Source: Parvibaculaceae bacterium Mf 1.05b.01 (lineage in GTDB: Bacteria; Pseudomonadota; Alphaproteobacteria; Parvibaculales; Parvibaculaceae). Taken from it: a stretch of DNA of 64,000 nucleotides. The stretch covers positions 992,001 through 1,056,000 of the forward strand of contig BAOK01000001.1 in NCBI GenBank assembly GCA_000509225.1, written 5' to 3'. The notes below the pieces were generated by a model. The model saw only the letters and a list, made by a program, of their open reading frames with translations, did no database searches and was not told the DNA's origin. This document shows, piece after piece, positions 1 to 64,000 of the stretch (position 1 is the first letter of the stretch; every line of letters begins with the position of its first letter). A program made the translations under genes and the position numbers.

Positions 1-877
1 AGGCAAACTGGGTGTCGGTGTCAATGTTCATCTTGAAGACGCCGTAACCAACAGCTTCTGTGATCTTTGCTTTTTCTGATCCTGACCCGCCATGGAAGAC
101 AAAGTGAAGCGGATGGTCGTTGCCGGTTTTTTCCGCTGCGGAGACAGCTTCCTGTGACGCTTTCAGGATCTCTGGGCGCAGTTTTACGTTGCCAGGTTTG
201 TAGACGCCATGAACGTTGCCAAAGGCTGCGGCTACGGAGAAGTGCCCAAGTGGGGCCAGCCGACGATAGGCGGTTAGAACTTCATCTGGCTGTGTGTAGA
301 GCTTGTCATTGTCTATTTCATCAAGGTCTTTGCCAACACCATCTTCTTCACCACCGGTCACACCCAGTTCGATTTCAAGGCTCATCCCGATTGGCGCGAG
401 GCGCTTCAGAAGCCGCTCACATTCTGCCAGGTTGTCCTCGAGGCTTTCTTCGGAAAGGTCGAGCATGTGCGAGCTGAAAAGGGGCTTGCCAGTTGCTTTG
501 AAACGTTCTTCGCCTGCGTCAATCAAGGCGTCCACCCAAGGAATGAGGGCCCGGTTTGCGTGGTCGGTATGGAGAACCGCACAGACGCCATAGGCTTCGG
601 CGACACGATGGACATGTTCAGCGGCTGAGACGGCGCCGAGTACTTTGGCTTTTTCGCTGTCCTTGATGCCCTTACCGGCATAAAACTGCGCGCCACCACC
701 AGACAATTGAATGATGATGTCAGACTTGGCTTTCGATGCTGCTTCTAAAACCGCGTTGATTGACTGTGTATTGACCACGTTCACCGCTGGCAGGGCGTAT
801 CCGCCTGTTTTGCAGGCCTCGACAAGGGCGATGTAGTCGGCACCAGTTTGGACGCCAGGTTTCAGTTTTGTAGACAT
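1..877 (-). CDS. fbaA: Class II fructose-bisphosphate aldolase (3' end outside window)
   Basis: Cleaves fructose 1,6-bisphosphate into glyceraldehyde 3-phosphate and dihydroxyacetone phosphate in cytosolic glycolysis/gluconeogenesis. The gene starts with ATG at 877 and runs off the left edge, so about 292 codons are visible of a family length near 350. Zinc-site motif HTDHANR lies at residues 103-109. Further class II FbaA signatures are GKPLFSSHMLDLSEE, TLEIELG-like ELGVTGGEEDGV, NVHGVYKPGNV and FHGGSGS, the last binding phosphate, with KMNIDTDTQ at the cut end. It is read away from bamE and both are on the minus strand. The match to E. coli-type FbaA rather than the Calvin-cycle type is clear; only the C-terminus is unseen. 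Confidence 0.95.
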   Translation of the reverse strand, partial: MSTKLKPGVQTGADYIALVEACKTGGYALPAVNVVNTQSINAVLEAASKAKSDIIIQLSGGGAQFYAGKGIKDSEKAKVLGAVSAAEHVHRVAEAYGVCAVLHTDHANRALIPWVDALIDAGEERFKATGKPLFSSHMLDLSEESLEDNLAECERLLKRLAPIGMSLEIELGVTGGEEDGVGKDLDEIDNDKLYTQPDEVLTAYRRLAPLGHFSVAAAFGNVHGVYKPGNVKLRPEILKASQEAVSAAEKTGNDHPLHFVFHGGSGSEKAKITEAVGYGVFKMNIDTDTQFA

Positions 878-978
878 AAATTTTTATTCTCAGTTGGTTG
901 GTCCCTGAGACGGCGTGCGTCTCAGATCCAGGTTTGAATGGCTCCCGCCCAATGCGGGATCGGTTGCTAAATCAAGTT

Positions 979-1461
979 TCAGCGGCCCTGCTGAGCCGGC
1001 GCATTCTGGTTGAAGCGACCCAAATTGCCGAATATCTGGCCGAGAACAGTCAGTTCCTTGCCGCGAGTTGGCGTTTTGCGGGTGCGGAAATCGATAATCT
1101 GTCCGTCTTCAAGTCCGTAATATCCGACATCTTCAACGGTTTTTGTGTCGTCAAAATAGATGGCAACAACCTTCCGGTCGACCTCTTCGGGAGTGTAAAA
1201 CATGAGCTTCTCGAAGGTCGAGGAAATGTAAAACCAAGTATCACCGTCAACAGTCGCGACAGTTGAGGGGCTGCCGAGAATGGCCGTGACCTCCGCCTCA
1301 CTCGTAAGACCAGGTTTGATCTGGTCGAAATCACGCTGGTCGTAAACGTACCCACGTTCCTCGATTTCAGTGCTGCATCCTGCGAGTGCGGTTGCACCGA
1401 TTACTGAGGCAATGATTGCTGACTTGAAGGGGGCCAGCAGAGCGGTTAAACGCTGTCTCAT
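979..1461 (-). CDS. bamE: Outer membrane protein assembly factor BamE (SmpA/OmlA lipoprotein)
   Basis: A 160 aa lipoprotein expected in the inner leaflet of the outer membrane, where BamE helps the BAM complex insert beta-barrel proteins. A signal peptide ends in the lipobox ALAGC with the lipidated Cys at residue 29. The SmpA/OmlA fold follows, with the conserved stretch IKPGLTSEAEVTAILGSPS and the WFYISS strand. The C-terminal 40 residues are polar and variable, as is common in alphaproteobacterial forms. It is divergent from the bc1 chaperone gene at 1586, an arrangement often seen in this class. Function is assigned by family, not by genetic context. Confidence 0.9.
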   Translation of the reverse strand: MRQRLTALLAPFKSAIIASVIGATALAGCSTEIEERGYVYDQRDFDQIKPGLTSEAEVTAILGSPSTVATVDGDTWFYISSTFEKLMFYTPEEVDRKVVAIYFDDTKTVEDVGYYGLEDGQIIDFRTRKTPTRGKELTVLGQIFGNLGRFNQNAPAQQGR

Positions 1462-1585
1462 CGAAATACCTTTATTGCTCCCGGCACGTGTCCGGGGGGT
1501 TGCGCAAGTCCCCTGTTGACCTACCTGTAACGGCGTCTAGATTCAAGCTTTCCTGCCGATTTGGTGGAAGAGAGAAAGAAACAAC

Positions 1586-2152
1586 ATGTTTTGGAAAAGC
1601 TGGTTTGGGGCCTCATCTGCAGATGACAGCTCTTTTCTCCTCTACAGAAATCTGGTCGATCAGGCCCGATCCCCTCAGTTTTACCTGAATGTGGGGGTTC
1701 CAGACACGTTGGACGGCCGTTTTGACATGATTGTTCTCCATATGGTTGTGGTGATTGAGCGGTTGAGCGTGATCGGGGCACCCGCCAAGGACCTCAGCCA
1801 AAAGCTGTTTGATGTGATGTTTGATGACATGGACCAGGCACTGCGCGAAATTGGTGTCGGAGACCTGTCTGTGGGCAAGAAGGTGAAGACCATGGCACGC
1901 GCGTTCTATGGGCGGCTTGGCGCCTATGATGACGCTTTTCAGACGGGAACGGATGAGGCTCTTGAGGCAGCGCTGAAACGGAATGTTTTCCGCGAGGCGG
2001 AGATCGCGCCGGAACGATTGGAAGCGCTTGCCGCCTATCTGCAAACGGTGCGGGCCATTCTCAAAGAGACGGAGCTTGATGTTTTTGCCGGTGGGCGCGT
2101 GCAATTCCCAGCCGCACCTGAAGGTATCCTGGCCGCTGAGGTGCGTCCTTGA
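1586..2152 (+). CDS. Ubiquinol-cytochrome c chaperone family protein (CBP3-like)
   Basis: 188 aa member of the CBP3/ubiquinol-cytochrome c chaperone family. In mitochondria these proteins assist cytochrome b maturation for the bc1 complex; in alphaproteobacteria the role is assumed by homology. The family core runs from about residue 20 to 160 and includes FDMIVLHMVVVIERL and the MFDDMDQALREIGVGDLSVGKKVK segment, which is typical. No signal peptide or membrane segment is visible, so it should act at the cytoplasmic face. It overlaps the next gene by 4 bases (TTGA), suggesting translational coupling with the YceD-family protein. Confidence 0.9.
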   Translation: MFWKSWFGASSADDSSFLLYRNLVDQARSPQFYLNVGVPDTLDGRFDMIVLHMVVVIERLSVIGAPAKDLSQKLFDVMFDDMDQALREIGVGDLSVGKKVKTMARAFYGRLGAYDDAFQTGTDEALEAALKRNVFREAEIAPERLEALAAYLQTVRAILKETELDVFAGGRVQFPAAPEGILAAEVRP

Positions 2153-2691
2153 CCGGCGCGGGTGGGCTTCCGGGCTTTACATATGTCGTGGCGCGCGAAG
2201 ACGTGTCCGATGACGGGCTCGACGTGACTTTGGAGGCAAAGGCTGAGGCGCGTGAGCTTCTTGCGCAAAGGTTCGGTCTCCTCTCGCTGGATGAGCTCAA
2301 GGCGCGCTTGCTGATAGAGCCTTGGCGCAAGAGAGGGATCAAGGTTTCCGGCACGCTTGACGCAGATCTTGCGCAGTCGTGCATCGTTACGCTGGATCCA
2401 GTACCGGCAAAGTTGAGTGCGGACTTCACGCTCCTTTACCTGCCTGAAGATGTCTCCGGGCGGCGTGCCATGGAAGTCGCTGTAGATCCGCTTGCTGAGG
2501 AGCCACCTGATCCGCTGCCTATCGAGGGGGTTGATTTGGGGGAAGCCGTTGCTGAACAGCTTGCCCTCGTGCTTGATCCTTATCCAAGGGCTGAAGGGGC
2601 TGAGCTTGCAGCAACTGAGTCGTTAGAGAGTGGATCAGGAAAGAAGCCTAACCCGTTTGAAATATTGAAAAATCTAAAAACAAAAGACTAG
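2149..2691 (+). CDS. yceD: YceD family (DUF177) protein
   Basis: 180 aa, starting at TTG 2149 inside the stop of the chaperone gene. DUF177/YceD proteins are linked to 23S rRNA or ribosome maturation in other bacteria and plants; here the function is inferred from family only. The signature near the C-terminus is visible: an acidic DPLPIEGVDLGEAVAEQL stretch, then a LALVLDPYPR-like run and EGAEL, followed by the usual N-P-F-x-x-L-K-x-L end. In many bacteria yceD precedes rpmF and plsX. Here rpmF is absent and plsX follows after roughly 140 bases. Confidence 0.88.
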   Translation: MTGAGGLPGFTYVVAREDVSDDGLDVTLEAKAEARELLAQRFGLLSLDELKARLLIEPWRKRGIKVSGTLDADLAQSCIVTLDPVPAKLSADFTLLYLPEDVSGRRAMEVAVDPLAEEPPDPLPIEGVDLGEAVAEQLALVLDPYPRAEGAELAATESLESGSGKKPNPFEILKNLKTKD

Positions 2692-2830
2692 CGTCCATAC
2701 TGGCGCTACGGCCATCGACCCCCTACCTATTAACTGTTGTTTCGGTGGGGAGACTGGGTATTGTCTGACCGCCTGGGATTGATTGACTAAATGCTGGGCA
2801 ATCGAAACCAAGAATTGGGAAAACCAAGAT

Positions 2831-3895
2831 TTGGCGCGTGACCTAACAATTGCACTTGATGGTATGGGTGGAGATATCGGCCCGTCTGTGGTGATCCCGG
2901 GGGCAGAGATTGCCCGTGTGCGCCACCCGGAAGTACGTTTTCTCATTTTCGGCGACGAAGCGCAGATCCAGGCAGAACTCGATAAGGAACCGCGGCTGGC
3001 TGACGTCAGCACGGTTGTCCATACAGACGTTGCGATCTCCATGGACGATAAACCGAGCCAAGCCCTTCGGCGTGGGCGTAAGACGAGCAGCATGTGGCGC
3101 GCGATCGACGCGGTAAAGCAGGGGGATGCTCAAGCTGCCATGTCAGCGGGGAATACGGGCGCCCTGATGGCGATGTCGAAGGTTCTGCTCAAAACAATGC
3201 CAAGCATTGACCGCCCGGCACTTGCGGCTCTTATTCCAACGATCCGTGGCGAGAGTGTCATGCTCGATTGTGGCGCGACGATCGGCCCGGATGAAAAACA
3301 GATGGTCCAGTTTGCTGTGATGGGGGAAGCCTATGCCCGCGTCCTGTTTGGACATGACCGGCCCAGCGTCGGATTGTTGAATATTGGCGAAGAAGAGATG
3401 AAGGGCACGGAATCGGTCAAAGCAGCTGCCCAGATGCTTCGGGAAGCCAATCTGCCTATTCATTTTCATGGATTTATTGAAGGCGATGACATTGCCAAGG
3501 GAACCGTCGACGTTGTTGTGACCGACGGCTTTACGGGCAATGTTGCGTTGAAAACCGCAGAAGGTACTGCTCGTCTGATCAGTACCTACCTGCGAGAGGC
3601 AATGTCTAAGTCGATTTTCAGCAAGCTGGGATATCTGCTTGCGCAGACAGCCTTCAACATGTTGCGCGACCGGCTTGACCCCAATGTCCATAATGGTGGC
3701 TTGTTTATGGGTCTGAACGGTCTCGTGGTGAAAAGCCATGGCAGCGCAAATGAAGCGGGTATTGCGTCTGCGATTGATCTGGCAGTCGATGTGTCTTCTG
3801 CTGACCTGGTTTCAAAAATTGCAGCTGACCTGGATGTGGTCGCTGAATGGAGCGAGCGGGTAGAAGCAGCTCAAGGTGAGGTTGTTGCGTCGTGA
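2831..3895 (+). CDS. plsX: Phosphate acyltransferase PlsX
   Basis: Converts acyl-ACP to acyl-phosphate, the first step of the PlsX/PlsY route to phosphatidic acid; a peripheral membrane enzyme. The N-terminal signature IALDGMGGD is followed by [10 protein letters not shown] and the C-terminal [20 protein letters not shown], all diagnostic. The open frame extends back to a TTG at 2783. The TTG at 2831 puts the start at the usual distance from the DGMGGD motif and gives about 354 aa, the normal length, so 2831 is preferred. No in-frame ATG exists upstream of the core. The stop overlaps the GTG start of fabH by 4 bases, so the two are coupled. Confidence 0.93.
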
Positions 3896-4869
3896 GTGTG
3901 CCAAGAAGTGTGATTACCGGTGTTGGCTCCTATCTTCCCAAAAAAATCGTCACAAATGATGATCTTTCCAAGATCGTTGACACAAGCGACGAATGGATTG
4001 TTGAACGCTCGGGTATTCGGCAGCGCCATATGGTGGAAGACGGTGAAAAGACGTCAGACCTGGCACTGGCTGCCGCAAAAGCAGCATTGGCGAACGCAGG
4101 CGTTGATGCTCAGGACATTGACCTGATCATTATGGCCACAACGACGCCTGACAATACGTTTCCTGCGACGGCAACGACCATCCAAGCAGAGCTTGGCATC
4201 CATCATGGCGCTGCCTTTGATCTGCAGGCGGTTTGCTCGGGCTTTGTATTTGGCTTATCCACCGCCGACAATTTCCTAAAAGCAGGGCAGTTCAAGAATG
4301 CTCTGGTGATCGGTGCTGAAACGTTTTCCCGGCTGCTGGACTTTGAAGACCGTACGACGTGCGTGCTGTTCGGCGACGGCGCCGGCGCGGTTGTCCTGCA
4401 GGCGCAAGAAGGTGAGGGCACTATTGAGGACCGCGGCGTTCTTACAGCACATCTTCACAGTGATGGGCGCCACAAAGAGAAACTCTATGTTGATGGCGGT
4501 CCGTCCTCTACCCAGTCAGTCGGGCACGTTCGCATGATTGGGCGCGATGTGTTCAGACATGCCGTGGTGAACATTGCTGACGTCATCAATGAGGCACTAG
4601 TGGCCACAAATCTCACGATTGACGATATCGATTGGTTTGTGCCGCATCAGGCGAACAAACGCATCCTGGATGGCACAGCAAAACGAATCGGCTTGCCGCC
4701 GGAAAAAGTCGTGATGACTGTCGGCGAACACGGGAACACCTCTGCGGCATCGGTGCCGCTCGCCTTGAGCGTGGCTGTTGCGGATGGTCGGATCAAGCGG
4801 GGCGATTTGGTTCTGCTGGAGGCGATGGGCGGTGGTTTTACGTGGGGCTCTGCGCTGGTCCGCTGGTAA
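3892..4869 (+). CDS. fabH: 3-oxoacyl-[ACP] synthase III (KAS III)
   Basis: Starts fatty acid synthesis by condensing acetyl-CoA with malonyl-ACP. 325 aa with the full thiolase-fold triad: Cys115 in AVCSGF, His252 in PHQANKRI and Asn282 in EHGNTSAAS. The C-terminal [13 protein letters not shown] is characteristic of FabH. It starts with GTG inside the plsX stop codon. The plsX-fabH-ihfA-merR order is standard in alphaproteobacteria and ties fatty acid initiation to phospholipid synthesis. Confidence 0.96.
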
Positions 4870-4989
4870 CAGGTTCCCAAACGCGTCAAATTCGACACAA
4901 CATTCTAAGTAAGAAGTTTCCGCCATCTCATTGATATTGACGGGATAATTCCGCTGGCCTACCTTTTGTGACAACGCGAGAGGATGGTC

Positions 4990-5355
4990 ATGGGGCAAAC
5001 AATTACGCGCGCTCATTTGAGCGAAGCGGTTTATCAGGAAGTCGGCTTGTCACGAAATGAGTCAGCAGATCTTGTCGAATCTGTTTTGACCGCAATTGGG
5101 GATAGTCTGTCTGAAGGCGAGACTGTGAAGCTGTCTTCCTTTGGGTCCTTTTCGGTCCGGCAGAAGGGTGGCCGAATGGGCAGAAACCCGAAGACTGGCG
5201 AAGAAGTGCCGATCAAACCACGCCGGGTGCTCGTTTTTCGTCCAAGTCATGTGTTGAAAGAACAGATCAACAAGGCGCTGACCGTCGCAAAGGCCGCAGG
5301 TGCAAGCCTTACGGGGATCAGCTCAACTGGGTCGGCAGACCAGGCTGCCGATTAG
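4990..5355 (+). CDS. ihfA: Integration host factor subunit alpha
   Basis: DNA-bending nucleoid protein that pairs with IHF-beta, encoded elsewhere. The HU/IHF core [19 protein letters not shown] to FRPSHVLK is intact, with the DNA-intercalating arm [16 protein letters not shown]. The frame has ATGs at 4984 and 4990. The Shine-Dalgarno GAGAGGA at 4978-4984 abuts the first but lies a normal 5-6 bases before the second, so 4990 is chosen (121 aa). A 20-25 residue Ala/Ser/Gly-rich tail after the core is longer than in E. coli IhfA. It sits between fabH and a merR-type regulator, the standard alphaproteobacterial context. Confidence 0.94.
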
Positions 5356-5402
5356 GAGGTGCCGATTGACCGCCTCTCCAAGGAAAAGCGCAACCGTTTG
5401 AT

Positions 5403-5894
5403 ATGACCGTAATAGAGACAACAAGCCCGCGAAAATCGCCCGATGCCTTTCGGACGATCAGCGAAGTTGCGGTTGAGCTGGATGTGCCACAGCACGTATT
5501 GCGGTTTTGGGAAAGCAAGTTCGCGCAGATCAAGCCGCTGAAGCGCGGTGGTGGGCGCCGGTACTATCGGCCAGAAGATGTGGACTTGCTGCGTGGTGTA
5601 CGGGCTCTCCTCTATAAGGATGGATATACGATCAAAGGCGTGCAAAAGGTCTTCCGCGATCAGGGCGTGCGGTTTGTCATGGAAACCGGTCGGGCAGCAA
5701 ATGATGATTCTGTTGCGGGCATTGCCAGAACCGTTGTCGAGCGCGGCGGGGATGAGGCATCTGACGTAGACGGTCAAGAGCACGGCCTGGATCGAACGGC
5801 CAAGTCCATTTTGTCAGGCATCGCTCGCCGTCTTGAAGCCTTGAAGGCCGACTTGGATGGTGATGCAGACGAGCAAGAATCCTCTGGCGGATAG
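5403..5894 (+). CDS. MerR family transcriptional regulator
   Basis: 163 aa with an N-terminal MerR winged helix-turn-helix at about residues 18-87: [20 protein letters not shown], then [16 protein letters not shown] and [15 protein letters not shown]. The C-terminal half is polar, lacks metal-binding cysteines, and ends in a helix ([19 protein letters not shown]) that could mediate dimerisation. This ihfA-linked MerR protein is widely conserved in alphaproteobacteria but its effector is unknown to me. It lies 1 base after the stop of an 11-codon mini-ORF with a strong ribosome binding site (see findings). Confidence 0.88.
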
Positions 5895-6004
5895 TTAGCC
5901 TTAAAACACCTTTTTCCAGGTTCTGGCCCGTTGATCGGTGCGAGGAGCGCCTCTATAGTGCCGCTCCTTCTGAGGACCACCCTCCATCGCCTTGGAAGAT
6001 ATGA

Positions 6005-6081
6005 CGGAGCGTAGCGCAGCCCGGTAGCGCACTTGTCTGGGGGACAAGGGGTCGTGGGTTCAAATCCCGCCGCTCCGACCA
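6005..6081 (+). tRNA. tRNA-Pro (anticodon GGG)
   Basis: 77-base cloverleaf. Acceptor arms CGGAGCG and CGCTCCG pair fully, and the anticodon stem CTTGT/ACAAG encloses loop CTGGGGG with anticodon GGG. The T arm has GGTTCAAATCC. The 3' CCA is encoded. A rho-independent terminator follows within 10 bases. Confidence 0.96.
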
Positions 6082-6089
6082 AATTTGAA

Positions 6090-6117
6090 GCCGTCCCTTT
6101 CGAGGGGCGGCTTTTTT
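6090..6117 (+). terminator. Rho-independent terminator of tRNA-Pro(GGG)
   Basis: Inverted arms GCCGTCCC (6090-6097) and GGGGCGGC (6104-6111) form an 8-pair stem with one G-T pair and a 6-base loop, followed by TTTTTT at 6112-6117. Confidence 0.88.
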
Positions 6118-6235
6118 GATTTGGCCGTGGTGGACACCATGTGGCTGGACAGAAAAGTGCCGGTGAGGCATTGTCCGGCCACGCTCGAAACGGGCCGGTG
6201 ATACTCCCGGTTAGACTCAACGAATGGAACATCCA

Positions 6236-6316
6236 ATGACCGCAATATACGCCATTGTCGCTTTCATCGCTGTTATGGCGATTCTCAACAAAATGACGTT
6301 CGGTCGTTTCGATTGA
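6236..6316 (+). CDS. Possible small single-pass membrane protein (26 aa)
   Basis: A 26-codon frame (30 codons from an earlier ATG at 6224) encodes a hydrophobic helix, AIYAIVAFIAVMAIL, ending in NKMTFGRFD. The GGAAC at 6225-6229 sits 6-7 bases before the ATG at 6236, which favours that start. It lies between the tRNA-Pro terminator and the DUF2842 gene on the opposite strand. A hydrophobic helix followed by a short N-x-x-x-F-G-R-x-D tail looks like a real microprotein rather than random sequence, but only conservation in relatives could prove it. No function can be assigned. Confidence 0.5.
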   Translation: MTAIYAIVAFIAVMAILNKMTFGRFD

Positions 6317-6374
6317 ATTTTTGCTGACGCGCAGCGGCTTTAAAAACCGCAAAGCCACCTTTCGTGAGCGCGCT

Positions 6375-6635
6375 CTATTGCCCGTCCAGACTATCCGGCC
6401 TTTGCATCCAATCTATTAGCGGTTTGGTTGGAAAGGCCCAGGCTATTCCTGCAATTGGATAGAAGATGAGCTGCACCGCCCAATGATCGGGCAGGACGTC
6501 CACGGCCAGCCAAACGGCCGCGAGCGTATAGGCGGTCAAACCCACTAGAATGATGACTGTGCCCAGTAGTTTCCTTACGCCGATGGGCAGGAACGGTGGT
6601 TTGTAGGGCTGAGTGTCCATTTCAGAGATCTCCAT
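6375..6635 (-). CDS. DUF2842 family small membrane protein
   Basis: 86 aa with two predicted membrane helices (about residues 22-46 and 53-70). The pattern RKLLGTVIILVGLTAYTLA, HWAVQLIFYPIAGIAWAFP and PLIDWM fits the alphaproteobacterial DUF2842 family. Two starts are possible: ATG 6635, preceded by GGAAGAG, and an in-frame ATG five codons on. The family has no known function. It is divergent from the haem A synthase gene, a common neighbour arrangement. Confidence 0.82.
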   Translation of the reverse strand: MEISEMDTQPYKPPFLPIGVRKLLGTVIILVGLTAYTLAAVWLAVDVLPDHWAVQLIFYPIAGIAWAFPTKPLIDWMQRPDSLDGQ

Positions 6636-6742
6636 TCGCGCTCTTCCTACGGCATTAGCGCCTGTTCGCCAAGGTGTGGCGAGAGGTCGCGTTTGGCAGA
6701 TCGTCTTGTTGGAACGGGGCAGGCGCGCTATGTCATGTCATT

Positions 6743-7819
6743 ATGACAGCGACCGATATTCAAATTTCTGCAGAAGCAACGGACCGCCAGGTGGCCGCCC
6801 GGCGCTCGATCGCCATTTGGCTGTTCGTCATCTGTGGCCTTGTTGCGGGCATGGTCGTTGTCGGTGGTGCGACACGGCTTACCGACAGCGGGCTTTCTAT
6901 TACTGAATGGAAACCAGTGACAGGTGCCATTCCGCCTCTCAGCCAGGAGGTGTGGGAAGAGGAATTCGAGAAATACAAACAGATCCCAGAATATATCCGG
7001 ATTAACCGGGGCATGAGCCTGGATGAATTCAAGACCATCTATTGGTGGGAATGGGGACACAGGTTCCTGGGTCGTTTGGTTGGGCTTGCGTTTTTTGTTC
7101 CCTTGGTTTTCTTCTTCTTCACGAAACGCATAGAACGGCTCTTGTTGCCTCATTTGATTGCCATGTTTGTCATTGGTGGGCTTCAGGGTGCCCTTGGCTG
7201 GTACATGGTGATGAGCGGACTGACGGAGCGGGTTGATGTCAGTCAGTACCGGCTCGCTGCTCATTTGAGCCTAGCCTTTTTTGTTTATGGCTACATGTTC
7301 TGGTTTGCCACGGCTCTATGGCGACGAGAGGTGCCTGGGCAGATCAGTTTTAAAGGGCTTGAGTTAGGCGCTGCGATTGTTGTGGTTGCCATTTTTGTGC
7401 AGATCCTGCTTGGCGCTTTTGTCGCCGGCCTTAATGCAGGTTTCATTTTCAACACCTGGCCGCTGATGGATGGATCGTTTATTCCGCGGCACCTCTATCC
7501 ACTTGAATCCGTTTGGGCGAGCGCATTTGAGGATGTGCGGACCGTGCAGTTCAACCACCGGATGTTTGCCTACGCACTCGTGGTGCTTGTGGGCTGGCAC
7601 TATTGGAAGATGAACAATTCAGCGCTGCAGGTGCAGCAGACCGGCAATTGGTTGCTGGGTGCACTTGTTTTCCAGGTGTTCCTGGGGATTGCAACGATCC
7701 TGACCGTCACGCGGATTGAAGTGGCGCTGCTGCATCAGGCAGGAGCCGTGCTGCTGCTCAGCGTAGCGCTTTTCCATCTTCAAAACATTGGACGGGCCGC
7801 CCACCAGAGCCGACTTTAG
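6743..7819 (+). CDS. ctaA: Haem A synthase (COX15/CtaA)
   Basis: Oxidises the C8 methyl of haem O to give haem A for aa3-type cytochrome oxidase; an integral inner-membrane enzyme with eight helices. About 358 aa from ATG 6743 (MTATDIQ); an in-frame ATG at 6674 would add 23 unconserved residues. Signatures of the COX15 class are GGATRLTDSGLSITEWKPVTG, YIRINRGMSLDEFK and WWEWGHRFLGR. Histidines that ligate the two haems are visible in WGHRFLGR, AAHLSLAF, NHRMFAY and LHQAGAVLL. It implies a haem-A-containing terminal oxidase in this organism, encoded outside the window. Confidence 0.95.
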   Translation: MTATDIQISAEATDRQVAARRSIAIWLFVICGLVAGMVVVGGATRLTDSGLSITEWKPVTGAIPPLSQEVWEEEFEKYKQIPEYIRINRGMSLDEFKTIYWWEWGHRFLGRLVGLAFFVPLVFFFFTKRIERLLLPHLIAMFVIGGLQGALGWYMVMSGLTERVDVSQYRLAAHLSLAFFVYGYMFWFATALWRREVPGQISFKGLELGAAIVVVAIFVQILLGAFVAGLNAGFIFNTWPLMDGSFIPRHLYPLESVWASAFEDVRTVQFNHRMFAYALVVLVGWHYWKMNNSALQVQQTGNWLLGALVFQVFLGIATILTVTRIEVALLHQAGAVLLLSVALFHLQNIGRAAHQSRL

Positions 7820-7938
7820 TACTATTAAAGCCATGCTCTGGCTATTTTTCTGGCACGTTTCCGGACGGCGAAGTCTAGGTGCACTTCGCTTGTAAACGTT
7901 TTGACGCGACCCGCGATTTTGTCGTCAGGCCAACGATG

Positions 7939-9213
7939 TTAGGCTGATAGGGCCTGATCAAGATCGGCGATGATGTCGGCTGCATCTTCCAAGCCCACAG
8001 AGAGGCGAACAACATCAGGACCAGCGCCTGCTGCTGTCTGCTGCTCTTCAGTCAGCTGCCGGTGCGTCGTCGATGATGGGTGGATGATGAGACTGCGTGT
8101 GTCGCCCACATTGGCGAGCAGGCTCAGTAGTTTCACATTGTTCGCGAGTTTGACGCCTGCGTCATAGCCGCCTTTGACCCCGAAGGTGAAGACGCTACCT
8201 GCGCCTTTTGGCGAATATTTCTTCATCAAGTTATGGCTTGGGTCATCGGCAAGCCCCGCATAGGACACCCAGCTGACCGCCTCATGTGCTTTCAGATGTT
8301 CTGCGACCTTGAGCGCATTTTCGCAATGACGCGGCATGCGCAAGTGCAGGGTTTCAATGCCGGTGATGATCATGAAGGCGTTTGTTGGAGAGATGGCCGG
8401 ACCCAGGTCCCGAAGGCCAATGACCCGACAGGCGATGGCGAAAGCGATTTCACCGAAGGTCTCATGAAGTTTCATCCCATGATAGCCGTCATTTGGCTGG
8501 GAGAGTGACGGATACTTGTCTGATGCGGACCAGTTGAACTTGCCTCCGTCAACAATAATGCCGCCCATGGAGTTGCCGTGGCCGCCGAGGAACTTGGTGG
8601 CTGAGTGCAGCACGATGTCTGCGCCGTGTGACAAAGGCTTGCAGAGATAGGGTGATGCCAATGTGTTGTCGACGATAAGCGGGATGCCCGCTTCATGCGC
8701 AATGTCTGCGATCGCTGCAATGTCTGTCACCAGGCCGCCTGGGTTCGCGATGCTTTCGATGAACACGGCTTTGGTTTTGGGGCCAATGGCGGCTTTGATG
8801 GATGCAGGGTCTGTCACGTCGGCCCAGTCGACATGCCAGTCGAATTTCTGGAAGGACACACCAAATTGAGTGATGGAACCACCATAGAGCTGGCGGGCCG
8901 CTACAAAATGATCACCGGGCTGCATCAGGGTATGGAAGGCGATCAGTTGTGCCGCGTGACCGGAGGCTGTTGCAAGGGCGGCAACACCCCCTTCGAGGGT
9001 GGCGACACGCTCTTCCAGAACCGCTGTCGTCGGGTTCGTGATGCGGGTGTAAATGTTGCCGAACGCCTGCAGATCAAAAAGGCTTGCTGCGTGGTCTGTG
9101 TCATCAAAGACAAAGGATGTCGTCTGATAGATCGGCGTGGCGCGCGCACCTGTCGTGGGGTCGGGGGCGGCGCCTGCATGAATGGCCAAAGTGTCAAAAC
9201 CGTAATCGCTCAT
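7939..9213 (-). CDS. metY: O-acetylhomoserine sulfhydrylase/aminocarboxypropyltransferase
   Basis: PLP enzyme making homocysteine from O-acetylhomoserine and sulfide. 424 aa, the normal length for the MetY branch of Cys/Met metabolism enzymes. The PLP lysine is Lys207 in [12 protein letters not shown]; upstream are [25 protein letters not shown] and [12 protein letters not shown]-terminal SLGDTRSL-like segment ([20 protein letters not shown]) and SVGLED close the family pattern. It is followed upstream by a CoA-binding protein gene on the same strand. The 79-base gap before it shows no SAM-II-like sequence. No cystathionine-lyase feature was seen that would argue against MetY. Confidence 0.93.
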
Positions 9214-9292
9214 GATGTTTCCCAGTTACTTCCTGTTAGGTGCGCTCTAGAGGCGCTGACGTTTGTAGGGGTCGTGAATTTGCAATGGTTGG

Positions 9293-9724
9293 TTACATGT
9301 CGTCCAAACGGAGACGCTCATATTCAATTTTGGGACAGCGGTCCATGATGACGGTCAATCCGGCTGTCTCTGCGCGCTGAGCGGCAGCTGCGTTTACGAT
9401 TTCAAGCTGCATCCAAACCGTTTTCGCGCCTATATCGATGGCCTCGTCTGTCACGCCCCCTGCATCTTCTGAATTGCGAAAGACATCAACCATGTCGATG
9501 GCGTGGGGAATGTCTGCGAGGGCGGCGTAAATCTTTTGTCCCAGGAGTTCCTTTCCGGTAAGGCGTGGGCTTACCGGAATAACTTTGTAGCCTTTCGACA
9601 GCATGTATTTCATGACGCTATAGCTGGCTCTGTGCTCCTTATCACTGGCACCTACGAGGGCAATCGTCTTTGTCTCTTTCAAAACCCGTGCGAGGAGCGA
9701 CGGGCTGTAATCTAAATTGGTCAT
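9293..9724 (-). CDS. CoA-binding domain protein (YccU-like)
   Basis: 143 aa cytosolic protein with a single Rossmann-type CoA-binding domain: TIALVGASDKEHRASYSVMKYM, then GYKVIPVSPRLTGKELLGQKIY, DMVDVFRNSEDAG, and the C-terminal MDRCPKIEYERL that is typical of the YccU family. The biochemical role of the family is unknown; CoA or acyl-CoA sensing is only suggested by the fold. The start is 6 bases after the stop of the enoyl-CoA hydratase gene, so the two are probably co-transcribed, with metY downstream. Confidence 0.88.
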   Translation of the reverse strand: MTNLDYSPSLLARVLKETKTIALVGASDKEHRASYSVMKYMLSKGYKVIPVSPRLTGKELLGQKIYAALADIPHAIDMVDVFRNSEDAGGVTDEAIDIGAKTVWMQLEIVNAAAAQRAETAGLTVIMDRCPKIEYERLRLDDM

Positions 9725-9730
9725 AGTGCG

Positions 9731-10546
9731 TTACCGGTCTTCCCATGTTGGGTCGCGCTTTTCGATGAAGGCGTTGACGCCTTCCTCCGCGTCATGGGTC
9801 AACATGTTCTTCACCATGACGTCGCTTGTATAGGCGTAAGCCTCTGACACGCCGAGTTCCAACTGGTCATAGAAGGCGCGTTTGCCGATGGAGACCGTCA
9901 TGGAGGACTTTGACGCGATCTTGGTTGCGAGACCGGCGACCTCTGTGTCCAGGGCATCAGCTGGCACAGCACGGTTGATCAATCCGATCTCGGCTGCGTG
10001 TGCGGCGTCAACCATGTCGCCACTTAACAGCATTTCCATGGCGTGTTTCCGGCTCACATTGCGCGAGAGCGCAACCATGGGGGTTGAGCAGAAGAGACCA
10101 ATATTGACGCCAGGGGTGGCGAAATGCGCGTCGTCAGCCGCAATCGCCAGATCGCATGTGGCCACCAATTGGCATCCAGCGGCCGTCGCGGTCCCGTGAA
10201 CTTTTGCAATGACAGGTTTGGGGTTCTGCAGAATGGAGAGCATCATAGTGGAACAACGCTTCATGATGTCCTGATAATAGGCGCGCCCACGGTCTTCCTG
10301 CTGTCTCGCGGCGGTCAGCTCCTTCAGGTCATGACCGGCACAGAAGACGGGGCCATTGGCAGCAAGCACAATAACGCGGACGGAGGGATCTTCGGCGATG
10401 GCGGTCATTTCTGCGGTCAGTGCTGCCATCAGAGCTTCAGACAGGGAGTTGCGTTGCTTTGGCCGATTGAGCGTCAGCGTGGTGACGCCGTCGCAATCGT
10501 CCCGCAAGAGGACTTCCTCCCTAAGTGCAGCTGCTGCTTCGGCCAT
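9731..10546 (-). CDS. Enoyl-CoA hydratase/isomerase family protein (ECHDC3-like)
   Basis: 271 aa crotonase-fold protein. Family marks: NRPKQRNSLSEALM, the oxyanion-hole segment FCAGHDLKEL, and HGTATAAGCQLVATCDLAIA with the glycine-rich second oxyanion hole. The expected catalytic glutamate positions are replaced in FATPGVNIGLFCSTP, as in ECHDC3-type members, so the reaction may not be classic hydration. The ATG at 10546 is chosen because GAGGAGGAA directly precedes it; an ATG 12 codons upstream has no such site. It heads a minus-strand run with the CoA-binding protein and metY. Confidence 0.88.
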   Translation of the reverse strand: MAEAAAALREEVLLRDDCDGVTTLTLNRPKQRNSLSEALMAALTAEMTAIAEDPSVRVIVLAANGPVFCAGHDLKELTAARQQEDRGRAYYQDIMKRCSTMMLSILQNPKPVIAKVHGTATAAGCQLVATCDLAIAADDAHFATPGVNIGLFCSTPMVALSRNVSRKHAMEMLLSGDMVDAAHAAEIGLINRAVPADALDTEVAGLATKIASKSSMTVSIGKRAFYDQLELGVSEAYAYTSDVMVKNMLTHDAEEGVNAFIEKRDPTWEDR

Positions 10547-10747
10547 ATGTTCCTCCTCGGTTGGCCCAATGTTATCGCGCACAAGGAGTTCCGTCAGGCT
10601 TCATTTTCGGCGTCGTCGTCGCATTCCGAAGAGCAGTCTGACAAACGAAAATTGCGCACCCTCGCTGAAGCTCTTTCAATTATGGACAATCATTTGCGGC
10701 TTAGCGGTCCTCGCCCTAATGTCCCGGCGCAAATATAGGAGCAGGGT

Positions 10748-11194
10748 ATGGCGAGCGGTTTGGAACCCATAATGAGTGTTGCGGAGCTACAGGCGTTTTT
10801 TGTAGAGGCGTTTCCGCAGGCTCTGGGGGCGTCAGGCGACGAGACGCTGATAGAGAAAATCATGCCAGGGCGGGTTCTGATCCGGCGGAAGGTGTCTGAG
10901 GTCAACCTGCGCCCCGGGGGCACAGTTTCCGGCCCGACCATGATGGCGCTGGCTGATCACGCCATGTATGCGGTCATTCTCGCGCATATCGGGCCGGTGG
11001 CGCTCGCGGTGACCACCAATCTCACTATCAATTTCCTGAGGAAACCCGGGCTTCAGGACCTGCTTGCTGAGGGCCGATTGCTCAAACTGGGCAAAAGGCT
11101 TGCCGTAGGTGAGGTGACGCTCTTCAACGAAGGCGATGAGGCAGATCCGGTAGCCCATGTAACCTCGACCTATTCAATTCCGCCGGATCGGTGA
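10748..11194 (+). CDS. PaaI family hotdog thioesterase
   Basis: 148 aa hotdog-fold protein likely to hydrolyse an acyl-CoA in the cytosol. Characteristic elements are NLRPGGTVSGPTMMALADHAMYA, where the conserved Asp/Gly helix forms the active site, and AVTTNLTINFLRKP. A strong AGGAGCAGGG site precedes ATG 10748. It is divergent from the enoyl-CoA hydratase gene, hinting at a shared acyl-CoA theme. The substrate cannot be read from sequence. Confidence 0.88.
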   Translation: MASGLEPIMSVAELQAFFVEAFPQALGASGDETLIEKIMPGRVLIRRKVSEVNLRPGGTVSGPTMMALADHAMYAVILAHIGPVALAVTTNLTINFLRKPGLQDLLAEGRLLKLGKRLAVGEVTLFNEGDEADPVAHVTSTYSIPPDR

Positions 11195-11262
11195 AAATGC
11201 GGTATATATATACCGTGTATTTAAGCGACTGTATTTATTCCGTTTTTTGGCCACTTATCCGT

Positions 11263-11291
11263 TTGACTTGAAGAAACGGGTCCCCTAAAAC
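11263..11291 (+). promoter_or_regulatory. Predicted sigma70-type promoter for rplM-rpsI
   Basis: TTGACT at 11263-11268 and TAAAAC at 11286-11291 are separated by exactly 17 bases. A start site near 11298 would give a leader of about 215 bases before rplM. The flanking region is AT-rich (TATATATATA at 11203-11212). Confidence 0.6.
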
Positions 11292-11307
11292 TCCGGCCAA
11301 CGGGCAC

Positions 11308-11440
11308 GAGAGCATCATCTCCGTGGACAAACCAGCATCAGAGATGCGGGTTTGTGGAGATAAAGATGCTCTCTTCCTCTTTCAAACCCGAGCAAATTTA
11401 TCCAATTGCTCGACAACCGAAGGTTTCGTCCAATTGGATT
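11308..11440 (+). promoter_or_regulatory. Structured 5' leader of rplM-rpsI mRNA
   Basis: A long hairpin is formed by four nested arms: 11308-11316 with 11365-11373 (9 pairs), 11319-11322 with 11356-11359, 11327-11333 with 11349-11355 (7 pairs), and 11335-11339 with 11343-11347 around an AGA loop. Downstream, CGAGCAA (11390-11396) pairs with TTGCTCG (11406-11412), while ATCCAATTG (11400-11408) can instead pair with CAATTGGAT (11431-11439), so these two stems exclude each other. This is typical architecture for ribosomal-protein autoregulation. That L13 is the ligand is inference. Confidence 0.65.
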
Positions 11441-11513
11441 TTGCTCTGGACGGGTGCCTTCTCGTATTTATCAAGGGTCAAGGCTCCTTTCGGGGAGCGA
11501 GATTAGGGTCAAA

Positions 11514-11978
11514 ATGAAAACCTTCTCTGCAAAACCCACAGACATAGACAAGAAATGGATCGTGATTGACGCGGAAGGCCTCGTTGTTGGCCGTCTTGCT
11601 TCTATCATTGCGATGCGCCTTCGTGGCAAGCATCTGCCGATTTTCACGCCTCATATGGACTGTGGTGACAATGTCATCGTTGTGAACGCTGAAAAAATCG
11701 CCATGACCGGCAAAAAGCTGACGGACAAGAAATATTACCGTCACACTGGTCATCCTGGCGGGATCAAGGAAACCACTCCTGAGAAGATCCTGAGCGGCAA
11801 ATTCCCAACCCGTGTGGTTGAGCTTGCTGTTCAGCGCATGCTGCCGGGCGGACCTCTTTCTCGCAAGCAGATGTCCAACCTGCACATTTATGCCGGTACG
11901 GATCACCCGCACGAAGCGCAGAAGCCAGAGAAGCTCGATGTTGGCGCCATGAATTCTAAGAATGTGAGGAGTGCGTAA
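11514..11978 (+). CDS. rplM: 50S ribosomal protein L13
   Basis: 154 aa large-subunit protein. Start ATG 11514 ([15 protein letters not shown]) follows GGGAGCGAG/AGGG; the frame opens upstream but that extension is unconserved leader sequence. Signatures: [46 protein letters not shown] and [16 protein letters not shown]. The stop overlaps the rpsI start (TAATG), so L13 and S9 are co-translated, the near-universal pairing. Confidence 0.98.
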
Positions 11979-12457
11979 TGTCTGAAGAAGCACGCACGCT
12001 GGAAGACCTGAAAGACGTGGTTGCCCCAGCTGAAGAAGCGCCTGCTCCTCGTGAGCCAAAAATTGACCAGTTCGGTCGGTCTTACGCAACGGGCAAGCGG
12101 AAAGACGCTGTCGCTCGTGTCTGGATCAAGCCAGGTGCTGGTCGCATCACAATCAATGATCGCGACATTGAAGTTTATTTTGCACGCCCTGTGCTGCGTA
12201 TGGTGCTCCGTCAGCCGCTTGTGGCTGCTGGCCGTGAAAACCAGTTCGATATCGTTTGCAGCGTTTCCGGTGGTGGCCTTTCCGGCCAGGCTGGTGCCGT
12301 GCGTCACGGTATCTCGAAAGCACTGACTTATTACGAACCTGCGCTGCGTGGCGTTCTGAAAAGCGGTGGCTTCCTCACACGCGATAGCCGCGTTGTTGAA
12401 CGTAAAAAATATGGCCTTGCGAAAGCGCGCCGGAGCTTCCAGTTCTCCAAACGTTGA
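11978..12457 (+). CDS. rpsI: 30S ribosomal protein S9
   Basis: 159 aa small-subunit protein whose C-terminal tail reaches the P-site tRNA. The body starts at [21 protein letters not shown], then [21 protein letters not shown] and the tail [20 protein letters not shown]...QFSKR. The first 28 residues form an acidic extension absent from E. coli S9 but usual in alphaproteobacteria. A strong terminator follows at 12482. Confidence 0.98.
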
Positions 12458-12481
12458 TCTTGTTTGGGTTCAGAGTTCAAA

Positions 12482-12509
12482 GGGGCGCCAGCGAGGCGCC
12501 CCTTTTTTT
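12482..12509 (+). terminator. Rho-independent terminator of rplM-rpsI
   Basis: Perfect arms GGGGCGCC (12482-12489) and GGCGCCCC (12495-12502) around loop AGCGA, then seven T at 12503-12509. Confidence 0.93.
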
Positions 12510-12534
12510 GTTATGGTGCGAATAGCAGAGTTGA

Positions 12535-13503
12535 ATGGTGAAGAATATGAAACGGGTATTCATTGACGGCGAAGCGGGGACGACAGGGCTTCTGATACGG
12601 GACCGGATTGTGGGTCGCCGCGACATTGAGCTTCTGCAGATTGATCCGGCGAAGCGGAAGGATGCGCAGGAACGGAAGCGCCTTCTGAACGCGGCCGACA
12701 TCGTCTTTCTGTGCCTACCGGATGAAGCCGCTATTGAAGCTGTGTCGCTCATAGACAATCCGGACACGGTGGTGATTGATGGCTCGACCGCCTTCCGGGT
12801 AGCCGATGGCTGGACCTATGGCTTCCCCGAAATGACCAAGGACCATCGGGCCGCAGTTGCAAGGTCCAAGCGGATCAGCAATCCGGGCTGTTATCCCACC
12901 GGGACCATTGCGCTTGTCCGGCCCCTGGTGGATGCAGGCATCTTGCCTAAAGAGTTTCCGCTTACCATCAATGCGATCTCAGGTTACAGCGGCGGTGGCA
13001 AAGGCATGATCGCGGAGTTTGAGGATGCCCAAGCACCTGTTACATCCGAACAACCTTTCAGGCTTTATGGACTGACATTGGCGCACAAACATGTGCCTGA
13101 AATGCAGGCCTATGGTGGACTTGATCATAAGCCTCTGTTCTCACCAGCCGTGGGTAAATACCGGCAGGGCATGCTGGTCGAGGTTCCGGTGCAACTCTGG
13201 TCTTTGGCATCTGATGCCACGCCGGATCAAATTCGGGATGTGTTGACCGAGCATTATGCAGGTGAGCGGTTTGTATCTGTTGTGGGTGCTGATGAAACCG
13301 CTGAGATCGCCAATATTGATCCTGAAGGCCTCAATCACACCAATGAGATGAAGCTCTTTGTCTTTGGGAATGAAGAAACTGAGCAGGTCCGGCTGGTGGC
13401 ACTTCTCGATAATCTCGGAAAGGGTGCGTCGGGCGCTGCGGTGCAGAGCATGAACCTGGTGCTCGGAATTGATGAAGCGACAGGGCTCGTACCAGACGCA
13501 TAA
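12535..13503 (+). CDS. argC: N-acetyl-gamma-glutamyl-phosphate reductase (type 2)
   Basis: NADPH-dependent reduction of N-acetylglutamyl phosphate in arginine synthesis. 322 aa, matching the shorter type 2 ArgC. NADP-binding start VFIDGEAGTTGLLIRDR, catalytic Cys in SNPGCYPTG, conserved ISGYSGGGKGM and the base His in AHKHVPEM. An alternative ATG at 12547 would shorten it by four residues. It follows rpsI, as in many alphaproteobacteria, but behind the terminator and so with its own promoter or readthrough. Confidence 0.95.
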   Translation: MVKNMKRVFIDGEAGTTGLLIRDRIVGRRDIELLQIDPAKRKDAQERKRLLNAADIVFLCLPDEAAIEAVSLIDNPDTVVIDGSTAFRVADGWTYGFPEMTKDHRAAVARSKRISNPGCYPTGTIALVRPLVDAGILPKEFPLTINAISGYSGGGKGMIAEFEDAQAPVTSEQPFRLYGLTLAHKHVPEMQAYGGLDHKPLFSPAVGKYRQGMLVEVPVQLWSLASDATPDQIRDVLTEHYAGERFVSVVGADETAEIANIDPEGLNHTNEMKLFVFGNEETEQVRLVALLDNLGKGASGAAVQSMNLVLGIDEATGLVPDA

Positions 13504-13535
13504 GGTCCAGGTGAGTGAGTTGGGGGGACGAACGT

Positions 13536-14339
13536 ATGATTGACTATCAAGGTAAGACGGTTCTGGTGACGGGCGCCGCGTCGGGCATTGGCGAGGCAAC
13601 CGCGATCGCTTTGGCGACACGCGGTGCAAACGTCGTTTGTGCGGATGTTGATGCGGACGGGGTTGCGCAAACCGTTGCGACTGCTGGTGAGGGGGCAAAG
13701 TCGATCATTTCAGATTTGAGCGCGCCTGATGCCGCCGCAAAGCTTGTGGATCAAGCCTATGACACAGCTGGTCATCTGGACCTGATTTTTTCAAATGCGG
13801 GGATCGGGCATCGCAGCAGCCTCACCAAAGAGCCCTTTGATGCGACGGATGCAATGGCAAAGCTCTTTGAAATCAATTTTTTTGCCGGTCCGAAAATAGC
13901 TCAGGCCTATGCGCGTCACCTGGAAGCTGATGGCAAGCGGGGACGCCTGATGGTGACGGCCTCAGAGAACTCCCTCAGCGTGCCAAGTGCTGTCAGCGCT
14001 GGAAAGATGACCTTTTATGGGGCGACCAAACATGCGCTTCTGGTTGCGATGGAGTGGCTACGTATTGAGCAGGAGAAGGAAGGGCTTTTGGACCTTCATG
14101 TCCTGCTTCCAGGTGCTGTTTACACACCGCTCGTTGCGCGCAGTCTGCCGGACCCGTCTCTGGCGCCGCCAGAATTGGAACTCATCACCGCAGAACGGTG
14201 CGCCGAGGTGGCGCTCAAGGGCATGGACTTGGGTCTTTTCTACATCCCAACCCAGGCCCACCTGCTCGATGACATGCAACCGCGCGTGCGAGACATTGAG
14301 GCATCATTGAAAGCCTTGGAAATTGAGCGGAGCTACTAA
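13536..14339 (+). CDS. SDR family oxidoreductase
   Basis: 267 aa classical short-chain dehydrogenase/reductase, NAD(P)-dependent. Cofactor motif TGAASGIG at residues 12-19, an aspartate acceptor in VCADVDADG suggesting NAD preference, SNAGIG, and the catalytic pair Y-x-x-x-K in FYGATKHAL preceded by the Ser region VTASENSLSV. Start ATG 13536 is chosen for the GGGGGGA site 7 bases before it; the frame opens at GTG 13515. It follows argC closely, though its substrate is unknown. Confidence 0.9.
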   Translation: MIDYQGKTVLVTGAASGIGEATAIALATRGANVVCADVDADGVAQTVATAGEGAKSIISDLSAPDAAAKLVDQAYDTAGHLDLIFSNAGIGHRSSLTKEPFDATDAMAKLFEINFFAGPKIAQAYARHLEADGKRGRLMVTASENSLSVPSAVSAGKMTFYGATKHALLVAMEWLRIEQEKEGLLDLHVLLPGAVYTPLVARSLPDPSLAPPELELITAERCAEVALKGMDLGLFYIPTQAHLLDDMQPRVRDIEASLKALEIERSY

Positions 14340-14340
14340 G

Positions 14341-15060
14341 ATGAAGTGGTCATCTTCGTATCTGTTTTTTGTTTGTGGTGTGTGGTTTCTGTTTACTCAA
14401 TCCATTGCTGTCCATGCTGATGTGGACGGGCAAGAGAGGTCTTGGCTGCCGATCAATCAAACGGAGCTGAACGAAGTTTATTCAAGCAGTTTCAACCTAA
14501 CATCAGCTCGGGAACAGACACTTGCTCAGGTGATTGCTGAAAAACAACGTAGTCTACAAAACCAACCAAAAAAATTGGAACGATACAACTCTCGAATGGC
14601 GCCTTGGGTTGACGCGTTGCTGCCGGAAGACACGATCTATTTGCTAGACAATCCGAATTTTAGTTTGCCGGTTCTCATAGCCGGTGATGGTGAGAAAATT
14701 CATACCATCCGGATGATGGTACCTTTGGTGAATTATTCGCGAGAGGAGCAAGAGTTAGGATTTTCTTTTCTGTCGGACATTCACGAAAAAGCATTTGGTT
14801 TCGCATGGACGGCAGCACGCACCTGGCCTCGTGATAGCCTTGAGGCGACTTGGACTGCCGCTGCCGAAAGGGGGCGTGAGGAGCGCGCGGTTAGTAGCCG
14901 GAACGAAATGTTGATCACACATCATGCCGACGGGTTAACGGCTGCTACTTTTGGGGTTCCGCCTGACCTAGTAATTTACACGATTACCGCGCGCGAGAGG
15001 TGTATCCCCAACTTGGATGAAATCACTCGCAGCCTCGGCTTCATATGTGTGAACAACTGA
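14341..15060 (+). CDS. Exported protein of unknown function
   Basis: 239 aa, not recognised. An N-terminal hydrophobic segment (YLFFVCGVWFLFTQSIAVHA) looks like a Sec signal peptide with cleavage near HADVDG, so the mature protein is probably periplasmic. There are two Cys near the C-terminus (RERCIPNL and GFICVNN) that might form a disulfide. The start at 14341 follows GGAG 7 bases upstream and lies just after the SDR stop. Base composition is more AT-rich than the neighbouring genes, which may indicate recent acquisition, but no mobile-element signal is present. Confidence 0.65.
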   Translation: MKWSSSYLFFVCGVWFLFTQSIAVHADVDGQERSWLPINQTELNEVYSSSFNLTSAREQTLAQVIAEKQRSLQNQPKKLERYNSRMAPWVDALLPEDTIYLLDNPNFSLPVLIAGDGEKIHTIRMMVPLVNYSREEQELGFSFLSDIHEKAFGFAWTAARTWPRDSLEATWTAAAERGREERAVSSRNEMLITHHADGLTAATFGVPPDLVIYTITARERCIPNLDEITRSLGFICVNN

Positions 15061-15085
15061 TTTGGTCGAGATTGATGCCTTGTGC

Positions 15086-15937
15086 CTAAAACCGGATGAG
15101 GATGACGCCTGCGGCCACAATCACTGCGGCTGCGATACCGATGCGACCGATGGGTTCTTTCAGAATGTAGGCCGACAGGAAGGCCGCGAAGATCACGCTG
15201 GTCTCCCGGAGGGCCGAGACGAGGCCCAATGGCGCCACACTCATAGCCCAGATGACCAGGGCATAGGCGACCATCTGAAGGGCAGCGCCACCGAATGCGA
15301 TCACGCCGATGGAATTGGTTGCCCGTATCGACCGCCAGCCGCGTCTATGGAGCCCGATCGAGAAAAATATGAGACCATCGAGCAGAAACAGCCAGAACAC
15401 GAAGGTCATAGGTGTTTGGGCCACACGCCCGCCAATGCCGTCCATCATGGTGTAGCTGGCGATGAAGGCGGCGGTGCCTAACGCATAGAAAGTTGCCTTG
15501 CGTTCGTCAGATGACCCGCAGCGTTTTTGCCATGCGAGGCTTATGATGCCGCCTGTCACCAGCACGAGGCCTGCGACTGCGTAAAGAGAAATCGTCTCGC
15601 CGATGACGAAGTAGGCGCCCAATGCCACCAGCAGTGGAGCGGTTCCTCTGGCGATGGGATAGACGTGGCCCAAATCCCCATAGGTATAGGCGCGCACCAG
15701 GAACAGCTTGTAGCCTGTGTGGAGGACGAGTGTGCCTCCCAAGATCGCCCAGGTTTCCGGATTTGGAAAAGGCAGGAAAGGCAATACGGGGAGAGCGAGC
15801 AAGCCGCAGGCCCCTGTCATCAATGCCAGTGAGTTCAGGCGATCCTCGCCAGCACGCACCATGGCGTTCCAACTTGCATGCATCAGAGCAGTCAGAAGGA
15901 CGAGGCCGATCAGGGCGAGGCTAATGTCGGTTTCCAT
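15086..15937 (-). CDS. EamA/DMT family transporter
   Basis: 283 aa inner-membrane protein with ten hydrophobic segments arranged as two EamA repeats (about residues 8-135 and 148-280). Visible marks: ALMHASWNAMVRAGEDR at the start and LRETSVIFAAFLSAYILKEP in the second repeat, where the Glu-Pro turn is typical of drug/metabolite transporters. Likely a metabolite exporter; the substrate is unknown. It is convergent with the exported protein gene at 14341. Confidence 0.85.
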   Translation of the reverse strand: METDISLALIGLVLLTALMHASWNAMVRAGEDRLNSLALMTGACGLLALPVLPFLPFPNPETWAILGGTLVLHTGYKLFLVRAYTYGDLGHVYPIARGTAPLLVALGAYFVIGETISLYAVAGLVLVTGGIISLAWQKRCGSSDERKATFYALGTAAFIASYTMMDGIGGRVAQTPMTFVFWLFLLDGLIFFSIGLHRRGWRSIRATNSIGVIAFGGAALQMVAYALVIWAMSVAPLGLVSALRETSVIFAAFLSAYILKEPIGRIGIAAAVIVAAGVILIRF

Positions 15938-16211
15938 GGGCGGACCATAGAGGTGGAAGCGTGCGACTGCCTATTCACTGAAACAGCAAATGGGATTGCG
16001 TGGTCCGACGTTAAGAGAAATTCGCGCTGAAATGATTGCGCAGAAACCTGAGATTGTTGCTAATTGGTCTGGTTACGTTTGCTGCGAATATCCTATAGGG
16101 TAGGGAGCTGAATATCTGTGATCCTCAGCGAGAGTCGTTGAGGTGGTCTAAAAGGGGTCTGGCCTTTCTATGGTCAAGCGTATTGGGAATGGTCACGTGT
16201 GCGGGGTCAAT

Positions 16212-17675
16212 ATGACAAGTGAACGCCAAACGAGCGAAGTAAGTTGGTCTGCTACGACAGGGATTGTAGAGCGAGCGACGAAGCGTGTTGGCGCCATACT
16301 GCTTGTTGTAGGCCTGGCGGCTTGTTCAACGGCGCCCGATTGGGCACGGCCCGGCCTCATTTATGGAGATGATGCTGAAGCAGCTGCGGCAGATCCCCGC
16401 GCTGAAAAAGAATTTCCGGAATTAGCTGATGTCCCCGGTCAAGTGCCGGTGCGAAGCTCTGCAGCTGAGGTCCAGGAAGCGGTAGATGGTTTGGCCGCTG
16501 ACCGGGAGCGGGCGCGGTATAGCGATGAAATTCTGCGAGGTGGAACGGGGGCCCCTGCTCCAGCACCGCGCAGTGCTGCCCCGGCAACGAGCCCGGCACC
16601 GCTTCCAACAGCCAGCGTGACGTCACCGGCGCCTGTCGCTGCAGCTGCTGCCTCCAATGAGGGGGTGATTCCTCCCCCCGTACGCGGTGGCCGGTCCTCT
16701 TTGGTTGCTGCAGAGACTGCTGCGGAGCAGGTCGTTGAGCGTGCGACCCAGGCTGCTGCGACAGTGCCAGTTGCTGTTGAGCCTACACCTGTCCCAACGC
16801 CTCAGGCCTCAGCGCCTGCTGCTGCGCCACAACCCGTAGCCGCGGCAGCTCCGGTCGCTTCTGCACCAGCTCAAACGACCCGTCGTCCGGCTGTACCAGC
16901 GGTATCCGAGACGACCCGGGTAAGTGCGACACCGAGCACCGCATCGTCAGCTGCGCCGAATTACCGCGAGCGTCCACCGGCCCCTGCTCAAACGAGCCAG
17001 CCCGCTGTGCAGGCGGAAGTGACGCCAACACCGCGTGCTACACCTTCGGTTGCAGCAACGACGCCTGTTCTACATTCAAATAGTGCATTTGAAGCGTCAT
17101 CGGCGCCGGCATTGACGCAGGAAGCGCTCGAAGCCGCCGGACCCATCGTCTCGTCGCGCTATGGCTCACCTGGAGCACCAACTGGCTCCGCTGACCCAGA
17201 AGACCCTGTGGAGGTCAATTTGGATGCCTTGAGGGGGCTCGGACCTTTGGGGCCGGGTGCATCACTTGCGCCTACTCAAGCAACGCCAAATGGTACGGCC
17301 TACGCAAATCAGGGCGGTCCCGGGAATATTCCCCCTTATGTGGTGAGCTTTGCCCACGGATCGACGAGGCTCAGTGCTGAAGACCGGCAGAAAATTGTCA
17401 CCGCTGCGGCCAGTGCTGCAGCATATAACGGCATCGTGCGCGTGGTTGGACACGCCTCCAGCCGGACAGGCGACCTAGGCGTGGGTGACCACCTTCTGGC
17501 TAACTTCAAAGTATCCATGAAGCGGGCGAATGCGGTTGCCAATGAGCTCATTCGAGCGGGCGTCGACCCGTCACGCGTGATTGTAGAGGCAAAAGGCGAT
17601 GCCGTTCCCGTCTACTACGAATCCATGCCTGCGGGTGAAGCTGGAAACCGCCGTGCCGAAATTTTCATCGAGTAG
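16212..17675 (+). CDS. OmpA-family outer membrane lipoprotein with Pro/Ala-rich linker
   Basis: About 487 aa from ATG 16212 (an upstream ATG at 16170 would add 14 residues). A hydrophobic segment RVGAILLVVGLAAC ends in a lipobox, so the protein is a lipoprotein despite an unusually long N-region. About 270 residues rich in Ala, Pro, Thr and Ser follow, likely a flexible spacer crossing the periplasm. The C-terminal OmpA-like domain runs from PPYVVSFAHGSTRLS to NRRAEIFIE, with VGHASSRTG and ANAVANELIRAGVDPSRV; such domains bind peptidoglycan. It probably anchors the outer membrane to the wall. Confidence 0.85.
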   Translation: MTSERQTSEVSWSATTGIVERATKRVGAILLVVGLAACSTAPDWARPGLIYGDDAEAAAADPRAEKEFPELADVPGQVPVRSSAAEVQEAVDGLAADRERARYSDEILRGGTGAPAPAPRSAAPATSPAPLPTASVTSPAPVAAAAASNEGVIPPPVRGGRSSLVAAETAAEQVVERATQAAATVPVAVEPTPVPTPQASAPAAAPQPVAAAAPVASAPAQTTRRPAVPAVSETTRVSATPSTASSAAPNYRERPPAPAQTSQPAVQAEVTPTPRATPSVAATTPVLHSNSAFEASSAPALTQEALEAAGPIVSSRYGSPGAPTGSADPEDPVEVNLDALRGLGPLGPGASLAPTQATPNGTAYANQGGPGNIPPYVVSFAHGSTRLSAEDRQKIVTAAASAAAYNGIVRVVGHASSRTGDLGVGDHLLANFKVSMKRANAVANELIRAGVDPSRVIVEAKGDAVPVYYESMPAGEAGNRRAEIFIE

Positions 17676-17695
17676 GCGCCTAAAAGCGTGAAATT

Positions 17696-17716
17696 GGCCA
17701 TTCTTTGGCCTTTTTC
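17696..17716 (+). terminator. Weak candidate terminator after the OmpA-like gene
   Basis: GGCCA (17696-17700) and TGGCC (17706-17710) form a short 5-pair stem with loop TTCTT, followed by TTTTT. The stem is short, so this is tentative. Confidence 0.4.
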
Positions 17717-17865
17717 AGCCGTTTATTTCGTATCTTCTTATTATTCAGCCCAAGGTTAGCCGGGGGCGCGGAAACCCGTAGTCCGACCCGGTTTTTGGCG
17801 GTATAAGAGCGCCCGATGGCGCTTTTGCCAGCAATTTGAGGCTGTATTAGCCGGAGTCCTTTGAG

Positions 17866-19116
17866 ATGACTGAGGAATTTCATCGCATCAAACGCTTGCC
17901 ACCGTACGTTTTGGAGGTGGTCAACCGCCTCAAAGCGAAGGCGCGCGCGGAAGGACGAGACATTATCGATTTCGGGATGGGCAATCCCGACATGCCGACA
18001 CCACAGCATATCGTCGACAAGCTGATTGAGACGGTACAGGACCCACGCACCCATCGCTATTCGGCATCCAGAGGCATTCCGGGGCTTCGCAAAGCCCAGG
18101 CTGGATATTATGAGCGTCGGTTCGGGGTGAAGCTCGATCCGGAAACGCAGGTTATTGCGACGCTGGGCTCAAAAGAAGGGCTCGCGAACCTGGCCCAGGC
18201 GATCTCTGCACCGGGTGATGTAATCCTGGTTCCCAATCCGACCTATCCGATCCATGCCTTCGGCTTCATCATCTCCGGTGGGGTGGTTCGTCACCTGCTT
18301 GGCGGTATTGAGCCGGGTGAGGAATATCTGCGGACACTGCATCGCGCCCTCAAACATTCGGTACCTGCACCCTCAGCGCTGGTGCTTAATTATCCAGCAA
18401 ATCCAACGGGTTATGTCGCGGACCTCGAGTTCTACAAAGAGGTCGTAAAAGTCGCGAAGGCACATGATCTGTTCCTGATCTCAGACCTTGCCTACGCTGA
18501 AATCTACTTTGACGACAATCCGCCGCCATCGCTTCTTCAGGTACCTGGTGCGATGGATCTGGCTGTCGAGTTTACGTCGCTATCGAAGACCTTTGCGATG
18601 CCAGGCTGGCGTATGGGCTTTGCGGTGGGGAATGAGCGTCTGATCGGCGCGCTGGCCCGTGTGAAGTCGTATCTCGACTATGGGGCTTTCACACCGATCC
18701 AGGTCGCTGCCACTGCGGCCCTTAATGGACCGACGGATTGCATTGAAGAAATCCGTGAGACCTACAAAACCAGGCGGGACATTCTGATTGATAGTATGGG
18801 TCGCGCTGGCTGGGAAATCCCTATGCCTAAGGCAGGCATGTTTGCCTGGGCACCGATCCCGGAAAAATTCAAACATCTGGGCTCGCTGGCCTTCTCCACG
18901 CTGCTGTTGGAGCATGCTGACATCGCCGTCGCGGCGGGTATTGGCTTTGGCGAATATGGCGACGGGCATGTTCGGATCGGGTTCGTTGAAAACGAGCAGC
19001 GTATCCGTCAGGCAGCCCGAAATGTGAAGAAATTCCTGGAGAATGCGGACAAGATCCTCGCGGACTATGATCCGTCCGGGGGCACTATTGTCCAGTATCC
19101 GGGACAGAAAGCGTAA
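17866..19116 (+). CDS. PLP-dependent aminotransferase (alanine/LL-DAP aminotransferase type)
   Basis: 416 aa class I/II aminotransferase. The order GMGNPDMPTPQHIVD, HRYSASRGIPGLRKA, NPTYPIHAFGFI, NYPANPTGYVAD and the PLP-lysine segment SLSKTFAMPGWRMGF fits the AlaC group, which interconverts glutamate and alanine and is often labelled LL-diaminopimelate aminotransferase. The C-terminal GFGEYGDGHVRIGFVENEQRI is conserved. It lies 2 bases before hom, so the two form an operon. Whether it works in alanine or aspartate-family synthesis cannot be settled by sequence. Confidence 0.9.
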   Translation: MTEEFHRIKRLPPYVLEVVNRLKAKARAEGRDIIDFGMGNPDMPTPQHIVDKLIETVQDPRTHRYSASRGIPGLRKAQAGYYERRFGVKLDPETQVIATLGSKEGLANLAQAISAPGDVILVPNPTYPIHAFGFIISGGVVRHLLGGIEPGEEYLRTLHRALKHSVPAPSALVLNYPANPTGYVADLEFYKEVVKVAKAHDLFLISDLAYAEIYFDDNPPPSLLQVPGAMDLAVEFTSLSKTFAMPGWRMGFAVGNERLIGALARVKSYLDYGAFTPIQVAATAALNGPTDCIEEIRETYKTRRDILIDSMGRAGWEIPMPKAGMFAWAPIPEKFKHLGSLAFSTLLLEHADIAVAAGIGFGEYGDGHVRIGFVENEQRIRQAARNVKKFLENADKILADYDPSGGTIVQYPGQKA

Positions 19117-19118
19117 AA

Positions 19119-20420
19119 ATGACAACACCGCTGCGAATTGGCCTGGCGGGACTGGGCACCGTCGGCGGTGGCGTCGGCAAACAGTTGGAAACTGAGGGCG
19201 CGCGTTTGGCGTCAATTTCCGGTCGAGAGATCGTTGTTTCGGCTATATGCGCCCGTGATCGCTCTAAAGACCGCGGTTTTGATGTGACCGGGGCAACCTG
19301 GTTTGACGATCCGGTCGATATGGCCAAAAACGCTGAGATTGACGTGTTTGTCGAACTTATTGGCGGATCTGACGGATCGGCCAAAAGTGCTGTTGAGGCG
19401 GCTCTGTCTTCCGGCAAGCATGTGGTGACGGCCAACAAGGCGCTGGTTGCCCATCATGGCGCTGCGCTGGCAGCACTGGCTGAAGAAGGCGCCGCCGCGC
19501 TCAATTTCGAAGCGGCTGTGGCCGGCGGCATCCCGATCATCAAGGCGATGCGCGAGGGCCTTCTGGCAAACCAAATCTCGCAGGTTTCCGGCATTTTGAA
19601 CGGAACCTGCAACTACATCCTGACCGAAATGGAAGAAACCGGGGCTGATTTTACAGATGTGCTGGCAGATGCTCAAAAGCTCGGTTACGCGGAGGCAGAT
19701 CCCAGTTTTGACGTTGGGGGGACGGATGCCGCACACAAGCTTGCTATCCTGGCGAGCCTTGCATTCGGGACCGCGGTCGATTTTTCTTCGGTCTATGTTG
19801 AAGGCATAGAGACGATTACCGCGGCTGATATCAAGTTTGCAGCGGAATTTGGATACCGGATCAAGCTGCTGGGCACGGCCGTGCGCAATGAGCAGGGCGC
19901 CATAGAACAGCGGGTTCATCCGGCCCTGGTGGCCCATAGCGCGCCGCTGGCGAGCGTTTCTGGGGTCACCAACGCGGTTTCTGTCCATGGGGGATATGTG
20001 GGCAATGTCGTGCTGACCGGCCCTGGCGCAGGCGAGGGCCCCACTGCATCGGCTGTGGTGGCAGATATTGTGGATATTGCCCGCGGCATCGCATTTCCGC
20101 CGTTTATCCTTCCTCAATCGCAGCTCAAGCCGGCTGAGATTGTGGAAATGAGCGACTATTCAGGTGCCTACTATTTAAGGCTAAAGGCCGCAGATCGAGC
20201 TGGAAGCATGGCAGAAGTGACCAAGGCGCTGGCGGAAGCAGATGTTTCCATCGAACGGATTGTCCAGCGGCCTGATCAGGGGCGCGATGGCGAATGGCTT
20301 CCTGTGGTCCTGATAACCCACGAGACTCGGGAAGCAACTATGCAGCGGGCGCTGGCGCTTCTTTCAGAACATGCAGATGTGGTGAGCGCGCCGGTTGTGA
20401 TCCGCATCCAAGGCAGCTAA
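19119..20420 (+). CDS. hom: Homoserine dehydrogenase
   Basis: Reduces aspartate semialdehyde to homoserine for threonine and methionine; feeds the metY product pathway upstream in the window. 433 aa: NAD(P) motif GLAGLGTVGGGVG, signature ILNGTCNYILTEME, substrate-binding YAEADPSFDVGGTDAAHKL, and a C-terminal ACT domain from about residue 350 (YYLRLKAADRAGSMAEVTKAL) that usually gives threonine feedback. It is coupled to the aminotransferase gene and followed by glpX. Confidence 0.96.
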   Translation: MTTPLRIGLAGLGTVGGGVGKQLETEGARLASISGREIVVSAICARDRSKDRGFDVTGATWFDDPVDMAKNAEIDVFVELIGGSDGSAKSAVEAALSSGKHVVTANKALVAHHGAALAALAEEGAAALNFEAAVAGGIPIIKAMREGLLANQISQVSGILNGTCNYILTEMEETGADFTDVLADAQKLGYAEADPSFDVGGTDAAHKLAILASLAFGTAVDFSSVYVEGIETITAADIKFAAEFGYRIKLLGTAVRNEQGAIEQRVHPALVAHSAPLASVSGVTNAVSVHGGYVGNVVLTGPGAGEGPTASAVVADIVDIARGIAFPPFILPQSQLKPAEIVEMSDYSGAYYLRLKAADRAGSMAEVTKALAEADVSIERIVQRPDQGRDGEWLPVVLITHETREATMQRALALLSEHADVVSAPVVIRIQGS

Positions 20421-20458
20421 AAGCACAAACAAATACACGTGAACCAACGGGGATAAGA

Positions 20459-21445
20459 ATGACTTCGAAAAAAGCCGCCAATCAGGGTTTGAGCCGCACA
20501 TTGGCTCTTGAACTCGCGCGTGTGACTGAGCGTGCAGCGGTGGCTGCGTCCAGGCTTTCGGGCCGGGGTGATGAAAAGGAAGCTGACCAGGCCGCCGTTG
20601 ATGCCATGCGCCAGGAGCTGAATGCACTCCCGATTGAGGGCACGATTGTTATTGGTGAGGGAGAGCGCGACGAAGCGCCGATGCTTTATATCGGTGAGGA
20701 AGTTGGCACTGGCGGACCAAAGGTCGACATTGCGCTTGATCCGCTGGAAGGCACGACGCTTACCGCCAAGAATATGGAAAATGCCCTTGCCGTTGTTGCC
20801 ATGGCAGAGGGCGGCACTTTGTTGCACGCACCAGATGTCTATATGGACAAGATCGCGATCGGCGGTGGCTACCCGGATGGTATCGTTGATCTCGACGCGC
20901 CCGCTGGTGACAATATCAAAGCCCTGGCGCAGGCCAAGGGTGTTGATGTTAGCGAGATTACAGCGTGTGTTCTTGACCGTCCGCGACACGCGAACCTTAT
21001 CGCGGAAATTCGTGGCGTGGGTGCACGCGTGTCCCTGATCTCAGATGGTGACATTGCCGGCGTGATCGCGACGACTGACGCGACGACGGGCATCGACATT
21101 TATATGGGTGTTGGTGGGGCACCGGAGGGCGTGCTCGCTGCAGCGGCGCTTCGCTGCATTGGCGGACAGATGCAGGGACGACTTGTCACCAACAATGAAG
21201 AGCAAAAAGCGCGGGCTGCAAAGATGGGCGTCAAAGATTTTGACGCTAAATATTCCATGATTGAAATGGCGAGCGGCGACGTAATTTTTGCAGCAACCGG
21301 CGTCACCGACGGCTCCATGCTTGATGGGATCAAGGTGACGAAAGAAGGTGTGTCGACCCATACGATCGTGATGCGCTCGTCGACGGGAACTGTGCGTCGC
21401 ATTCGTGCATTTCACAGAGCAGATTCAAAATTCGAAAACCACTGA
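20459..21445 (+). CDS. glpX: Class II fructose-1,6-bisphosphatase
   Basis: Gluconeogenic phosphatase that opposes glycolysis. 328 aa from ATG 20459; the frame opens earlier inside hom but GGGGATAAG before 20459 and family alignment (LARVTERAAVAASRLSGRGDE) fix the start. Metal and substrate motifs: IVIGEGERDEAPMLYIGEE, DIALDPLEGTT and the C-terminal ATGVTDGSMLDGIK. It lies between hom and recJ, a conserved alphaproteobacterial order with no obvious pathway logic. Confidence 0.95.
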   Translation: MTSKKAANQGLSRTLALELARVTERAAVAASRLSGRGDEKEADQAAVDAMRQELNALPIEGTIVIGEGERDEAPMLYIGEEVGTGGPKVDIALDPLEGTTLTAKNMENALAVVAMAEGGTLLHAPDVYMDKIAIGGGYPDGIVDLDAPAGDNIKALAQAKGVDVSEITACVLDRPRHANLIAEIRGVGARVSLISDGDIAGVIATTDATTGIDIYMGVGGAPEGVLAAAALRCIGGQMQGRLVTNNEEQKARAAKMGVKDFDAKYSMIEMASGDVIFAATGVTDGSMLDGIKVTKEGVSTHTIVMRSSTGTVRRIRAFHRADSKFENH

Positions 21446-21475
21446 GTGCGGTGTTGGCACGCTTTAGGAGGCTGA

Positions 21476-23275
21476 TTGGAGTACGAGCCGGATAGCGGGT
21501 TCTTGGGTGTCGGGAGGTCATTGACCAGCCGTCGTTGGATCCCTCGGCTTGAAAATGATCGGCTGGCCCTGCAGCTCGCGCAGCAGGCGGATGTTCCTGA
21601 GCTTCTCGCACGTGTTCTTGTGGCCCGTGGCGTTACTGCAGACGCCTGCGAACAACATCTCAATCCGACTCTGCGATCTTACCTGCCAGACCCGTCCATT
21701 GTTGAAGATATGGACAAGGCTGCTGAACGCATCACCAAGGCGATTGTTGATGGTGAGCAGGTGGCCGTCTTTGGCGATTATGACGTTGATGGTGCTACTT
21801 CATCGGCGCTTCTGAAGCTCTATTTTGAAGCGATTGGTGCCCCATTGCGGATCTACATCCCCGACCGCATTAAGGAGGGCTATGGCCCGAACGCACCTGC
21901 CTTCCTCAAGCTCAAAGACCTAGGGGCGTCGCTCATCATCACTGTTGATTGCGGTACTATGGCGCATAAACCTCTTGGTATTGCCAAGGAACGCGGGCTC
22001 GATGTGGTTGTTGTTGATCACCATCAGGCTGAACCCTTGTTACCGCCAGCTGTTGCCGTGGTGAACCCCAACCGGCTGGATGACACGAGCGGTCTCGGTC
22101 AGCTTGCTGCGGTTGGTGTGACCTTTCTGCTGTTGATTGCTCTTAACCGAACGCTGCGCTCTGCGGGATGGTTTGAGGGGGATCGCGAAGAGCCCGACCT
22201 CCTGGACATGCTCGATATTGCTGCCCTTGGCACAGTTTGTGATGTGGTGCCGTTGACGGGCCTCAACCGCGCGATTGTGACTCAAGGCCTGAAAGTCATG
22301 GGCTCACGAAAAAATATGGGCCTTGCTGCTCTGGGTGATGTGGCAAAGATGGACGGTGCGCCCGGCACCTATCACGCGGGCTTTCTGCTCGGTCCACGCG
22401 TGAATGCAGGTGGACGTGTTGGCCGCGCTGATCTTGGCGCGCGCCTGCTTACAACGCATGACGCCGCTGAAGCCCATGAGATCGCGCTTGCCCTCGACAC
22501 ATATAACCGTGAGCGCCAGGCGATTGAAGCAATGGTGTTGGAGCAAGCAATCGAACAGGTAGATGCTGCGCTTGCTCATTCGCGTGCCAATCAGCCGCCG
22601 CCCCTTATCATTGCGTCGGGAACGGGATGGCATCCTGGTGTCATTGGGATCGTGGCGAGCCGAATAAAAGACAAATATGATCGCCCTACCTTTGTTGTCG
22701 CGATTGATGGCAAAGGTGAAGGGAAAGGGTCGGGAAGGTCTGTCCCTGGTGTTGACCTCGGGCGCGCGGTCACAGCAGCTCTTGAGGCGGGGCTTCTGGT
22801 CAATGGCGGCGGCCATGCCATGGCAGCTGGTCTTACGGTTCGGGAAGGCAAGCTGGATGAGCTTCATGAGTTTCTGAACGGGCGCATTGCATCGGACGTG
22901 ATGGCGGCTGGCGAAGAAAGGCAGTTGAAGCTCGATGGCGCGCTGACAACAGATGCAGCATCGCGTGAGATGTTTGAGATGCTCGAAAAGGCGGGGCCCT
23001 ATGGCGCTGGCAACCCGGAACCGCGATTTGCTGTGCCGAGGGTGCGGATTGTGCGGGCTGACCGGGTCGGACAGAATCATGTGCGCTGTATCCTGGCAGG
23101 GGACGAGGGCGGACGATTGAAGGGAATCGCCTTTAGAGCGGCTGATTCAGAGCTTGGAGAGAGCCTTTTGAACAGCGGCGGGGCTGTTTTCCATGTCGCG
23201 GGACGCCTCCGGGCGGATGATTGGCAGGGACGAAGAGGAGTCCAGTTGCAAATTGATGACGCTGCCCGGCTCTGA
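21476..23275 (+). CDS. recJ: Single-stranded-DNA-specific exonuclease RecJ
   Basis: 5'-3' exonuclease for RecF-pathway recombination and repair. 599 aa starting at TTG 21476 directly after TAGGAGG. The N-terminal FLGVGRSLTSRRW is typical. DHH-family motifs are VFGDYDVDGATSSALL, TVDCGT and VVDHHQAE; the DHHA1 part includes GRSVPGVDLGRAV and NGGGHAMAAGLTV; a C-terminal OB-like region follows GNPEPRFAVPRV. All catalytic motifs are present. Confidence 0.96.
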   Translation: MEYEPDSGFLGVGRSLTSRRWIPRLENDRLALQLAQQADVPELLARVLVARGVTADACEQHLNPTLRSYLPDPSIVEDMDKAAERITKAIVDGEQVAVFGDYDVDGATSSALLKLYFEAIGAPLRIYIPDRIKEGYGPNAPAFLKLKDLGASLIITVDCGTMAHKPLGIAKERGLDVVVVDHHQAEPLLPPAVAVVNPNRLDDTSGLGQLAAVGVTFLLLIALNRTLRSAGWFEGDREEPDLLDMLDIAALGTVCDVVPLTGLNRAIVTQGLKVMGSRKNMGLAALGDVAKMDGAPGTYHAGFLLGPRVNAGGRVGRADLGARLLTTHDAAEAHEIALALDTYNRERQAIEAMVLEQAIEQVDAALAHSRANQPPPLIIASGTGWHPGVIGIVASRIKDKYDRPTFVVAIDGKGEGKGSGRSVPGVDLGRAVTAALEAGLLVNGGGHAMAAGLTVREGKLDELHEFLNGRIASDVMAAGEERQLKLDGALTTDAASREMFEMLEKAGPYGAGNPEPRFAVPRVRIVRADRVGQNHVRCILAGDEGGRLKGIAFRAADSELGESLLNSGGAVFHVAGRLRADDWQGRRGVQLQIDDAARL

Positions 23276-23360
23276 TCTCAAAAACCCCAGAAAATCGACA
23301 AAAATCAGCGGATTAGGCACTTGCATTCCCGAAGGTGACCCATTATTAAAGCCGCACTGC

Positions 23361-23435
23361 GCGCCCTTCGTCTATCGGTTAGGACGCCAGGTTTTCAACC
23401 TGGAAAGAGGGGTTCGATTCCCCTAGGGCGTACCA
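23361..23435 (+). tRNA. tRNA-Glu (anticodon TTC)
   Basis: 75-base cloverleaf. The acceptor arm GCGCCCT pairs with AGGGCGT, including a terminal G-T pair common in this tRNA. The anticodon stem CCAGG/CCTGG holds loop TTTTCAA with anticodon TTC. The T arm has GGTTCGATTCC, and CCA is encoded. Confidence 0.96.
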
Positions 23436-23524
23436 GTTTTCCTCTCATTCATTGATATGCTGCAGCTGGCCTGAGATGGCCTGATCTGCGACACTTGCCC
23501 CATAAAACCAATGGGAGAGGTGTG

Positions 23525-23932
23525 ATGAAGGTAGAAGGTGGATGCTATTGCGGCGAGTTGCGCTATGAGGTCGAAGGTGACGCCCTTTTTAAGGCTCAGT
23601 GTCACTGCCGGGAATGCCAATATATTTCAGGTGGGTCGCCCAATGTGACCATGGGCATGCCTGAGGGCACGTTCAAATACACGAAGGGTGCGCCAAAGGC
23701 TTTCAAACGCACAGATATCGACCCTTCTGTCACACGTGAGTTTTGCGGCAATTGCGGCACGAGCATGCTGTCACGGGCCCCTGGCGCCCCCGGACTTGTT
23801 TTGCTGAAGGTTGGATCGATGGATGATCCCAAGCAGTTTGAGGGTCCTCAGGTTGCCATTTACACCTGTGATGCTCAGGACTTCCACATGATCCCTGAGG
23901 GCGTTGCGTCCTTCGACAAGCTGCCTGGCTAG
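23525..23932 (+). CDS. GFA family (glutathione-dependent formaldehyde-activating enzyme/CENP-V fold) protein
   Basis: 135 aa zinc protein. Metal-binding cysteines are visible in GGCYCGELRYEVEG, QCHCRECQ and FCGNCGTSM. Members such as Gfa were proposed to condense glutathione with formaldehyde, but most GFA-domain proteins have no known reaction, so the name marks only the fold. Start ATG 23525 follows GGGAGAGG; an upstream start is not supported. Monocistronic, convergent with yceI. Confidence 0.88.
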   Translation: MKVEGGCYCGELRYEVEGDALFKAQCHCRECQYISGGSPNVTMGMPEGTFKYTKGAPKAFKRTDIDPSVTREFCGNCGTSMLSRAPGAPGLVLLKVGSMDDPKQFEGPQVAIYTCDAQDFHMIPEGVASFDKLPG

Positions 23933-23953
23933 AAGACAGGCCTCCTTCCAAAG

Positions 23954-24490
23954 TTAGCGGGTGGCAACCAATTCAAATGTGATTGCCACCTCGTTACCGA
24001 CCATGGGGCTAAGCGGACCGGTTCCGATGCCGTAGTCGGTCCGGTCAACGGTCAGGCTGCCTGCTGCTGTCGCTTGGTCGCCGTCAATATCGAGGCTGAA
24101 GGGAAGTGTCACGGGTAGGGAGGTTCCCTTAATCGTCAGCGTTCCTTCGGCCATGTAGCCTGCATCTGTCTTTGTCACGGTTGATGAGAGGAAGCTTGCG
24201 GTCGGATGGGTGGCCACGTCGAACCAATCAGCACCCGGCAACGCGCCGTCCCTCTCAGCGGACCCGCTGTTTGCACTGGCTGTAATGATCTCAACGCTAA
24301 TCGACGCATCTTCCAGGTTGTTTGGATCCAGGGTGATTGCGCTGGAAAAGTCTGCGAATGATCCTTGAAAGAGTGCGCCTGCCTGTGTGCCTTCGAATGT
24401 GAGCTGGCTGTTATCAGCGTTCATTGTCCAATCACTGGCAAAGGCATTTGAGGTCAATAGAAGCAAGAAGGCGAGACTACGAAACACCAT
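23954..24490 (-). CDS. YceI family periplasmic protein
   Basis: 178 aa with a Sec signal peptide (MVFRSLAFLLLLTSNAFA) and a lipocalin-like YceI domain, which binds isoprenoid-type lipids in characterised members. Marks: DNSQLTFEGTQAGALFQGSF, WFDVATHPTASFLSSTV and TVDRTDYGIGTGPLSPMVGNEVAITFEL. AAGGA 5 bases upstream supports ATG 24490. It lies downstream of a cytochrome b561 gene with a 49-base gap; the b561-yceI pair is recurrent, and a link with quinone or isoprenoid redox chemistry is plausible but unproved. Confidence 0.9.
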   Translation of the reverse strand: MVFRSLAFLLLLTSNAFASDWTMNADNSQLTFEGTQAGALFQGSFADFSSAITLDPNNLEDASISVEIITASANSGSAERDGALPGADWFDVATHPTASFLSSTVTKTDAGYMAEGTLTIKGTSLPVTLPFSLDIDGDQATAAGSLTVDRTDYGIGTGPLSPMVGNEVAITFELVATR

Positions 24491-24539
24491 GAACTGTCCT
24501 TTGGCGTCAGAGAAATGGATCGCGGGTTTTGGTCCCATA

Positions 24540-25112
24540 CTAGGAACCCCAGGGGAGCATGCGGCGCAAGATGTCATCCTTCAAAATGAAGTGATGACGG
24601 AGGGCCGCCGCGGCGTGTAGCAACACAGCTGCACCGGCAGACCAGGCAAGGAGCCAATGCCCCCATTCGCCGACCGCCAACCATTGATCCTTGTCCGGAT
24701 CGGTTGCGATGAAACCGATATGTGGGAGTGGAAGGGTGTCAAACACCAGGGTTGGAATGTTGATCGGTGAGGCTGACACAATGATCCAGCCGGTGAGCGG
24801 CATTGCCACGAGAATTGTGTAAAGCCCCAGATGGGTGAGCGAGGCTGCGGTCTTCTCCCACCAGGCCATGCTCTCGGGAAGGGGAGGCGGTGCATCAATG
24901 AACCGCCAGACGAGGCGTAACATCACAATGGCAAACACAGAAATGCCAAAGGACTTGTGGAGCTGATACAGGGGAAAAAGATTGGGGTCGGAGAGTTCCA
25001 GGTTGCTCATATAGATGCCAAGCCCCAGATTGCCCAAAAAGAACAGGGCGACCACCCAATGAAAGCCTGCAGCGATGAGACCGTAGCGCGTTTTGGTGTT
25101 TTGCCAATCCAT
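24540..25112 (-). CDS. Cytochrome b561 family protein
   Basis: 190 aa di-haem membrane protein of the CybB type with four membrane helices. Haem-ligand histidines are expected in AAGFHWVVALFF, YQLHKSFGIS, SLTHLGLYTILV and AVLLHAAAALRHHF. The C-terminal KDDILRRMLPW is typical. Such proteins shuttle electrons between quinol and periplasmic acceptors, in some cases superoxide. ATG 25112 is used because the extension from 25190 overlaps the upstream gene. It lies 7 bases after that gene and before yceI, so the three may form an operon. Confidence 0.9.
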   Translation of the reverse strand: MDWQNTKTRYGLIAAGFHWVVALFFLGNLGLGIYMSNLELSDPNLFPLYQLHKSFGISVFAIVMLRLVWRFIDAPPPLPESMAWWEKTAASLTHLGLYTILVAMPLTGWIIVSASPINIPTLVFDTLPLPHIGFIATDPDKDQWLAVGEWGHWLLAWSAGAAVLLHAAAALRHHFILKDDILRRMLPWGS

Positions 25113-25119
25113 GACGGGG

Positions 25120-25788
25120 TTATCGCTGACCCTGGACGCCCGGCGGTGCCCAATAGGTGGGGGTCCAGTTCCGAGCCAGCTCCTTGCCATCCAGATAATC
25201 TGTCCGGTTGATGGTGTTTCTCAGGTGCGCTCGAAGGCCATCGTTCTGATCGATAGCGCCGAGCGTCAAGCGAAGTGGATTGACGTCATACAGGCGTAGC
25301 CATTTTCCAATCTCCACCGGGTCTTTGTTGGGGCCGATGTTTGCGGCGTACAGAGCCAGCAAAGTGCGCTGCGCCTGGAAGTGCCCGGCATTGGCCGCGC
25401 GCATTACCCATGTGCGGCCTTGCTGAAACTTCTCATTGCCGCTGACCTGCTCAGCGTTGAATTCTGTTCCGCTTTCGGTCGGCAACCCACCCATCGACAT
25501 GAGGCACAGGCCGTAGGCGTGTTGAGCTGATTCATAGCCACGACCATTGCGTGCAAGTGGACGCAAACGCTCGATGGCCGCTTCGCAGTCGCCTTCGTTT
25601 TTCAGTTCAAAGCCTTCCCAATAGGCAGCCTGGGGGTCTTGATAATTATAGCGCTCCCGGACATCGTAATGGGGAGATGTTCGGGGGTTTTCCTGGCCAT
25701 TCGCGAGGGCTGGGGGCACGGGAAGGACACTGGTGAACAAGGCACTAGACAGACAAAGGCAAAACGCGGCCGGGACAAAAGTTTTCAT
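25120..25788 (-). CDS. Exported protein with Sel1-like helical features, function unknown
   Basis: 222 aa. A signal peptide (about residues 1-29, ending ALA-NGQ) is followed by helical segments resembling degenerate Sel1/TPR units: AAYWEGFELKNEGDCEAAIERLRPLA, SAQHAYGLCLMSMGG and TWVMRAANAGHFQAQRTLLALYAAN. A pair of Cys (GDCEA and GLCLM) might form a disulfide in the periplasm. The first gene of a putative operon with cytochrome b561 and yceI, it may scaffold that redox pair, but this is only context. Confidence 0.68.
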   Translation of the reverse strand: MKTFVPAAFCLCLSSALFTSVLPVPPALANGQENPRTSPHYDVRERYNYQDPQAAYWEGFELKNEGDCEAAIERLRPLARNGRGYESAQHAYGLCLMSMGGLPTESGTEFNAEQVSGNEKFQQGRTWVMRAANAGHFQAQRTLLALYAANIGPNKDPVEIGKWLRLYDVNPLRLTLGAIDQNDGLRAHLRNTINRTDYLDGKELARNWTPTYWAPPGVQGQR

Positions 25789-25843
25789 GGGAAAACCGTA
25801 TCCTGACCGCGCTTCAGTTTCAATCGATCGCAGGCGCTGAAAT

Positions 25844-26452
25844 TCAGCGGTAGTGGATCAGATAGCGGCTGCCGGAGACCACATATCCTTCACCGTGCCT
25901 GTTGTAGCACATGGTGCCCCCAACCTTTGCCGGGCGCCCGTGCCACTGCCCGCGTTTGTAGACGGGGTGGCAGGCTCTGCTGTTTGTGTGCCGGTAGCTG
26001 TGGCGGTTGTTATAGCCGCCATCTGAATAGCTATAGTGCCCACGTGAATGGCCGCCATAATAATTCTGCCGGTGATGACGTCTGGGGGCATGATATGGAC
26101 GGTGATGCTGGCGATAGCGCTGATGATGGGCGCGGGGATACCCGTAGCCGCTGCTCCATCCAATCAGGCCCCCAACAAGAGCGCCGGCAATAAAGGCTCC
26201 TGCGCGGTCGCCGCGGTGACGCCGGTGACCACCGTGATGTCCGCCGCCATGCCGTCCGCCTCGATAGTGGCGCCCATGACCACCTCTATGACTGCGGCCA
26301 TGGTGGCCTCGCCTGTCGCGTATGTGATGCAGGTTGCTGTTTGGTGTCAGGTTGCCCGCGCCCACAGGTCCTGCCGCCGCTGCTGGAGCGGACAGGCTGG
26401 CCATAGACCCGACAACCAGACAGGCACTGAGTGCCAGTCGTGCGAGTATCAT
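25844..26452 (-). CDS. Histidine-rich exported protein with glycine-zipper segment
   Basis: 202 aa from ATG 26452, preceded by GGGAGAAGGAA. A signal peptide (MILARLALSACLVVGSMASLSAPAAAA) leads to a region extremely rich in His, Gly and Arg (HRGGHGRHYRGGRHGGG and similar), broken by a glycine-zipper GAFIAGALVGGLIGWSSG, then a second His/Tyr-rich part. The C-terminal 45 residues are different in style: RACHPVYKRGQW...VGGTMCYNRHGEGYVVSGSRYL, with two Cys. The zipper may associate with the outer membrane and the His clusters may bind metal; neither is shown. Confidence 0.7.
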   Translation of the reverse strand: MILARLALSACLVVGSMASLSAPAAAAGPVGAGNLTPNSNLHHIRDRRGHHGRSHRGGHGRHYRGGRHGGGHHGGHRRHRGDRAGAFIAGALVGGLIGWSSGYGYPRAHHQRYRQHHRPYHAPRRHHRQNYYGGHSRGHYSYSDGGYNNRHSYRHTNSRACHPVYKRGQWHGRPAKVGGTMCYNRHGEGYVVSGSRYLIHYR

Positions 26453-26574
26453 TTCCTTCTCCCGATTCATTTGCCCACTTGGGGACCGGCCTGCAATTGA
26501 CCGGTGTCACATCCTCAAGGAGAAGGTGGTCTTTGGGGTTTGAACGCTAGATGAACAGTCTGTTCAGGTTCGTT

Positions 26575-26994
26575 CTACCAGTGGCCGGTGTTCTCCATGG
26601 ATGCCCAGGGCTCCTGGGCAGGGAGCGGTTGGCCTTCCTGAAGAAGTTCAATGGAAATGTTGTCCGGAGAGCGCACAAACGCCATTCGACCATCGCGAGG
26701 TGGACGGTTGATGGTGATTCCCGCGTCTGCCAGTTTCTGACAGGTCGCGTAAATGTCATCGACCCGGTAGGCCAAATGCCCGAAATTCCGTCCTTCATCC
26801 AGCTCTTCGGGGTCCCAATTGTAGGTCAATTCGACCTGAGCTTCCTCCTGGCCTTCTGGAGCCAGGAAGACGAGGGTGAAGCGACCTTCTTCTACGTCAA
26901 ATCGCCCGACATTCTTTAGACCCAAATGGGTGCAGTAAAACTCAAGTGACGCTTCAAGATCCGTCACGCGGACCATGGTGTGCAAATAGCGCAT
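26575..26994 (-). CDS. VOC family protein, lactoylglutathione lyase-like
   Basis: 139 aa single glyoxalase I module. MRYLHTMVRVTDLEASLEFY, YCTHLGLKNVGR, the metal-ligand Glu in AQVELTYNWD, NFGHLAYRVDDI and the closing SPDNISIELLQEG all fit GloA. Compared with E. coli GloA, the expected metal-binding His and Glu are in place, so detoxification of methylglyoxal with glutathione is likely. Start ATG 26994 is chosen by family alignment; the frame extends further upstream without homology. Divergent from the sirtuin gene, 89 bases apart. Confidence 0.87.
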   Translation of the reverse strand: MRYLHTMVRVTDLEASLEFYCTHLGLKNVGRFDVEEGRFTLVFLAPEGQEEAQVELTYNWDPEELDEGRNFGHLAYRVDDIYATCQKLADAGITINRPPRDGRMAFVRSPDNISIELLQEGQPLPAQEPWASMENTGHW

Positions 26995-27083
26995 GCGTAG
27001 TTTGCCTATCCTTCTGGGGTTCGTTTTGCGTATCATTTCCCGAACAGACCACGAGGTCAAAGACAACTGTCAGGGAGTGGGGG

Positions 27084-27824
27084 ATGTCCGCAGAATTGAA
27101 GGCGCTGATCGAGGGTAGCGAACGCGCTGTTGTTTTTACGGGCGCGGGGATCAGCACGGAATCCGGCATTCCGGATTTTCGCAGCCCAGGTGGTCTGTGG
27201 ACCAAAATGGCGCCGATTGATTTTCGGGATTTCATGGCCTCAGAGGAAATGCGGATTGAGGCGTGGCGCCGAAAATTCGCGATGGATGGGAGCTTTGCGG
27301 CTGCCGAGCCCAATAAGGGGCATATGGCGGTCGCCAAACTGGTGGATACGGGCAGGGTCACTCACGTGATTACCCAAAACGTCGATAACCTGCACCAGAA
27401 CTCGGGCGTGCCGACAGACAGGGTGATTGAGCTTCATGGGAACAGCACTTACGCCACGTGCCTCAATTGCGGCGCGCGCTATGAGTTGGCGGAGATCCGG
27501 TCGCACTATGAGGAACACGGCAAGCCACAGGACTGTCAGTTTTGCAGCGGGATCATAAAGTCAGCGACGATCTCCTTCGGACAGGCGATGCCGGAAGCCG
27601 AGATGGAGCGGGCGACGGAAGCGACCTTAGAGTGCGACCTGTTTATCGCGATTGGCTCGTCGCTGCAGGTCTATCCCGCAGCTGGTTTCCCGATTATGGC
27701 AAAGAAGAATGGCGCGAAGCTCGTGATTTTGAACCGCGAAGAAACCGAGCTGGATCCGCTTGCAGACCTTGTCGTGCATGAGGAGATTGGACCGACACTC
27801 GCCCCGATAGTTCAGTTGAACTAG
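27084..27824 (+). CDS. NAD-dependent protein deacylase (sirtuin)
   Basis: 246 aa Sir2-family enzyme removing acyl groups from lysines using NAD. NAD-binding GAGISTESGIPDFRSPGGLW, TQNVDNLHQNSG, the catalytic His in IELHGN, and a zinc site of two CxxC pairs (CLNCGARY and CQFCSGI). The later segment KSATISFGQAMP differs slightly from the usual P-x-V-V-x-F-G-E. Start ATG 27084 lies after GGAGTGGGG. Its stop interlocks with that of the convergent HxlR gene in a shared CTAG. Confidence 0.92.
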   Translation: MSAELKALIEGSERAVVFTGAGISTESGIPDFRSPGGLWTKMAPIDFRDFMASEEMRIEAWRRKFAMDGSFAAAEPNKGHMAVAKLVDTGRVTHVITQNVDNLHQNSGVPTDRVIELHGNSTYATCLNCGARYELAEIRSHYEEHGKPQDCQFCSGIIKSATISFGQAMPEAEMERATEATLECDLFIAIGSSLQVYPAAGFPIMAKKNGAKLVILNREETELDPLADLVVHEEIGPTLAPIVQLN

Positions 27825-28327
27825 AGATATTGTTCTGCTTCCTGCTGCTCAAATGTTTTGTATCGCGCGCTCGGCCAAAACCGGATGTCTTCTCTTTTTA
27901 GCGGTCGTTTTTTCCGGGTTACCATAAGACCGTCTATGGGTTTCCTGGACTGTCGGTCTACGACCAGCATTGGCGGCGCTTTGTCGTCCTGCAGCCACCT
28001 GTCGCCCCATTGAATCAACGCGCACAGGACCGTCAGCAGGTCTTCCCCCGCCTCCGTGGGCAGGTATTCATTCCAACTCGTCTCGGCGTTGATAGGTCTC
28101 TTTTCGATAATGCGATGTTCTTCGAGCTTTTGCAGACGGGCGGATAAGATGTTTTTGGCGATCCCCAAATTGCGTTGAAAATCAGCAAAGCGATTGGTGC
28201 CCAAGAACATTTCTCGAAGGATCAGGACTGACCAGCGATCACCAATAATGTCCATGGATTTTTTGATCGAACAGTCTTCCCGCATTTGCATCGGGATCGA
28301 TAGCTTGGCCGCGGTCTTTGCATTCAT
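27821..28327 (-). CDS. HxlR family transcriptional regulator
   Basis: 168 aa from ATG 28327. The winged-helix HxlR core covers about residues 15-105: CSIKKSMDIIGDRWSVLILREMFLGTNRFADFQRNLG, then the IAKNILSARLQKLEEHRII recognition region and WNEYLPTEAGEDLLTVL. The conserved Cys near the N-terminus (DCSIKKS), used for redox or electrophile sensing in some relatives, is present. It is divergent from an enoyl-CoA hydratase gene, and a perfect 9+9 inverted repeat lies between them, so it likely controls that gene and itself. Confidence 0.88.
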   Translation of the reverse strand: MNAKTAAKLSIPMQMREDCSIKKSMDIIGDRWSVLILREMFLGTNRFADFQRNLGIAKNILSARLQKLEEHRIIEKRPINAETSWNEYLPTEAGEDLLTVLCALIQWGDRWLQDDKAPPMLVVDRQSRKPIDGLMVTRKKRPLKREDIRFWPSARYKTFEQQEAEQYL

Positions 28328-28419
28328 CTCATTGTCTCTATCTTGCCTGTGCACCCACGCACAGGCGTGTTGCATTGAATAGCGACTTTAGCAGAGTTCA
28401 ATGGTTGCGAAATGAAACA

Positions 28420-28444
28420 AATTGGTTTTTATTTGAAACCAATT
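28420..28444. promoter_or_regulatory. Inverted repeat, probable HxlR operator
   Basis: AATTGGTTT (28420-28428) and AAACCAATT (28436-28444) are perfect complements with a 7-base spacer. It sits in the divergent intergenic region, 93 bases from the HxlR start and 39 bases from the enoyl-CoA hydratase start. Confidence 0.65.
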
Positions 28445-28482
28445 ATTTGCTGACCACGTAGACAGAATAGAAGGGAAGCCCC

Positions 28483-29271
28483 ATGGCAGTTGTCGATTTT
28501 AAGATGGACGGTGAGTTAGCCATTCTCACGATCAACAATCCCCCAGTTAACCTCGCAGATGATGCTTTGTTTGTGGCCCTGCATGAAGCAATTGATCAGC
28601 TGGGATCGTCAAATGCCCGTGCGGCCCTTTTGCGTGCTGAAGGGGAACATTTTGGATGCGGCGTCAACGTCAACACCACCTTTGTGGGGCGAGGAGCTGA
28701 CGATGCCCTGCCAATGCTGCAACGTGGTGTCGGTGACCTGCAAAGACTGGAGCGGATGCCAATTCCCATCATTTGTGCGGTTCAGGGGCTTTGTCTGGCG
28801 GCGGGATTAGAGATTGCCCTGCGGTGCGACATCATTATTTCGTCGTCCAGTGCACAGTTTGCGCAAGTTGAACAGCATATTGGCGCTGCGACCTATCTGG
28901 GCGGTGCCTATCTTCTAGCTGAAAGATGTGGACCAGCGCGGGCGCGGCATATCTGTTTTTCTGGTGATTTTTTTCGCGCGGAAGAGTTTGAGCGCTGGGG
29001 TATTATCAACCAGGTTGTTGCGGAAGAAGACTTGGACACTGTTGCTTTGGCCTATGCCCGGAAGGTTGCCAACGGGCCGACCAAGGCGCATGCGATTACG
29101 AAACAAACAATCCGCAAATTTTTGGACGATGGTGTAGTAGCGGCGGATACATTGCTTCTCGAAGTCGGTCCGCCATTATTTGAGTCCCATGATTTTGTTC
29201 ATGGAGTCGATGTGATGGTCAAACACGGGTCGAAAGCGTTTCGCGGCCTCGCCAAATTCACTGGACAATAG
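28483..29271 (+). CDS. Enoyl-CoA hydratase/isomerase family protein
   Basis: 262 aa crotonase-fold protein. Opening LAILTINNPPVNL, first oxyanion segment FGCGVNVNTTFV (atypical for A-G-x-D), second oxyanion region VQGLCLAAGLEIALRCDIIIS, and AQVEQHIGAATYLGGAYLLAERCG where one catalytic Glu is kept. The C-terminal half ends KHGSKAFRGLAKF. The altered first oxyanion loop suggests a specialised acyl-CoA substrate. GAAGGGAAG precedes ATG 28483. Probably controlled by the divergent HxlR regulator through the operator at 28420. Confidence 0.88.
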   Translation: MAVVDFKMDGELAILTINNPPVNLADDALFVALHEAIDQLGSSNARAALLRAEGEHFGCGVNVNTTFVGRGADDALPMLQRGVGDLQRLERMPIPIICAVQGLCLAAGLEIALRCDIIISSSSAQFAQVEQHIGAATYLGGAYLLAERCGPARARHICFSGDFFRAEEFERWGIINQVVAEEDLDTVALAYARKVANGPTKAHAITKQTIRKFLDDGVVAADTLLLEVGPPLFESHDFVHGVDVMVKHGSKAFRGLAKFTGQ

Positions 29272-29295
29272 ATGGTCCGCGCTGGTGGATGTGGG

Positions 29296-30042
29296 TTAAC
29301 GTGCGTTTGCCCATCCGCCGGCGAGGGGAATGACCTGACCGGTGATGAAGCCGGATAGGGGGGTGGCCAGGAACGTTATGAGAGCTGCGGCTTCTTCTGG
29401 TTTTCCAAGGCGCTTGAGCGGGATGTTCTTAAGGATCTTGGCCATGGCTTCTTCGTTGGCCAGGAGTTCCGGCGGGAAATAGTCCGGATTTTCGACATAA
29501 TTGGGCGCGACCGCGTTTACCTGAATGTTCCTTGGTGCCAGTTCCCGTGAGAGCGACAGCATGAGAGAGTTGGCGGCACCCCGGGCAGAGGCATACATGG
29601 AATAGTTGGCAAGACCATTGAGCGGTGCAGCGGAGGTGAGGAAGAGGACTTTGCCGCCGCCAGCAGATTTCATGGAAGGCACGATCGCACGGGTGACACG
29701 AAAGGGCTTGAAAACGAGGGCTTCATAGGTTGCCTCCAAATCCTCGTCTTTGGCTGTGTCGAGCGGCGCACGGAGTGCGGGGTAAGCGTCATTATTGATG
29801 AGAACATCGATGCGGCCGGATTCTTCCAATACGCGTCCGGCAGCAACGACAGGATCAGAACCGCTGACAGTCTTGAGACCGGGCAGGGCCGCTTCTGCTG
29901 CGCTGCGCATGTTCGCATCAGCGAATGCGGGATCTGTTCCGTAGACCGTTGCGCCGGCTTCAAGGAGGGCTTTCGCAGAAGGGCGCCCGACAAAGTGCTC
30001 CAGATCTGTGATCAGGACGATTGTGTCCGCTAACTCGCTCAT
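29296..30042 (-). CDS. Probable halohydrin dehalogenase (SDR-related)
   Basis: 248 aa SDR-fold protein without a working NAD(P) site: the glycine-rich loop is replaced by T12-x4-F17-x-G19, which in halohydrin dehalogenases forms the halide/nucleophile pocket. The catalytic set is S137-x12-Y150-x3-R154, with Arg where ordinary SDRs have Lys. Both patterns are the published discriminators of this small family, which interconverts vicinal haloalcohols and epoxides with release of halide. Start ATG 30042 follows GGAGGAAG. Convergent with the enoyl-CoA hydratase gene and divergent from an alpha-glucosidase gene. Most annotation pipelines would label it an SDR oxidoreductase. Substrate is unknown. 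Confidence 0.8.
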   Translation of the reverse strand: MSELADTIVLITDLEHFVGRPSAKALLEAGATVYGTDPAFADANMRSAAEAALPGLKTVSGSDPVVAAGRVLEESGRIDVLINNDAYPALRAPLDTAKDEDLEATYEALVFKPFRVTRAIVPSMKSAGGGKVLFLTSAAPLNGLANYSMYASARGAANSLMLSLSRELAPRNIQVNAVAPNYVENPDYFPPELLANEEAMAKILKNIPLKRLGKPEEAAALITFLATPLSGFITGQVIPLAGGWANAR

Positions 30043-30121
30043 GGCTTCCTCCAACATATTCATCTGCTCCGACCTGATGTAGCATTTACCCAAGTGGAGC
30101 GCGATGTTTTAGGGGAAATGT

Positions 30122-31759
30122 ATGAGTGGCTTGGTGAAGACGCCCTGGTGGAAGGGCGCGGTTGTTTATCAGATCTACCCAAGGAGTTATGCAGACACAA
30201 CGGGCTCCGGCGTGGGCGATCTTGAGGGCATCAAACGCAAACTGGATTATGTCGCATCGCTTGGTGTTGATGCGATCTGGCTGTCGCCAATCTATCCCAG
30301 TCCTAACAAGGATTTTAGTTATGACGTTGCTGACTATTGCGACGTCGCGCCGGAAATGGGCACGCTTGACGGGTTTGACGCTCTTCTGAAGGCGACCCAT
30401 GAGCGAGGCATGAAGCTCATTCTGGATCAGGTGCTGGCCCATAGTTCTGATCAGCATGCCTGGTTTCAGGAGAGCTTGCTGTCCAGGGACAATGAAAAAG
30501 CGAATTGGTATGTCTGGGCAGACGCCAAGGAAGATGGGACGCCACCCAACAATTGGATGTCCGCCTTTGGGGGACCTGCCTGGTCCTGGCACCCGGTCCG
30601 GCGGCAATATTACCACCACAAATTTCTACGCCAGCAGCCAAAGCTGAACTTCCACGAACCGGAAGCGGTGAACGCGCTTATGAATGTGTTGAGGTTCTGG
30701 CTGGATCGCGGTGTGGACGGGTTCCGCCTGGATGTGGCGCATGCCTATTTCCATGATGCTGCCCTCACCGACAATCCGCCGGTGCCGATGGAGGAGCGTA
30801 CCGGTCTGAACTGGTCGCATGCCCCCCGCCTTCAGCAACATGTACATGATAGCGGCTTACCTGAAAATCAGATTGCCATGCGGGCGGTTCGGTCGGTTCT
30901 CGATGAATATGAGGATCGGCTCGCATTTGGGGAATTTGCTGAAACGCCTGAAATGATCGGGACCTATGTGGGTGAGCCTGATCTGCTACACACGGCCTAT
31001 ACATTTGATTTTCTTGAGGACCGGTCACTCGCGCCGATGGTCTTTCAGAGCTATTACCAGGACACGCTAAAGCAGAATGGGGATCCCTGGCCCTGTGTGA
31101 CCTTCTCCAATCATGATCTCACTCGGCCTGTAACCCGGTGGGGTGGTGGAGGAGAGGGGAACGACGATCTCGCCAGATTTGGTCTGGCGTTGCTTCTTGC
31201 GCTCCGAGGAACCGTTCTTCTCTATCAAGGAGAGGAACTTGGGCTTCCCGACGTCGATATTGAGCGTGATCAGATCCAGGATCCGGTGGGCGAACTCTAT
31301 TTCCCCTTCGGCAAAGGCAGAGATGGATGTCGGACGCCGATGCCGTGGATCAGTCGCGCGCCGAACGCAGGTTTCAGCGGTGGGGAACCCTGGTTGCCAA
31401 TTCCGGCCACGCACTCTGAGCGGGCGGTCGATGTTCAGGAAGCAATGAATGGTACAGTCCTGAAGTTCGCGCGGGAGGCCATCCGCTTCCGGAAGGAACA
31501 CACCTGTTTGTCCACCGGTGATATCAGCTTCTTAGAAAGCAGCGGCTCCATATTGGCATTTGAACGTGCACTTGGTGATGAGATGCTGACTTGTGTTTTC
31601 AACTCTAGTAAAGATACGGCTGTTTGGCATGGCAATGCTGCCTCAAAGGTTGTTTTGAAAGGCGCCGACAGACTTGAATTCGGCACGGGCGATGTTTCGA
31701 TCGTTGGGACTGAAGTGATCTGCGGTCCGAGGAGTGTAGCCTTCTTCAACAGAACCTAG
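30122..31759 (+). CDS. GH13 alpha-glucosidase / oligo-1,6-glucosidase type
   Basis: 545 aa family 13 glycoside hydrolase. PWWKGAVVYQIYPRSYADTTGSGVGDLEGI opens the TIM barrel; calcium/substrate motif LILDQVLAHSSDQHAWF; nucleophile Asp in DGFRLDVAHAYF; acid/base Glu in LAFGEFAETPE; third carboxylate in FSNHDLTRPVTRWG. No signal peptide, so it acts in the cytosol on imported oligosaccharides, likely exo-alpha-glucosidase activity. No transporter or regulator for sugars is next to it. Its stop interlocks with the stop of the convergent molybdenum-cofactor gene in a shared CTAG. Confidence 0.92.
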   Translation: MSGLVKTPWWKGAVVYQIYPRSYADTTGSGVGDLEGIKRKLDYVASLGVDAIWLSPIYPSPNKDFSYDVADYCDVAPEMGTLDGFDALLKATHERGMKLILDQVLAHSSDQHAWFQESLLSRDNEKANWYVWADAKEDGTPPNNWMSAFGGPAWSWHPVRRQYYHHKFLRQQPKLNFHEPEAVNALMNVLRFWLDRGVDGFRLDVAHAYFHDAALTDNPPVPMEERTGLNWSHAPRLQQHVHDSGLPENQIAMRAVRSVLDEYEDRLAFGEFAETPEMIGTYVGEPDLLHTAYTFDFLEDRSLAPMVFQSYYQDTLKQNGDPWPCVTFSNHDLTRPVTRWGGGGEGNDDLARFGLALLLALRGTVLLYQGEELGLPDVDIERDQIQDPVGELYFPFGKGRDGCRTPMPWISRAPNAGFSGGEPWLPIPATHSERAVDVQEAMNGTVLKFAREAIRFRKEHTCLSTGDISFLESSGSILAFERALGDEMLTCVFNSSKDTAVWHGNAASKVVLKGADRLEFGTGDVSIVGTEVICGPRSVAFFNRT

Positions 31760-33375
31760 TCGGTTTGATGTTTGCGTAAGGCCTCTGGTGTATCGAAGTC
31801 AGCGAGGGGAGCATCACCATCGACGGGAACTTCGCACACCAGATCAGTATTCTGTGCCATCAGTGTCTTCGCCCCGACATCGCCTGAGAGGTTTAGAAGG
31901 TCGGGAAAGAAGGAGGCATCCCACAGGACAGGGTTGCCTCGTTTTTTGCCAACGACAGGCACGCAGATGAACTTGTCGTCCGTTGGGTCGCGTGCCTCAA
32001 TTAGATGGTTGATAAGATCTGATGAAACGAGGGGCATGTCGCCCAGCAAGATCACTGCTGCATCAACAGGTGGATCAAGCTCTGCGGCGGCTTTGATGCC
32101 TGCCCTAATGGAAGTGCTTAAACCGTCTGCATAGTCGGGATTGTGCGCATATTCCATAGGGCGGCCCGCAAGAGCTTTCAGCACCCCTTCTTTTTCGTGT
32201 CCGGTGACCAGGATGATACCGTCAGCCTTTGAGGCAAGTGCAGCATCGGCCACGTGAGCAATCATTGGTTTGCCGTCAAAATCGCTGGTGAGTTTGTTCG
32301 TCGGGCCCATGCGGGTTGAGCGACCACCGCCTAAGATAATTGCCGCCACACGAGGGGCCTGATCGCTTTTGCGCTTCGCATCACGAGGTTGAGGTCGAGA
32401 GGGAATTTCTTTTAGAAGACCTCCGACGCCCATGGACTGAATATCACGGGACTCAACTGCCATTCCGGCCGCCAGACGCTGCAACACCCAATCAACGCCA
32501 TTCAGTTTCGGTGACCTGGCGCAGCCAGGCAGGCCCACGACCGGTCGGCCCGCCAACTCTGCTAACAGCAACAAATTTCCCGGATCAACAGGCATGCCGA
32601 AATGCCGGATCAATCCTCCTGATTTTTCGATGGACGATGGAACCACATCGCGCCGATCCCCCGTTGCGGATGCTCCAAGGATCAGGATCATTTCAATGTT
32701 GGCAGGCGCAGCTTGAAGCGCGGCCATAAGCGATTTTTCATCATGCGCGCATGTCTGAACGCTATCCAGCGAAACAGCTAGGTTTTCTAGCCTCGAACGG
32801 ATGACTGTTTCCGATCTGGCCAAAACAGACTGTTTGGTTCCGTCTACGCTTGTGAGGATGAGGGCAGCTGTTTTGAGTCGAAAAGGATTTAGCAATAATG
32901 CGGGCGATGAGTTTGCCGCTAGGGCCGCTGCGTGGTCGACCACCTGCTTCGGCGCGGCATAGGGAATGATTTTCACCGTGGCCACCATCTGACCTTCGGT
33001 TACAGCATCGAAATTGGGGAGGGTCGCGACGGTGATCGCCTCATCGAGACCATTGATTTCGTTGATGGTGGCTTCATTCAAGCTGAGAACGCCGGGGACA
33101 GTTGCATAGAGATTGGCGCGCCCGGTGAAGGCAGTGTCTGCGCGTATGTGGGGGCCTGTGAGCGCGGCTGCAATGATTGCGGCGGCCTCATCTTCGGGCA
33201 TGTCCTCTGCGTCCAGCTGGGCTGCGTAGAGCGTTGCGATACCCGCATGTGACAGAAATTCAATATCTTCACCGCTCAGAACGCGACCCTTTTTAAAGGT
33301 CTTGTCGACTGTTCGGACGGAGTGCGCGAGCACCATGCCTTTTGCTTCTGAAACCGAGAAGGAGCCGAACTTCAT
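31756..33375 (-). CDS. Molybdopterin-binding/MobA-like NTP-transferase fusion protein
   Basis: 539 aa with two parts. Residues 1 to about 340 resemble a molybdopterin-binding domain of the MoeA/MogA class (ILILGASATGDRRDVVPSSIEKSGG, then GLPGCARSPKLNGVDWVLQR). From about 348 a MobA/MocA-type nucleotidyltransferase begins: AAIILGGGRSTRMGPTNKL, LLGDMPLVSSDLI and RGNPVLWDASFF. MocA-like enzymes add CMP to the molybdenum cofactor for xanthine-dehydrogenase-family enzymes. It is the last gene of the cox-like cluster and overlaps the XdhC-like gene by 4 bases, so it likely prepares cofactor for the coxL product. Confidence 0.88.
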   Translation of the reverse strand: MKFGSFSVSEAKGMVLAHSVRTVDKTFKKGRVLSGEDIEFLSHAGIATLYAAQLDAEDMPEDEAAAIIAAALTGPHIRADTAFTGRANLYATVPGVLSLNEATINEINGLDEAITVATLPNFDAVTEGQMVATVKIIPYAAPKQVVDHAAALAANSSPALLLNPFRLKTAALILTSVDGTKQSVLARSETVIRSRLENLAVSLDSVQTCAHDEKSLMAALQAAPANIEMILILGASATGDRRDVVPSSIEKSGGLIRHFGMPVDPGNLLLLAELAGRPVVGLPGCARSPKLNGVDWVLQRLAAGMAVESRDIQSMGVGGLLKEIPSRPQPRDAKRKSDQAPRVAAIILGGGRSTRMGPTNKLTSDFDGKPMIAHVADAALASKADGIILVTGHEKEGVLKALAGRPMEYAHNPDYADGLSTSIRAGIKAAAELDPPVDAAVILLGDMPLVSSDLINHLIEARDPTDDKFICVPVVGKKRGNPVLWDASFFPDLLNLSGDVGAKTLMAQNTDLVCEVPVDGDAPLADFDTPEALRKHQTD

Positions 33376-34061
33376 GAATGCTCCTGCCGAAGTGTTTGGG
33401 TTATTTCTGCTAGGATTGAGATGGCTATTTCCGCAGGGCTCTTCGCGCCGATATTGAGGCCGACGGGCCCACAGATGCGCGCAATTTCTGCGTCGGCAAA
33501 ACCCGCGTCGGTGAGACGTTGTTGGCGGGCCGCTTGCGTTTTTTTGCTACCAAGAGCGCCAATATAGAAAGCGGCAGACTGCAAAGCGACATGAAGGGCA
33601 GGATCATCCAGCTTTGGATCATGGGTTAGGGTGACGACGGCGGTCCGGGCATCCAACTCCAGGTGCTGAAGTGCCTCATCAGGCCATTCATTAATCAGCG
33701 TGACGTTTGGGAAGCGCTCTGCCGACGCGAACGCTTCTCTAGGGTCGATGACGCTCACATCATAGCCAGCTTCCAGTCCCATGCGCGCCAGCGGCTGCGC
33801 GATGTGCACGGCGCCTACAATGATAAGACGTAGTGGCGGATTGAAAACATTGAAGAACCAGGGAGTGCCGTCTGGAGCATCTGTTGTGCGGCTTTTGTCG
33901 GAGCGAATAGCTGCATCGACTTCGGTCATCATCCAATCAGGTTGACCCGTCTCACCTGGCACAAGCGTCAGCTGTTCGTTCGTCTGAAGGTTTGACGCCA
34001 GCACGATGGGTTGTTTTGCCGCCTGAGCGCTCAAAATCTGTTTCAGGGTTTCCTGCTTCAT
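33372..34061 (-). CDS. XdhC/CoxI family protein, C-terminal Rossmann half
   Basis: 229 aa. The Rossmann-type XdhC domain is visible: LIIVGAVHIAQPLARMGLEAGYDVSVIDPREAF, VTLTHDPKLDDPALHVAL, FYIGALGSKKT and the closing GPVGLNIGAKSPAEIAISILAEI. XdhC proteins bind molybdenum cofactor and help sulfurate and insert it into xanthine-dehydrogenase-family enzymes. In many genomes both halves are one polypeptide; here the N-terminal half is the separate gene just upstream, 3 bases away. Confidence 0.9.
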   Translation of the reverse strand: MKQETLKQILSAQAAKQPIVLASNLQTNEQLTLVPGETGQPDWMMTEVDAAIRSDKSRTTDAPDGTPWFFNVFNPPLRLIIVGAVHIAQPLARMGLEAGYDVSVIDPREAFASAERFPNVTLINEWPDEALQHLELDARTAVVTLTHDPKLDDPALHVALQSAAFYIGALGSKKTQAARQQRLTDAGFADAEIARICGPVGLNIGAKSPAEIAISILAEITQTLRQEHS

Positions 34062-34064
34062 GGT

Positions 34065-34424
34065 TCAGGCAACCGTCAGGGGTTCGAGATAGATTTTGAT
34101 CTTGCCGCCACAGGCAAGCCCCACTTCCCAGGCCATGGCGTCGGCGACACCATATTCCAGGACTTCTGGTGCTTCACTCTGGATAGCGTCGAGCGCGCGT
34201 GTAACAACGTCGCCTTCAATACAGCCCCCGGAGACGGAGCCGACGAATGTGGCATCCTCGCGGATGGCAAGCTGACTGCCAACAGGCCGGGGCGCGGAAC
34301 CCCAGGTTTCGATAACGGTCGCGAGGGCAACCTTATGCCCTGCATCCGCCCAGGCTGCTGCTTGTGCCAGCACGTTATCGTCTGCCCGGTTCTTGTTGTC
34401 TAAACGCGTCGTCGTTTCGGTCAT
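34065..34424 (-). CDS. XdhC/CoxI family protein, N-terminal half
   Basis: 119 aa carrying only the first XdhC/CoxI domain: VLAQAAAWADAGHKVALATVIETWGSAPRPVGSQLAI, then FVGSVSGGCIEGDVV, which is the family signature, and GVADAMAWEVGLACGG. ATG 34424 overlaps the coxE stop as ATGA, so it is preferred over an ATG five codons upstream. It is paired with the Rossmann half at 33372 and serves cofactor insertion into the coxSML enzyme. Confidence 0.88.
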   Translation of the reverse strand: MTETTTRLDNKNRADDNVLAQAAAWADAGHKVALATVIETWGSAPRPVGSQLAIREDATFVGSVSGGCIEGDVVTRALDAIQSEAPEVLEYGVADAMAWEVGLACGGKIKIYLEPLTVA

Positions 34425-35602
34425 GCTGCTGCCGGCCATTTTTTCTCAGGCGCACTCAAGGATGCCACAAGGTCTTCAAGGGACGCCAGGTTGTGGACAG
34501 GTCTGAACTCATCCACATGGGGTAGCATGGTTCTAATGCCAAGAGCTTTGGGTTCAAACGCGTCAAATCGGAGCAGTGGGTTGAGCCAAATCAGTCTGCG
34601 GCTGGCACGGTGAAGGCGGGCGATCTCAGGTTCCAGGCCCTCCGCGCCGTCTCTGTCCAACCCATCTGTCACCAACAGGACCGTGGCTCCCTGGCCAAGC
34701 ACCCGCCGTGCCCAATCCACGTTAAAGCGTCTCAGAGTCTCGCCGATGCGCGTGCCACCGTCCCAGTCTTCGACGGCTTTTGAGACAGAAGATAGGGCGT
34801 CATCAACATCCTTGTGGCGAAGTTGGCGCGAAACATGGGTGAGGCGTGTCCCAAACAGGAAGGTGTGGACGCGGTCCCGGTCGTTGGTGAGAGCGTGGAG
34901 GAAGTGAAGGAATGTTCGTGCGTAGACACTCATGGACCCGGAAATATCGCAGAGCACAACCAAAGGCGGCGGACGGTGTCTGCGTTCGCGGCGCTTTAGC
35001 GGAATGATGTCCCCGCCGCGTAGTGAGGCGCGGAGGGTGGCACGCATATCTATCAGTGGGCCGCGAGAGGAGGGACGGGTTCGACGGGTCAGTACTTTGT
35101 CTTGCTTCAGGTGGAGACGGGACAGTGCTTTTCGTGCTTCGGCACTCTCTGCGGCACTCATCTGTTCGAAGTCTTTCGTGCGCAGGATCTCTGCTGCCGA
35201 CATGGTTTCTCTGGCATCAATTTCGACGTCTGGTTCCGGCTCCTGCACAGGCGTATTTTCTTGATTGAGTAGAGCTTCCGCGAGCCTTCGACTCGTCTGC
35301 TCTTCCGGTTCCTCTGGCGGGAGTGTGAGTTCTGGAAGCATCATGGCCATCATGCGTTCCAGCATGCGCGGGTCGCGCCAGAAAATATGGAAGGCCTGAT
35401 TGAAGATTTCCCGCATGTCTTGCGTGTGGATGAGCGTCGTATGGAGCGCCCAGTAGAGATCGCTCTCCGATCTGATGCCGGCCACTTGAACTGCTTCTAT
35501 GGCGTCGAGGACCTGGCGCGGCCCGACCGGCACACCGGCGCGGCGCAGGACGCCTGCAAAATGTGCGATATTCTCTGCTATATGGCCGGAGCTTTCCGTC
35601 AT
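34421..35602 (-). CDS. coxE: VWA domain protein CoxE
   Basis: 393 aa VWA-containing protein. The MIDAS metal site starts at VLCDISGSMSVYAR (D-x-S-x-S), and a second metal-site Asp is in LLVTDGLDRDGAEGL. The N-terminal part is a CoxE helical region (IAHFAGVLRRAGVPVGPRQ). With the MoxR-type ATPase CoxD it works in maturation of CO-dehydrogenase-like enzymes; in the model system CoxD/CoxE assist assembly of the Cu-Mo centre. Overlaps coxD by 4 bases. Confidence 0.92.
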   Translation of the reverse strand: MTESSGHIAENIAHFAGVLRRAGVPVGPRQVLDAIEAVQVAGIRSESDLYWALHTTLIHTQDMREIFNQAFHIFWRDPRMLERMMAMMLPELTLPPEEPEEQTSRRLAEALLNQENTPVQEPEPDVEIDARETMSAAEILRTKDFEQMSAAESAEARKALSRLHLKQDKVLTRRTRPSSRGPLIDMRATLRASLRGGDIIPLKRRERRHRPPPLVVLCDISGSMSVYARTFLHFLHALTNDRDRVHTFLFGTRLTHVSRQLRHKDVDDALSSVSKAVEDWDGGTRIGETLRRFNVDWARRVLGQGATVLLVTDGLDRDGAEGLEPEIARLHRASRRLIWLNPLLRFDAFEPKALGIRTMLPHVDEFRPVHNLASLEDLVASLSAPEKKWPAAA

Positions 35603-36507
35603 TCGGCTGCGGTTTTCAGTTCATCCAGAATTTGAGCGGCATCAGATCCACGTACCTGCGCTATGTCGTCTTGGTATTTGAGTAGGGTCCCTAGTGTGTC
35701 GTTGATGTTGCTTTCGCTCAAGGAGACGGCATTTAGCTGGGTCAGCGCATTTGCCCAATCAAGGGTTTCGGCGATGCCCGGCTGCTTATAAAGGTCACGC
35801 TCTCGCAGCGCCTGGACGAAGGTCACGATCTGTCGGGACAGGTCTTCTGCGGCATCAGGTGCTTTCAGGCGGACGATCTCGAGTTCTCGCTCTGCGTCCG
35901 GGTAGTCCACCCAGTGATAGAGGCAGCGGCGCTTCAGCGCGTCATGGATTTCGCGGGTCCGGTTGGAGGTCACGATCACGATGGGTGGTTCTGCTGCCTT
36001 TACGGTCCCGATTTCCGGAATGGTGATCTGAAAGTCCGAGAGGACCTCAAGCAGATAGGCTTCGAAGGGCTCGTCGGTTCTGTCGATTTCGTCGATGAGA
36101 AGCACTGGCGGTCCATTCACGTCCGGCTCCAGCGCTTGCAGGAGGGGACGCCGAATGAGAAACCGGTCATCGAATACATCCTTGGCGAGGACGTTTCGGT
36201 CTTCGACGCCTTGCGCTTCAGCGAGGCGGATCTCGATCATCTGCGCCTGATAGTTCCACTCATAGACTGCGGCGGCGGTGTCCAGGCCTTCGTAGCATTG
36301 TAAGCGAATGAGCTTTCGGCCCAATGCGCTTGCGAGCACTTTCGCAATCTCTGTCTTGCCGACACCGGCTTCACCTTCCAGAAAAAGGGGACGGCCCATT
36401 TTGAGTGCGAGAAAGAGAACGGTCGCGAGGGAGCGGTCGGCAACATAGGCACCGCTCGACAGCAGCGCCGCTGTCTCGTCGATTGAGGCGGGAAGAGAAA
36501 TTGTCAT
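35599..36507 (-). CDS. coxD: MoxR-type AAA ATPase CoxD
   Basis: 302 aa AAA+ ATPase. Walker A GEAGVGKTE, Walker B VLLIDEIDRTDEPFEA, sensor 1 in VIVTSNRTREI and arginine-finger region DALKRRCLYHWVDYPD. MoxR proteins act as chaperone-like ATPases in metalloenzyme maturation and pair with VWA proteins; here the partner is the adjacent coxE. It follows coxM with a 31-base gap. Confidence 0.93.
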   Translation of the reverse strand: MTISLPASIDETAALLSSGAYVADRSLATVLFLALKMGRPLFLEGEAGVGKTEIAKVLASALGRKLIRLQCYEGLDTAAAVYEWNYQAQMIEIRLAEAQGVEDRNVLAKDVFDDRFLIRRPLLQALEPDVNGPPVLLIDEIDRTDEPFEAYLLEVLSDFQITIPEIGTVKAAEPPIVIVTSNRTREIHDALKRRCLYHWVDYPDAERELEIVRLKAPDAAEDLSRQIVTFVQALRERDLYKQPGIAETLDWANALTQLNAVSLSESNINDTLGTLLKYQDDIAQVRGSDAAQILDELKTAAE

Positions 36508-36538
36508 TGGTTCAGGCTACAACGAATGGCGTTTCGGG

Positions 36539-37336
36539 TCACATGGTCGCTGCAACAGCGCGGCCCGCCATTACAGAGATAAGGTGGCTGCGATAGTCTG
36601 CAGCACCATGGAGATCCGACAGAAGGTCATCTTCTGGCACTTTGATCCCCGTGACAGCGTCTGGTGACCAGTTGCTGCTGAGCGCATCTTCCATCTCTTT
36701 CACGCGGAAGACGCCATTGGCTCCTGCGCCTGTGACAGCGACTCGAATATCGATGGGTGTTTTAGCGACGAACACGCCGACCATAGCGTAGCGCGATGCG
36801 GGGTTCGGGAACTTGACGTAAGCGGCTTTCTCCGGATGGGGGAAGGTCACTTCTGTGATGATCTCATCATCTTCCAAGGCTGTTTCGAACATGCCTGTGA
36901 AATAGGGGTCTGCGTCAATCAGGCGTTTGTTGGTGTGGATTTTGGCGTCGAGACCAAGGGCTGCTGCTGGATAGTCTGCTGCTGGGTCATTATTTGCGAG
37001 TGACCCGCCGATGGTGCCGCGATTGCGCACTGCTGGATCACCGATATGGGCAGCAAGATGGGCGAGCGCAGGCAGGTGTTTTGCCACGTCAGGTGAGGCG
37101 GCAACGTCTGCATGCTTGGTTGCAGCGCCAATTGTGATCGCGTCGCCTTCGGCCTTGATGAAGTTGAGATCGGCGATATTGCCGATATCGATGAGTTTCG
37201 CCGGCATGGCTAGGCGTTGCTTCAGCGTCGGGATCAGCGTTTGTCCACCTGCAAGGAGCGTGTTTTCATCATTGGCGGCGAGAAGCTCCGCTGCTTCAGC
37301 GACTGTTTGCGCGCGGTGATAGTCGAACTGGTACAT
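36539..37336 (-). CDS. coxM: Medium (FAD) subunit of CO-dehydrogenase-like enzyme
   Basis: 265 aa FAD-binding subunit of the xanthine-oxidase family. FAD contacts in LLAGGQTLIPTLKQRLAMP and TIGGSLANNDPAADYPAA; the C-terminal CO_deh_flav domain includes YVKFPNPASRYAMVGV. It passes electrons from the two [2Fe-2S] clusters of CoxS to the final acceptor. Adjacent to coxL with a 9-base gap. Confidence 0.94.
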   Translation of the reverse strand: MYQFDYHRAQTVAEAAELLAANDENTLLAGGQTLIPTLKQRLAMPAKLIDIGNIADLNFIKAEGDAITIGAATKHADVAASPDVAKHLPALAHLAAHIGDPAVRNRGTIGGSLANNDPAADYPAAALGLDAKIHTNKRLIDADPYFTGMFETALEDDEIITEVTFPHPEKAAYVKFPNPASRYAMVGVFVAKTPIDIRVAVTGAGANGVFRVKEMEDALSSNWSPDAVTGIKVPEDDLLSDLHGAADYRSHLISVMAGRAVAATM

Positions 37337-37345
37337 GGGTGTTCC

Positions 37346-39706
37346 TCAATCAGAGCTAGGTGATGGTGCGGCGAGCGCTGCCCATACACGTGCGGGGGTT
37401 GCTGGCATTTTAATGTCTCGGACGCCGAGGGCATCCGTAATGGCGTTGATAACGGCGGGCGGCGAGGCGATGGCACCAGCCTCACCACAGCCCTTCATGC
37501 CCATGGGGTTTGAGGGGCAGTCTGTTTGGGTAAAGCCCAAATCAAAGTCAGGCAGATCGTCGGCACGCGGCATGCAATAGTCCATGAACGACCCGGTGAT
37601 CAGCTGGCCGGTTTCATCATAATGCGCTGCCTCAAAGAGCGCCTGGCCGATCCCCTGGGCGATGCCGCCCTGGACCTGACCTTCCACGATCATCGGGTTC
37701 ACAATCACGCCGAAATCATCCACGGCGACAAAATTGGCGATTTGAGTGACGCCAGTGTCTGGATCGATTTCGACTTCGCAGATATGGCAGCCAGACGGGA
37801 AGGTGAAGTTGAGCGGGTCGTAAAAGGCATTCTCCTTCAGACCTGGTTCGATCTCAGAGGTCGGGAACCCGTGGGCCGTATAGGCACCCAGCGCAAGTTC
37901 CGCCCAGGCGAGTTCTTTGTCGGTGCCAGCCACTGTGAAGACACCGTCCTTCAGCTCGATATCGCCGGCGTCGGCTTCCATCAGATGGGCTGCGATCTTC
38001 TTTGCTTTTGCTTCGATTTTGTCGAGCGCATGAGCTAGCGCGCTCATGCCAACTGAGCCGGAACGGGAGCCGTAGGTGCCCATGCCAAACTGTACGCGGC
38101 CCGTGTCTCCATGAATGATCTCAACATCGTCAATGGGGACGCCAATCCGTTCGCAGACGAGCTGTGCAAACGTTGTTTCATGGCCCTGTCCGTGGCTGTG
38201 GGCGCCGGTAAAGACTTCGATCTTGCCTGTGGGGGCAACCTGCACCTCAGCGCTTTCCCATAGCCCCACACCTGCTCCAAGCGAGCCCACAGCGGCGGAA
38301 GGGGCGAGACCACAGGCTTCAATATAGGTTGAGAACCCGATGCCGCGTTTTTTGCCACGGCTCTCGGCCTCGGCCTTGCGGGCTGGAAAACCATCATAAT
38401 CGACGAGTGCAAGTGCTTTATCGAGGCACGCATCATAGTCGCCAATGTCATAATTCATGATGACCGGCGTTTGATGCGGGAACGTGCGAATGAAATTTTT
38501 GCGACGAAGTTCGGCTGGATCGAACGCCAGTTCACGCGCTGCGGTCTCAACGATCCGTTCAATCAGGTAGGTTGCCTCAGGGCGTCCGGCGCCGCGGTAA
38601 GCGTCTACGGGGGCGGTATGGGTGAATACGCCATCCACTTCAACATAGACTGCGGGGAGGGCGTATTGGCCTGAGAGCAGAGTGCCGTACAGGTAGGTCG
38701 GGACAGATGATGCGAAAGTCGAGAGATAGGCGCCGAGATTGGCCTTGGTTTGAACATGGAGCCCCAGGAACGTCCCATCTTCTGCGACGGCCAGTTCCGC
38801 ATGACTCACATGATCGCGTCCGTGGGCGTCTGAGAGAAAGGACTCGCTGCGTTCCGCTGTCCATTTGATTGGACGCTTTATCTTCGCCGATGCCCATGTG
38901 CAGGCTGTCTCTTCTGCGTAGATGAAAATCTTGGAGCCGAACCCGCCACCAACGTCGGGGGCAATGACCCGCAATTTGTGTTCCGGCGCCACGCCAACAA
39001 AAGCGGACAGGACGAGACGCGCAACATGCGGGTTCTGGCTGGTTGTCCAAAGCGTGTATTCGTCGGTTCCGCTGTCATAATCGGCAATGGCGGCGCGCGG
39101 TTCCATGGCGTTTGGGATCAAGCGATTATTGGTGAGATCGAGTTTGACGATATGGGCGGCGTTCTTAAGGGCCGCTAGCGTTTCCGGCTTGTTTCCAAGT
39201 TCCCAGTCGAAGCATGTATTGCTGGGTGCTTCTGCATGAACCTGCGGCGCGGACCCATCCTGTGCAGTGCCAACATCTGCAGCCGCATCAAGGACGTTAT
39301 AGTCAACCACGATAAGTTCAGCTGCTGATTTTGCTTGGGCGTAGGTTTCCGCCACAACCATGGCGACGTGATCGCCGACATAGCGCACTGTGTCTTCCGC
39401 CAGGATCGGGTGGGCCCCGGCTTTCATTTCAGAGCCGTCTTTGGAATGGACCGTCCAGCCGCAGATCAATCCACCCAGACCATCAGCGGCAACGTCAGAT
39501 CCCGTAAAGATACTTACGACACCGGGGGCAGCGACCGCTTCTGTCAGATCAATGCCATTGATCTTTGCATGGGCATGGGGGCTGCGGAGAAAATAGGCAT
39601 AGGTCTGACCCGGGCGGTTCAGGTCATCGGTATATCGTCCGGCACCGGTGATGAACCGTTTGTCTTCTTTGCGACGGACGGCTTGTCCAATTCCTGTCGT
39701 GCTCAT
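37346..39706 (-). CDS. coxL: Form II CO-dehydrogenase-like large (molybdopterin) subunit
   Basis: 786 aa catalytic subunit. The loop that defines form is A369-Y-R-G-A-G-R375, the form II version; form I enzymes proven to oxidise CO have AYxCSFR with a Cys ligating Cu. So no Cu-binding Cys is present here and the physiological substrate is uncertain. Other marks: [20 protein letters not shown] and the catalytic Glu742 in [10 protein letters not shown]. Expected partners CoxM and CoxS are encoded alongside. Likely an aldehyde or purine-type hydroxylase, or slow CO oxidation. Confidence 0.93.
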
Positions 39707-39733
39707 GAATTCCTCCTCCCGGAATTCCCGTTT

Positions 39734-39831
39734 AGAGTGCTTTGTCCCAAAACAGGGTCATGAGCGCACTCTATGCCTTCTTTTGTCGCGTTTTCGAACC
39801 GCAAAACCGCATGTACTTTTGCTGAAAACGC
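39734..39831. repeat. Double palindromic intergenic element (RIME-like)
   Basis: Two tandem hairpins fill the coxS-coxL gap. The first pairs AGAGTGC (39734-39740) with GCACTCT (39766-39772). The second pairs GCGTTTTC (39788-39795) with GAAAACGC (39824-39831) and inside it GCAAAA (39801-39806) with TTTTGC (39817-39822). Similar two-palindrome mosaics of about 100 bases (RIME) are known from Rhizobiales. No second copy was seen in this window. Confidence 0.6.
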
Positions 39832-39836
39832 TTTTA

Positions 39837-40304
39837 TCAGGCGGGTGTGGTTTCAGCAGCGTCGAGAATGGACTTCACAATGTTCTGGTAACCGGTGCAG
39901 CGACAGATATTACCTTCAAGTTCTGCGCGGACCGTCTCCTCATCCAGGTTCGGTATCCGGTCGATCATATCAACCGCGGTCATGATCATGCCCGGTGTGC
40001 AAAAGCCGCACTGCAGCCCGTGGTTTTCTTTGAATGCTTTTTGAACGGGGTGAAGATCATCCCCCTTTGCCAGCCCTTCAATGGTTGTGATGGCGCTGCC
40101 TTCCGCCTGTAACGCGAGCATGGTGCACGCCTTTACCGCTTTGCCATCCATGTGGATGACGCAGGCGCCGCATTGGCTTGTATCGCACCCTACATGCGTG
40201 CCGGTCAGGCTCAGATTTTCACGTATGAATTGAACCAATAGGGTGCGGCCTTCGACTTCACCCGATACTGGTTTGCCATTGACTGTCATGGAGACGAGAG
40301 CCAT
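39837..40304 (-). CDS. coxS: Small (2Fe-2S) subunit of CO-dehydrogenase-like enzyme
   Basis: 155 aa iron-sulfur subunit. N-terminal ferredoxin-type cluster ligands in [16 protein letters not shown] plus a later Cys in VKAC; C-terminal helical cluster ligands in QCGFCTPGM and ICRCTGYQN. It is the first subunit gene of the cluster, separated from coxL by the palindromic repeat element. Confidence 0.95.
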
Positions 40305-40443
40305 GGGCGGTTCCTCCCGAAGTTAGGTGACGGCATATCTCAAGCCGTCGGGACGTTCGCAGCGTCCTTTGGGTTTCTTTGGAATAAGTGTCTGCGCTTG
40401 CTCGGTCGGCGTCAAGCTGTGCGACGCAAAGTACTGCTCGCTC

Positions 40444-41028
40444 TTACATAGTGGCGACGTAGATCGCAATCAATGCGCCCGCGATCACAAGTGTGCCCCA
40501 CATCCAAGGGGCGAGACCGAGACCTGCCTCTTCGTCAGGCACGAGCGGCACATGAGTTGGGGCAATGGCGTCGACTTCGTCTTCCGTCGTGCCACCCGTG
40601 ATTGCCGCAAACGATGTGAAGAATTCATCCGCCATTTTCTTGGCTGTAGAGTCGATGAACCGCTGTCCTACCTGTGCGAGTTTGCCGCCAACGGTTGCTT
40701 GAACTTCATAGCTCAGAAGGGTGCCGTCGCCATCCGGTGTGAGTTTCACAACGGCGGATCCTTTGGCAAAGCCAGCTGCGCCGCCTGAGCCTTCACCGCT
40801 GATTTTGTACCCGTTAGGAGCATCTATATCGGAGAGGGTCACATTGCCTTTGAATTTGGCGCTGACGGGTCCGACTTTGGCTTTCGCAACAGCGGCAAAT
40901 TCCGTGTCGCTGGTTTTTTCAACACTCTCGGCCCCTGGAATGGATTGCTGGAGGATTTCAGGATCATTGAGCGCTGCCCAAACATCTGCTTGAGGAGCGG
41001 GAATACGGAATTCGCCAGTCATTTCCAT
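40444..41028 (-). CDS. coxG: CoxG, membrane-tethered SRPBCC protein
   Basis: 194 aa. An SRPBCC/CoxG domain covers residues 1-150: MEMTGEFRIPAPQADVWAALNDPEILQQSIPG, then VKLTPDGDGTLLSYEVQATVGGKLAQVGQRF. After a short linker a C-terminal membrane helix follows (APWMWGTLVIAGALIAIYVA). In the model carboxydotroph, CoxG anchors CO dehydrogenase to the membrane and, as shown for a related actinobacterial CoxG, can deliver quinone. The same role is inferred here. It lies 41 bases after the last mrp gene. Confidence 0.93.
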   Translation of the reverse strand: MEMTGEFRIPAPQADVWAALNDPEILQQSIPGAESVEKTSDTEFAAVAKAKVGPVSAKFKGNVTLSDIDAPNGYKISGEGSGGAAGFAKGSAVVKLTPDGDGTLLSYEVQATVGGKLAQVGQRFIDSTAKKMADEFFTSFAAITGGTTEDEVDAIAPTHVPLVPDEEAGLGLAPWMWGTLVIAGALIAIYVATM

Positions 41029-41069
41029 GTCAGGTGACCTTTTGGGCTAAGTGCGGAATGTGTGATCCA

Positions 41070-42764
41070 TCACATATAGTTTAGCAGAAGCGTCGCGCCA
41101 AGGAGCACGGCAATCCAAAGTACCATTGATCCTGTGGGCCAGGCGCGAGCGAGGAGGCCGTCGGCGCCATGGGCGCGCTCCAGGGCGGCAATACCGAAGT
41201 TCACGCCACGCAGGCCCGCTCCAATGAGTGCGCCCCAAACAGAGCTGATCAGCGACCGGACGCCCTTGATCAAAGCCGGGCCCAGTTTTCGGTAGGTCCA
41301 ATCAAAATCAAGATTTACCGATTTGAGCTCAGTTGGATAGATGCCTGCCCGCATCAAGACCGTGAAGGCGAGCGCTGAGAAGAAGAGCAGCTGGAGCTGT
41401 GTCACCACATGGGTTGTGGTATAAGGCACGTAGACAACTTCATAAGGCAATAGCGCGTAAATCGGGTCTGGATAGACACCAATCGCGATGCAGAGGAACG
41501 CCGTAATCCCCATAGCCAGCAGCATGTTCCAGGGAGCTTCCTTGGGACGCATGCCGCTGTCTTGTGCGAAGAAAGCGAAAAAGGGGACTTTGATACCGGA
41601 GTGGATGAACGCCCCTGCCGACGCAAATAGCAAAACACCCCAGACGATATAATGACCTTCATGCACAGAGCCAGACAGGATGAGCGACTTGCTCACAAAG
41701 CCTGAAAACAGTGGGAAGGAAGAAATAGAAGCCGCGCCAATCAAGCAAAAGATCATGGTGAGCGGCATGGTCTTATAGAGACCGCCAAGTTCTGAGGCCC
41801 TGGCCGTTCCCGTTCTGAAGAGGACAGCGCCAATGCTCATAAAGAGGAGTGCCTGGTAGAGAATGCTGGCAAAGGCGTGCGCAACTGTCCCATTCAGCGC
41901 CAGCTCGGTTCCAACACCAATTCCAACAACCATAAAGCCCAGTTGTTGGTTCAAGCTATAGGTCAATACCCGTCGGAGATCGTTCTCGATAACCGCATAA
42001 AAAACCGGGAAGATGGCCATGGTTGCGCCGATATAGATCAGAATTTCTGTGCCAGCAAAACCCCGCGCAAGAGCGTAAACCGCAAGCTTCGTTGTGAAGG
42101 CTGACAGGATCACTGTCCCCGTTACAGTCGCAGCAGGGTAAGCGTCCGGCATCCAATTGTGTAGCAAGGGGAAGGCGCATTTGACGCCGAAAGCGATGAA
42201 GATGGCCCACGTCGCGGGACCTCCTAGCGTCATAGCCTCAAACGCCATAGACCCCGTTTCATTGTACTGAAGCACCATACCAGCAAGCAGGATAACACCA
42301 GATCCTACCTGAACGATGAGGTAGCGCATGCCCGTCCAATAGGCGCCTTCGGTGCGCCTCGCCCAAATGAGGAAGACGGACGCAATGGCCGTGCCTTCCC
42401 AGAAGATAAAGAGCGAAACGAGATCTCCCGCAAAGACTGCACCGATGGCGGCCCCTGCATAGAGCAGGGCCATTGTCTGTTGAATGGTGTCGCGCACATG
42501 CCAGGCATAGATCAGGGCGAGGAAAGCGGCGAGAGAGAAGACAAGTCCGAAGATGGTGGAGAGCTTATCCACTCTCAGCAGAGTGAGCTCCTGGCCGACC
42601 AGCGTGAACTGGCCGTGCATGCCTTCTGGCATCATCCAGATGAAATAAGCACTAATGACCGGGACAATGACGGCGACAAGGGCGCGGGGATGTCCATTTG
42701 GAACAAGTGGCAGGAGCAGAGCACCAGCGATGAAAATCAGGAAGGGCGGGAATAGATCAGTCAT
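41070..42764 (-). CDS. Mrp-type Na+/H+ antiporter subunit D-like (third copy)
   Basis: 564 aa, about 14 membrane segments. Homologous to NuoL/M/N and MnhD. Proton-path residues: Glu in FIFWEGTAIASV, Lys in FGVKCAFPLLHNWMPDAYPAA and Lys in FTTKLAVYALARGF. The C-terminus carries an extra amphipathic part of about 90 residues after TELKSVNLDFDWTYRK. It overlaps the 118 aa protein gene by 8 bases and is the last gene of the operon, just upstream of coxG. Unlike MnhA it lacks the fused MnhB-like domain. Confidence 0.9.
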   Translation of the reverse strand: MTDLFPPFLIFIAGALLLPLVPNGHPRALVAVIVPVISAYFIWMMPEGMHGQFTLVGQELTLLRVDKLSTIFGLVFSLAAFLALIYAWHVRDTIQQTMALLYAGAAIGAVFAGDLVSLFIFWEGTAIASVFLIWARRTEGAYWTGMRYLIVQVGSGVILLAGMVLQYNETGSMAFEAMTLGGPATWAIFIAFGVKCAFPLLHNWMPDAYPAATVTGTVILSAFTTKLAVYALARGFAGTEILIYIGATMAIFPVFYAVIENDLRRVLTYSLNQQLGFMVVGIGVGTELALNGTVAHAFASILYQALLFMSIGAVLFRTGTARASELGGLYKTMPLTMIFCLIGAASISSFPLFSGFVSKSLILSGSVHEGHYIVWGVLLFASAGAFIHSGIKVPFFAFFAQDSGMRPKEAPWNMLLAMGITAFLCIAIGVYPDPIYALLPYEVVYVPYTTTHVVTQLQLLFFSALAFTVLMRAGIYPTELKSVNLDFDWTYRKLGPALIKGVRSLISSVWGALIGAGLRGVNFGIAALERAHGADGLLARAWPTGSMVLWIAVLLGATLLLNYM

Positions 42765-43113
42765 TGATCGTCTCCCGGCTCAGTTGCTCTTCCGGGTAGG
42801 CTTCAGAGGCAATATCCTTAGGCGAATAGTAGTCTTCGTCGCGCTTCAGGATCACGCGCAGGACGCGTGCGCAGACAATAAGTGCTGCGCACATGAGGAA
42901 ACCAAAGGCCGCGTAGAAACCCGGGATGTCCTCAATGTCGAGATAGCTGTGCTTGTGATACATGAAGTCCGCTGCAACCAGACCAGCACAGAGAATGAGG
43001 AGCGCATAAATGATGTGACCCACATTCCTCGTATTGTCGAGCCACAGCAGTTTGCGCCCGAGCCATGGGAGTTTCGATGGGTCTGTCTCGGGTGTCTTCA
43101 TCTCGCTACTCAT
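42757..43113 (-). CDS. Conserved small membrane protein of the mrp operon
   Basis: 118 aa with two membrane helices (about residues 33-50 and 66-88): IIYALLILCAGLVAADFMYH and YAAFGFLMCAALIVCARVL. Between them is HKHSYLDIEDIPGFYA, and the C-terminus is charged. It resembles no classical Mrp subunit I know, but overlaps its D-type neighbours at both ends. Its place between two antiporter-type proteins suggests an accessory subunit. Confidence 0.75.
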   Translation of the reverse strand: MSSEMKTPETDPSKLPWLGRKLLWLDNTRNVGHIIYALLILCAGLVAADFMYHKHSYLDIEDIPGFYAAFGFLMCAALIVCARVLRVILKRDEDYYSPKDIASEAYPEEQLSRETIND

Positions 43114-44618
43114 GGCTGGGATGTCCCTTCCGGGAAGGCGACGGGCTCAATCAGCGTGTAAATGTCGCCCGCATAGAAGAAGAGCAGCAGACAACCAATG
43201 GCGGTGAGACAAGGAGGAACAACGCACCACAACGGCGCTTCCTGAATGCCTTTACTTGGAACAGCCGCAGCACCCACTGAATAGGCGAGGGGGCCTGTAT
43301 TTCCCATAAAGAAGCCACGTGCGACGACTGGTAACAGGTAGGCAATGTTGAGCAGCGAGCTCACCATAAAGACCCCCATCATAATGATCTGGCCTGCGTC
43401 TGCGGCACCGAGCATCAGATACCATTTCGACCAGGCTCCGCCGAGTGGTGGCAGTCCAATAATTGACAGGGCTCCGATAAAGAAGGCGCCGTAGGTAAAG
43501 GGCATCAAACGGCCGAGACCATCCATATCGCTGATTTCGGTCTTGTGGGTCGCGACATAGATCGCGCCTGCGCACATGAAGAGGGTGATCTTGCCCATGG
43601 CATGCATCGCAATGTGCATGGCGCCGCCCATGACGCCGAGTGATGTGGCGAGGGCCATACCCAGGGTGATGTAGGACAGCTGACTGATGGTGGAATAAGC
43701 GAGGCGCGCTTTCAGATTATCCTTCGTCATGGCGACGATCGACGCCGCGAGGATTGAGAAAGCAGCAACCCACATCAGCCAGTCTGCAGCACCGGTTGTC
43801 GCCAGCAGATCAATCCCGAAAATATAGACGCCGACTTTGAGCATTGTGAAGACACCCGCCTTCACAACGGCAACCGCGTGCAGCAGGGCGCTGACAGGGG
43901 TTGGCGCCACCATGGCGGCAGGCAGCCATCTGTGGAACGGCATGAGCGCTGCCTTGCCGATGCCGAACGCATAGAGGGCTAACAGGAAAGGCAGGAGCGT
44001 CGGATCGATCTTGTCTGCGAGGATGCCACCTTGCTCGAAGTCGAGGGTTCCCGCGACGACCCAGGTCCAGACAATGGCGACGAGCTGAAAGCCGATTGAT
44101 GTGGTGATCAGGATGCCAAGATAAGTCCGGGCGCCCTTGCGGGCAACGTCTGTCTCCTTGTGCGCCACCAAGGGATAAGTCGAAAGTGTCAGCACTTCAT
44201 AGAAGATGAAGAGTGTGAACATGTTGGCCGCAAAGGCAATACCCATCGCCGCGGAGATGGCGATCGCGAAGCAGATGTAGAAGCGTGTCTGGTTCGTCTC
44301 ATTGTTTCCGCGCATGTAGCCGATGGAGTAGAGCGCGGTGACGATCCAGAGACCCGCTGCAACGACGCCAAACAACATGCCGAGCGGCTCAATCTCAAAA
44401 GCAAGCGAGAGGCCTGGCAAGACGTCAAACCAGTGGGCCGTCGGTTGCGCACCGTCGAGCACTGTTTGCAGCAATCCCAACACGATGACGAAGAGTGCAC
44501 CAGCGGTGAGAAGGCTGACGGCTTCCCGCAGGTTTGGGCGCTTGTCCAGGACTGCCAGCAAAAGCGTAGCAGCGGCGGGCAGCAGGATTGTCAGGGTAAT
44601 TGCGAGTTCGGGGCTCAT
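43110..44618 (-). CDS. Mrp-type Na+/H+ antiporter subunit D-like (second copy)
   Basis: 502 aa, about 14 membrane helices. Proton-path Glu in FIFYEVLTLSTYPLVAH and Lys residues in GIGKAALMPFHRWLPAAMVAPTPV-type segment and VVKAGVFTMLK. Homologous to NuoM/MnhD. Overlaps the first D copy by 4 bases and the 118 aa protein gene by 4 bases. It pairs with the other D-type genes to give the antiporter module. Confidence 0.9.
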   Translation of the reverse strand: MSPELAITLTILLPAAATLLLAVLDKRPNLREAVSLLTAGALFVIVLGLLQTVLDGAQPTAHWFDVLPGLSLAFEIEPLGMLFGVVAAGLWIVTALYSIGYMRGNNETNQTRFYICFAIAISAAMGIAFAANMFTLFIFYEVLTLSTYPLVAHKETDVARKGARTYLGILITTSIGFQLVAIVWTWVVAGTLDFEQGGILADKIDPTLLPFLLALYAFGIGKAALMPFHRWLPAAMVAPTPVSALLHAVAVVKAGVFTMLKVGVYIFGIDLLATTGAADWLMWVAAFSILAASIVAMTKDNLKARLAYSTISQLSYITLGMALATSLGVMGGAMHIAMHAMGKITLFMCAGAIYVATHKTEISDMDGLGRLMPFTYGAFFIGALSIIGLPPLGGAWSKWYLMLGAADAGQIIMMGVFMVSSLLNIAYLLPVVARGFFMGNTGPLAYSVGAAAVPSKGIQEAPLWCVVPPCLTAIGCLLLFFYAGDIYTLIEPVAFPEGTSQP

Positions 44619-46168
44619 TGGACGGCTCCTTCGCTCGGCGGGTCGCTCGGGGTCAGTTGCATCGGTGGAACAGCAAGGTCTGTCGCTGAGTAGAGGGCCT
44701 TCGCCGCCTGAGAAGCTGCGCTACTCGTTAACTCGCTATTGATGCCAAAATAGAGGCTTGCGGCCACCAAAGCGTAGGTGGGTAAGATCATGGAAAGCGG
44801 TGCTTCTTTGGCCTTACGTCCTTCAGGCGCCGGTTCCAGATAGGCGACTTCAACAATCCGCCAGACATAAACAACCGCAATGAGGGAGGACGCCACGATC
44901 AGGCCTGCGATCCAAAGGGATCCTGTCTCAAGGGATGCCTGGATCAGATACCATTTCGAGATGAAACCAACGGTGAGCGGCACGCCGATGAGGCTGAGGC
45001 CCCCAGCGGTAAGTGCTGCAGTCGTCCAGGGCATTGTCTTGCCGATGCCTTTGAGATCACCCAACCGGCTGGAGCCAATCTGGTAAACAAAACACCCCAC
45101 CGCCAAAAAGAGTGCGCCCTTGGTCACGGCGTGGTTGAACAGGTGGATGATGCCTGCGGTAAGGCCTGCTTCTGTCAGCAGGGCGACCCCAAGCAGCATG
45201 TAGCCCACTTGAGCAACACTTGAATAAGCCAGAAGGCGTTTCACGTCCTTTTGGAACACGGCAGCAATTGATGCTGCAAACATAGCCACGAGTGCGAGCG
45301 GCATCACGACATATTCAAACGTCAGTTCCTGGACGGGGAAGTCGAACTGGAAAACGGTGAACGTGAAACGCAGCAACACATAAAGCGCCACCTTCGTAGC
45401 CGTTGCCGCGAGGAATGCGGTGATCGCAGACGGCGCATAACTGTAGGCGTTCGGCAGCCAGAGGTGCAGGGGGAACATGGCGAGCTTCAAACCCATCCCG
45501 ACCAGGATAAAGACAAATGCCACACGGGTGACCCTCGTATCGCCGACTTCCGCCAGACGCACGGCAAGGTCCGCCATGTTCAGCGTTCCCGTGACCATGT
45601 AAAGAAACCCAATGCCGATTACGAAGAAGGTGGCGCCAATCGTGCCCATGATCAGGTAATTGTAGGCCGCAGTTAGAGCCCGCTTGTCTCGTTTCGCGCC
45701 AAATGCAACAAGCGCGTAGGTTGCTAGTGAAGAAATCTCCAGGAAGACAAATACGTTGAACGCGTCGCCTGTCGCCGCAACACCGAGAAGTCCCGTCAGG
45801 CACAGCAGGTAACACGTGTAAAAATAGGTATGCGTAGATGCTTCAAACTCACGCTCAATACTCTGGCGCGCATAGGGCAGTACCAGGACACCGATCAGCG
45901 ACACAATGAAGAGGACAAACGCGTTGGCTGCATCGATGCGGTATTCAATGCCCCACGGGGGCGCCCAACCGCCAAGGTGATAGGAGATGACGGAGCCATC
46001 CAGAACCGATCCTAGAAGAAACGTTGAGATCACGAACGCTGCAAGGGCAGCTATGAAGGCGATTGTCCAGGCAAGGTGGCGATTGCCAAATAGTGCACAG
46101 AGAGGTGCAGCGATCAGCAGAACGATGACCTGCAAAACGGGCATATGCGCAGAGAGACTGCTCAACAT
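44615..46168 (-). CDS. mnhD: Mrp-type Na+/H+ antiporter subunit D-like (first copy)
   Basis: 517 aa, about 14 membrane helices. Proton-path Glu in VFVFLEISSLATYALVAFG and Lys in GLKLAMFPLHLWLPNAYSYAP and ATKVALYVLLRF. Its position straight after mnhC makes it the best match to canonical MnhD. It overlaps mnhC by 7 bases. Confidence 0.92.
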   Translation of the reverse strand: MLSSLSAHMPVLQVIVLLIAAPLCALFGNRHLAWTIAFIAALAAFVISTFLLGSVLDGSVISYHLGGWAPPWGIEYRIDAANAFVLFIVSLIGVLVLPYARQSIEREFEASTHTYFYTCYLLCLTGLLGVAATGDAFNVFVFLEISSLATYALVAFGAKRDKRALTAAYNYLIMGTIGATFFVIGIGFLYMVTGTLNMADLAVRLAEVGDTRVTRVAFVFILVGMGLKLAMFPLHLWLPNAYSYAPSAITAFLAATATKVALYVLLRFTFTVFQFDFPVQELTFEYVVMPLALVAMFAASIAAVFQKDVKRLLAYSSVAQVGYMLLGVALLTEAGLTAGIIHLFNHAVTKGALFLAVGCFVYQIGSSRLGDLKGIGKTMPWTTAALTAGGLSLIGVPLTVGFISKWYLIQASLETGSLWIAGLIVASSLIAVVYVWRIVEVAYLEPAPEGRKAKEAPLSMILPTYALVAASLYFGINSELTSSAASQAAKALYSATDLAVPPMQLTPSDPPSEGAVQ

Positions 46169-46584
46169 TTGTTAGGAGTCTCCGCATGAGGATGTGACGT
46201 TTTCGCCATCTGTTGTTCTATGTCGAAGATCTCGTCTTCCTCGATTGTGTCAAAGCTCTCGCGGATGCGAATGATGAGGGCGAGCCCTAGGGCGGTCGTT
46301 GCGACACCGACAACAATGGCGGTGAGAATGAGCACGTGTGGCAGAGGGTTGGAATACACTTCGTTTGGATTGTCGGTAAGAATGGGGGCTGTGCCGCCGA
46401 GGATCTTCGCCATGGAGATGTAGAGCATGAACACGGATGTTTGAAACAGGTTCAGGCCGACAATTTTTTTTACCAGATTGCCGCGGCTCACGACGACGTA
46501 GAGTCCGATCATCATCAAGATGACCGTCATCCAATAATTGTAATGGTTGACGAAAAACTCGACTGTCATTTCATCCCACATCAC
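46162..46584 (-). CDS. mnhC: Mrp antiporter subunit C (NuoK-like)
   Basis: 140 aa with three membrane helices like NuoK: MTVILMMIGLYVVVSRGNLVKKIVGLNLFQTSVFMLYISM and LPHVLILTAIVVGVATTALGLALIIRI. The LTAIVVGVATTALGLAL segment is diagnostic. Residues after 105 form a polar cytosolic tail. Overlaps mnhB by 4 bases. Confidence 0.94.
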   Translation of the reverse strand: MMWDEMTVEFFVNHYNYWMTVILMMIGLYVVVSRGNLVKKIVGLNLFQTSVFMLYISMAKILGGTAPILTDNPNEVYSNPLPHVLILTAIVVGVATTALGLALIIRIRESFDTIEEDEIFDIEQQMAKTSHPHAETPNKC

Positions 46585-47024
46585 CAGTCTGTATCCTTGA
46601 TCTCAGGCGCGCGAGCGGCGAAGGCTACAAAAACGGCGATCATGACGCTTGCGACCGTCAATCCAACGCCGGCTTCGACAAGGAGGATGCCAAGATGTTG
46701 TCCCGCCACCGGGTTGTCGGCATCTGCCAATGCCGAATAGTCGAGATAGTTCTTACCCTTGAAGAAGCTGTAAATGCCTGTCCCTGCATACAGGAGGGTG
46801 CCGAGAGCAATACCTGCCCGCACGATTGCAGGCGGGACGACGCGGCGCAGACTGTCCAGTCCAAAGACGAGGCCGTACAGGATGAAGGCAACAGCAAAGA
46901 TCACACCGGCCTGGAAACCGCCGCCCGGGCCAAAATCACCATGAAATTGCACATACAGTGCGTAAAGCATGATGGGAGGCATCAGCATTTTTGCAACAAC
47001 CCGCAAAATGAAATGGTGGTCCAT
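46581..47024 (-). CDS. mnhB: Mrp antiporter subunit B
   Basis: 147 aa, four membrane helices. The MnhB signature HGDFGPGGGFQAGVIFA at residues 28-44 is clear, and the C-terminal AGVGLTVASVMIAVF is typical. Its start codon overlaps the stop of the DUF4040 gene by one base. Confidence 0.94.
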   Translation of the reverse strand: MDHHFILRVVAKMLMPPIMLYALYVQFHGDFGPGGGFQAGVIFAVAFILYGLVFGLDSLRRVVPPAIVRAGIALGTLLYAGTGIYSFFKGKNYLDYSALADADNPVAGQHLGILLVEAGVGLTVASVMIAVFVAFAARAPEIKDTDW

Positions 47025-47584
47025 TAGGTTTCTGCCTCTTCGTCTTCTTCGCGTCGTCTGGGCCGACTGGACCCATGCAGAAGCACAATCACGGCGATGC
47101 CTGCGGTGAAAATCACCACGACTTCTCCCAGCGTGTCGTAGCCCCGGTAGGATGCGAGGACGGCCGTCACAATGTTCGGGACATCGATCTCTTCGGGTGT
47201 GCGTTCAATATATTCTGGTGCCACATGCTGCTGAACAGGGGTGTTCGCCGAACCAAATGGCGGCAGGTCTGCGGTGCCGTAAAGGAGAGCGGCACCTGTC
47301 ACAAAGACAACGAGAAATGGCAATGCTCTCGAATGTTGCGCGGGTTTCTCTTCCTGATGCGTCAGGGCCAGTGTTCCCAACATCAAAACCGTTGAGATGC
47401 CGGCGCCCACGGCTGCTTCTGTAAAGGCAACGTCGACCGCATCCATGGCGACAAACAGACCTGCAGAGAGCAGACTGAAGACACCAGACAACATGACGAC
47501 AGCGAATAGGTTTCGCAGCTTCATGATGGCAAAAGCAGTAATGATCAGAAATCCAAAAAGGATAATGTCAATATAGGCTTCTAT
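47024..47584 (-). CDS. DUF4040 Mrp subunit (MnhA C-terminal-like), non-AUG start proposed
   Basis: The strong core is KLRNLFAVVMLSGVFSLLSAGLF and AVDVAFTEAAVGAGISTVLMLG, the domain that in classic MnhA is fused to the C-terminus; then GTADLPPFG and a C-terminal GYDTLGEVVVIFTAGIAVIVLL. From the first ATG (47524) the protein has 166 aa and lacks the first membrane helix of its family. In-frame codons upstream encode IEAYIDIILFGFLIITAFA, the missing helix, with no ATG, GTG or TTG before the next stop. An ATA at 47584, 7 bases after AAGGGGA, is the likeliest start, giving about 186 aa. If wrong, use 47524. Confidence 0.7.
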   Translation of the reverse strand: MEAYIDIILFGFLIITAFAIMKLRNLFAVVMLSGVFSLLSAGLFVAMDAVDVAFTEAAVGAGISTVLMLGTLALTHQEEKPAQHSRALPFLVVFVTGAALLYGTADLPPFGSANTPVQQHVAPEYIERTPEEIDVPNIVTAVLASYRGYDTLGEVVVIFTAGIAVIVLLHGSSRPRRREEDEEAET

Positions 47585-47928
47585 GACTTCGTCCCCTTCG
47601 GCTCTTTGGTGTCATCATTTTTGATCTCTCCGAGTGGCCTGATGCCGGCAACGAACGCTGCATTCGCAACAGCATGTGTGCCGGTTGGGCTTGTCAAAAA
47701 CACGAACAGGCCAATCAGGATGAGTTTGATGGTTACCTGGGTAAGGCCAGCTTGAAACATCATCCCAAGCAAGATGAGCTCTGCCCCGGCGGTATCGATG
47801 ACGCCGGCCCCGTGGAGTCGTGACCAAAAGTCAGGCAGGCGGATCATGCCAATGGCGCCAACAATCAAGAAGAAACCGCCGAGCGCGAAAGAGATCCAAC
47901 TGGCAATGTCGAGGGCAAGGTCGATCAC
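47581..47928 (-). CDS. mnhG: Mrp antiporter subunit G
   Basis: 115 aa with three membrane helices: GGFFLIVGAIGMIRLPDFWSRLHGAGVIDTAG is the MnhG signature, followed by LIGLFVFLTSPTGTHAVANAAF. The polar tail is short. It overlaps mnhF by 4 bases, and its stop lies at the proposed start of the DUF4040 gene. Confidence 0.94.
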   Translation of the reverse strand: MIDLALDIASWISFALGGFFLIVGAIGMIRLPDFWSRLHGAGVIDTAGAELILLGMMFQAGLTQVTIKLILIGLFVFLTSPTGTHAVANAAFVAGIRPLGEIKNDDTKEPKGTKS

Positions 47929-48227
47929 TCGGCTGCCTCCCCATTGGTCGCTTGGCTGTTTGCTTCTGAGGTCCGACCAAGAGCGCGGTATCTGAAGAAT
48001 TTAAGGATCGCAATCGTTCCGACGAAATTGATCAATGCATAGAGAAGGGCAATATCGAGAAATTCAGGCCGTTCAGTCAGGAAGCCAATGAGACCAATAA
48101 TCAAGACGGTCACGGTCCCAAAAGCGTTCACGGCCAAAACGCGGTCGTAGACAGTTGGGCCTAGAAACGCCCTGATCAAAATCAGCGCCATTGTTATGGA
48201 AACGGCCATGGTTGCAGCGGTAAACAT
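47925..48227 (-). CDS. mnhF: Mrp antiporter subunit F
   Basis: 100 aa with three membrane helices. LIRAFLGPTVYDRVLAVNAFGT is the MnhF signature; the third helix is DIALLYALINFVGTIAILKF. It shares a base with the mnhE stop. Confidence 0.94.
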   Translation of the reverse strand: MFTAATMAVSITMALILIRAFLGPTVYDRVLAVNAFGTVTVLIIGLIGFLTERPEFLDIALLYALINFVGTIAILKFFRYRALGRTSEANSQATNGEAAE

Positions 48228-48733
48228 CAGGAGCGGTTCTCCACGGCCGAAACACGGTCACCCATATCAGCCAGTGCGTCGAAATCAGCCGCTTCGTTGG
48301 TCAATGCATGGACCAGGAATGACTGGCGTTCGGTTTCAACGGTGATGGTGCCTGGCGTAAGCGTGATCGAATTGGCGAACGTAACGCGGCCTACGTCAGT
48401 CTTCTGGTTCGCTGGTACGGTAATGATCCGCTGATTGAGGCGCATGCGCGGCGAGAGAATAACTTTGGTGACCGTCCAGTTTGCTTTGCCGATTTCTGCG
48501 GAAAGCCAAAAAAGGTATCCAAATACACCAAACTTTAGTTGCAGTGGGACTGACTCATTATCGACGACCTCCATTCGTGCAGCGATATAGACGCTAACGA
48601 CGCACGAGGCGACTCCAAGTCCCAGCAAAAGAGTGTTGTCTAGAAACCCTGATAGAAGAAGCCAGAGTCCAAAAAGGCCAAGGCCCATAGTAACGGCGTG
48701 AATCATTCCCCTGCTTTCGGACAAATAGCGCAC
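48227..48733 (-). CDS. mnhE: Mrp antiporter subunit E
   Basis: 168 aa, first gene of the operon. Two to three N-terminal membrane helices (GLGLFGLWLLLSGFL onward), then the conserved cytosolic segment VTFANSITLTPGTITVETE, which defines MnhE. The operon starts here at about 48733; no clear -10/-35 was chosen. The order E-F-G-DUF4040-B-C-D-D-(118 aa)-D differs from the Firmicute A-to-G order. Confidence 0.93.
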   Translation of the reverse strand: MRYLSESRGMIHAVTMGLGLFGLWLLLSGFLDNTLLLGLGVASCVVSVYIAARMEVVDNESVPLQLKFGVFGYLFWLSAEIGKANWTVTKVILSPRMRLNQRIITVPANQKTDVGRVTFANSITLTPGTITVETERQSFLVHALTNEAADFDALADMGDRVSAVENRS

Positions 48734-48900
48734 ACTGTTTTTTTGTTATTGATGCGCTGATCCTCAAAATGAACTGACGAGGCGTCACTTTTGACGTGCT
48801 TACCTTGAACAGTTCATCCCTTTTCTTAATCGGTCATGCTGGTGCCTGCAAGGTATGTGGGCATTCGCACCTGCCAATCGCAAAACCTGCGTTAGCGGGT

Positions 48901-48928
48901 TTCAACAAGACGCAAAAATCTGTATAAT
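48901..48928 (+). promoter_or_regulatory. Predicted promoter of the tandem cold-shock gene
   Basis: A perfect TATAAT at 48923-48928 has a weak TTCAAC at 48901-48906 with a 16-base spacer. It lies in the 305-base gap between mnhE and the cold-shock gene and would give a leader of about 105 bases, a length usual for cold-shock mRNAs. A G8 run lies in the leader (about 48944-48951). Nothing else was recognised in this gap. Confidence 0.5.
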
Positions 48929-49038
48929 TAACCATTGCCTCTTGGGGGGGGCACACTGAAGATCAAGAACGGCCGGTTTGTCGCGAGCATAGATGGTTCG
49001 AGTAACGGTGCGATGTCCGGTCTGATTTCGGGGTGGGG

Positions 49039-49605
49039 ATGGAAGAACAATTCGAATCCACCGGTGAATCACCCGAAACGACTGTAGAGATACACGGCGT
49101 TGTTAAGTGGTTTGATTCGGTAAAGGGGTATGGGTTCTTGGTACCAGACAATGGTGCTGCGGACGTTTTGGTGCATTCTTCATGCTTGCGTCAGTTTGGT
49201 CGCGATACCCTCGAGGAGGGGGCGACCATCACCTGCGAGGCTGTTCAGCGACCTAAAGGCATGCAGGCTTCCAAGATACTTGAGATTGACGACAGCACCG
49301 CGGTGCAGAGCGCACCGATTCGGCCGGCTGACAAAAATCCTGAAACAGCAGTGGTGCCAGTAGGCGACTTCGAGGTCGCCGTTGTCAAATGGTTCAACCG
49401 TGCGCGGGGGTATGGGTTTGTGACACGGGGTGACGGTACACCGGACATTTTCGTGCATATGGAGACTTTGCGCCGTTTTGGTGTTCGCGAGCTTGTTCCT
49501 GGGCAGGAGGTCAGTGTGCGGTTCGGCGAGGGGCCGAAAGGACTCATGGTTGCTGAGATTTCGGCGAGTGACGCCGCTGACGAGGCACCTGAAGGCACTC
49601 ATTAG
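49039..49605 (+). CDS. Tandem cold-shock-domain protein
   Basis: 188 aa nucleic-acid chaperone with two CSDs. The first (about residues 18-82) has [18 protein letters not shown] and [10 protein letters not shown]; the second (about 112-178) has [17 protein letters not shown] and [10 protein letters not shown]. Both keep the RNP-1 (KGYGF/RGYGF) and RNP-2 (VLVHS/IFVHM) motifs. The linker is acidic. GGGGTGGGG precedes ATG 49039. Double-CSD proteins of this kind are common in alphaproteobacteria and often stress-related. Confidence 0.92.
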
Positions 49606-49662
49606 CGGGAAAAGCTAGGCTCAGGTCTGGTGCAATTATTGTGTTCTGGTCTATTCAGGGCC

Positions 49663-50136
49663 ATGACAAATTCTCAAAAACCACAAAAAACCGACGATGA
49701 TGAGTTCCCATGGGATCCCCCTGACGGGTTTCAGCAGTCGACCACACGTGGCCCTTACACCAGCCACAACGGGCCGTTTTTTCATAAAACAACAGATGAT
49801 GGCTTTTGGCATGGCGTCCGCGTTCAGCGCCGTCATTGCAATTCCAAGGGCATCACCCATGGTGGCATGTTGATGGCTTTCGCCGATGGGTTGCTTGGCA
49901 CAGCGGTCTATCTGGAGACCAAGACGGTGGCGCTGACCGCTCGCATGAATTCAGATTTCCTGTCTTCGGCGCGCCCAGGTGAATGGTTGGAGGGGACGGC
50001 GCGGGTGACACGTGCAACATCCTCAGTCGCATTTTGCGAAGCGGAGCTCTATGTGGGCAGCCGTTCCGTGTTGCGTGCCACCGGCGTTTTCAAATTAATG
50101 CAGCGTCACAAGGAAAAGGATGCCATTCCGTCCTGA
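49663..50136 (+). CDS. PaaI family hotdog thioesterase
   Basis: 157 aa. Hotdog-fold elements: RHCNSKGITHGGMLMAFADGLLGTAVYLE, where the conserved His-Gly-Gly and Asp-containing helix form the active site, and ALTARMNSDFLSSARPGEWLEG. The first 40 residues are polar and unlike the core. Probably an acyl-CoA thioesterase; the substrate is unknown. ATG 49663 is chosen; a TTG-initiated upstream extension is not supported. Confidence 0.85.
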   Translation: MTNSQKPQKTDDDEFPWDPPDGFQQSTTRGPYTSHNGPFFHKTTDDGFWHGVRVQRRHCNSKGITHGGMLMAFADGLLGTAVYLETKTVALTARMNSDFLSSARPGEWLEGTARVTRATSSVAFCEAELYVGSRSVLRATGVFKLMQRHKEKDAIPS

Positions 50137-50200
50137 ATTTGGCTGATTTTCGTGTTTTTGGCATTGCACCAAATGCAAAGGGGCGGTAACAAGGCGCCGT

Positions 50201-50277
50201 CGGGGCATGGCGCAGTCTGGTAGCGCACCTGGTTTGGGACCAGGGGGTCGCAAGTTCGAATCTTGCTGCCCCGACCA
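50201..50277 (+). tRNA. tRNA-Pro (anticodon TGG)
   Basis: 77-base cloverleaf. The acceptor arm CGGGGCA pairs with TGCCCCG, and the anticodon stem CCTGG/CCAGG holds loop TTTGGGA with anticodon TGG. The T arm has AGTTCGAATCT, and CCA is encoded. Confidence 0.96.
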
Positions 50278-50315
50278 GTTTTCCCAAGATTGCAAATCTG
50301 GCGGTGCTCGCGGAC

Positions 50316-50795
50316 TTAGCGAGCGACCTTGATGCCATATTCCTCTCGCAGCTCGTTCACAGGGCTGTTCCACATATCTTCCGTAATCCCATGGTAGGGC
50401 CAGCGTTTCTTGAGCCTGCGCACCGGCCCAAAGCGGATGCGCATGACCTTTGGAAATACGGTCACGAAGTATTTCGCGTAGAGGCGCAATCTCCCACCTT
50501 CCTCTTTCACCAACTGTTGGATGATCGCCTTTACCTCTGGCATGCGCGAATAGGCCATGGCGCCTTTCCATCCGATATTCGTGCCCCCGAGGGTCCATGC
50601 ATCCAACATCGCTTCCCCCGTGAACGTTGTGTCACACCCAAAGATTACATGGGTCGCGTCGTGGTCAACGAACAACGCGCCGACCTTTTGTGCTGAGGCG
50701 CCGACTTCTGGCTGCTTCTCGTAGAGTTCGGTAAGGCCCTCACGCAGGGTGAGGGAACAGTCTTGCTGCAGGAATGACAAATCCTGGTTGGCCAT
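50316..50795 (-). CDS. Coq4-like protein
   Basis: About 159 aa from ATG 50795 (GGAG upstream; earlier ATGs exist at 50807 and 50864). It contains H45-D-x-x-H49-x11-E61 followed by AWTLGG, the zinc-ligand signature of COQ4, which in ubiquinone synthesis supports C1 decarboxylation/hydroxylation. The rest (MWNSPVNELREEYGIKVAR) is shorter than usual. It is a remote relative, so a role in quinone or another ring-modifying step is only suggested. Divergent from the haloalkane dehalogenase. Confidence 0.65.
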   Translation of the reverse strand: MANQDLSFLQQDCSLTLREGLTELYEKQPEVGASAQKVGALFVDHDATHVIFGCDTTFTGEAMLDAWTLGGTNIGWKGAMAYSRMPEVKAIIQQLVKEEGGRLRLYAKYFVTVFPKVMRIRFGPVRRLKKRWPYHGITEDMWNSPVNELREEYGIKVAR

Positions 50796-50940
50796 AAGGT
50801 TCTCCATTCCGAGCTCGACTCCAAGCGTCGAGCGAGTTCTATGAACACAGAACAGGAATTCCATACCTCCGTCACAACGAAGTCAATTGACATGTTTCAT
50901 GCCATAAGTTTCTATGAGCGCAACAAAACAGGAGACGTCC

Positions 50941-51942
50941 ATGGAAGTCCTACGCACCCCCGAAGAGCGCTTTGAAAACCTGCCGCTTTATCCATTTGAG
51001 CCGAATTATTGCGATGTAGATGATGGGGAAGGTCACAAGGTGCGGATGCACTATGTGGATGAGGGGCCAAAAGACGGGCCGTTGATCCTGGCCATGCACG
51101 GACAGCCGGTATGGTCTTACCTTTATCGCAAGATGATCCCGCTTTTTGTCGCCAAAGGCTATCGGGTCATTTGCCCTGATCTCATTGGCTTTGGGCGCTC
51201 AGATAAACCTGCAAGCACGGATGACTACACCTATGCCCGCCATGTGGGCTGGGTGACCTCATTGGTCACACAGCTCGACCTGCAGAACGTGACTTTCTTC
51301 GGGCAGGATTGGGGAGGGCTCATCGGCCTGCGTGTCGTTGCAGAGAATGAAGCCCGGTTTGCCCGGGTCTGCATCGGCAATACCGGTCTTCCAGACGCGA
51401 AGGGTGTTCCATTGGAGCTCGCGCCCAAGATGCACGCCTATTATGAGAGCATTGAAGTCCCAACAGCTGAGAACCTTGGCACCCATTTCGTGGAAAACAC
51501 GAATGGCATGGGCTTTCTCCATTGGGTGAAGTTTGCGGCTGAAGCCACTGATTTTGTTGTCTCAAACATGGTCAAAAATAGCTCGCCCGTCGGGATTTCT
51601 GACGAAGAAGCAGCAGCCTTTGATGCACCATTCCCGAGTGACGAATACATGGCGGGTGCCCGCAAATTTCCATCGCTGGTGCCGATCATCCCGGACAATC
51701 CTGCGATCCCGGCCAATAAGGCTGCGTGGGACGTGTTCCATAAGTGGGAAAAGCCCTTCCTGACCGCGTTCAGCGATATGGACCCGGTGACCGCAGGCGG
51801 CGAGAAGCGTTTCCAGGAGGAAGTGCCGGGTGCAAAGGGGCAACCGCACACAACTATCAAGACCGCGGGCCACTTTCTTCAGCACGACCAGCCAGAGGCG
51901 CTGGCGACAGTCATAATGGATTTCATCAAAGCCAATCCCTAA
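50941..51942 (+). CDS. Haloalkane dehalogenase-like alpha/beta hydrolase
   Basis: 333 aa from ATG 50941 (AGGAGA site). The nucleophile elbow is GQD123WGG with Asp in place of Ser and the halide-binding Trp124 following, a mark of haloalkane dehalogenases (HLD-I-like). The oxyanion motif reads HGQPVW where HLD-I usually has HGEPTW. Other triad members: Asp in FSDMDPVT and His in AGHFLQHDQP. A second halide-stabilising Trp may be in GFLHWVKFA. Cleaves a carbon-halogen bond to alcohol and halide if active. Epoxide hydrolase is less likely because the two lid Tyr are not evident. Confidence 0.85.
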   Translation: MEVLRTPEERFENLPLYPFEPNYCDVDDGEGHKVRMHYVDEGPKDGPLILAMHGQPVWSYLYRKMIPLFVAKGYRVICPDLIGFGRSDKPASTDDYTYARHVGWVTSLVTQLDLQNVTFFGQDWGGLIGLRVVAENEARFARVCIGNTGLPDAKGVPLELAPKMHAYYESIEVPTAENLGTHFVENTNGMGFLHWVKFAAEATDFVVSNMVKNSSPVGISDEEAAAFDAPFPSDEYMAGARKFPSLVPIIPDNPAIPANKAAWDVFHKWEKPFLTAFSDMDPVTAGGEKRFQEEVPGAKGQPHTTIKTAGHFLQHDQPEALATVIMDFIKANP

Positions 51943-51972
51943 GCTGACCGTCGAAACGGTGGGGGAATTCCA

Positions 51973-52872
51973 ATGAGCTGGTGGATGACGGGCCTTATGG
52001 GTCTGGCGGTGTTCGTCGTTGTTGGCGGGGTGTATCTGTGGCGATCGAATGTTCCGCCGAGGCCCTCTGTCGGCGTTGCCATGACGCTCATGAGTGGCGA
52101 TGAGACCCGAGGCTATTATGTCTCGGGGGCCGGCCCCTCGATTGTCCTTTTGGCAAGTGCTGGGCGAGCAGCAAGTGATTTCAATGAGTTGGTGGCCACT
52201 CTTAATGAAGCAGGTTATCGAACGATTGCGATAGATCCGCCTGGCATTGGGGAAAGTACCCTGATGGAAAAGGAGGGCATGACCGGCCATGACCTGGCGC
52301 GTGGCGTCCATGAGATCGTCGAAAAAGAAGTGCCGACAGGTGAGAAGATTACGGTCCTGGGGCACGCGTTTGGAAACCGGATTGCCCGGACCTACGCGGC
52401 TGACTATCCCGATCGGGTGGCAGCAACAATATTAGCGGCAGCGGGCGGCAAGGTAGCCATTCATCCCAAAGCCGCCGAAGCGCTGAGGCATAGCTTTTTC
52501 ACCTTCATGCCCGATTGGTGGCGGCGGCCCAAAGTGCGCTACGCCTTTTTCAGCGCAGACAATCCCATCCCGGATTACTGGATGGGGGGCTGGTCTACAG
52601 GCACTGCTCAGCTTCAAGGCTATACAACCCGGAGTACGCCGAGTGAAGATTTCTGGGGTGGCGGTAGTGCGCCGATGCTTGTGGTGCAGGCCATGGATGA
52701 CACGATCGCGCCACCGGAACATACAGCCTTCCTTTTGAAGGAAGAGTTTGGCGACCGGGTGACGGTTGCCGAGATCGAGAATGCAGGACATGCCCTCTTT
52801 CCCGAACAAGCTGAGAAGATTGCTGCGGCCATGCTGGCGTTCCTGGCCATTCATCACCCGATCAGCGAGTAA
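51973..52872 (+). CDS. Alpha/beta hydrolase-fold protein with Ala at the nucleophile position
   Basis: 299 aa, one N-terminal membrane anchor (residues 5-22, MTGLMGLAVFVVVGGVYL), then an alpha/beta hydrolase domain. The nucleophile elbow reads G130-H-A132-F-G with Ala replacing Ser. The acid Asp (VQAMDDTIAPPE) and His (ENAGHALFPEQ) remain. So it may be non-hydrolytic, or use another residue. It directly follows the dehalogenase gene, 30 bases away, suggesting an operon. Confidence 0.85.
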   Translation: MSWWMTGLMGLAVFVVVGGVYLWRSNVPPRPSVGVAMTLMSGDETRGYYVSGAGPSIVLLASAGRAASDFNELVATLNEAGYRTIAIDPPGIGESTLMEKEGMTGHDLARGVHEIVEKEVPTGEKITVLGHAFGNRIARTYAADYPDRVAATILAAAGGKVAIHPKAAEALRHSFFTFMPDWWRRPKVRYAFFSADNPIPDYWMGGWSTGTAQLQGYTTRSTPSEDFWGGGSAPMLVVQAMDDTIAPPEHTAFLLKEEFGDRVTVAEIENAGHALFPEQAEKIAAAMLAFLAIHHPISE

Positions 52873-52895
52873 GCCTCAACGGAGGCGAGGTGACG

Positions 52896-53120
52896 CTATG
52901 CTGCTGTGGGCAGGGCGAAATCGATGGGGATTTCGTTCAGCCAGAAAGCCCGCTTCACAAACCGTTGGAGTTCTGTGGTGGGGTAATGCATATGTCCGCC
53001 CTCCAGATGGTGGGGGGCGAATTCCAGGATGAATTCAACATCCAGCCAATTGAAACCCAGTCTATTGAGCTTCCGGGCGGCTTCTGCGGCGGTGATCGTC
53101 TTTTTGGGGGTGTTTGTCAT
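52896..53120 (-). CDS. Small protein of unknown function
   Basis: 74 aa from ATG 53120, preceded by GGAGAGG. TITAAEAARKLNRLGFNWLDVEFILEFAPHH looks like a helix-turn-helix-like start, similar in style to small DNA-binding or excisionase proteins, followed by MHYPTTELQRFVKRAFW. No mobile element is nearby. The homology is too weak to name it. Confidence 0.6.
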   Translation of the reverse strand: MTNTPKKTITAAEAARKLNRLGFNWLDVEFILEFAPHHLEGGHMHYPTTELQRFVKRAFWLNEIPIDFALPTAA

Positions 53121-53343
53121 GATTGGCCTCTCCATAACGCACGGGGTGGACGACGAGTGAAGGCGGCTGTTGTGTCCGCTTTACGAGGCTTTAGCTATCG
53201 CGACCCAATGACCGAAATTTGTCTCGTCTGCGATAGTTTGGTGACGGAAATGGGCCAAATGCCAGGCGCCAAGCTCTTGTTTTCGGACGCAAATCAGGCG
53301 ATACAGGGGCAAGAAACAGATTTCAAGTCTTGAGGAAAGCTCC

Positions 53344-53649
53344 ATGCTTGCACGCATCTATAAGCCTGCGAAAACTGCCATGCAGTCTGGCACCGCCAGA
53401 ACACGCAAGTGGATCTTGGAATTTGAGGCTGAGCAGGCACGATCTATTGATCCGTTGATGGGCTACACGAGCTCTTCGGATATGAACTCTCAAGTGAAGA
53501 TGAGCTTTGAGACCAAAGAGCAGGCCATCGTCCATGCGGAGAAGCATGGAATTGCCTATCAGGTGGTGGAGCCGAAAAAAGGCAAACGGTCGATCAAGGC
53601 TTATTCAGACAATTTCAAGTTTGGCCGCATCGGCCAATGGACTCACTGA
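53344..53649 (+). CDS. NADH dehydrogenase subunit, NDUFS4-like (ETC complex I)
   Basis: 101 aa matching the ETC complex I/NDUFS4 family: ARIYKPAKTAMQSGTARTRKWILEFE, then KEQAIVHAEKHGIAYQVVEP and SDNFKFGRIGQWTH. NDUFS4 stabilises the N-module in mitochondria; the bacterial version is restricted to alphaproteobacteria. AGGAAAGC precedes the ATG. Monocistronic and separate from any nuo operon. Confidence 0.93.
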   Translation: MLARIYKPAKTAMQSGTARTRKWILEFEAEQARSIDPLMGYTSSSDMNSQVKMSFETKEQAIVHAEKHGIAYQVVEPKKGKRSIKAYSDNFKFGRIGQWTH

Positions 53650-53680
53650 GCATATTGCCGTTCATGCGTTCGCCAGATTA

Positions 53681-53757
53681 GGTCCCGTAGCTCAACTGGA
53701 TAGAGCACCTGCCTTCTAAGCAGGATGTTGCAGGTTCGAGTCCTGCCGGGATCGCCA
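53681..53757 (+). tRNA. tRNA-Arg (anticodon TCT)
   Basis: 77-base cloverleaf. GGTCCCG pairs with CGGGATC; the anticodon stem CCTGC/GCAGG holds loop CTTCTAA with anticodon TCT. T arm GCAGG/CCTGC, and CCA is encoded. Confidence 0.95.
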
Positions 53758-53831
53758 TATCGGTTCTTTCAATAAAATATTCGGTTCACTAAGCTTGTCT
53801 CATTGAAAAGATTCTTTTCAGGGGAGACGGG

Positions 53832-55475
53832 ATGTTTGCTGAATTGAAAGGCATGATGCCACTTTTAGCTCTTGTGGGTTGCAGTCTTTTGTTTTCAGCC
53901 TGCAGCCCTACGGCGACTTTGCTTGATGCCCATGAGGGGAAACTCGGTATCAGAGACAATGAATTGGGTAGTGATCATCGGGCATTTCACAGCATTTTGC
54001 ATTTCCCACACGGGATAGGCCTTAATTTTCCTGGATATATCGTGGGCATCGAAAAGGCCGGTCAGAACCTAATAGGAGGTCCGAGGGTTCGCGAAGAACT
54101 GTATCCGGTGAGAGGTGATGCAGAACCTGCAACGCATAGAAGAATTCGGTCGAACAGCAAAGCTCATTTCATTTCCCATGTTATGAAATATTCGACGGGA
54201 ATTGGCGATCATCGAGTTTTCGGTGGACGAATTCAGCCATGTGCGATTTATTCTGTGCTCGGATCTTCATTCGCAGAACCTAATTTGACTGAAGGCCGCG
54301 TGCCTGATGGAGAGCGAACTTTAGTAGGCTCCAATCAGTTTGAGTTCTGTGAAGGCTTTCCCAGAAATGAAAGCGGTGCACATGATTCCATCCTCATGCC
54401 GCGCGCTTACCACCAAAGCGGTGAAGCTATTATGGATTTGCGCAGTGATATAAATCGTCACGCAAATAGGAACAAATTCACCCACATTTTGGTGATGGTT
54501 ATGGGCTGGAACACCCCTCAAAGTAATGCTGTTCAGAATTTCAACAGTATTATGGGGCACCTGTTGGATGAATACGAAGATACATACCAAGAGCGATGCA
54601 CAAAAACAGACTTGGAAGAGATATGCTCCTTCCATCCTTTGGTTGTCGGTGTCACCTGGTCGTCCGATTGGCAACTAAGTTCAATGTCGCCCATCCCACC
54701 TACTGTGGTTCGTACTGCGAGCTTTTTAAATAAGGCAAATGATGCCGAAGAAGTTGGCGTCACATGGCTAGCCGATTTGTTGAGAAATGGAATTTTACCT
54801 GCGAGAAGCGAGCTGGCGGATGATGCTAGTGGTCCCAAGGTCGTCCTTATCGGTCACAGTTTTGGAGCACGTGCGACCTTGGCAGCTCTTGTGCAAGAGA
54901 CCTTCCACGAACCGGCTATAAAAAGCAGTTTCAACGAGCAGTTTCAACCGGGAGACACCTTTCTAGCGTTGCAGGGCGCGTTTGAGGTTAAAGAGTTGTT
55001 CAAGGAGCGCGATTTGAACAAAGGCTTATCCGCTGCATTCGACCGTGATGGACTGCGCGCCGTGCTAACAGCAACACAGTTCGACAAAGCCGTGAAATTT
55101 GCATTCTGGGCGGATTTTGCGGGAAGTCTGGATGGCTTTGACGCTGTCTGTGGGGATCTGCCCGGCGATGAAGTTGACTGCTTTGAGGTCGGAGAAAACA
55201 CCCAAAGAAATGCCGAACTTGATAGATATGGACTTGCTGCGTGCGTTACCAATGAGGACCCGATACTCTTGGAAACTCGTGCTACCAAGCCGAACTTTTC
55301 GCATGCGAGTGTGTTAGAAAGTGATCATGGGCTTATCTATGTGAACACTTCGCGTTTGATGAACTGTAATGCCGCATTCACCGGCGGCGGCGCCCATAGC
55401 GATATTTATCGCCGTGAAACGGCCCGGTTTGTAATGGATGTGCTTTTACCCAGGCCTTTTGTAGAGACCCAATGA
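53832..55475 (+). CDS. Putative lipoprotein with alpha/beta-hydrolase nucleophile motif, unknown function
   Basis: 547 aa. A lipoprotein signal peptide ends in FSAC with lipidated Cys24; GGGGAG precedes ATG 53832. A hydrolase-like core begins near residue 215: THILVMVMGWNTPQ (strand and oxyanion region), VVGVTWSSDW, then the nucleophile elbow GHSFG at 341-345 with Ser343. A closing His could be in SDHGLIY or GGAHSDIY. The first 200 residues are not recognised. Composition is more AT-rich than its surroundings, and it follows tRNA-Arg, but no integrase or duplicate tRNA end is visible. Probably a membrane-anchored esterase/lipase-like protein. Confidence 0.7.
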   Translation: MFAELKGMMPLLALVGCSLLFSACSPTATLLDAHEGKLGIRDNELGSDHRAFHSILHFPHGIGLNFPGYIVGIEKAGQNLIGGPRVREELYPVRGDAEPATHRRIRSNSKAHFISHVMKYSTGIGDHRVFGGRIQPCAIYSVLGSSFAEPNLTEGRVPDGERTLVGSNQFEFCEGFPRNESGAHDSILMPRAYHQSGEAIMDLRSDINRHANRNKFTHILVMVMGWNTPQSNAVQNFNSIMGHLLDEYEDTYQERCTKTDLEEICSFHPLVVGVTWSSDWQLSSMSPIPPTVVRTASFLNKANDAEEVGVTWLADLLRNGILPARSELADDASGPKVVLIGHSFGARATLAALVQETFHEPAIKSSFNEQFQPGDTFLALQGAFEVKELFKERDLNKGLSAAFDRDGLRAVLTATQFDKAVKFAFWADFAGSLDGFDAVCGDLPGDEVDCFEVGENTQRNAELDRYGLAACVTNEDPILLETRATKPNFSHASVLESDHGLIYVNTSRLMNCNAAFTGGGAHSDIYRRETARFVMDVLLPRPFVETQ

Positions 55476-55500
55476 GCGGTAGCGATGAAGGCATGAAAAT

Positions 55501-56181
55501 ATGAAGCTTGCGAAGCCGCGGTTTGACATTGGTCTGGCGACCAACAATCTCGAAAGCATGCTCGACTTCTGGCAGAAGGATGTGGGTGTGCCTCTTGATC
55601 ATGTGTTGAAGGTTCGGCGGGGGCAGAACCAGCACCGTCATGACCTGATGGGGTCAGTGCTCAAGATCAACCATTTCGAAGAGGTGGTTCCTGATACCCC
55701 GCCAGCTGGCTACCAAGAGCTCCTTATTGCGAGTGACAAAACTTCGCAGCATCTATCTGATCCTGATGGCAACGCCGTGAGGCTTGTCGCTGCAGGGTCT
55801 GATGGTGTTACGCAGATTGCCGTTCGGATGGGCGTGCGCGATCTAGAGGCTCACAAGCGCTTCTATTCAGAAGCCTTTGGGTTCCCCGAACGGCCCTACG
55901 ACAAAGGGCTCGCCTTTCAGGCAGGCGAGGGATTGATCCTTCTTGAACAGGATAGCCAGGCGCCCAGTGACGCAGAGTTTCGTGGCAAAGGGTGGCGCTA
56001 TATCACTTTCCAGGTCTTCAAGGTGGATGATGAACATAAGCGTGTTCTTGATGCTGGCGGTGGAGAGGCTTTAGCCCCTGTGACGCTTGGCACGACTGCG
56101 CGCATATCTATGGTTCGCGATCCAGACGGGAACTGGATCGAGCTCTCGCAGCGGGCATCGATCGTTGGAAGCCTTAACTAG
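55501..56181 (+). CDS. VOC family protein with two modules
   Basis: 226 aa of two glyoxalase/dioxygenase-fold modules: FDIGLATNNLESMLDFWQKDVGVP and, from about residue 100, TQIAVRMGVRDLEAHKRFYSEAFGFPERP. DPDGNAVRL and DPDGNWIELSQ close each half. Metal-binding residues cannot be placed with certainty. Substrate unknown; it could be a dioxygenase or glyoxalase-type isomerase. Next to a GST gene on the other strand. Confidence 0.85.
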   Translation: MKLAKPRFDIGLATNNLESMLDFWQKDVGVPLDHVLKVRRGQNQHRHDLMGSVLKINHFEEVVPDTPPAGYQELLIASDKTSQHLSDPDGNAVRLVAAGSDGVTQIAVRMGVRDLEAHKRFYSEAFGFPERPYDKGLAFQAGEGLILLEQDSQAPSDAEFRGKGWRYITFQVFKVDDEHKRVLDAGGGEALAPVTLGTTARISMVRDPDGNWIELSQRASIVGSLN

Positions 56182-56209
56182 GACGGTCCCTCCGACCTGG
56201 TGGGAATAT

Positions 56210-56806
56210 TCAGCACCAGCTGGGGTCGTGCGTTTTTTGGTATGCAGGCCTGTCTTTTAGACGTCTGACATAGGCTCTTTGCTTTTCACTTGGCTCCTCC
56301 ATGGCGCCGGTCTGAATGAAAAAATCCAAACTGCCTCCAAAGACGATGTCAGCTGCGGTGAACTCTTTGCCAAGGGCCCAATCTGTATCAGGAGTCATCT
56401 CTTCAATCGTCGTAAGGCACCTCTCCAGATCCCCGAAACCCGCCGACATTGCCGGGTACTCACCGACATTCATTGATTTGACCGTGAACATCGGTTCTAT
56501 CGTGGTTCCTGGCACAAACATGTAGCGGTAATATCTACCTCGGGCGGGTGTACCCACTGCAGGCGCAAAACCTTTCTCCGGAAACTTGTCGGCAAGGTAA
56601 GCACAAATGGCTGCAACTTCTGTGACGACAACGCCATCATCGACCAGCACAGGAATTTTACCCATTGGGTTGATTTGGCGGAACTCGGGGGTTGCTGTAT
56701 CGCCAGCTTGAAGGTCGACAAAAACCTGTTCTGGTTCAATATCCAGTTCGGCGAACATCCACAATGTGGTCATCGCGCGGCTCATTGGATTGTAATAGTG
56801 TTTCAT
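56210..56806 (-). CDS. Glutathione S-transferase family protein
   Basis: 198 aa. Thioredoxin-like N-domain: MKHYYNPMSRAMTTLWMFAELDIE, with the glutathione-binding NPMGKIPVLVDDG and TEVAAICAYLADKFP; helical C-domain with the N-capping DWALGKEFTAADIVFGGSLDF. A conserved Ser in the N-terminal loop (MSRAM) could be catalytic. ATG 56806 follows GGAGG. Glutathione use would fit the VOC/GFA/dehalogenase detoxification genes in the region. Confidence 0.88.
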   Translation of the reverse strand: MKHYYNPMSRAMTTLWMFAELDIEPEQVFVDLQAGDTATPEFRQINPMGKIPVLVDDGVVVTEVAAICAYLADKFPEKGFAPAVGTPARGRYYRYMFVPGTTIEPMFTVKSMNVGEYPAMSAGFGDLERCLTTIEEMTPDTDWALGKEFTAADIVFGGSLDFFIQTGAMEEPSEKQRAYVRRLKDRPAYQKTHDPSWC

Positions 56807-56921
56807 TTGGGAGGCCTCCGTTGTCTGAGCTTGTCTCCTAGCAGCCGCTTCCTGACAGCTTATTGGCAGTTGGCCTCCTGACACCACGCTGTCAGCAGAT
56901 GGCGGGGGTCAGCTGTTGCAT

Positions 56922-57626
56922 TTACTGGTTCTCGGTGCGCTTGGCTTCCGCGTCAAACTGCTCCAGCAGCTGGCGGATGTATTTTGAGATAGCGGCGTCC
57001 TCAGTATCTCTGCTCCGCGCGCCTTTCGGTGAGGCGAGGCGGGAAAGCTTCGCATCCAGCTCTGGAGGAAGATGGATTGTTCTAGCTCGCAAGCGGGGTT
57101 TTGCGCCGGGGTCGTGACGCCTCGTGGTTTGGATCCCCACAGGCAGGGGGCTGGCGCAAGCGGGACAGGTTTTGGCGCGCCAGGGGGCTCGCGCCGTGCA
57201 GGCAGGGCAGGTTTTCCATTTTGTCTGGGTCAGGAAACTCAATACGACAAGTGTGGTTATCCCTACAACGACCGACATTTCTGCAAAAAGCCGGAAGGTT
57301 GTGAAATCAATTGCCGCGCCGGTTGATCGGAGATCCGCCGGGTCCAGAATTCCGGTAAGTGCAGCTATGGCCAGCGGCACGGCTATCGCCAGGGTTTGCG
57401 CCGCTGTCGAGATGCCGAGCCAGAGAAACAGGCTGCGGCCTTTGAAATGGCTGGCGACAAAGGCGGCGAGGACGATAAAAACCAGCATGACGCTGGCCAG
57501 CAGCAGCAGCCCGTCCCAATCGGGACGAAGCACGCCAAATTCTGCCAGTTTTTCTGCTATCAACGACACAGATATGTGACCAATCGTTAACTTGGAAAAG
57601 AGCGATTCCTCGCCAATGCTCTTCAA
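56922..57626 (-). CDS. Membrane protein with zinc ribbon and ribbon-helix-helix-like tail
   Basis: 234 aa if started at TTG 57626; a GTG at residue 20 is another option. Three hydrophobic segments in residues 40-140 are followed by a double-CxxC zinc ribbon (CPACTARAPWRAKTCPACASP), a proline-rich linker, and a basic RARTIHLPPELDAKLSRLA segment like a ribbon-helix-helix DNA-binding module. A membrane protein with a cytosolic zinc ribbon and possible DNA-binding tail is unusual. Not recognised as a named family. Divergent from the Sel1 gene. Confidence 0.65.
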   Translation of the reverse strand: MKSIGEESLFSKLTIGHISVSLIAEKLAEFGVLRPDWDGLLLLASVMLVFIVLAAFVASHFKGRSLFLWLGISTAAQTLAIAVPLAIAALTGILDPADLRSTGAAIDFTTFRLFAEMSVVVGITTLVVLSFLTQTKWKTCPACTARAPWRAKTCPACASPLPVGIQTTRRHDPGAKPRLRARTIHLPPELDAKLSRLASPKGARSRDTEDAAISKYIRQLLEQFDAEAKRTENQ

Positions 57627-57684
57627 GTGACACTATACTTGGCGGTAAGCTTACCGTTGAATTCAGAGAATTGGGTAAACGACC

Positions 57685-58410
57685 ATGACGAACCACCGCA
57701 CGCCTCGTAATAGAGCCAAAACTGCTATTCTTGCTGATGACAAAGGGCACAGGCAGCGTCTTGTGGTTGGCACGTTTGCGGCCCTTCTGCTGGCTTTGGC
57801 GGCGGTTGGTGCCATGGTGTCTCAAAGTGGTGCCGCAGAACCAGCTGCAGAAGCGCCGGCGGCCGCCAGCGAAGCAACAGGGCATGACCTCTACCGGCGC
57901 GGGTATTACCCAGAAGCGATCGAAGAGTGGACCAAAGCTGCCGATGAGAATGGCGACGCGGGGGCTGCATTTCGCCTTGGCGAAGAATATTTCGATGCCA
58001 AGGTTGTGAAGCGTGATGTGCCGACAGCCGTGAAATACCTGACCCTGGGTGCTGAGGGCGGGGACGACAGGGCGCAGCAGGACCTTGCCACGATGTATGA
58101 CAATGGGTGGGGCGTGACCGCTGATGTGGACAAGGCTGCTTATTGGTATCTGGAAGCCGCCAAACGGGGCAGTGCTGTTGCCCAGTACAACATTGCGACA
58201 ATGTATGAAACCGGAACGGGCGTAGAGCAAGATATCGAAAAAGCCTACATGTATTACCTGCTCGCGGTGCAGGGCGGTTTCCCTCACTTTGCGACCACGG
58301 AACTTGAAAATGTGTCCCGCACAATGACGGCAGAGCAAATCAAAGAAGCGACGCTAATGGCGCGGGAATTCAAACCACTGGATGAAGAAACCGAAGAACG
58401 CGATAGCTGA
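57685..58410 (+). CDS. Sel1-repeat exported or membrane-anchored protein
   Basis: 241 aa. A membrane segment at residues 27-46 (VVGTFAALLLALAAVGAMV) follows a polar N-terminus, so it is either anchored or secreted. From about residue 66 there are Sel1/TPR-like units: GHDLYRRGYYPEAIEEWTKAAD, then AAFRLGEEYF, AQQDLATMYDNGWGV and AQYNIATMYETGTGVEQDIEKAYMYYLLA, the last two being canonical Sel1. They serve protein interactions, often with envelope partners. A TATACT at 57634-57639 may be its -10. Confidence 0.85.
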   Translation: MTNHRTPRNRAKTAILADDKGHRQRLVVGTFAALLLALAAVGAMVSQSGAAEPAAEAPAAASEATGHDLYRRGYYPEAIEEWTKAADENGDAGAAFRLGEEYFDAKVVKRDVPTAVKYLTLGAEGGDDRAQQDLATMYDNGWGVTADVDKAAYWYLEAAKRGSAVAQYNIATMYETGTGVEQDIEKAYMYYLLAVQGGFPHFATTELENVSRTMTAEQIKEATLMAREFKPLDEETEERDS

Positions 58411-58578
58411 GCAGGGGCTTCTGGTTGATTATGACGCACTGGTAAAGCCTTGGTTTTCTGCTATTCTTTGGGTGTATTGCGCGCGATCTAACGCAGCGAC
58501 AACAAATAAAAACAATATTCGCTGGCTGATGTCTGGGCGTCGTTTAGAAACGTTTGACTCTCAGGAGAGGGATGTCTC

Positions 58579-59973
58579 ATGAAATTTGTAACTATGAAGG
58601 GCTCTAACAAGCTGTTGGTGGCCTCGCTCGCCGCTGGCATGAGCCTTGGGATGGCTTTCCCGGCAATGGCTGGCGTAAGCGAAAGCGAAGCTGCCCGTCT
58701 TGACGGCGACCTCACTCCAATGGGCGCGGAACGCGCGGGCAATGCCGACGGCACCATCCCCGCGTGGACTGGGGGCATTTCCAGCCCTCCTGCTGGCATC
58801 GGCTACACGATTGGCGACCATCACCCGGATCCTTTCGCGGATGATGAGGTTCTCTTCACAATCACGCCGGAGAATGCTGGGGAACATGCAGACAAGCTTA
58901 CGCCGGGGCATCTGGCCATTCTGAATGCCTACGATACTTACAAAATGAACGTGTATCCGACACGGCGTTCTTGTGCGTTCCCGGAAGCCGTTTACGCAGC
59001 CAACCGCGCCAACGCGGTGAATGCATCGCTTGTTGCTGATGGCAATGGGGTTGCTGGTGCGTTGTTAGGCACGCCATTCCCGATCCCGCAAGAAGGTGTT
59101 GAGGTGGTCTGGAACCATAATCTGCGCTACCGCGGTCACAAGCTCACCCGGCAGTTCTCTGCCTTTTCTCCGTCATTTGGTGGTGGCTTCACGCCGATCG
59201 TTGTTCGTGACCAGGTTATCTTTACCTACGCGGATCCAACGACCGAGAACTTTGATGACCTCGATAATATTTCTCTGAAATATATGCAGACGGTCGTTTC
59301 GCCTGCCCGTCGTGCCGGCGAAATCATCTTGGTGCATGACACGATCAATCAGATCGCAGGTCCGCGTAATGCTTGGTCTTACAGCCCAGGCACCCGCCGT
59401 GTCCGTCGGGCACCAACAATTGCTTATGATAATCCTCAATCCTATTCAGATGGTCTGCAAACTGCAGACAATTTCGACCTCTTTAACGGGTCTCCGGATC
59501 GGTACCAGTGGGAGATGCTCGGCAAGCAGGAACGCTACATAGCGTATAACAGTTACAAGATCGGATCTGACGCCCTGACCTATGAGCAGATTGCGCAGGA
59601 ACGTCATGTGGACCAGGACCTGCTGCGCTATGAGTTGCACCGTGTCTGGGCTGTTGAAGGCAAGCTGAATGAAGGCCAGCGCCACATCTACACGCGTCGC
59701 GTGAAGTATATGGACGAGGATAGCTGGACCATGGCGGCTGCAGAACTTTATGACGGTCGCGGTGAATTGTGGCGGACACAGGAAGCTCACATCGTTCAAT
59801 ATTATGATGTGCCTACCTGCTTCAATGGATCAGAGATTGTCTATGACCTGATCGTTGGCCGCTATGTGGTTCAGGGATTGAAAAATCAGGAGCCCATGAT
59901 CAATTTCTTCGCCGACGAGTTGAGCGAAGATCAGTTCACCCCATCGGGGGTGCGGGCTTCGGCCAGCCGTTGA
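58579..59973 (+). CDS. DUF1329 family exported protein
   Basis: 464 aa. Sec signal peptide ending AMA-G (about residue 31), then the DUF1329 domain from ESEAARLDGDLTPMGAERAG. Repeated YS-like motifs such as YAANRANAVNASL and SPGTRRVRRAPT match the family, related in fold to LolB-like outer-membrane sorting proteins. DUF1329 genes often accompany outer-membrane lipid or hydrocarbon-handling systems; the role is unknown. AGGAGAGGG precedes the ATG, and a strong terminator follows. Confidence 0.9.
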   Translation: MKFVTMKGSNKLLVASLAAGMSLGMAFPAMAGVSESEAARLDGDLTPMGAERAGNADGTIPAWTGGISSPPAGIGYTIGDHHPDPFADDEVLFTITPENAGEHADKLTPGHLAILNAYDTYKMNVYPTRRSCAFPEAVYAANRANAVNASLVADGNGVAGALLGTPFPIPQEGVEVVWNHNLRYRGHKLTRQFSAFSPSFGGGFTPIVVRDQVIFTYADPTTENFDDLDNISLKYMQTVVSPARRAGEIILVHDTINQIAGPRNAWSYSPGTRRVRRAPTIAYDNPQSYSDGLQTADNFDLFNGSPDRYQWEMLGKQERYIAYNSYKIGSDALTYEQIAQERHVDQDLLRYELHRVWAVEGKLNEGQRHIYTRRVKYMDEDSWTMAAAELYDGRGELWRTQEAHIVQYYDVPTCFNGSEIVYDLIVGRYVVQGLKNQEPMINFFADELSEDQFTPSGVRASASR

Positions 59974-59997
59974 TTTAAAATTTTGTCTAAAATGAGA

Positions 59998-60028
59998 GGC
60001 GGGCGCATTGTGAATGTGCCCGCCTTTT
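59998..60028 (+). terminator. Rho-independent terminator of the DUF1329 gene
   Basis: Arms GGCGGGCGCATT (59998-60009) and AATGTGCCCGCC (60013-60024) form a 12-pair stem with one G-T pair and a 3-base loop, followed by TTTT. Confidence 0.85.
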
Positions 60029-60062
60029 GTATGCTCAACCCTTAGCTTTTGAGGGGAAGAGC

Positions 60063-61370
60063 ATGTCGCAAGCTGAGTGGCGAAATTGGTCTGGATGGGT
60101 GACGGCGCGCCCTGAGGTTTTTCACAGACCGAAAACTGAAGAAGAGCTTGCAGGACTCATCGTCAAATCAGACGGACCCGTCCGGGTGGCCGGGTCGGGG
60201 CATTCTTTCACGCCGATCTGCGAGAGTGATGGAGCTCTCTTCTCTCTTGAGAATATGAGCGGGCTAATTTCCACTGACCGTGAGGCCAATACGGCCAGAG
60301 TGTTCGCCGGGTCGACGATCAGAGACCTTGGACCTCTATTACATGAACAGGGTTTGGGGCTGATCAATCAGGGGGACATAGACCGGCAAGCGATTGCTGG
60401 CGCCGTAGGCACAGGCACACATGGAACCGGGAAAGCACTAAAAAGCATTTCCGCAGCGGTTGTCGGATTTCGCCTCGTGACGCCTAGCGGCGACATCATC
60501 AATTGTTCTGCAGATGAGAACGCTGATGTGTTTCATGCCGGGCGGGTATCCATGGGCAGTCTTGGAATCATGACGGAGATTGAGCTGCACTGCGCGCCTG
60601 CTTATGCGCTTGAGGAACGCGGAGGGCGATTGCCTGTCGCAGATCTCTTTGACACTCTCGATAGCCTTCGAGATGACAATCGGCATTTCGAGTTTTTCTG
60701 GTTTCCCTTTGCTGATGATGTGCTGGTGAAGACGCTCAATATTTCAGATGTGCAGCCTAAACCGCGGAAGAGGGCGCCTGATGGGCACGATGGCCCGGCT
60801 GATATTGCTTTCAGAAAACTCTGTGAGATAAGCCGGTTTGCCCCGTTCCTGCGTGGTCGCTTTCAGAGGCAGATGACAGAACAAGGCGGGTCCCGCTATG
60901 CGGGCGACGCGCCCGGACGCTCTCGGTGGTCGCATGATGCATTTCCCAGTGATAGAAATGTCCGCTTCAATGAGATGGAATATGCGGTCCCTGCGGAGCA
61001 TGGACCTGACTGTGTGCGGGAAGTCGCTGAGCATATGCGCTCTTGCGGTGTGAATTTTCTGTTTCCGATTGAATATCGGTATGTGGCCGCAGATGATGCC
61101 TGGCTCAGTCCCTTTTTTGAGCGGGACTCTGTCACGATCTCAATTCATCAATATCACAAACAGGCTTATGCGGCGCTGTTCCGGGGTGTGGAGCAGATAT
61201 TCCAGAAATATGGCGGGCGGCCGCACTGGGGAAAACTTCACACATTGGTCGCTGATGACCTGCAAGCGCTCTATCCGCGATGGGATGATTTTTGCGCGGT
61301 GCGCCACCGCCTGGACCCCGACGCCAAAATGCTGAACCCGTTTCTACGGAAGGTATTCGGAGTGGCCTGA
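60063..61370 (+). CDS. FAD-linked D-arabinono-1,4-lactone oxidase family protein
   Basis: 435 aa from ATG 60063 (AGGGGAAG site). VAO-type FAD domain with RVAGSGHSFTPICESDG, His47 being a likely covalent flavin site, then GLINQGDIDRQAIAGAVGTGTHGTG. The C-terminal ALO domain ends RPHWGKLHTL, which is conserved. Acts on an aldonolactone such as gulonolactone or arabinonolactone; the true substrate is unknown. It is convergent with the biotin-carrier gene. Confidence 0.88.
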   Translation: MSQAEWRNWSGWVTARPEVFHRPKTEEELAGLIVKSDGPVRVAGSGHSFTPICESDGALFSLENMSGLISTDREANTARVFAGSTIRDLGPLLHEQGLGLINQGDIDRQAIAGAVGTGTHGTGKALKSISAAVVGFRLVTPSGDIINCSADENADVFHAGRVSMGSLGIMTEIELHCAPAYALEERGGRLPVADLFDTLDSLRDDNRHFEFFWFPFADDVLVKTLNISDVQPKPRKRAPDGHDGPADIAFRKLCEISRFAPFLRGRFQRQMTEQGGSRYAGDAPGRSRWSHDAFPSDRNVRFNEMEYAVPAEHGPDCVREVAEHMRSCGVNFLFPIEYRYVAADDAWLSPFFERDSVTISIHQYHKQAYAALFRGVEQIFQKYGGRPHWGKLHTLVADDLQALYPRWDDFCAVRHRLDPDAKMLNPFLRKVFGVA

Positions 61371-61595
61371 TTAATCTTCGTCGAAAAGCGCGACGGTTTG
61401 GCCTTCTTCGATTGCGTCTTCTTCAGCGACGAGTATTTCGACAAGTGTGCCATCGGCGGGAGCCATGATGGGGATTTCCATCTTCATGGATTCCAGGATG
61501 AGGATTGGATCATCTTCCTCAAGCTTGTCGCCGACCTTTGTTTCGATCTTCCAGACTTTGCCCGTGATCTCACTTTTTACTTCGACTTGTGCCAC
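61371..61595 (-). CDS. Biotin/lipoyl carrier domain protein (BCCP-like)
   Basis: 74 aa, only the swinging domain: ILILESMKMEIPIMAPADG with the biotinylated Lys38 in ESMKME. Stand-alone carrier domains of this size usually serve acyl-CoA or pyruvate-type carboxylases whose other subunits are separate. No carboxylase gene is adjacent here, so its partner is unknown. Its stop codon adjoins the lactone oxidase stop. Confidence 0.9.
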   Translation of the reverse strand: MAQVEVKSEITGKVWKIETKVGDKLEEDDPILILESMKMEIPIMAPADGTLVEILVAEEDAIEEGQTVALFDED

Positions 61596-61651
61596 GGAGG
61601 CCTCCCGCTTATTTCAGTTTGTTTTCTCTACTCTATCACGAGACCTATCTG

Positions 61652-62779
61652 TCATCGAAGGGCTTCCAGCTCAATATCAGATGTCAGAACAACCGCCTTG
61701 AGCAGTGCCCAGATCGGACGGCCTGGCTGCAAGTCCAATTCGGTGGCTGCACGTTTCGTGATCCTAGCCCAAACAGGCTGTGCATTGGGGTCGTAGGACG
61801 GTCGGACAAGGACATCTATCTGGGCGGCTCCTGCTTCCGTCATGGTGCCAACCTCTCCGGCAATCACATTCCGGATTGAGAGGCCTGCGGGCTCAGTCGT
61901 GGAGAGGACGAGATCGCGGGCGCGAATGCGGAGCCTGACCTGGTCGCCATAGCGGCCTGTGATGTTTGGAGCGGTCAGCGCTCCCCACGGGGTCTCAATG
62001 GAGAAAAGACCGTCGTCAGACCGCTTTCCAATGGTCGCAGCCGCAATTGTTACAGGTTCTGGATGTTCATTGTTCTTTGCGCCGCCGAGGACCAGGGACT
62101 GCACATCGATCCGACTCAATGTTTCTTCCACACTTCCGCGGGCAAGCACCTGCCCCTGATCCATGACAATAACGCTGTCTGCAAGCCGGAGTGTCTCATC
62201 CAGATTGTGGCTGACATAAAGGATTGGAAGATCAAAGCGATGCCGCAAGCGTTCCAGAAAAGGCATAATTTCTCGCCGCCGCGCCAGATCAAGACTGGCG
62301 AGTGGCTCATCCATCAAAAGAGCAGCTGGTGAAGAGAGAAGCGCGCGGCCAATAGCAACTCTCTGTTTTTCGCCGCCTGACAGGTGGTGTGGGCGCCGTG
62401 ACAGGAGGCTGCCGATGTCCAATAGATCAACAATCTCATCCAGCGTACTCAGCGCTGCGCGGGACTGCCTCCGCGAAAAAGTCAGGTTGGACTTTACTGT
62501 CATGTGAGGGAACAGGCGCGCATCCTGGAAAACCATGCCCAGTTCCCGGTGCTCCGGAGACAGGTTTATGTTCCGTGCGGTGTCAAAGAGAACTTGTCCG
62601 TCTAAGCGTATGGTTCCTTTGTCGGGATCTGCCAACCCAGCAATGGTTGAGAGGAGCATGCTCTTGCCAGCGCCTGATGGTCCGATGATGCCGGTGACAC
62701 CTGCTGATGCTTCAAGCTCCACGTCGAGCGCGAACGGTCCTTCCTGCTTTTGCACCGCGATCGACAGGACGCTGCTCAC
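61652..62779 (-). CDS. modC: Molybdate ABC transporter ATP-binding protein ModC
   Basis: 375 aa. Walker A GPSGAGKSML, signature LSGGEKQRVAIGRAL, Walker B ALLMDEPLASLD, and His switch LYVSHNLDE. A C-terminal Mop/TOBE domain (about residues 290-370: TGRYGDQVRLRIRARDLVLS) binds molybdate and suits ModC. Overlaps modB by 4 bases. Confidence 0.95.
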   Translation of the reverse strand: MSSVLSIAVQKQEGPFALDVELEASAGVTGIIGPSGAGKSMLLSTIAGLADPDKGTIRLDGQVLFDTARNINLSPEHRELGMVFQDARLFPHMTVKSNLTFSRRQSRAALSTLDEIVDLLDIGSLLSRRPHHLSGGEKQRVAIGRALLSSPAALLMDEPLASLDLARRREIMPFLERLRHRFDLPILYVSHNLDETLRLADSVIVMDQGQVLARGSVEETLSRIDVQSLVLGGAKNNEHPEPVTIAAATIGKRSDDGLFSIETPWGALTAPNITGRYGDQVRLRIRARDLVLSTTEPAGLSIRNVIAGEVGTMTEAGAAQIDVLVRPSYDPNAQPVWARITKRAATELDLQPGRPIWALLKAVVLTSDIELEALR

Positions 62780-63480
62780 AATGCCTCTCCCGTCAGACGT
62801 TTTCGGACTGTCCGCCCAAGGAGCTCAGATGCCGCAAGTGTCATCACAGCGAGTATGATTGAGAGCGCGACCAGCCGATAGCCCATCTCTTCGCCGCCGG
62901 GAGACTGCAAAGCGCTATAGAGTGCGAGGGGCAAGGTTTGTGTTTCGCCAGGGATGTTTCCGACAAACGCGATGGTGGCACCAAACTCGCCTAAGGCGCG
63001 TGAGAATGCGAGAAGGGAGCCCGCGATCAGCCCGGGAGACACCAGAGGCAGGGTGATTGTGACGAAAACACGGGAGGGCGAGGCACCTAACGTACGGGCG
63101 GCCTGAATGAGGCCTGTGTCGATGGCTTCGATCGACAAACGTAACGCTCTTACCAAGAGCGGAAAGCCCATCACCGCCGCCACGATGGCCGCGCCCTGCC
63201 AGGTGAACACAAGGCGAAGTCCGAACTGATCATTCAGCCATGCGCCCACAGGTCCGTTGATGCCCAACAACACCAACAAGAGGTAGCCGGTCGCGACAGG
63301 CGGTACGACGAGCGGCAAGTGAACCAGGCCGTCGAGGAGAATTTTCCCGGGAAAGTTTTTGCGTGCAAGAACCCAAGCGACCACAAAGCCAAAGGGCAGT
63401 GAGGCGACAACGCCAGTGAGGGCCACTTTGAGCGAGAGGGAGAGGGCTATCCACTCTGCGTTTGTCAGTTCTAACATCAC
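62776..63480 (-). CDS. modB: Molybdate ABC transporter permease ModB
   Basis: 234 aa permease with five to six helices. The cytosolic coupling loop is in ALRLSIEAIDTGLIQAARTLGASPSRVFVTITLP, with the EAA-type AARTLGAS motif. Overlaps modA by 4 bases. Confidence 0.95.
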   Translation of the reverse strand: MMLELTNAEWIALSLSLKVALTGVVASLPFGFVVAWVLARKNFPGKILLDGLVHLPLVVPPVATGYLLLVLLGINGPVGAWLNDQFGLRLVFTWQGAAIVAAVMGFPLLVRALRLSIEAIDTGLIQAARTLGASPSRVFVTITLPLVSPGLIAGSLLAFSRALGEFGATIAFVGNIPGETQTLPLALYSALQSPGGEEMGYRLVALSIILAVMTLAASELLGRTVRKRLTGEAL

Positions 63481-64000
63481 CGTGACGATACCCGGCTGAA
63501 ACCATGGTCAGCGAACAGGGTCGCCGCATCGTAGGATTGCAGATATTCGAAGAAGGCGTGGGCTGCGCTGTTGGGCGTTCTGCCAATGAGAGCGAGGGGG
63601 TAAACAATATCGATGCCGTCAATAGACGGGATTAAGCCGGCTATTCTCACATCTTTATCGATCGCGGCATCGGTTCTATAGACGATCCCGACAGTGGCTT
63701 CGCCCCTGGCAACCCATGTGAGGGCGGATCTGACGGAAGAGGCGCGAACAATCTGTCGGTCCTCAAGCCCTCCCAAACCGAAATGTCGGAGCGCCGTTTG
63801 CGCGTACCGTCCTGCCGGTACTGTGTTTGGGTCACCAATTACCAGCATGCCATCACCCAGGTAACTGCGCACGCCATCTGCCTGCTGAATATTGAGGCGC
63901 GTCTCTGTGTTGTGTGCTGAGACAATAAACACAAGCTGATTGCTCAGAAGATCCGTTCTGTTTTCTGGACGTACCAGGCCTGCATTCTCGATCCAGTCTA
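63477..64000 (-). CDS. modA: Molybdate-binding periplasmic protein ModA (5' end outside window)
   Basis: The 3' part of modA, which continues past the right edge. Visible residues include, read in order, WIENAGLVRPENRTDLLSN, IGDPNTVPAGRYAQTALRHFG, ARGEATVGIVYRTDA and AAHAFFEYLQSYDAATLFADHGF, all typical of ModA. It is the first gene of a modABC operon that supplies molybdate, here perhaps for the CoxL-type enzyme encoded 24 kb away. Confidence 0.93.
   Translation of the reverse strand, partial: DWIENAGLVRPENRTDLLSNQLVFIVSAHNTETRLNIQQADGVRSYLGDGMLVIGDPNTVPAGRYAQTALRHFGLGGLEDRQIVRASSVRSALTWVARGEATVGIVYRTDAAIDKDVRIAGLIPSIDGIDIVYPLALIGRTPNSAAHAFFEYLQSYDAATLFADHGFSRVSSR

Follow-up and report, generated by a model that had tools for sequence, protein, structure and literature searches.

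The gene studied here very probably encodes a halohydrin dehalogenase (HHDH), an enzyme that interconverts halogenated alcohols and epoxides. For this family the accessible parts of two publications (PMC4989007, PMC11976700) give a common mechanism: a serine positions the substrate hydroxyl, an arginine lowers the pKa of a tyrosine, the tyrosine takes the proton and the oxygen displaces the halide. As far as its accessible text goes, PMC4989007 counts 37 new HHDHs for 2014 and a further 26 for 2016, HheA3 from Parvibaculum among them, so that an earlier, sequence-only reading of this DNA, which held that only few of these enzymes are known, has been overtaken. The same text describes HheA3 of P. 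lavamentivorans DS-1 as a characterised enzyme whose thermostability exceeds that of HheC.

The DNA analysed here is a stretch of 64,000 nucleotides (the window) from Parvibaculaceae bacterium Mf 1.05b.01, and its features are collected in Table 1. Genome G015 holds a single match to the window protein, locus L060, at 64% identity. We infer that G015 is P. lavamentivorans DS-1 and that L060 is HheA3; on this identification the window gene would be an A-type HHDH of the HheA3 group. Both proteins carry the two family motifs and fall into one 15-row clade of our tree (support 99/95), and both genes lie between cobB and the GH13, MobA and XdhC genes. The two proteins differ at 36% of their residues, and G015, unlike the window genome, lacks the HxlR/hydratase insertion at the locus and has no haloalkane dehalogenase match at E <= 1e-30. 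On this reading the group of the window gene already includes a tested enzyme of a related bacterium, and the window adds one more A-type sequence.

Table 1. Positions of the HHDH gene, its motifs and the surrounding genes in the window
Feature	Position	Strand	Remark
cobB-like sirtuin	27084..27824	+	flank conserved across the family
HxlR-type regulator	27821..28375	minus	inserted between HHDH and cobB; not at this site in the six other genus genomes
enoyl-CoA hydratase-like gene	28483..29271	+	same insertion as HxlR
HHDH gene P0001	30042..29296	minus	248 aa, ATG at 30042
motif 2, S-x12-Y-x3-R, codons 137-154	29581..29634	minus	catalytic triad in the HHDH family
motif 1, T-x4-F-x-G, codons 12-19	29986..30009	minus	nucleophile pocket in the HHDH family
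GGAGGA, likely ribosome-binding site	30047..30052	minus	four bases 5' of ATG
GH13 (alpha-amylase family) glucosidase-like gene	30122..31759	+	divergent from HHDH; conserved flank
MobA-like and XdhC-like molybdenum cofactor genes	31756..34061	minus	conserved flank
CoxE, CoxD, CoxM, CoxL, CoxS, CoxG-like molybdo-hydroxylase cluster	34421..41028	minus	conserved flank
haloalkane dehalogenase	50914..51942	+	NCBIfam NF002043, 440 bits versus cut-off 265; 21 kb from HHDH

Signature motifs and family placement

The sequence-only reading had given the limits of the gene correctly without naming its strand: the only long open frame of the interval is its reverse complement, the plus-strand frame being interrupted by stops. 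In GC and GC3 the gene resembles its neighbours. Both motifs stand exactly where that reading had put them, as confirmed by a script that checked the residue numbers. Motif 1 reads T12-DLEH-F17-V-G19 in place of the glycine-rich NAD loop, and motif 2 reads S137...Y150-ASA-R154, with Arg in place of Lys. The features of classical short-chain dehydrogenases/reductases (SDRs), namely the T-G-x3-G-x-G loop and the Ser-Tyr-Lys set, are absent from the protein; inspection of its sequence found no TGxxxGxG loop, and the classical NNAG stretch appears as NNDA.

The presence of the two patterns goes beyond chance. Both occur in all 20 loci from the search for relatives (L053-L072, the window's own among them) and together in none of 24 ordinary SDRs from a phylum scan (L108-L131). 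Motif 1, scored in these controls with F, Y or W at the aromatic position, is found in 0/24 and the motif-2 pattern somewhere in one (L113), whereas 23 of the 24 possess the glycine loop together with Ser-Tyr-Lys. In four loci that belong to the HHDH clade (L016, L017, L018 and L019; 52-54% identity) the aromatic residue of motif 1 is Trp (T-x4-W-x-G), and a strict T-x4-F/Y-x-G filter would therefore miss them; three of them (L016, L017 and L019) are among the 35 HHDH rows of the tree.

Pfam assigns the window protein to adh_short and adh_short_C2 only, and the best 25 of the 195 NCBIfam models matched all score far below their cut-offs, so that it would be labelled an SDR in routine annotation, as had been anticipated. 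The window genome contains 43 matching places at E <= 0.001, with 9e-158 for the HHDH gene itself and 2e-22 for the next best. In a phmmer search of PDB sequences, 6a41 ranks first with 246 bits, followed by HheC (137-141 bits), HheA (131-132 bits), HheD2 (7b73; 127 bits) and HheB (97-98 bits). The first ordinary SDR scores 94 bits, and 8oxf and 8xxb also lie above it; the G-type HHDHs are found among the ordinary SDRs (7wkq 88.6 bits, 8h8y 86 bits).

A maximum-likelihood tree was built from 56 rows, 35 of them HHDHs (the window protein, 29 loci and five PDB stretches, with same-genome copies and fragments left out) and 21 ordinary SDRs (19 of the 24 phylum-scan loci together with L102 and L103); HheA2, the HheA/HheA2 enzymes of actinobacteria and the G-type HHDHs lie outside its scope. 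One branch splits the HHDH rows from the SDR rows with support of 100/99 and places the window protein on the HHDH side. Following a long-branch warning, five long rows (L131, L127, HheC, HheB and L071) were removed, and the split was recovered at 100/100; when seven signature columns were dropped as well, it stood at 100/99. The finer order within the HHDH side is less sure, and several forks are open.

The predicted structure (AlphaFold2, 20-row alignment; mean pLDDT 90.3, pTM 0.89) agrees with this placement, more weakly than do the searches and the tree. Foldseek returned HHDHs at ranks 1-10 and a FabG at rank 11, and VIA-align gave Z 36.8 and rmsd 1.3 over 244 aligned residues for 6a41, Z 33.5 and rmsd 1.9 over 244 for HheC, and Z 32.3 and rmsd 1.8 over 237 for a FabG. 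With this FabG so close to HheC, the modelled fold by itself separates an HHDH from an ordinary SDR only weakly.

Comparison with the solved enzymes reveals both shared and altered features. The 'dehalogenation enzyme' 6a41 is 49% identical to the window protein and has both motifs, but its place in the tree is beside L104 and not within the Parvibaculaceae clade. HheC (1pwx, C type) is 35-36% identical, and twelve of its motif and pocket residues (T7, F12, G14, D80, T131, S132, Y145, R149, P175, N176, Y177 and P188) are aligned with identical ones, whereas F82, P84, F86, T134, W139, L142, C153 and L178, among others, are not matched. Since several of these pocket residues are changed (F82Y, P84A, F86R, W139L, L142Y and others), the substrates may differ; near the Y-F-P loop the alignment also has a gap of three residues. 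The C-terminal Trp extension of HheC presumably has no counterpart in the window protein, judged by length. HheD2 and HheB (4zd6) share both motifs and the same side of the HHDH/SDR split, but form a separate branch (100/99), and a run of about 20 residues in the window protein is missing from both.

These results support the assignment of the window protein, on its sequence, to the HHDH family, apart from ordinary SDRs, as the sequence-only reading had proposed. The purified protein would very probably show HHDH activity, as a NAD-independent A-type enzyme of the HheA3 kind; as a family member it would be expected to form a homotetramer.

Distribution and inheritance of the locus

In the order of the host, which consists of one family, 27 of 40 genomes have a match at E <= 1e-26, 24 of them of the A kind and three (G017, G052 and G053) of a second kind, which is 36-39% identical to the window protein and bears both motifs. 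An even draw of 398 genomes across the phylum gave 28 with a match at the same threshold; both motifs are present in at least five of these (G000, G193, G285, G300 and G420, the window's own included), a lower bound as six candidates were scored per genome. The second kind is seen only where the A type is absent (0/24 versus 3/16; p 0.057, and 0.029 in good genomes, ancestry being ignored), which is a suggestive pattern in a tiny sample.

The HHDH region was compared in 19 genomes (20 stretches). In 17 of them the gene occupies one shared locus, with cobB on one side in all 17, within about 0.55 kb except in G020 and G022 (about 6 kb), and MobA and XdhC on the other, GH13 lying between in 15 (not in G009 and G016). 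G010 was counted over two contigs, its HHDH being present as two overlapping pieces at contig ends. The two exceptions are G017, whose second-kind gene is located elsewhere in the genome, and G027, from another family, whose gene (49% identity) has RecJ and glpX in its vicinity and no cobB, GH13 or cox genes. Broken or shortened copies were also encountered: in G016 (L090), which has no GH13 there, the match is confined to residues 133-248, and the best segment of L042 matches residues 156-248 only.

The A kind is absent from 16 genomes. Nine of these were examined in the same way, and in seven cobB and GH13 are adjacent with no HHDH there, the alignment ends being separated by 29 (G017), 47 (G052), 51 (G053), 247 (G024), 251 (G042), 591 (G019) and 1320 (G055) bases; the stretch of G007 contains no GH13, and that of G041 runs off its contig. 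From the single locus in 17/19 genomes and the cobB-GH13 adjacency in 7/9, we conclude that the HHDH gene is inherited in place. Its patchy presence reflects several losses or, with lower probability, gain at this one site. Our literature search found no paper on conserved HHDH gene neighbourhoods, and the fixed locus and the pattern of loss are modest new points on this gene.

A plasmid-borne or recently acquired gene was considered and rejected, as synteny speaks for vertical inheritance, GC and GC3 are neighbour-like and the plasmid matches are distant: of 72,556 plasmid records searched by tblastn, 246 match at E <= 1e-20, every best place being below 60% identity, and the best 20 of the 246 show 32-35% identity, to SDR-type genes where annotated.

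The HxlR and enoyl-CoA hydratase genes have a GC content below that of the HHDH gene, and only two others of the 40 genomes contain relatives of the hydratase at E <= 1e-60, with 42-45% identity. A conserved functional link of this pair with the HHDH was dismissed, since none of the six other genomes of the genus has the pair at this place. On the other flank, CoxL reads AYRGAGR, which we take to mark form II rather than a true CO dehydrogenase, and its scores fall below the NCBIfam cut-offs. The MobA/MocA-like protein (31756-33375) has about 340 residues without a Pfam match ahead of its nucleotidyltransferase domain.

Of five comparisons with genus members, three could be computed and gave dN/dS values for the HHDH gene of 0.023, 0.029 and 0.086, several pairs having failed or saturated; these values indicate purifying selection. 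Against the three closest genomes (G001-G003) the HHDH gene shows saturation or a dS of 3.8-4.7, compared with 0.6-2.0 for seven neighbours tested, which may reflect allele exchange or fast change at the gene.

Predicted catalysis and natural role

The residues for each step of the family mechanism are present in the window protein, and by analogy catalysis could proceed as follows. Ser137 would hold the hydroxyl group of a vicinal haloalcohol, while Tyr150, its pKa lowered by Arg154, would remove the hydroxyl proton. The substrate oxygen would then displace the adjacent halide, with release of the epoxide, and the leaving halide would sit in a pocket formed by T12, F17, G19 and the P180-N181-Y182 loop. 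In the reverse direction, an epoxide should also be opened with halide, cyanide, azide or nitrite. As to the role in the cell, we tentatively propose that the enzyme clears haloalcohols and epoxides, the epoxides being passed to the epoxide hydrolases of the genome.

It is rather unlikely that this member of the HHDH clade acts in truth on an ordinary metabolite such as a cellular epoxide, with dehalogenation as a side activity and a fixed position beside the molybdo-hydroxylase genes that reflects its role. The shared locus and the purifying selection are consistent with such a function, and the accessible portion of PMC4989007 leaves room for other physiological functions, since no more than two known HHDH genes are in an operon with an epoxide hydrolase. 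However, the gene is divergent from GH13 and shares no operon with the cox-like genes, and its absence from the locus in seven of the nine further genomes that were examined, where cobB still adjoins GH13, argues that it is dispensable.

Unlikely, too, is a natural halocarbon pathway in which the haloalkane dehalogenase of the window supplies the haloalcohol, the HHDH converts it to the epoxide and EHN-type hydrolases produce the diol. All three kinds of gene occur in the window genome, where EHN-type epoxide-hydrolase-like genes form a tandem pair on contig 1 (Pfam confirms EHN for one) and one LEH-family match is present. The haloalkane dehalogenase, whose nearest solved relative is 6f9o (about 35 residues, 162-196, are unmatched there), recurs at 86-97% identity in five of the six other genomes of the genus; four of them have it on one contig with the HHDH, at a distance of 20-23 kb. 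In G017 a haloalkane dehalogenase gene is head-to-head with the second-kind gene. Against this pathway, the genes form no operon in the window, and the sixth genus genome, G005, has only a weaker haloalkane dehalogenase match (57% over part), with none in G015 at the threshold given above. Moreover, EHN genes occur in 39/40 and LEH genes in 33/40 genomes of the family, HHDH present or not, and hence are no specific sign of an HHDH pathway. Across the 40 genomes, 22 have both HHDH and haloalkane dehalogenase, five the HHDH only, six the haloalkane dehalogenase only and seven neither; with ancestry ignored, Fisher's test gives p 0.03 for this set and p 0.32 for the 27 good genomes, and we therefore reject co-occurrence as proof of the pathway.

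The arrangement in G017 (contig C23, L089:8531-14406) deserves separate description. The haloalkane dehalogenase scores 391 bits against a cut-off of 265, its head-to-head partner is 36% identical to the window protein, and two genes for PtlE-like flavin monooxygenases follow (695 and 826 bits, below the cut-off of 1100). This is possibly a natural dehalogenation cluster. The neighbours of the second-kind genes in G052 and G053 differ from those in G017.

Finally, an ordinary SDR oxidoreductase with motifs altered by chance, to which the purely SDR-type Pfam and NCBIfam matches and the fold common to both families would point, is highly improbable and was rejected on the motif counts in control SDRs and on the reduced trees, in particular the one that keeps the protein with the HHDHs without the signature columns.

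HHDHs are prized in biocatalysis, and the accessible part of the review PMC4989007 leaves their natural role open. It is doubtful, though conceivable, that the Parvibaculaceae HHDH is an old gene at a fixed chromosomal site rather than a recent response to industrial chemicals, and that it works with the haloalkane dehalogenase and epoxide hydrolases of the same genome in a natural economy of halocarbons or epoxides. Inheritance in place with occasional loss, and a cultured member, P. lavamentivorans DS-1, with a characterised HHDH, would make the natural role testable by removal of the gene.
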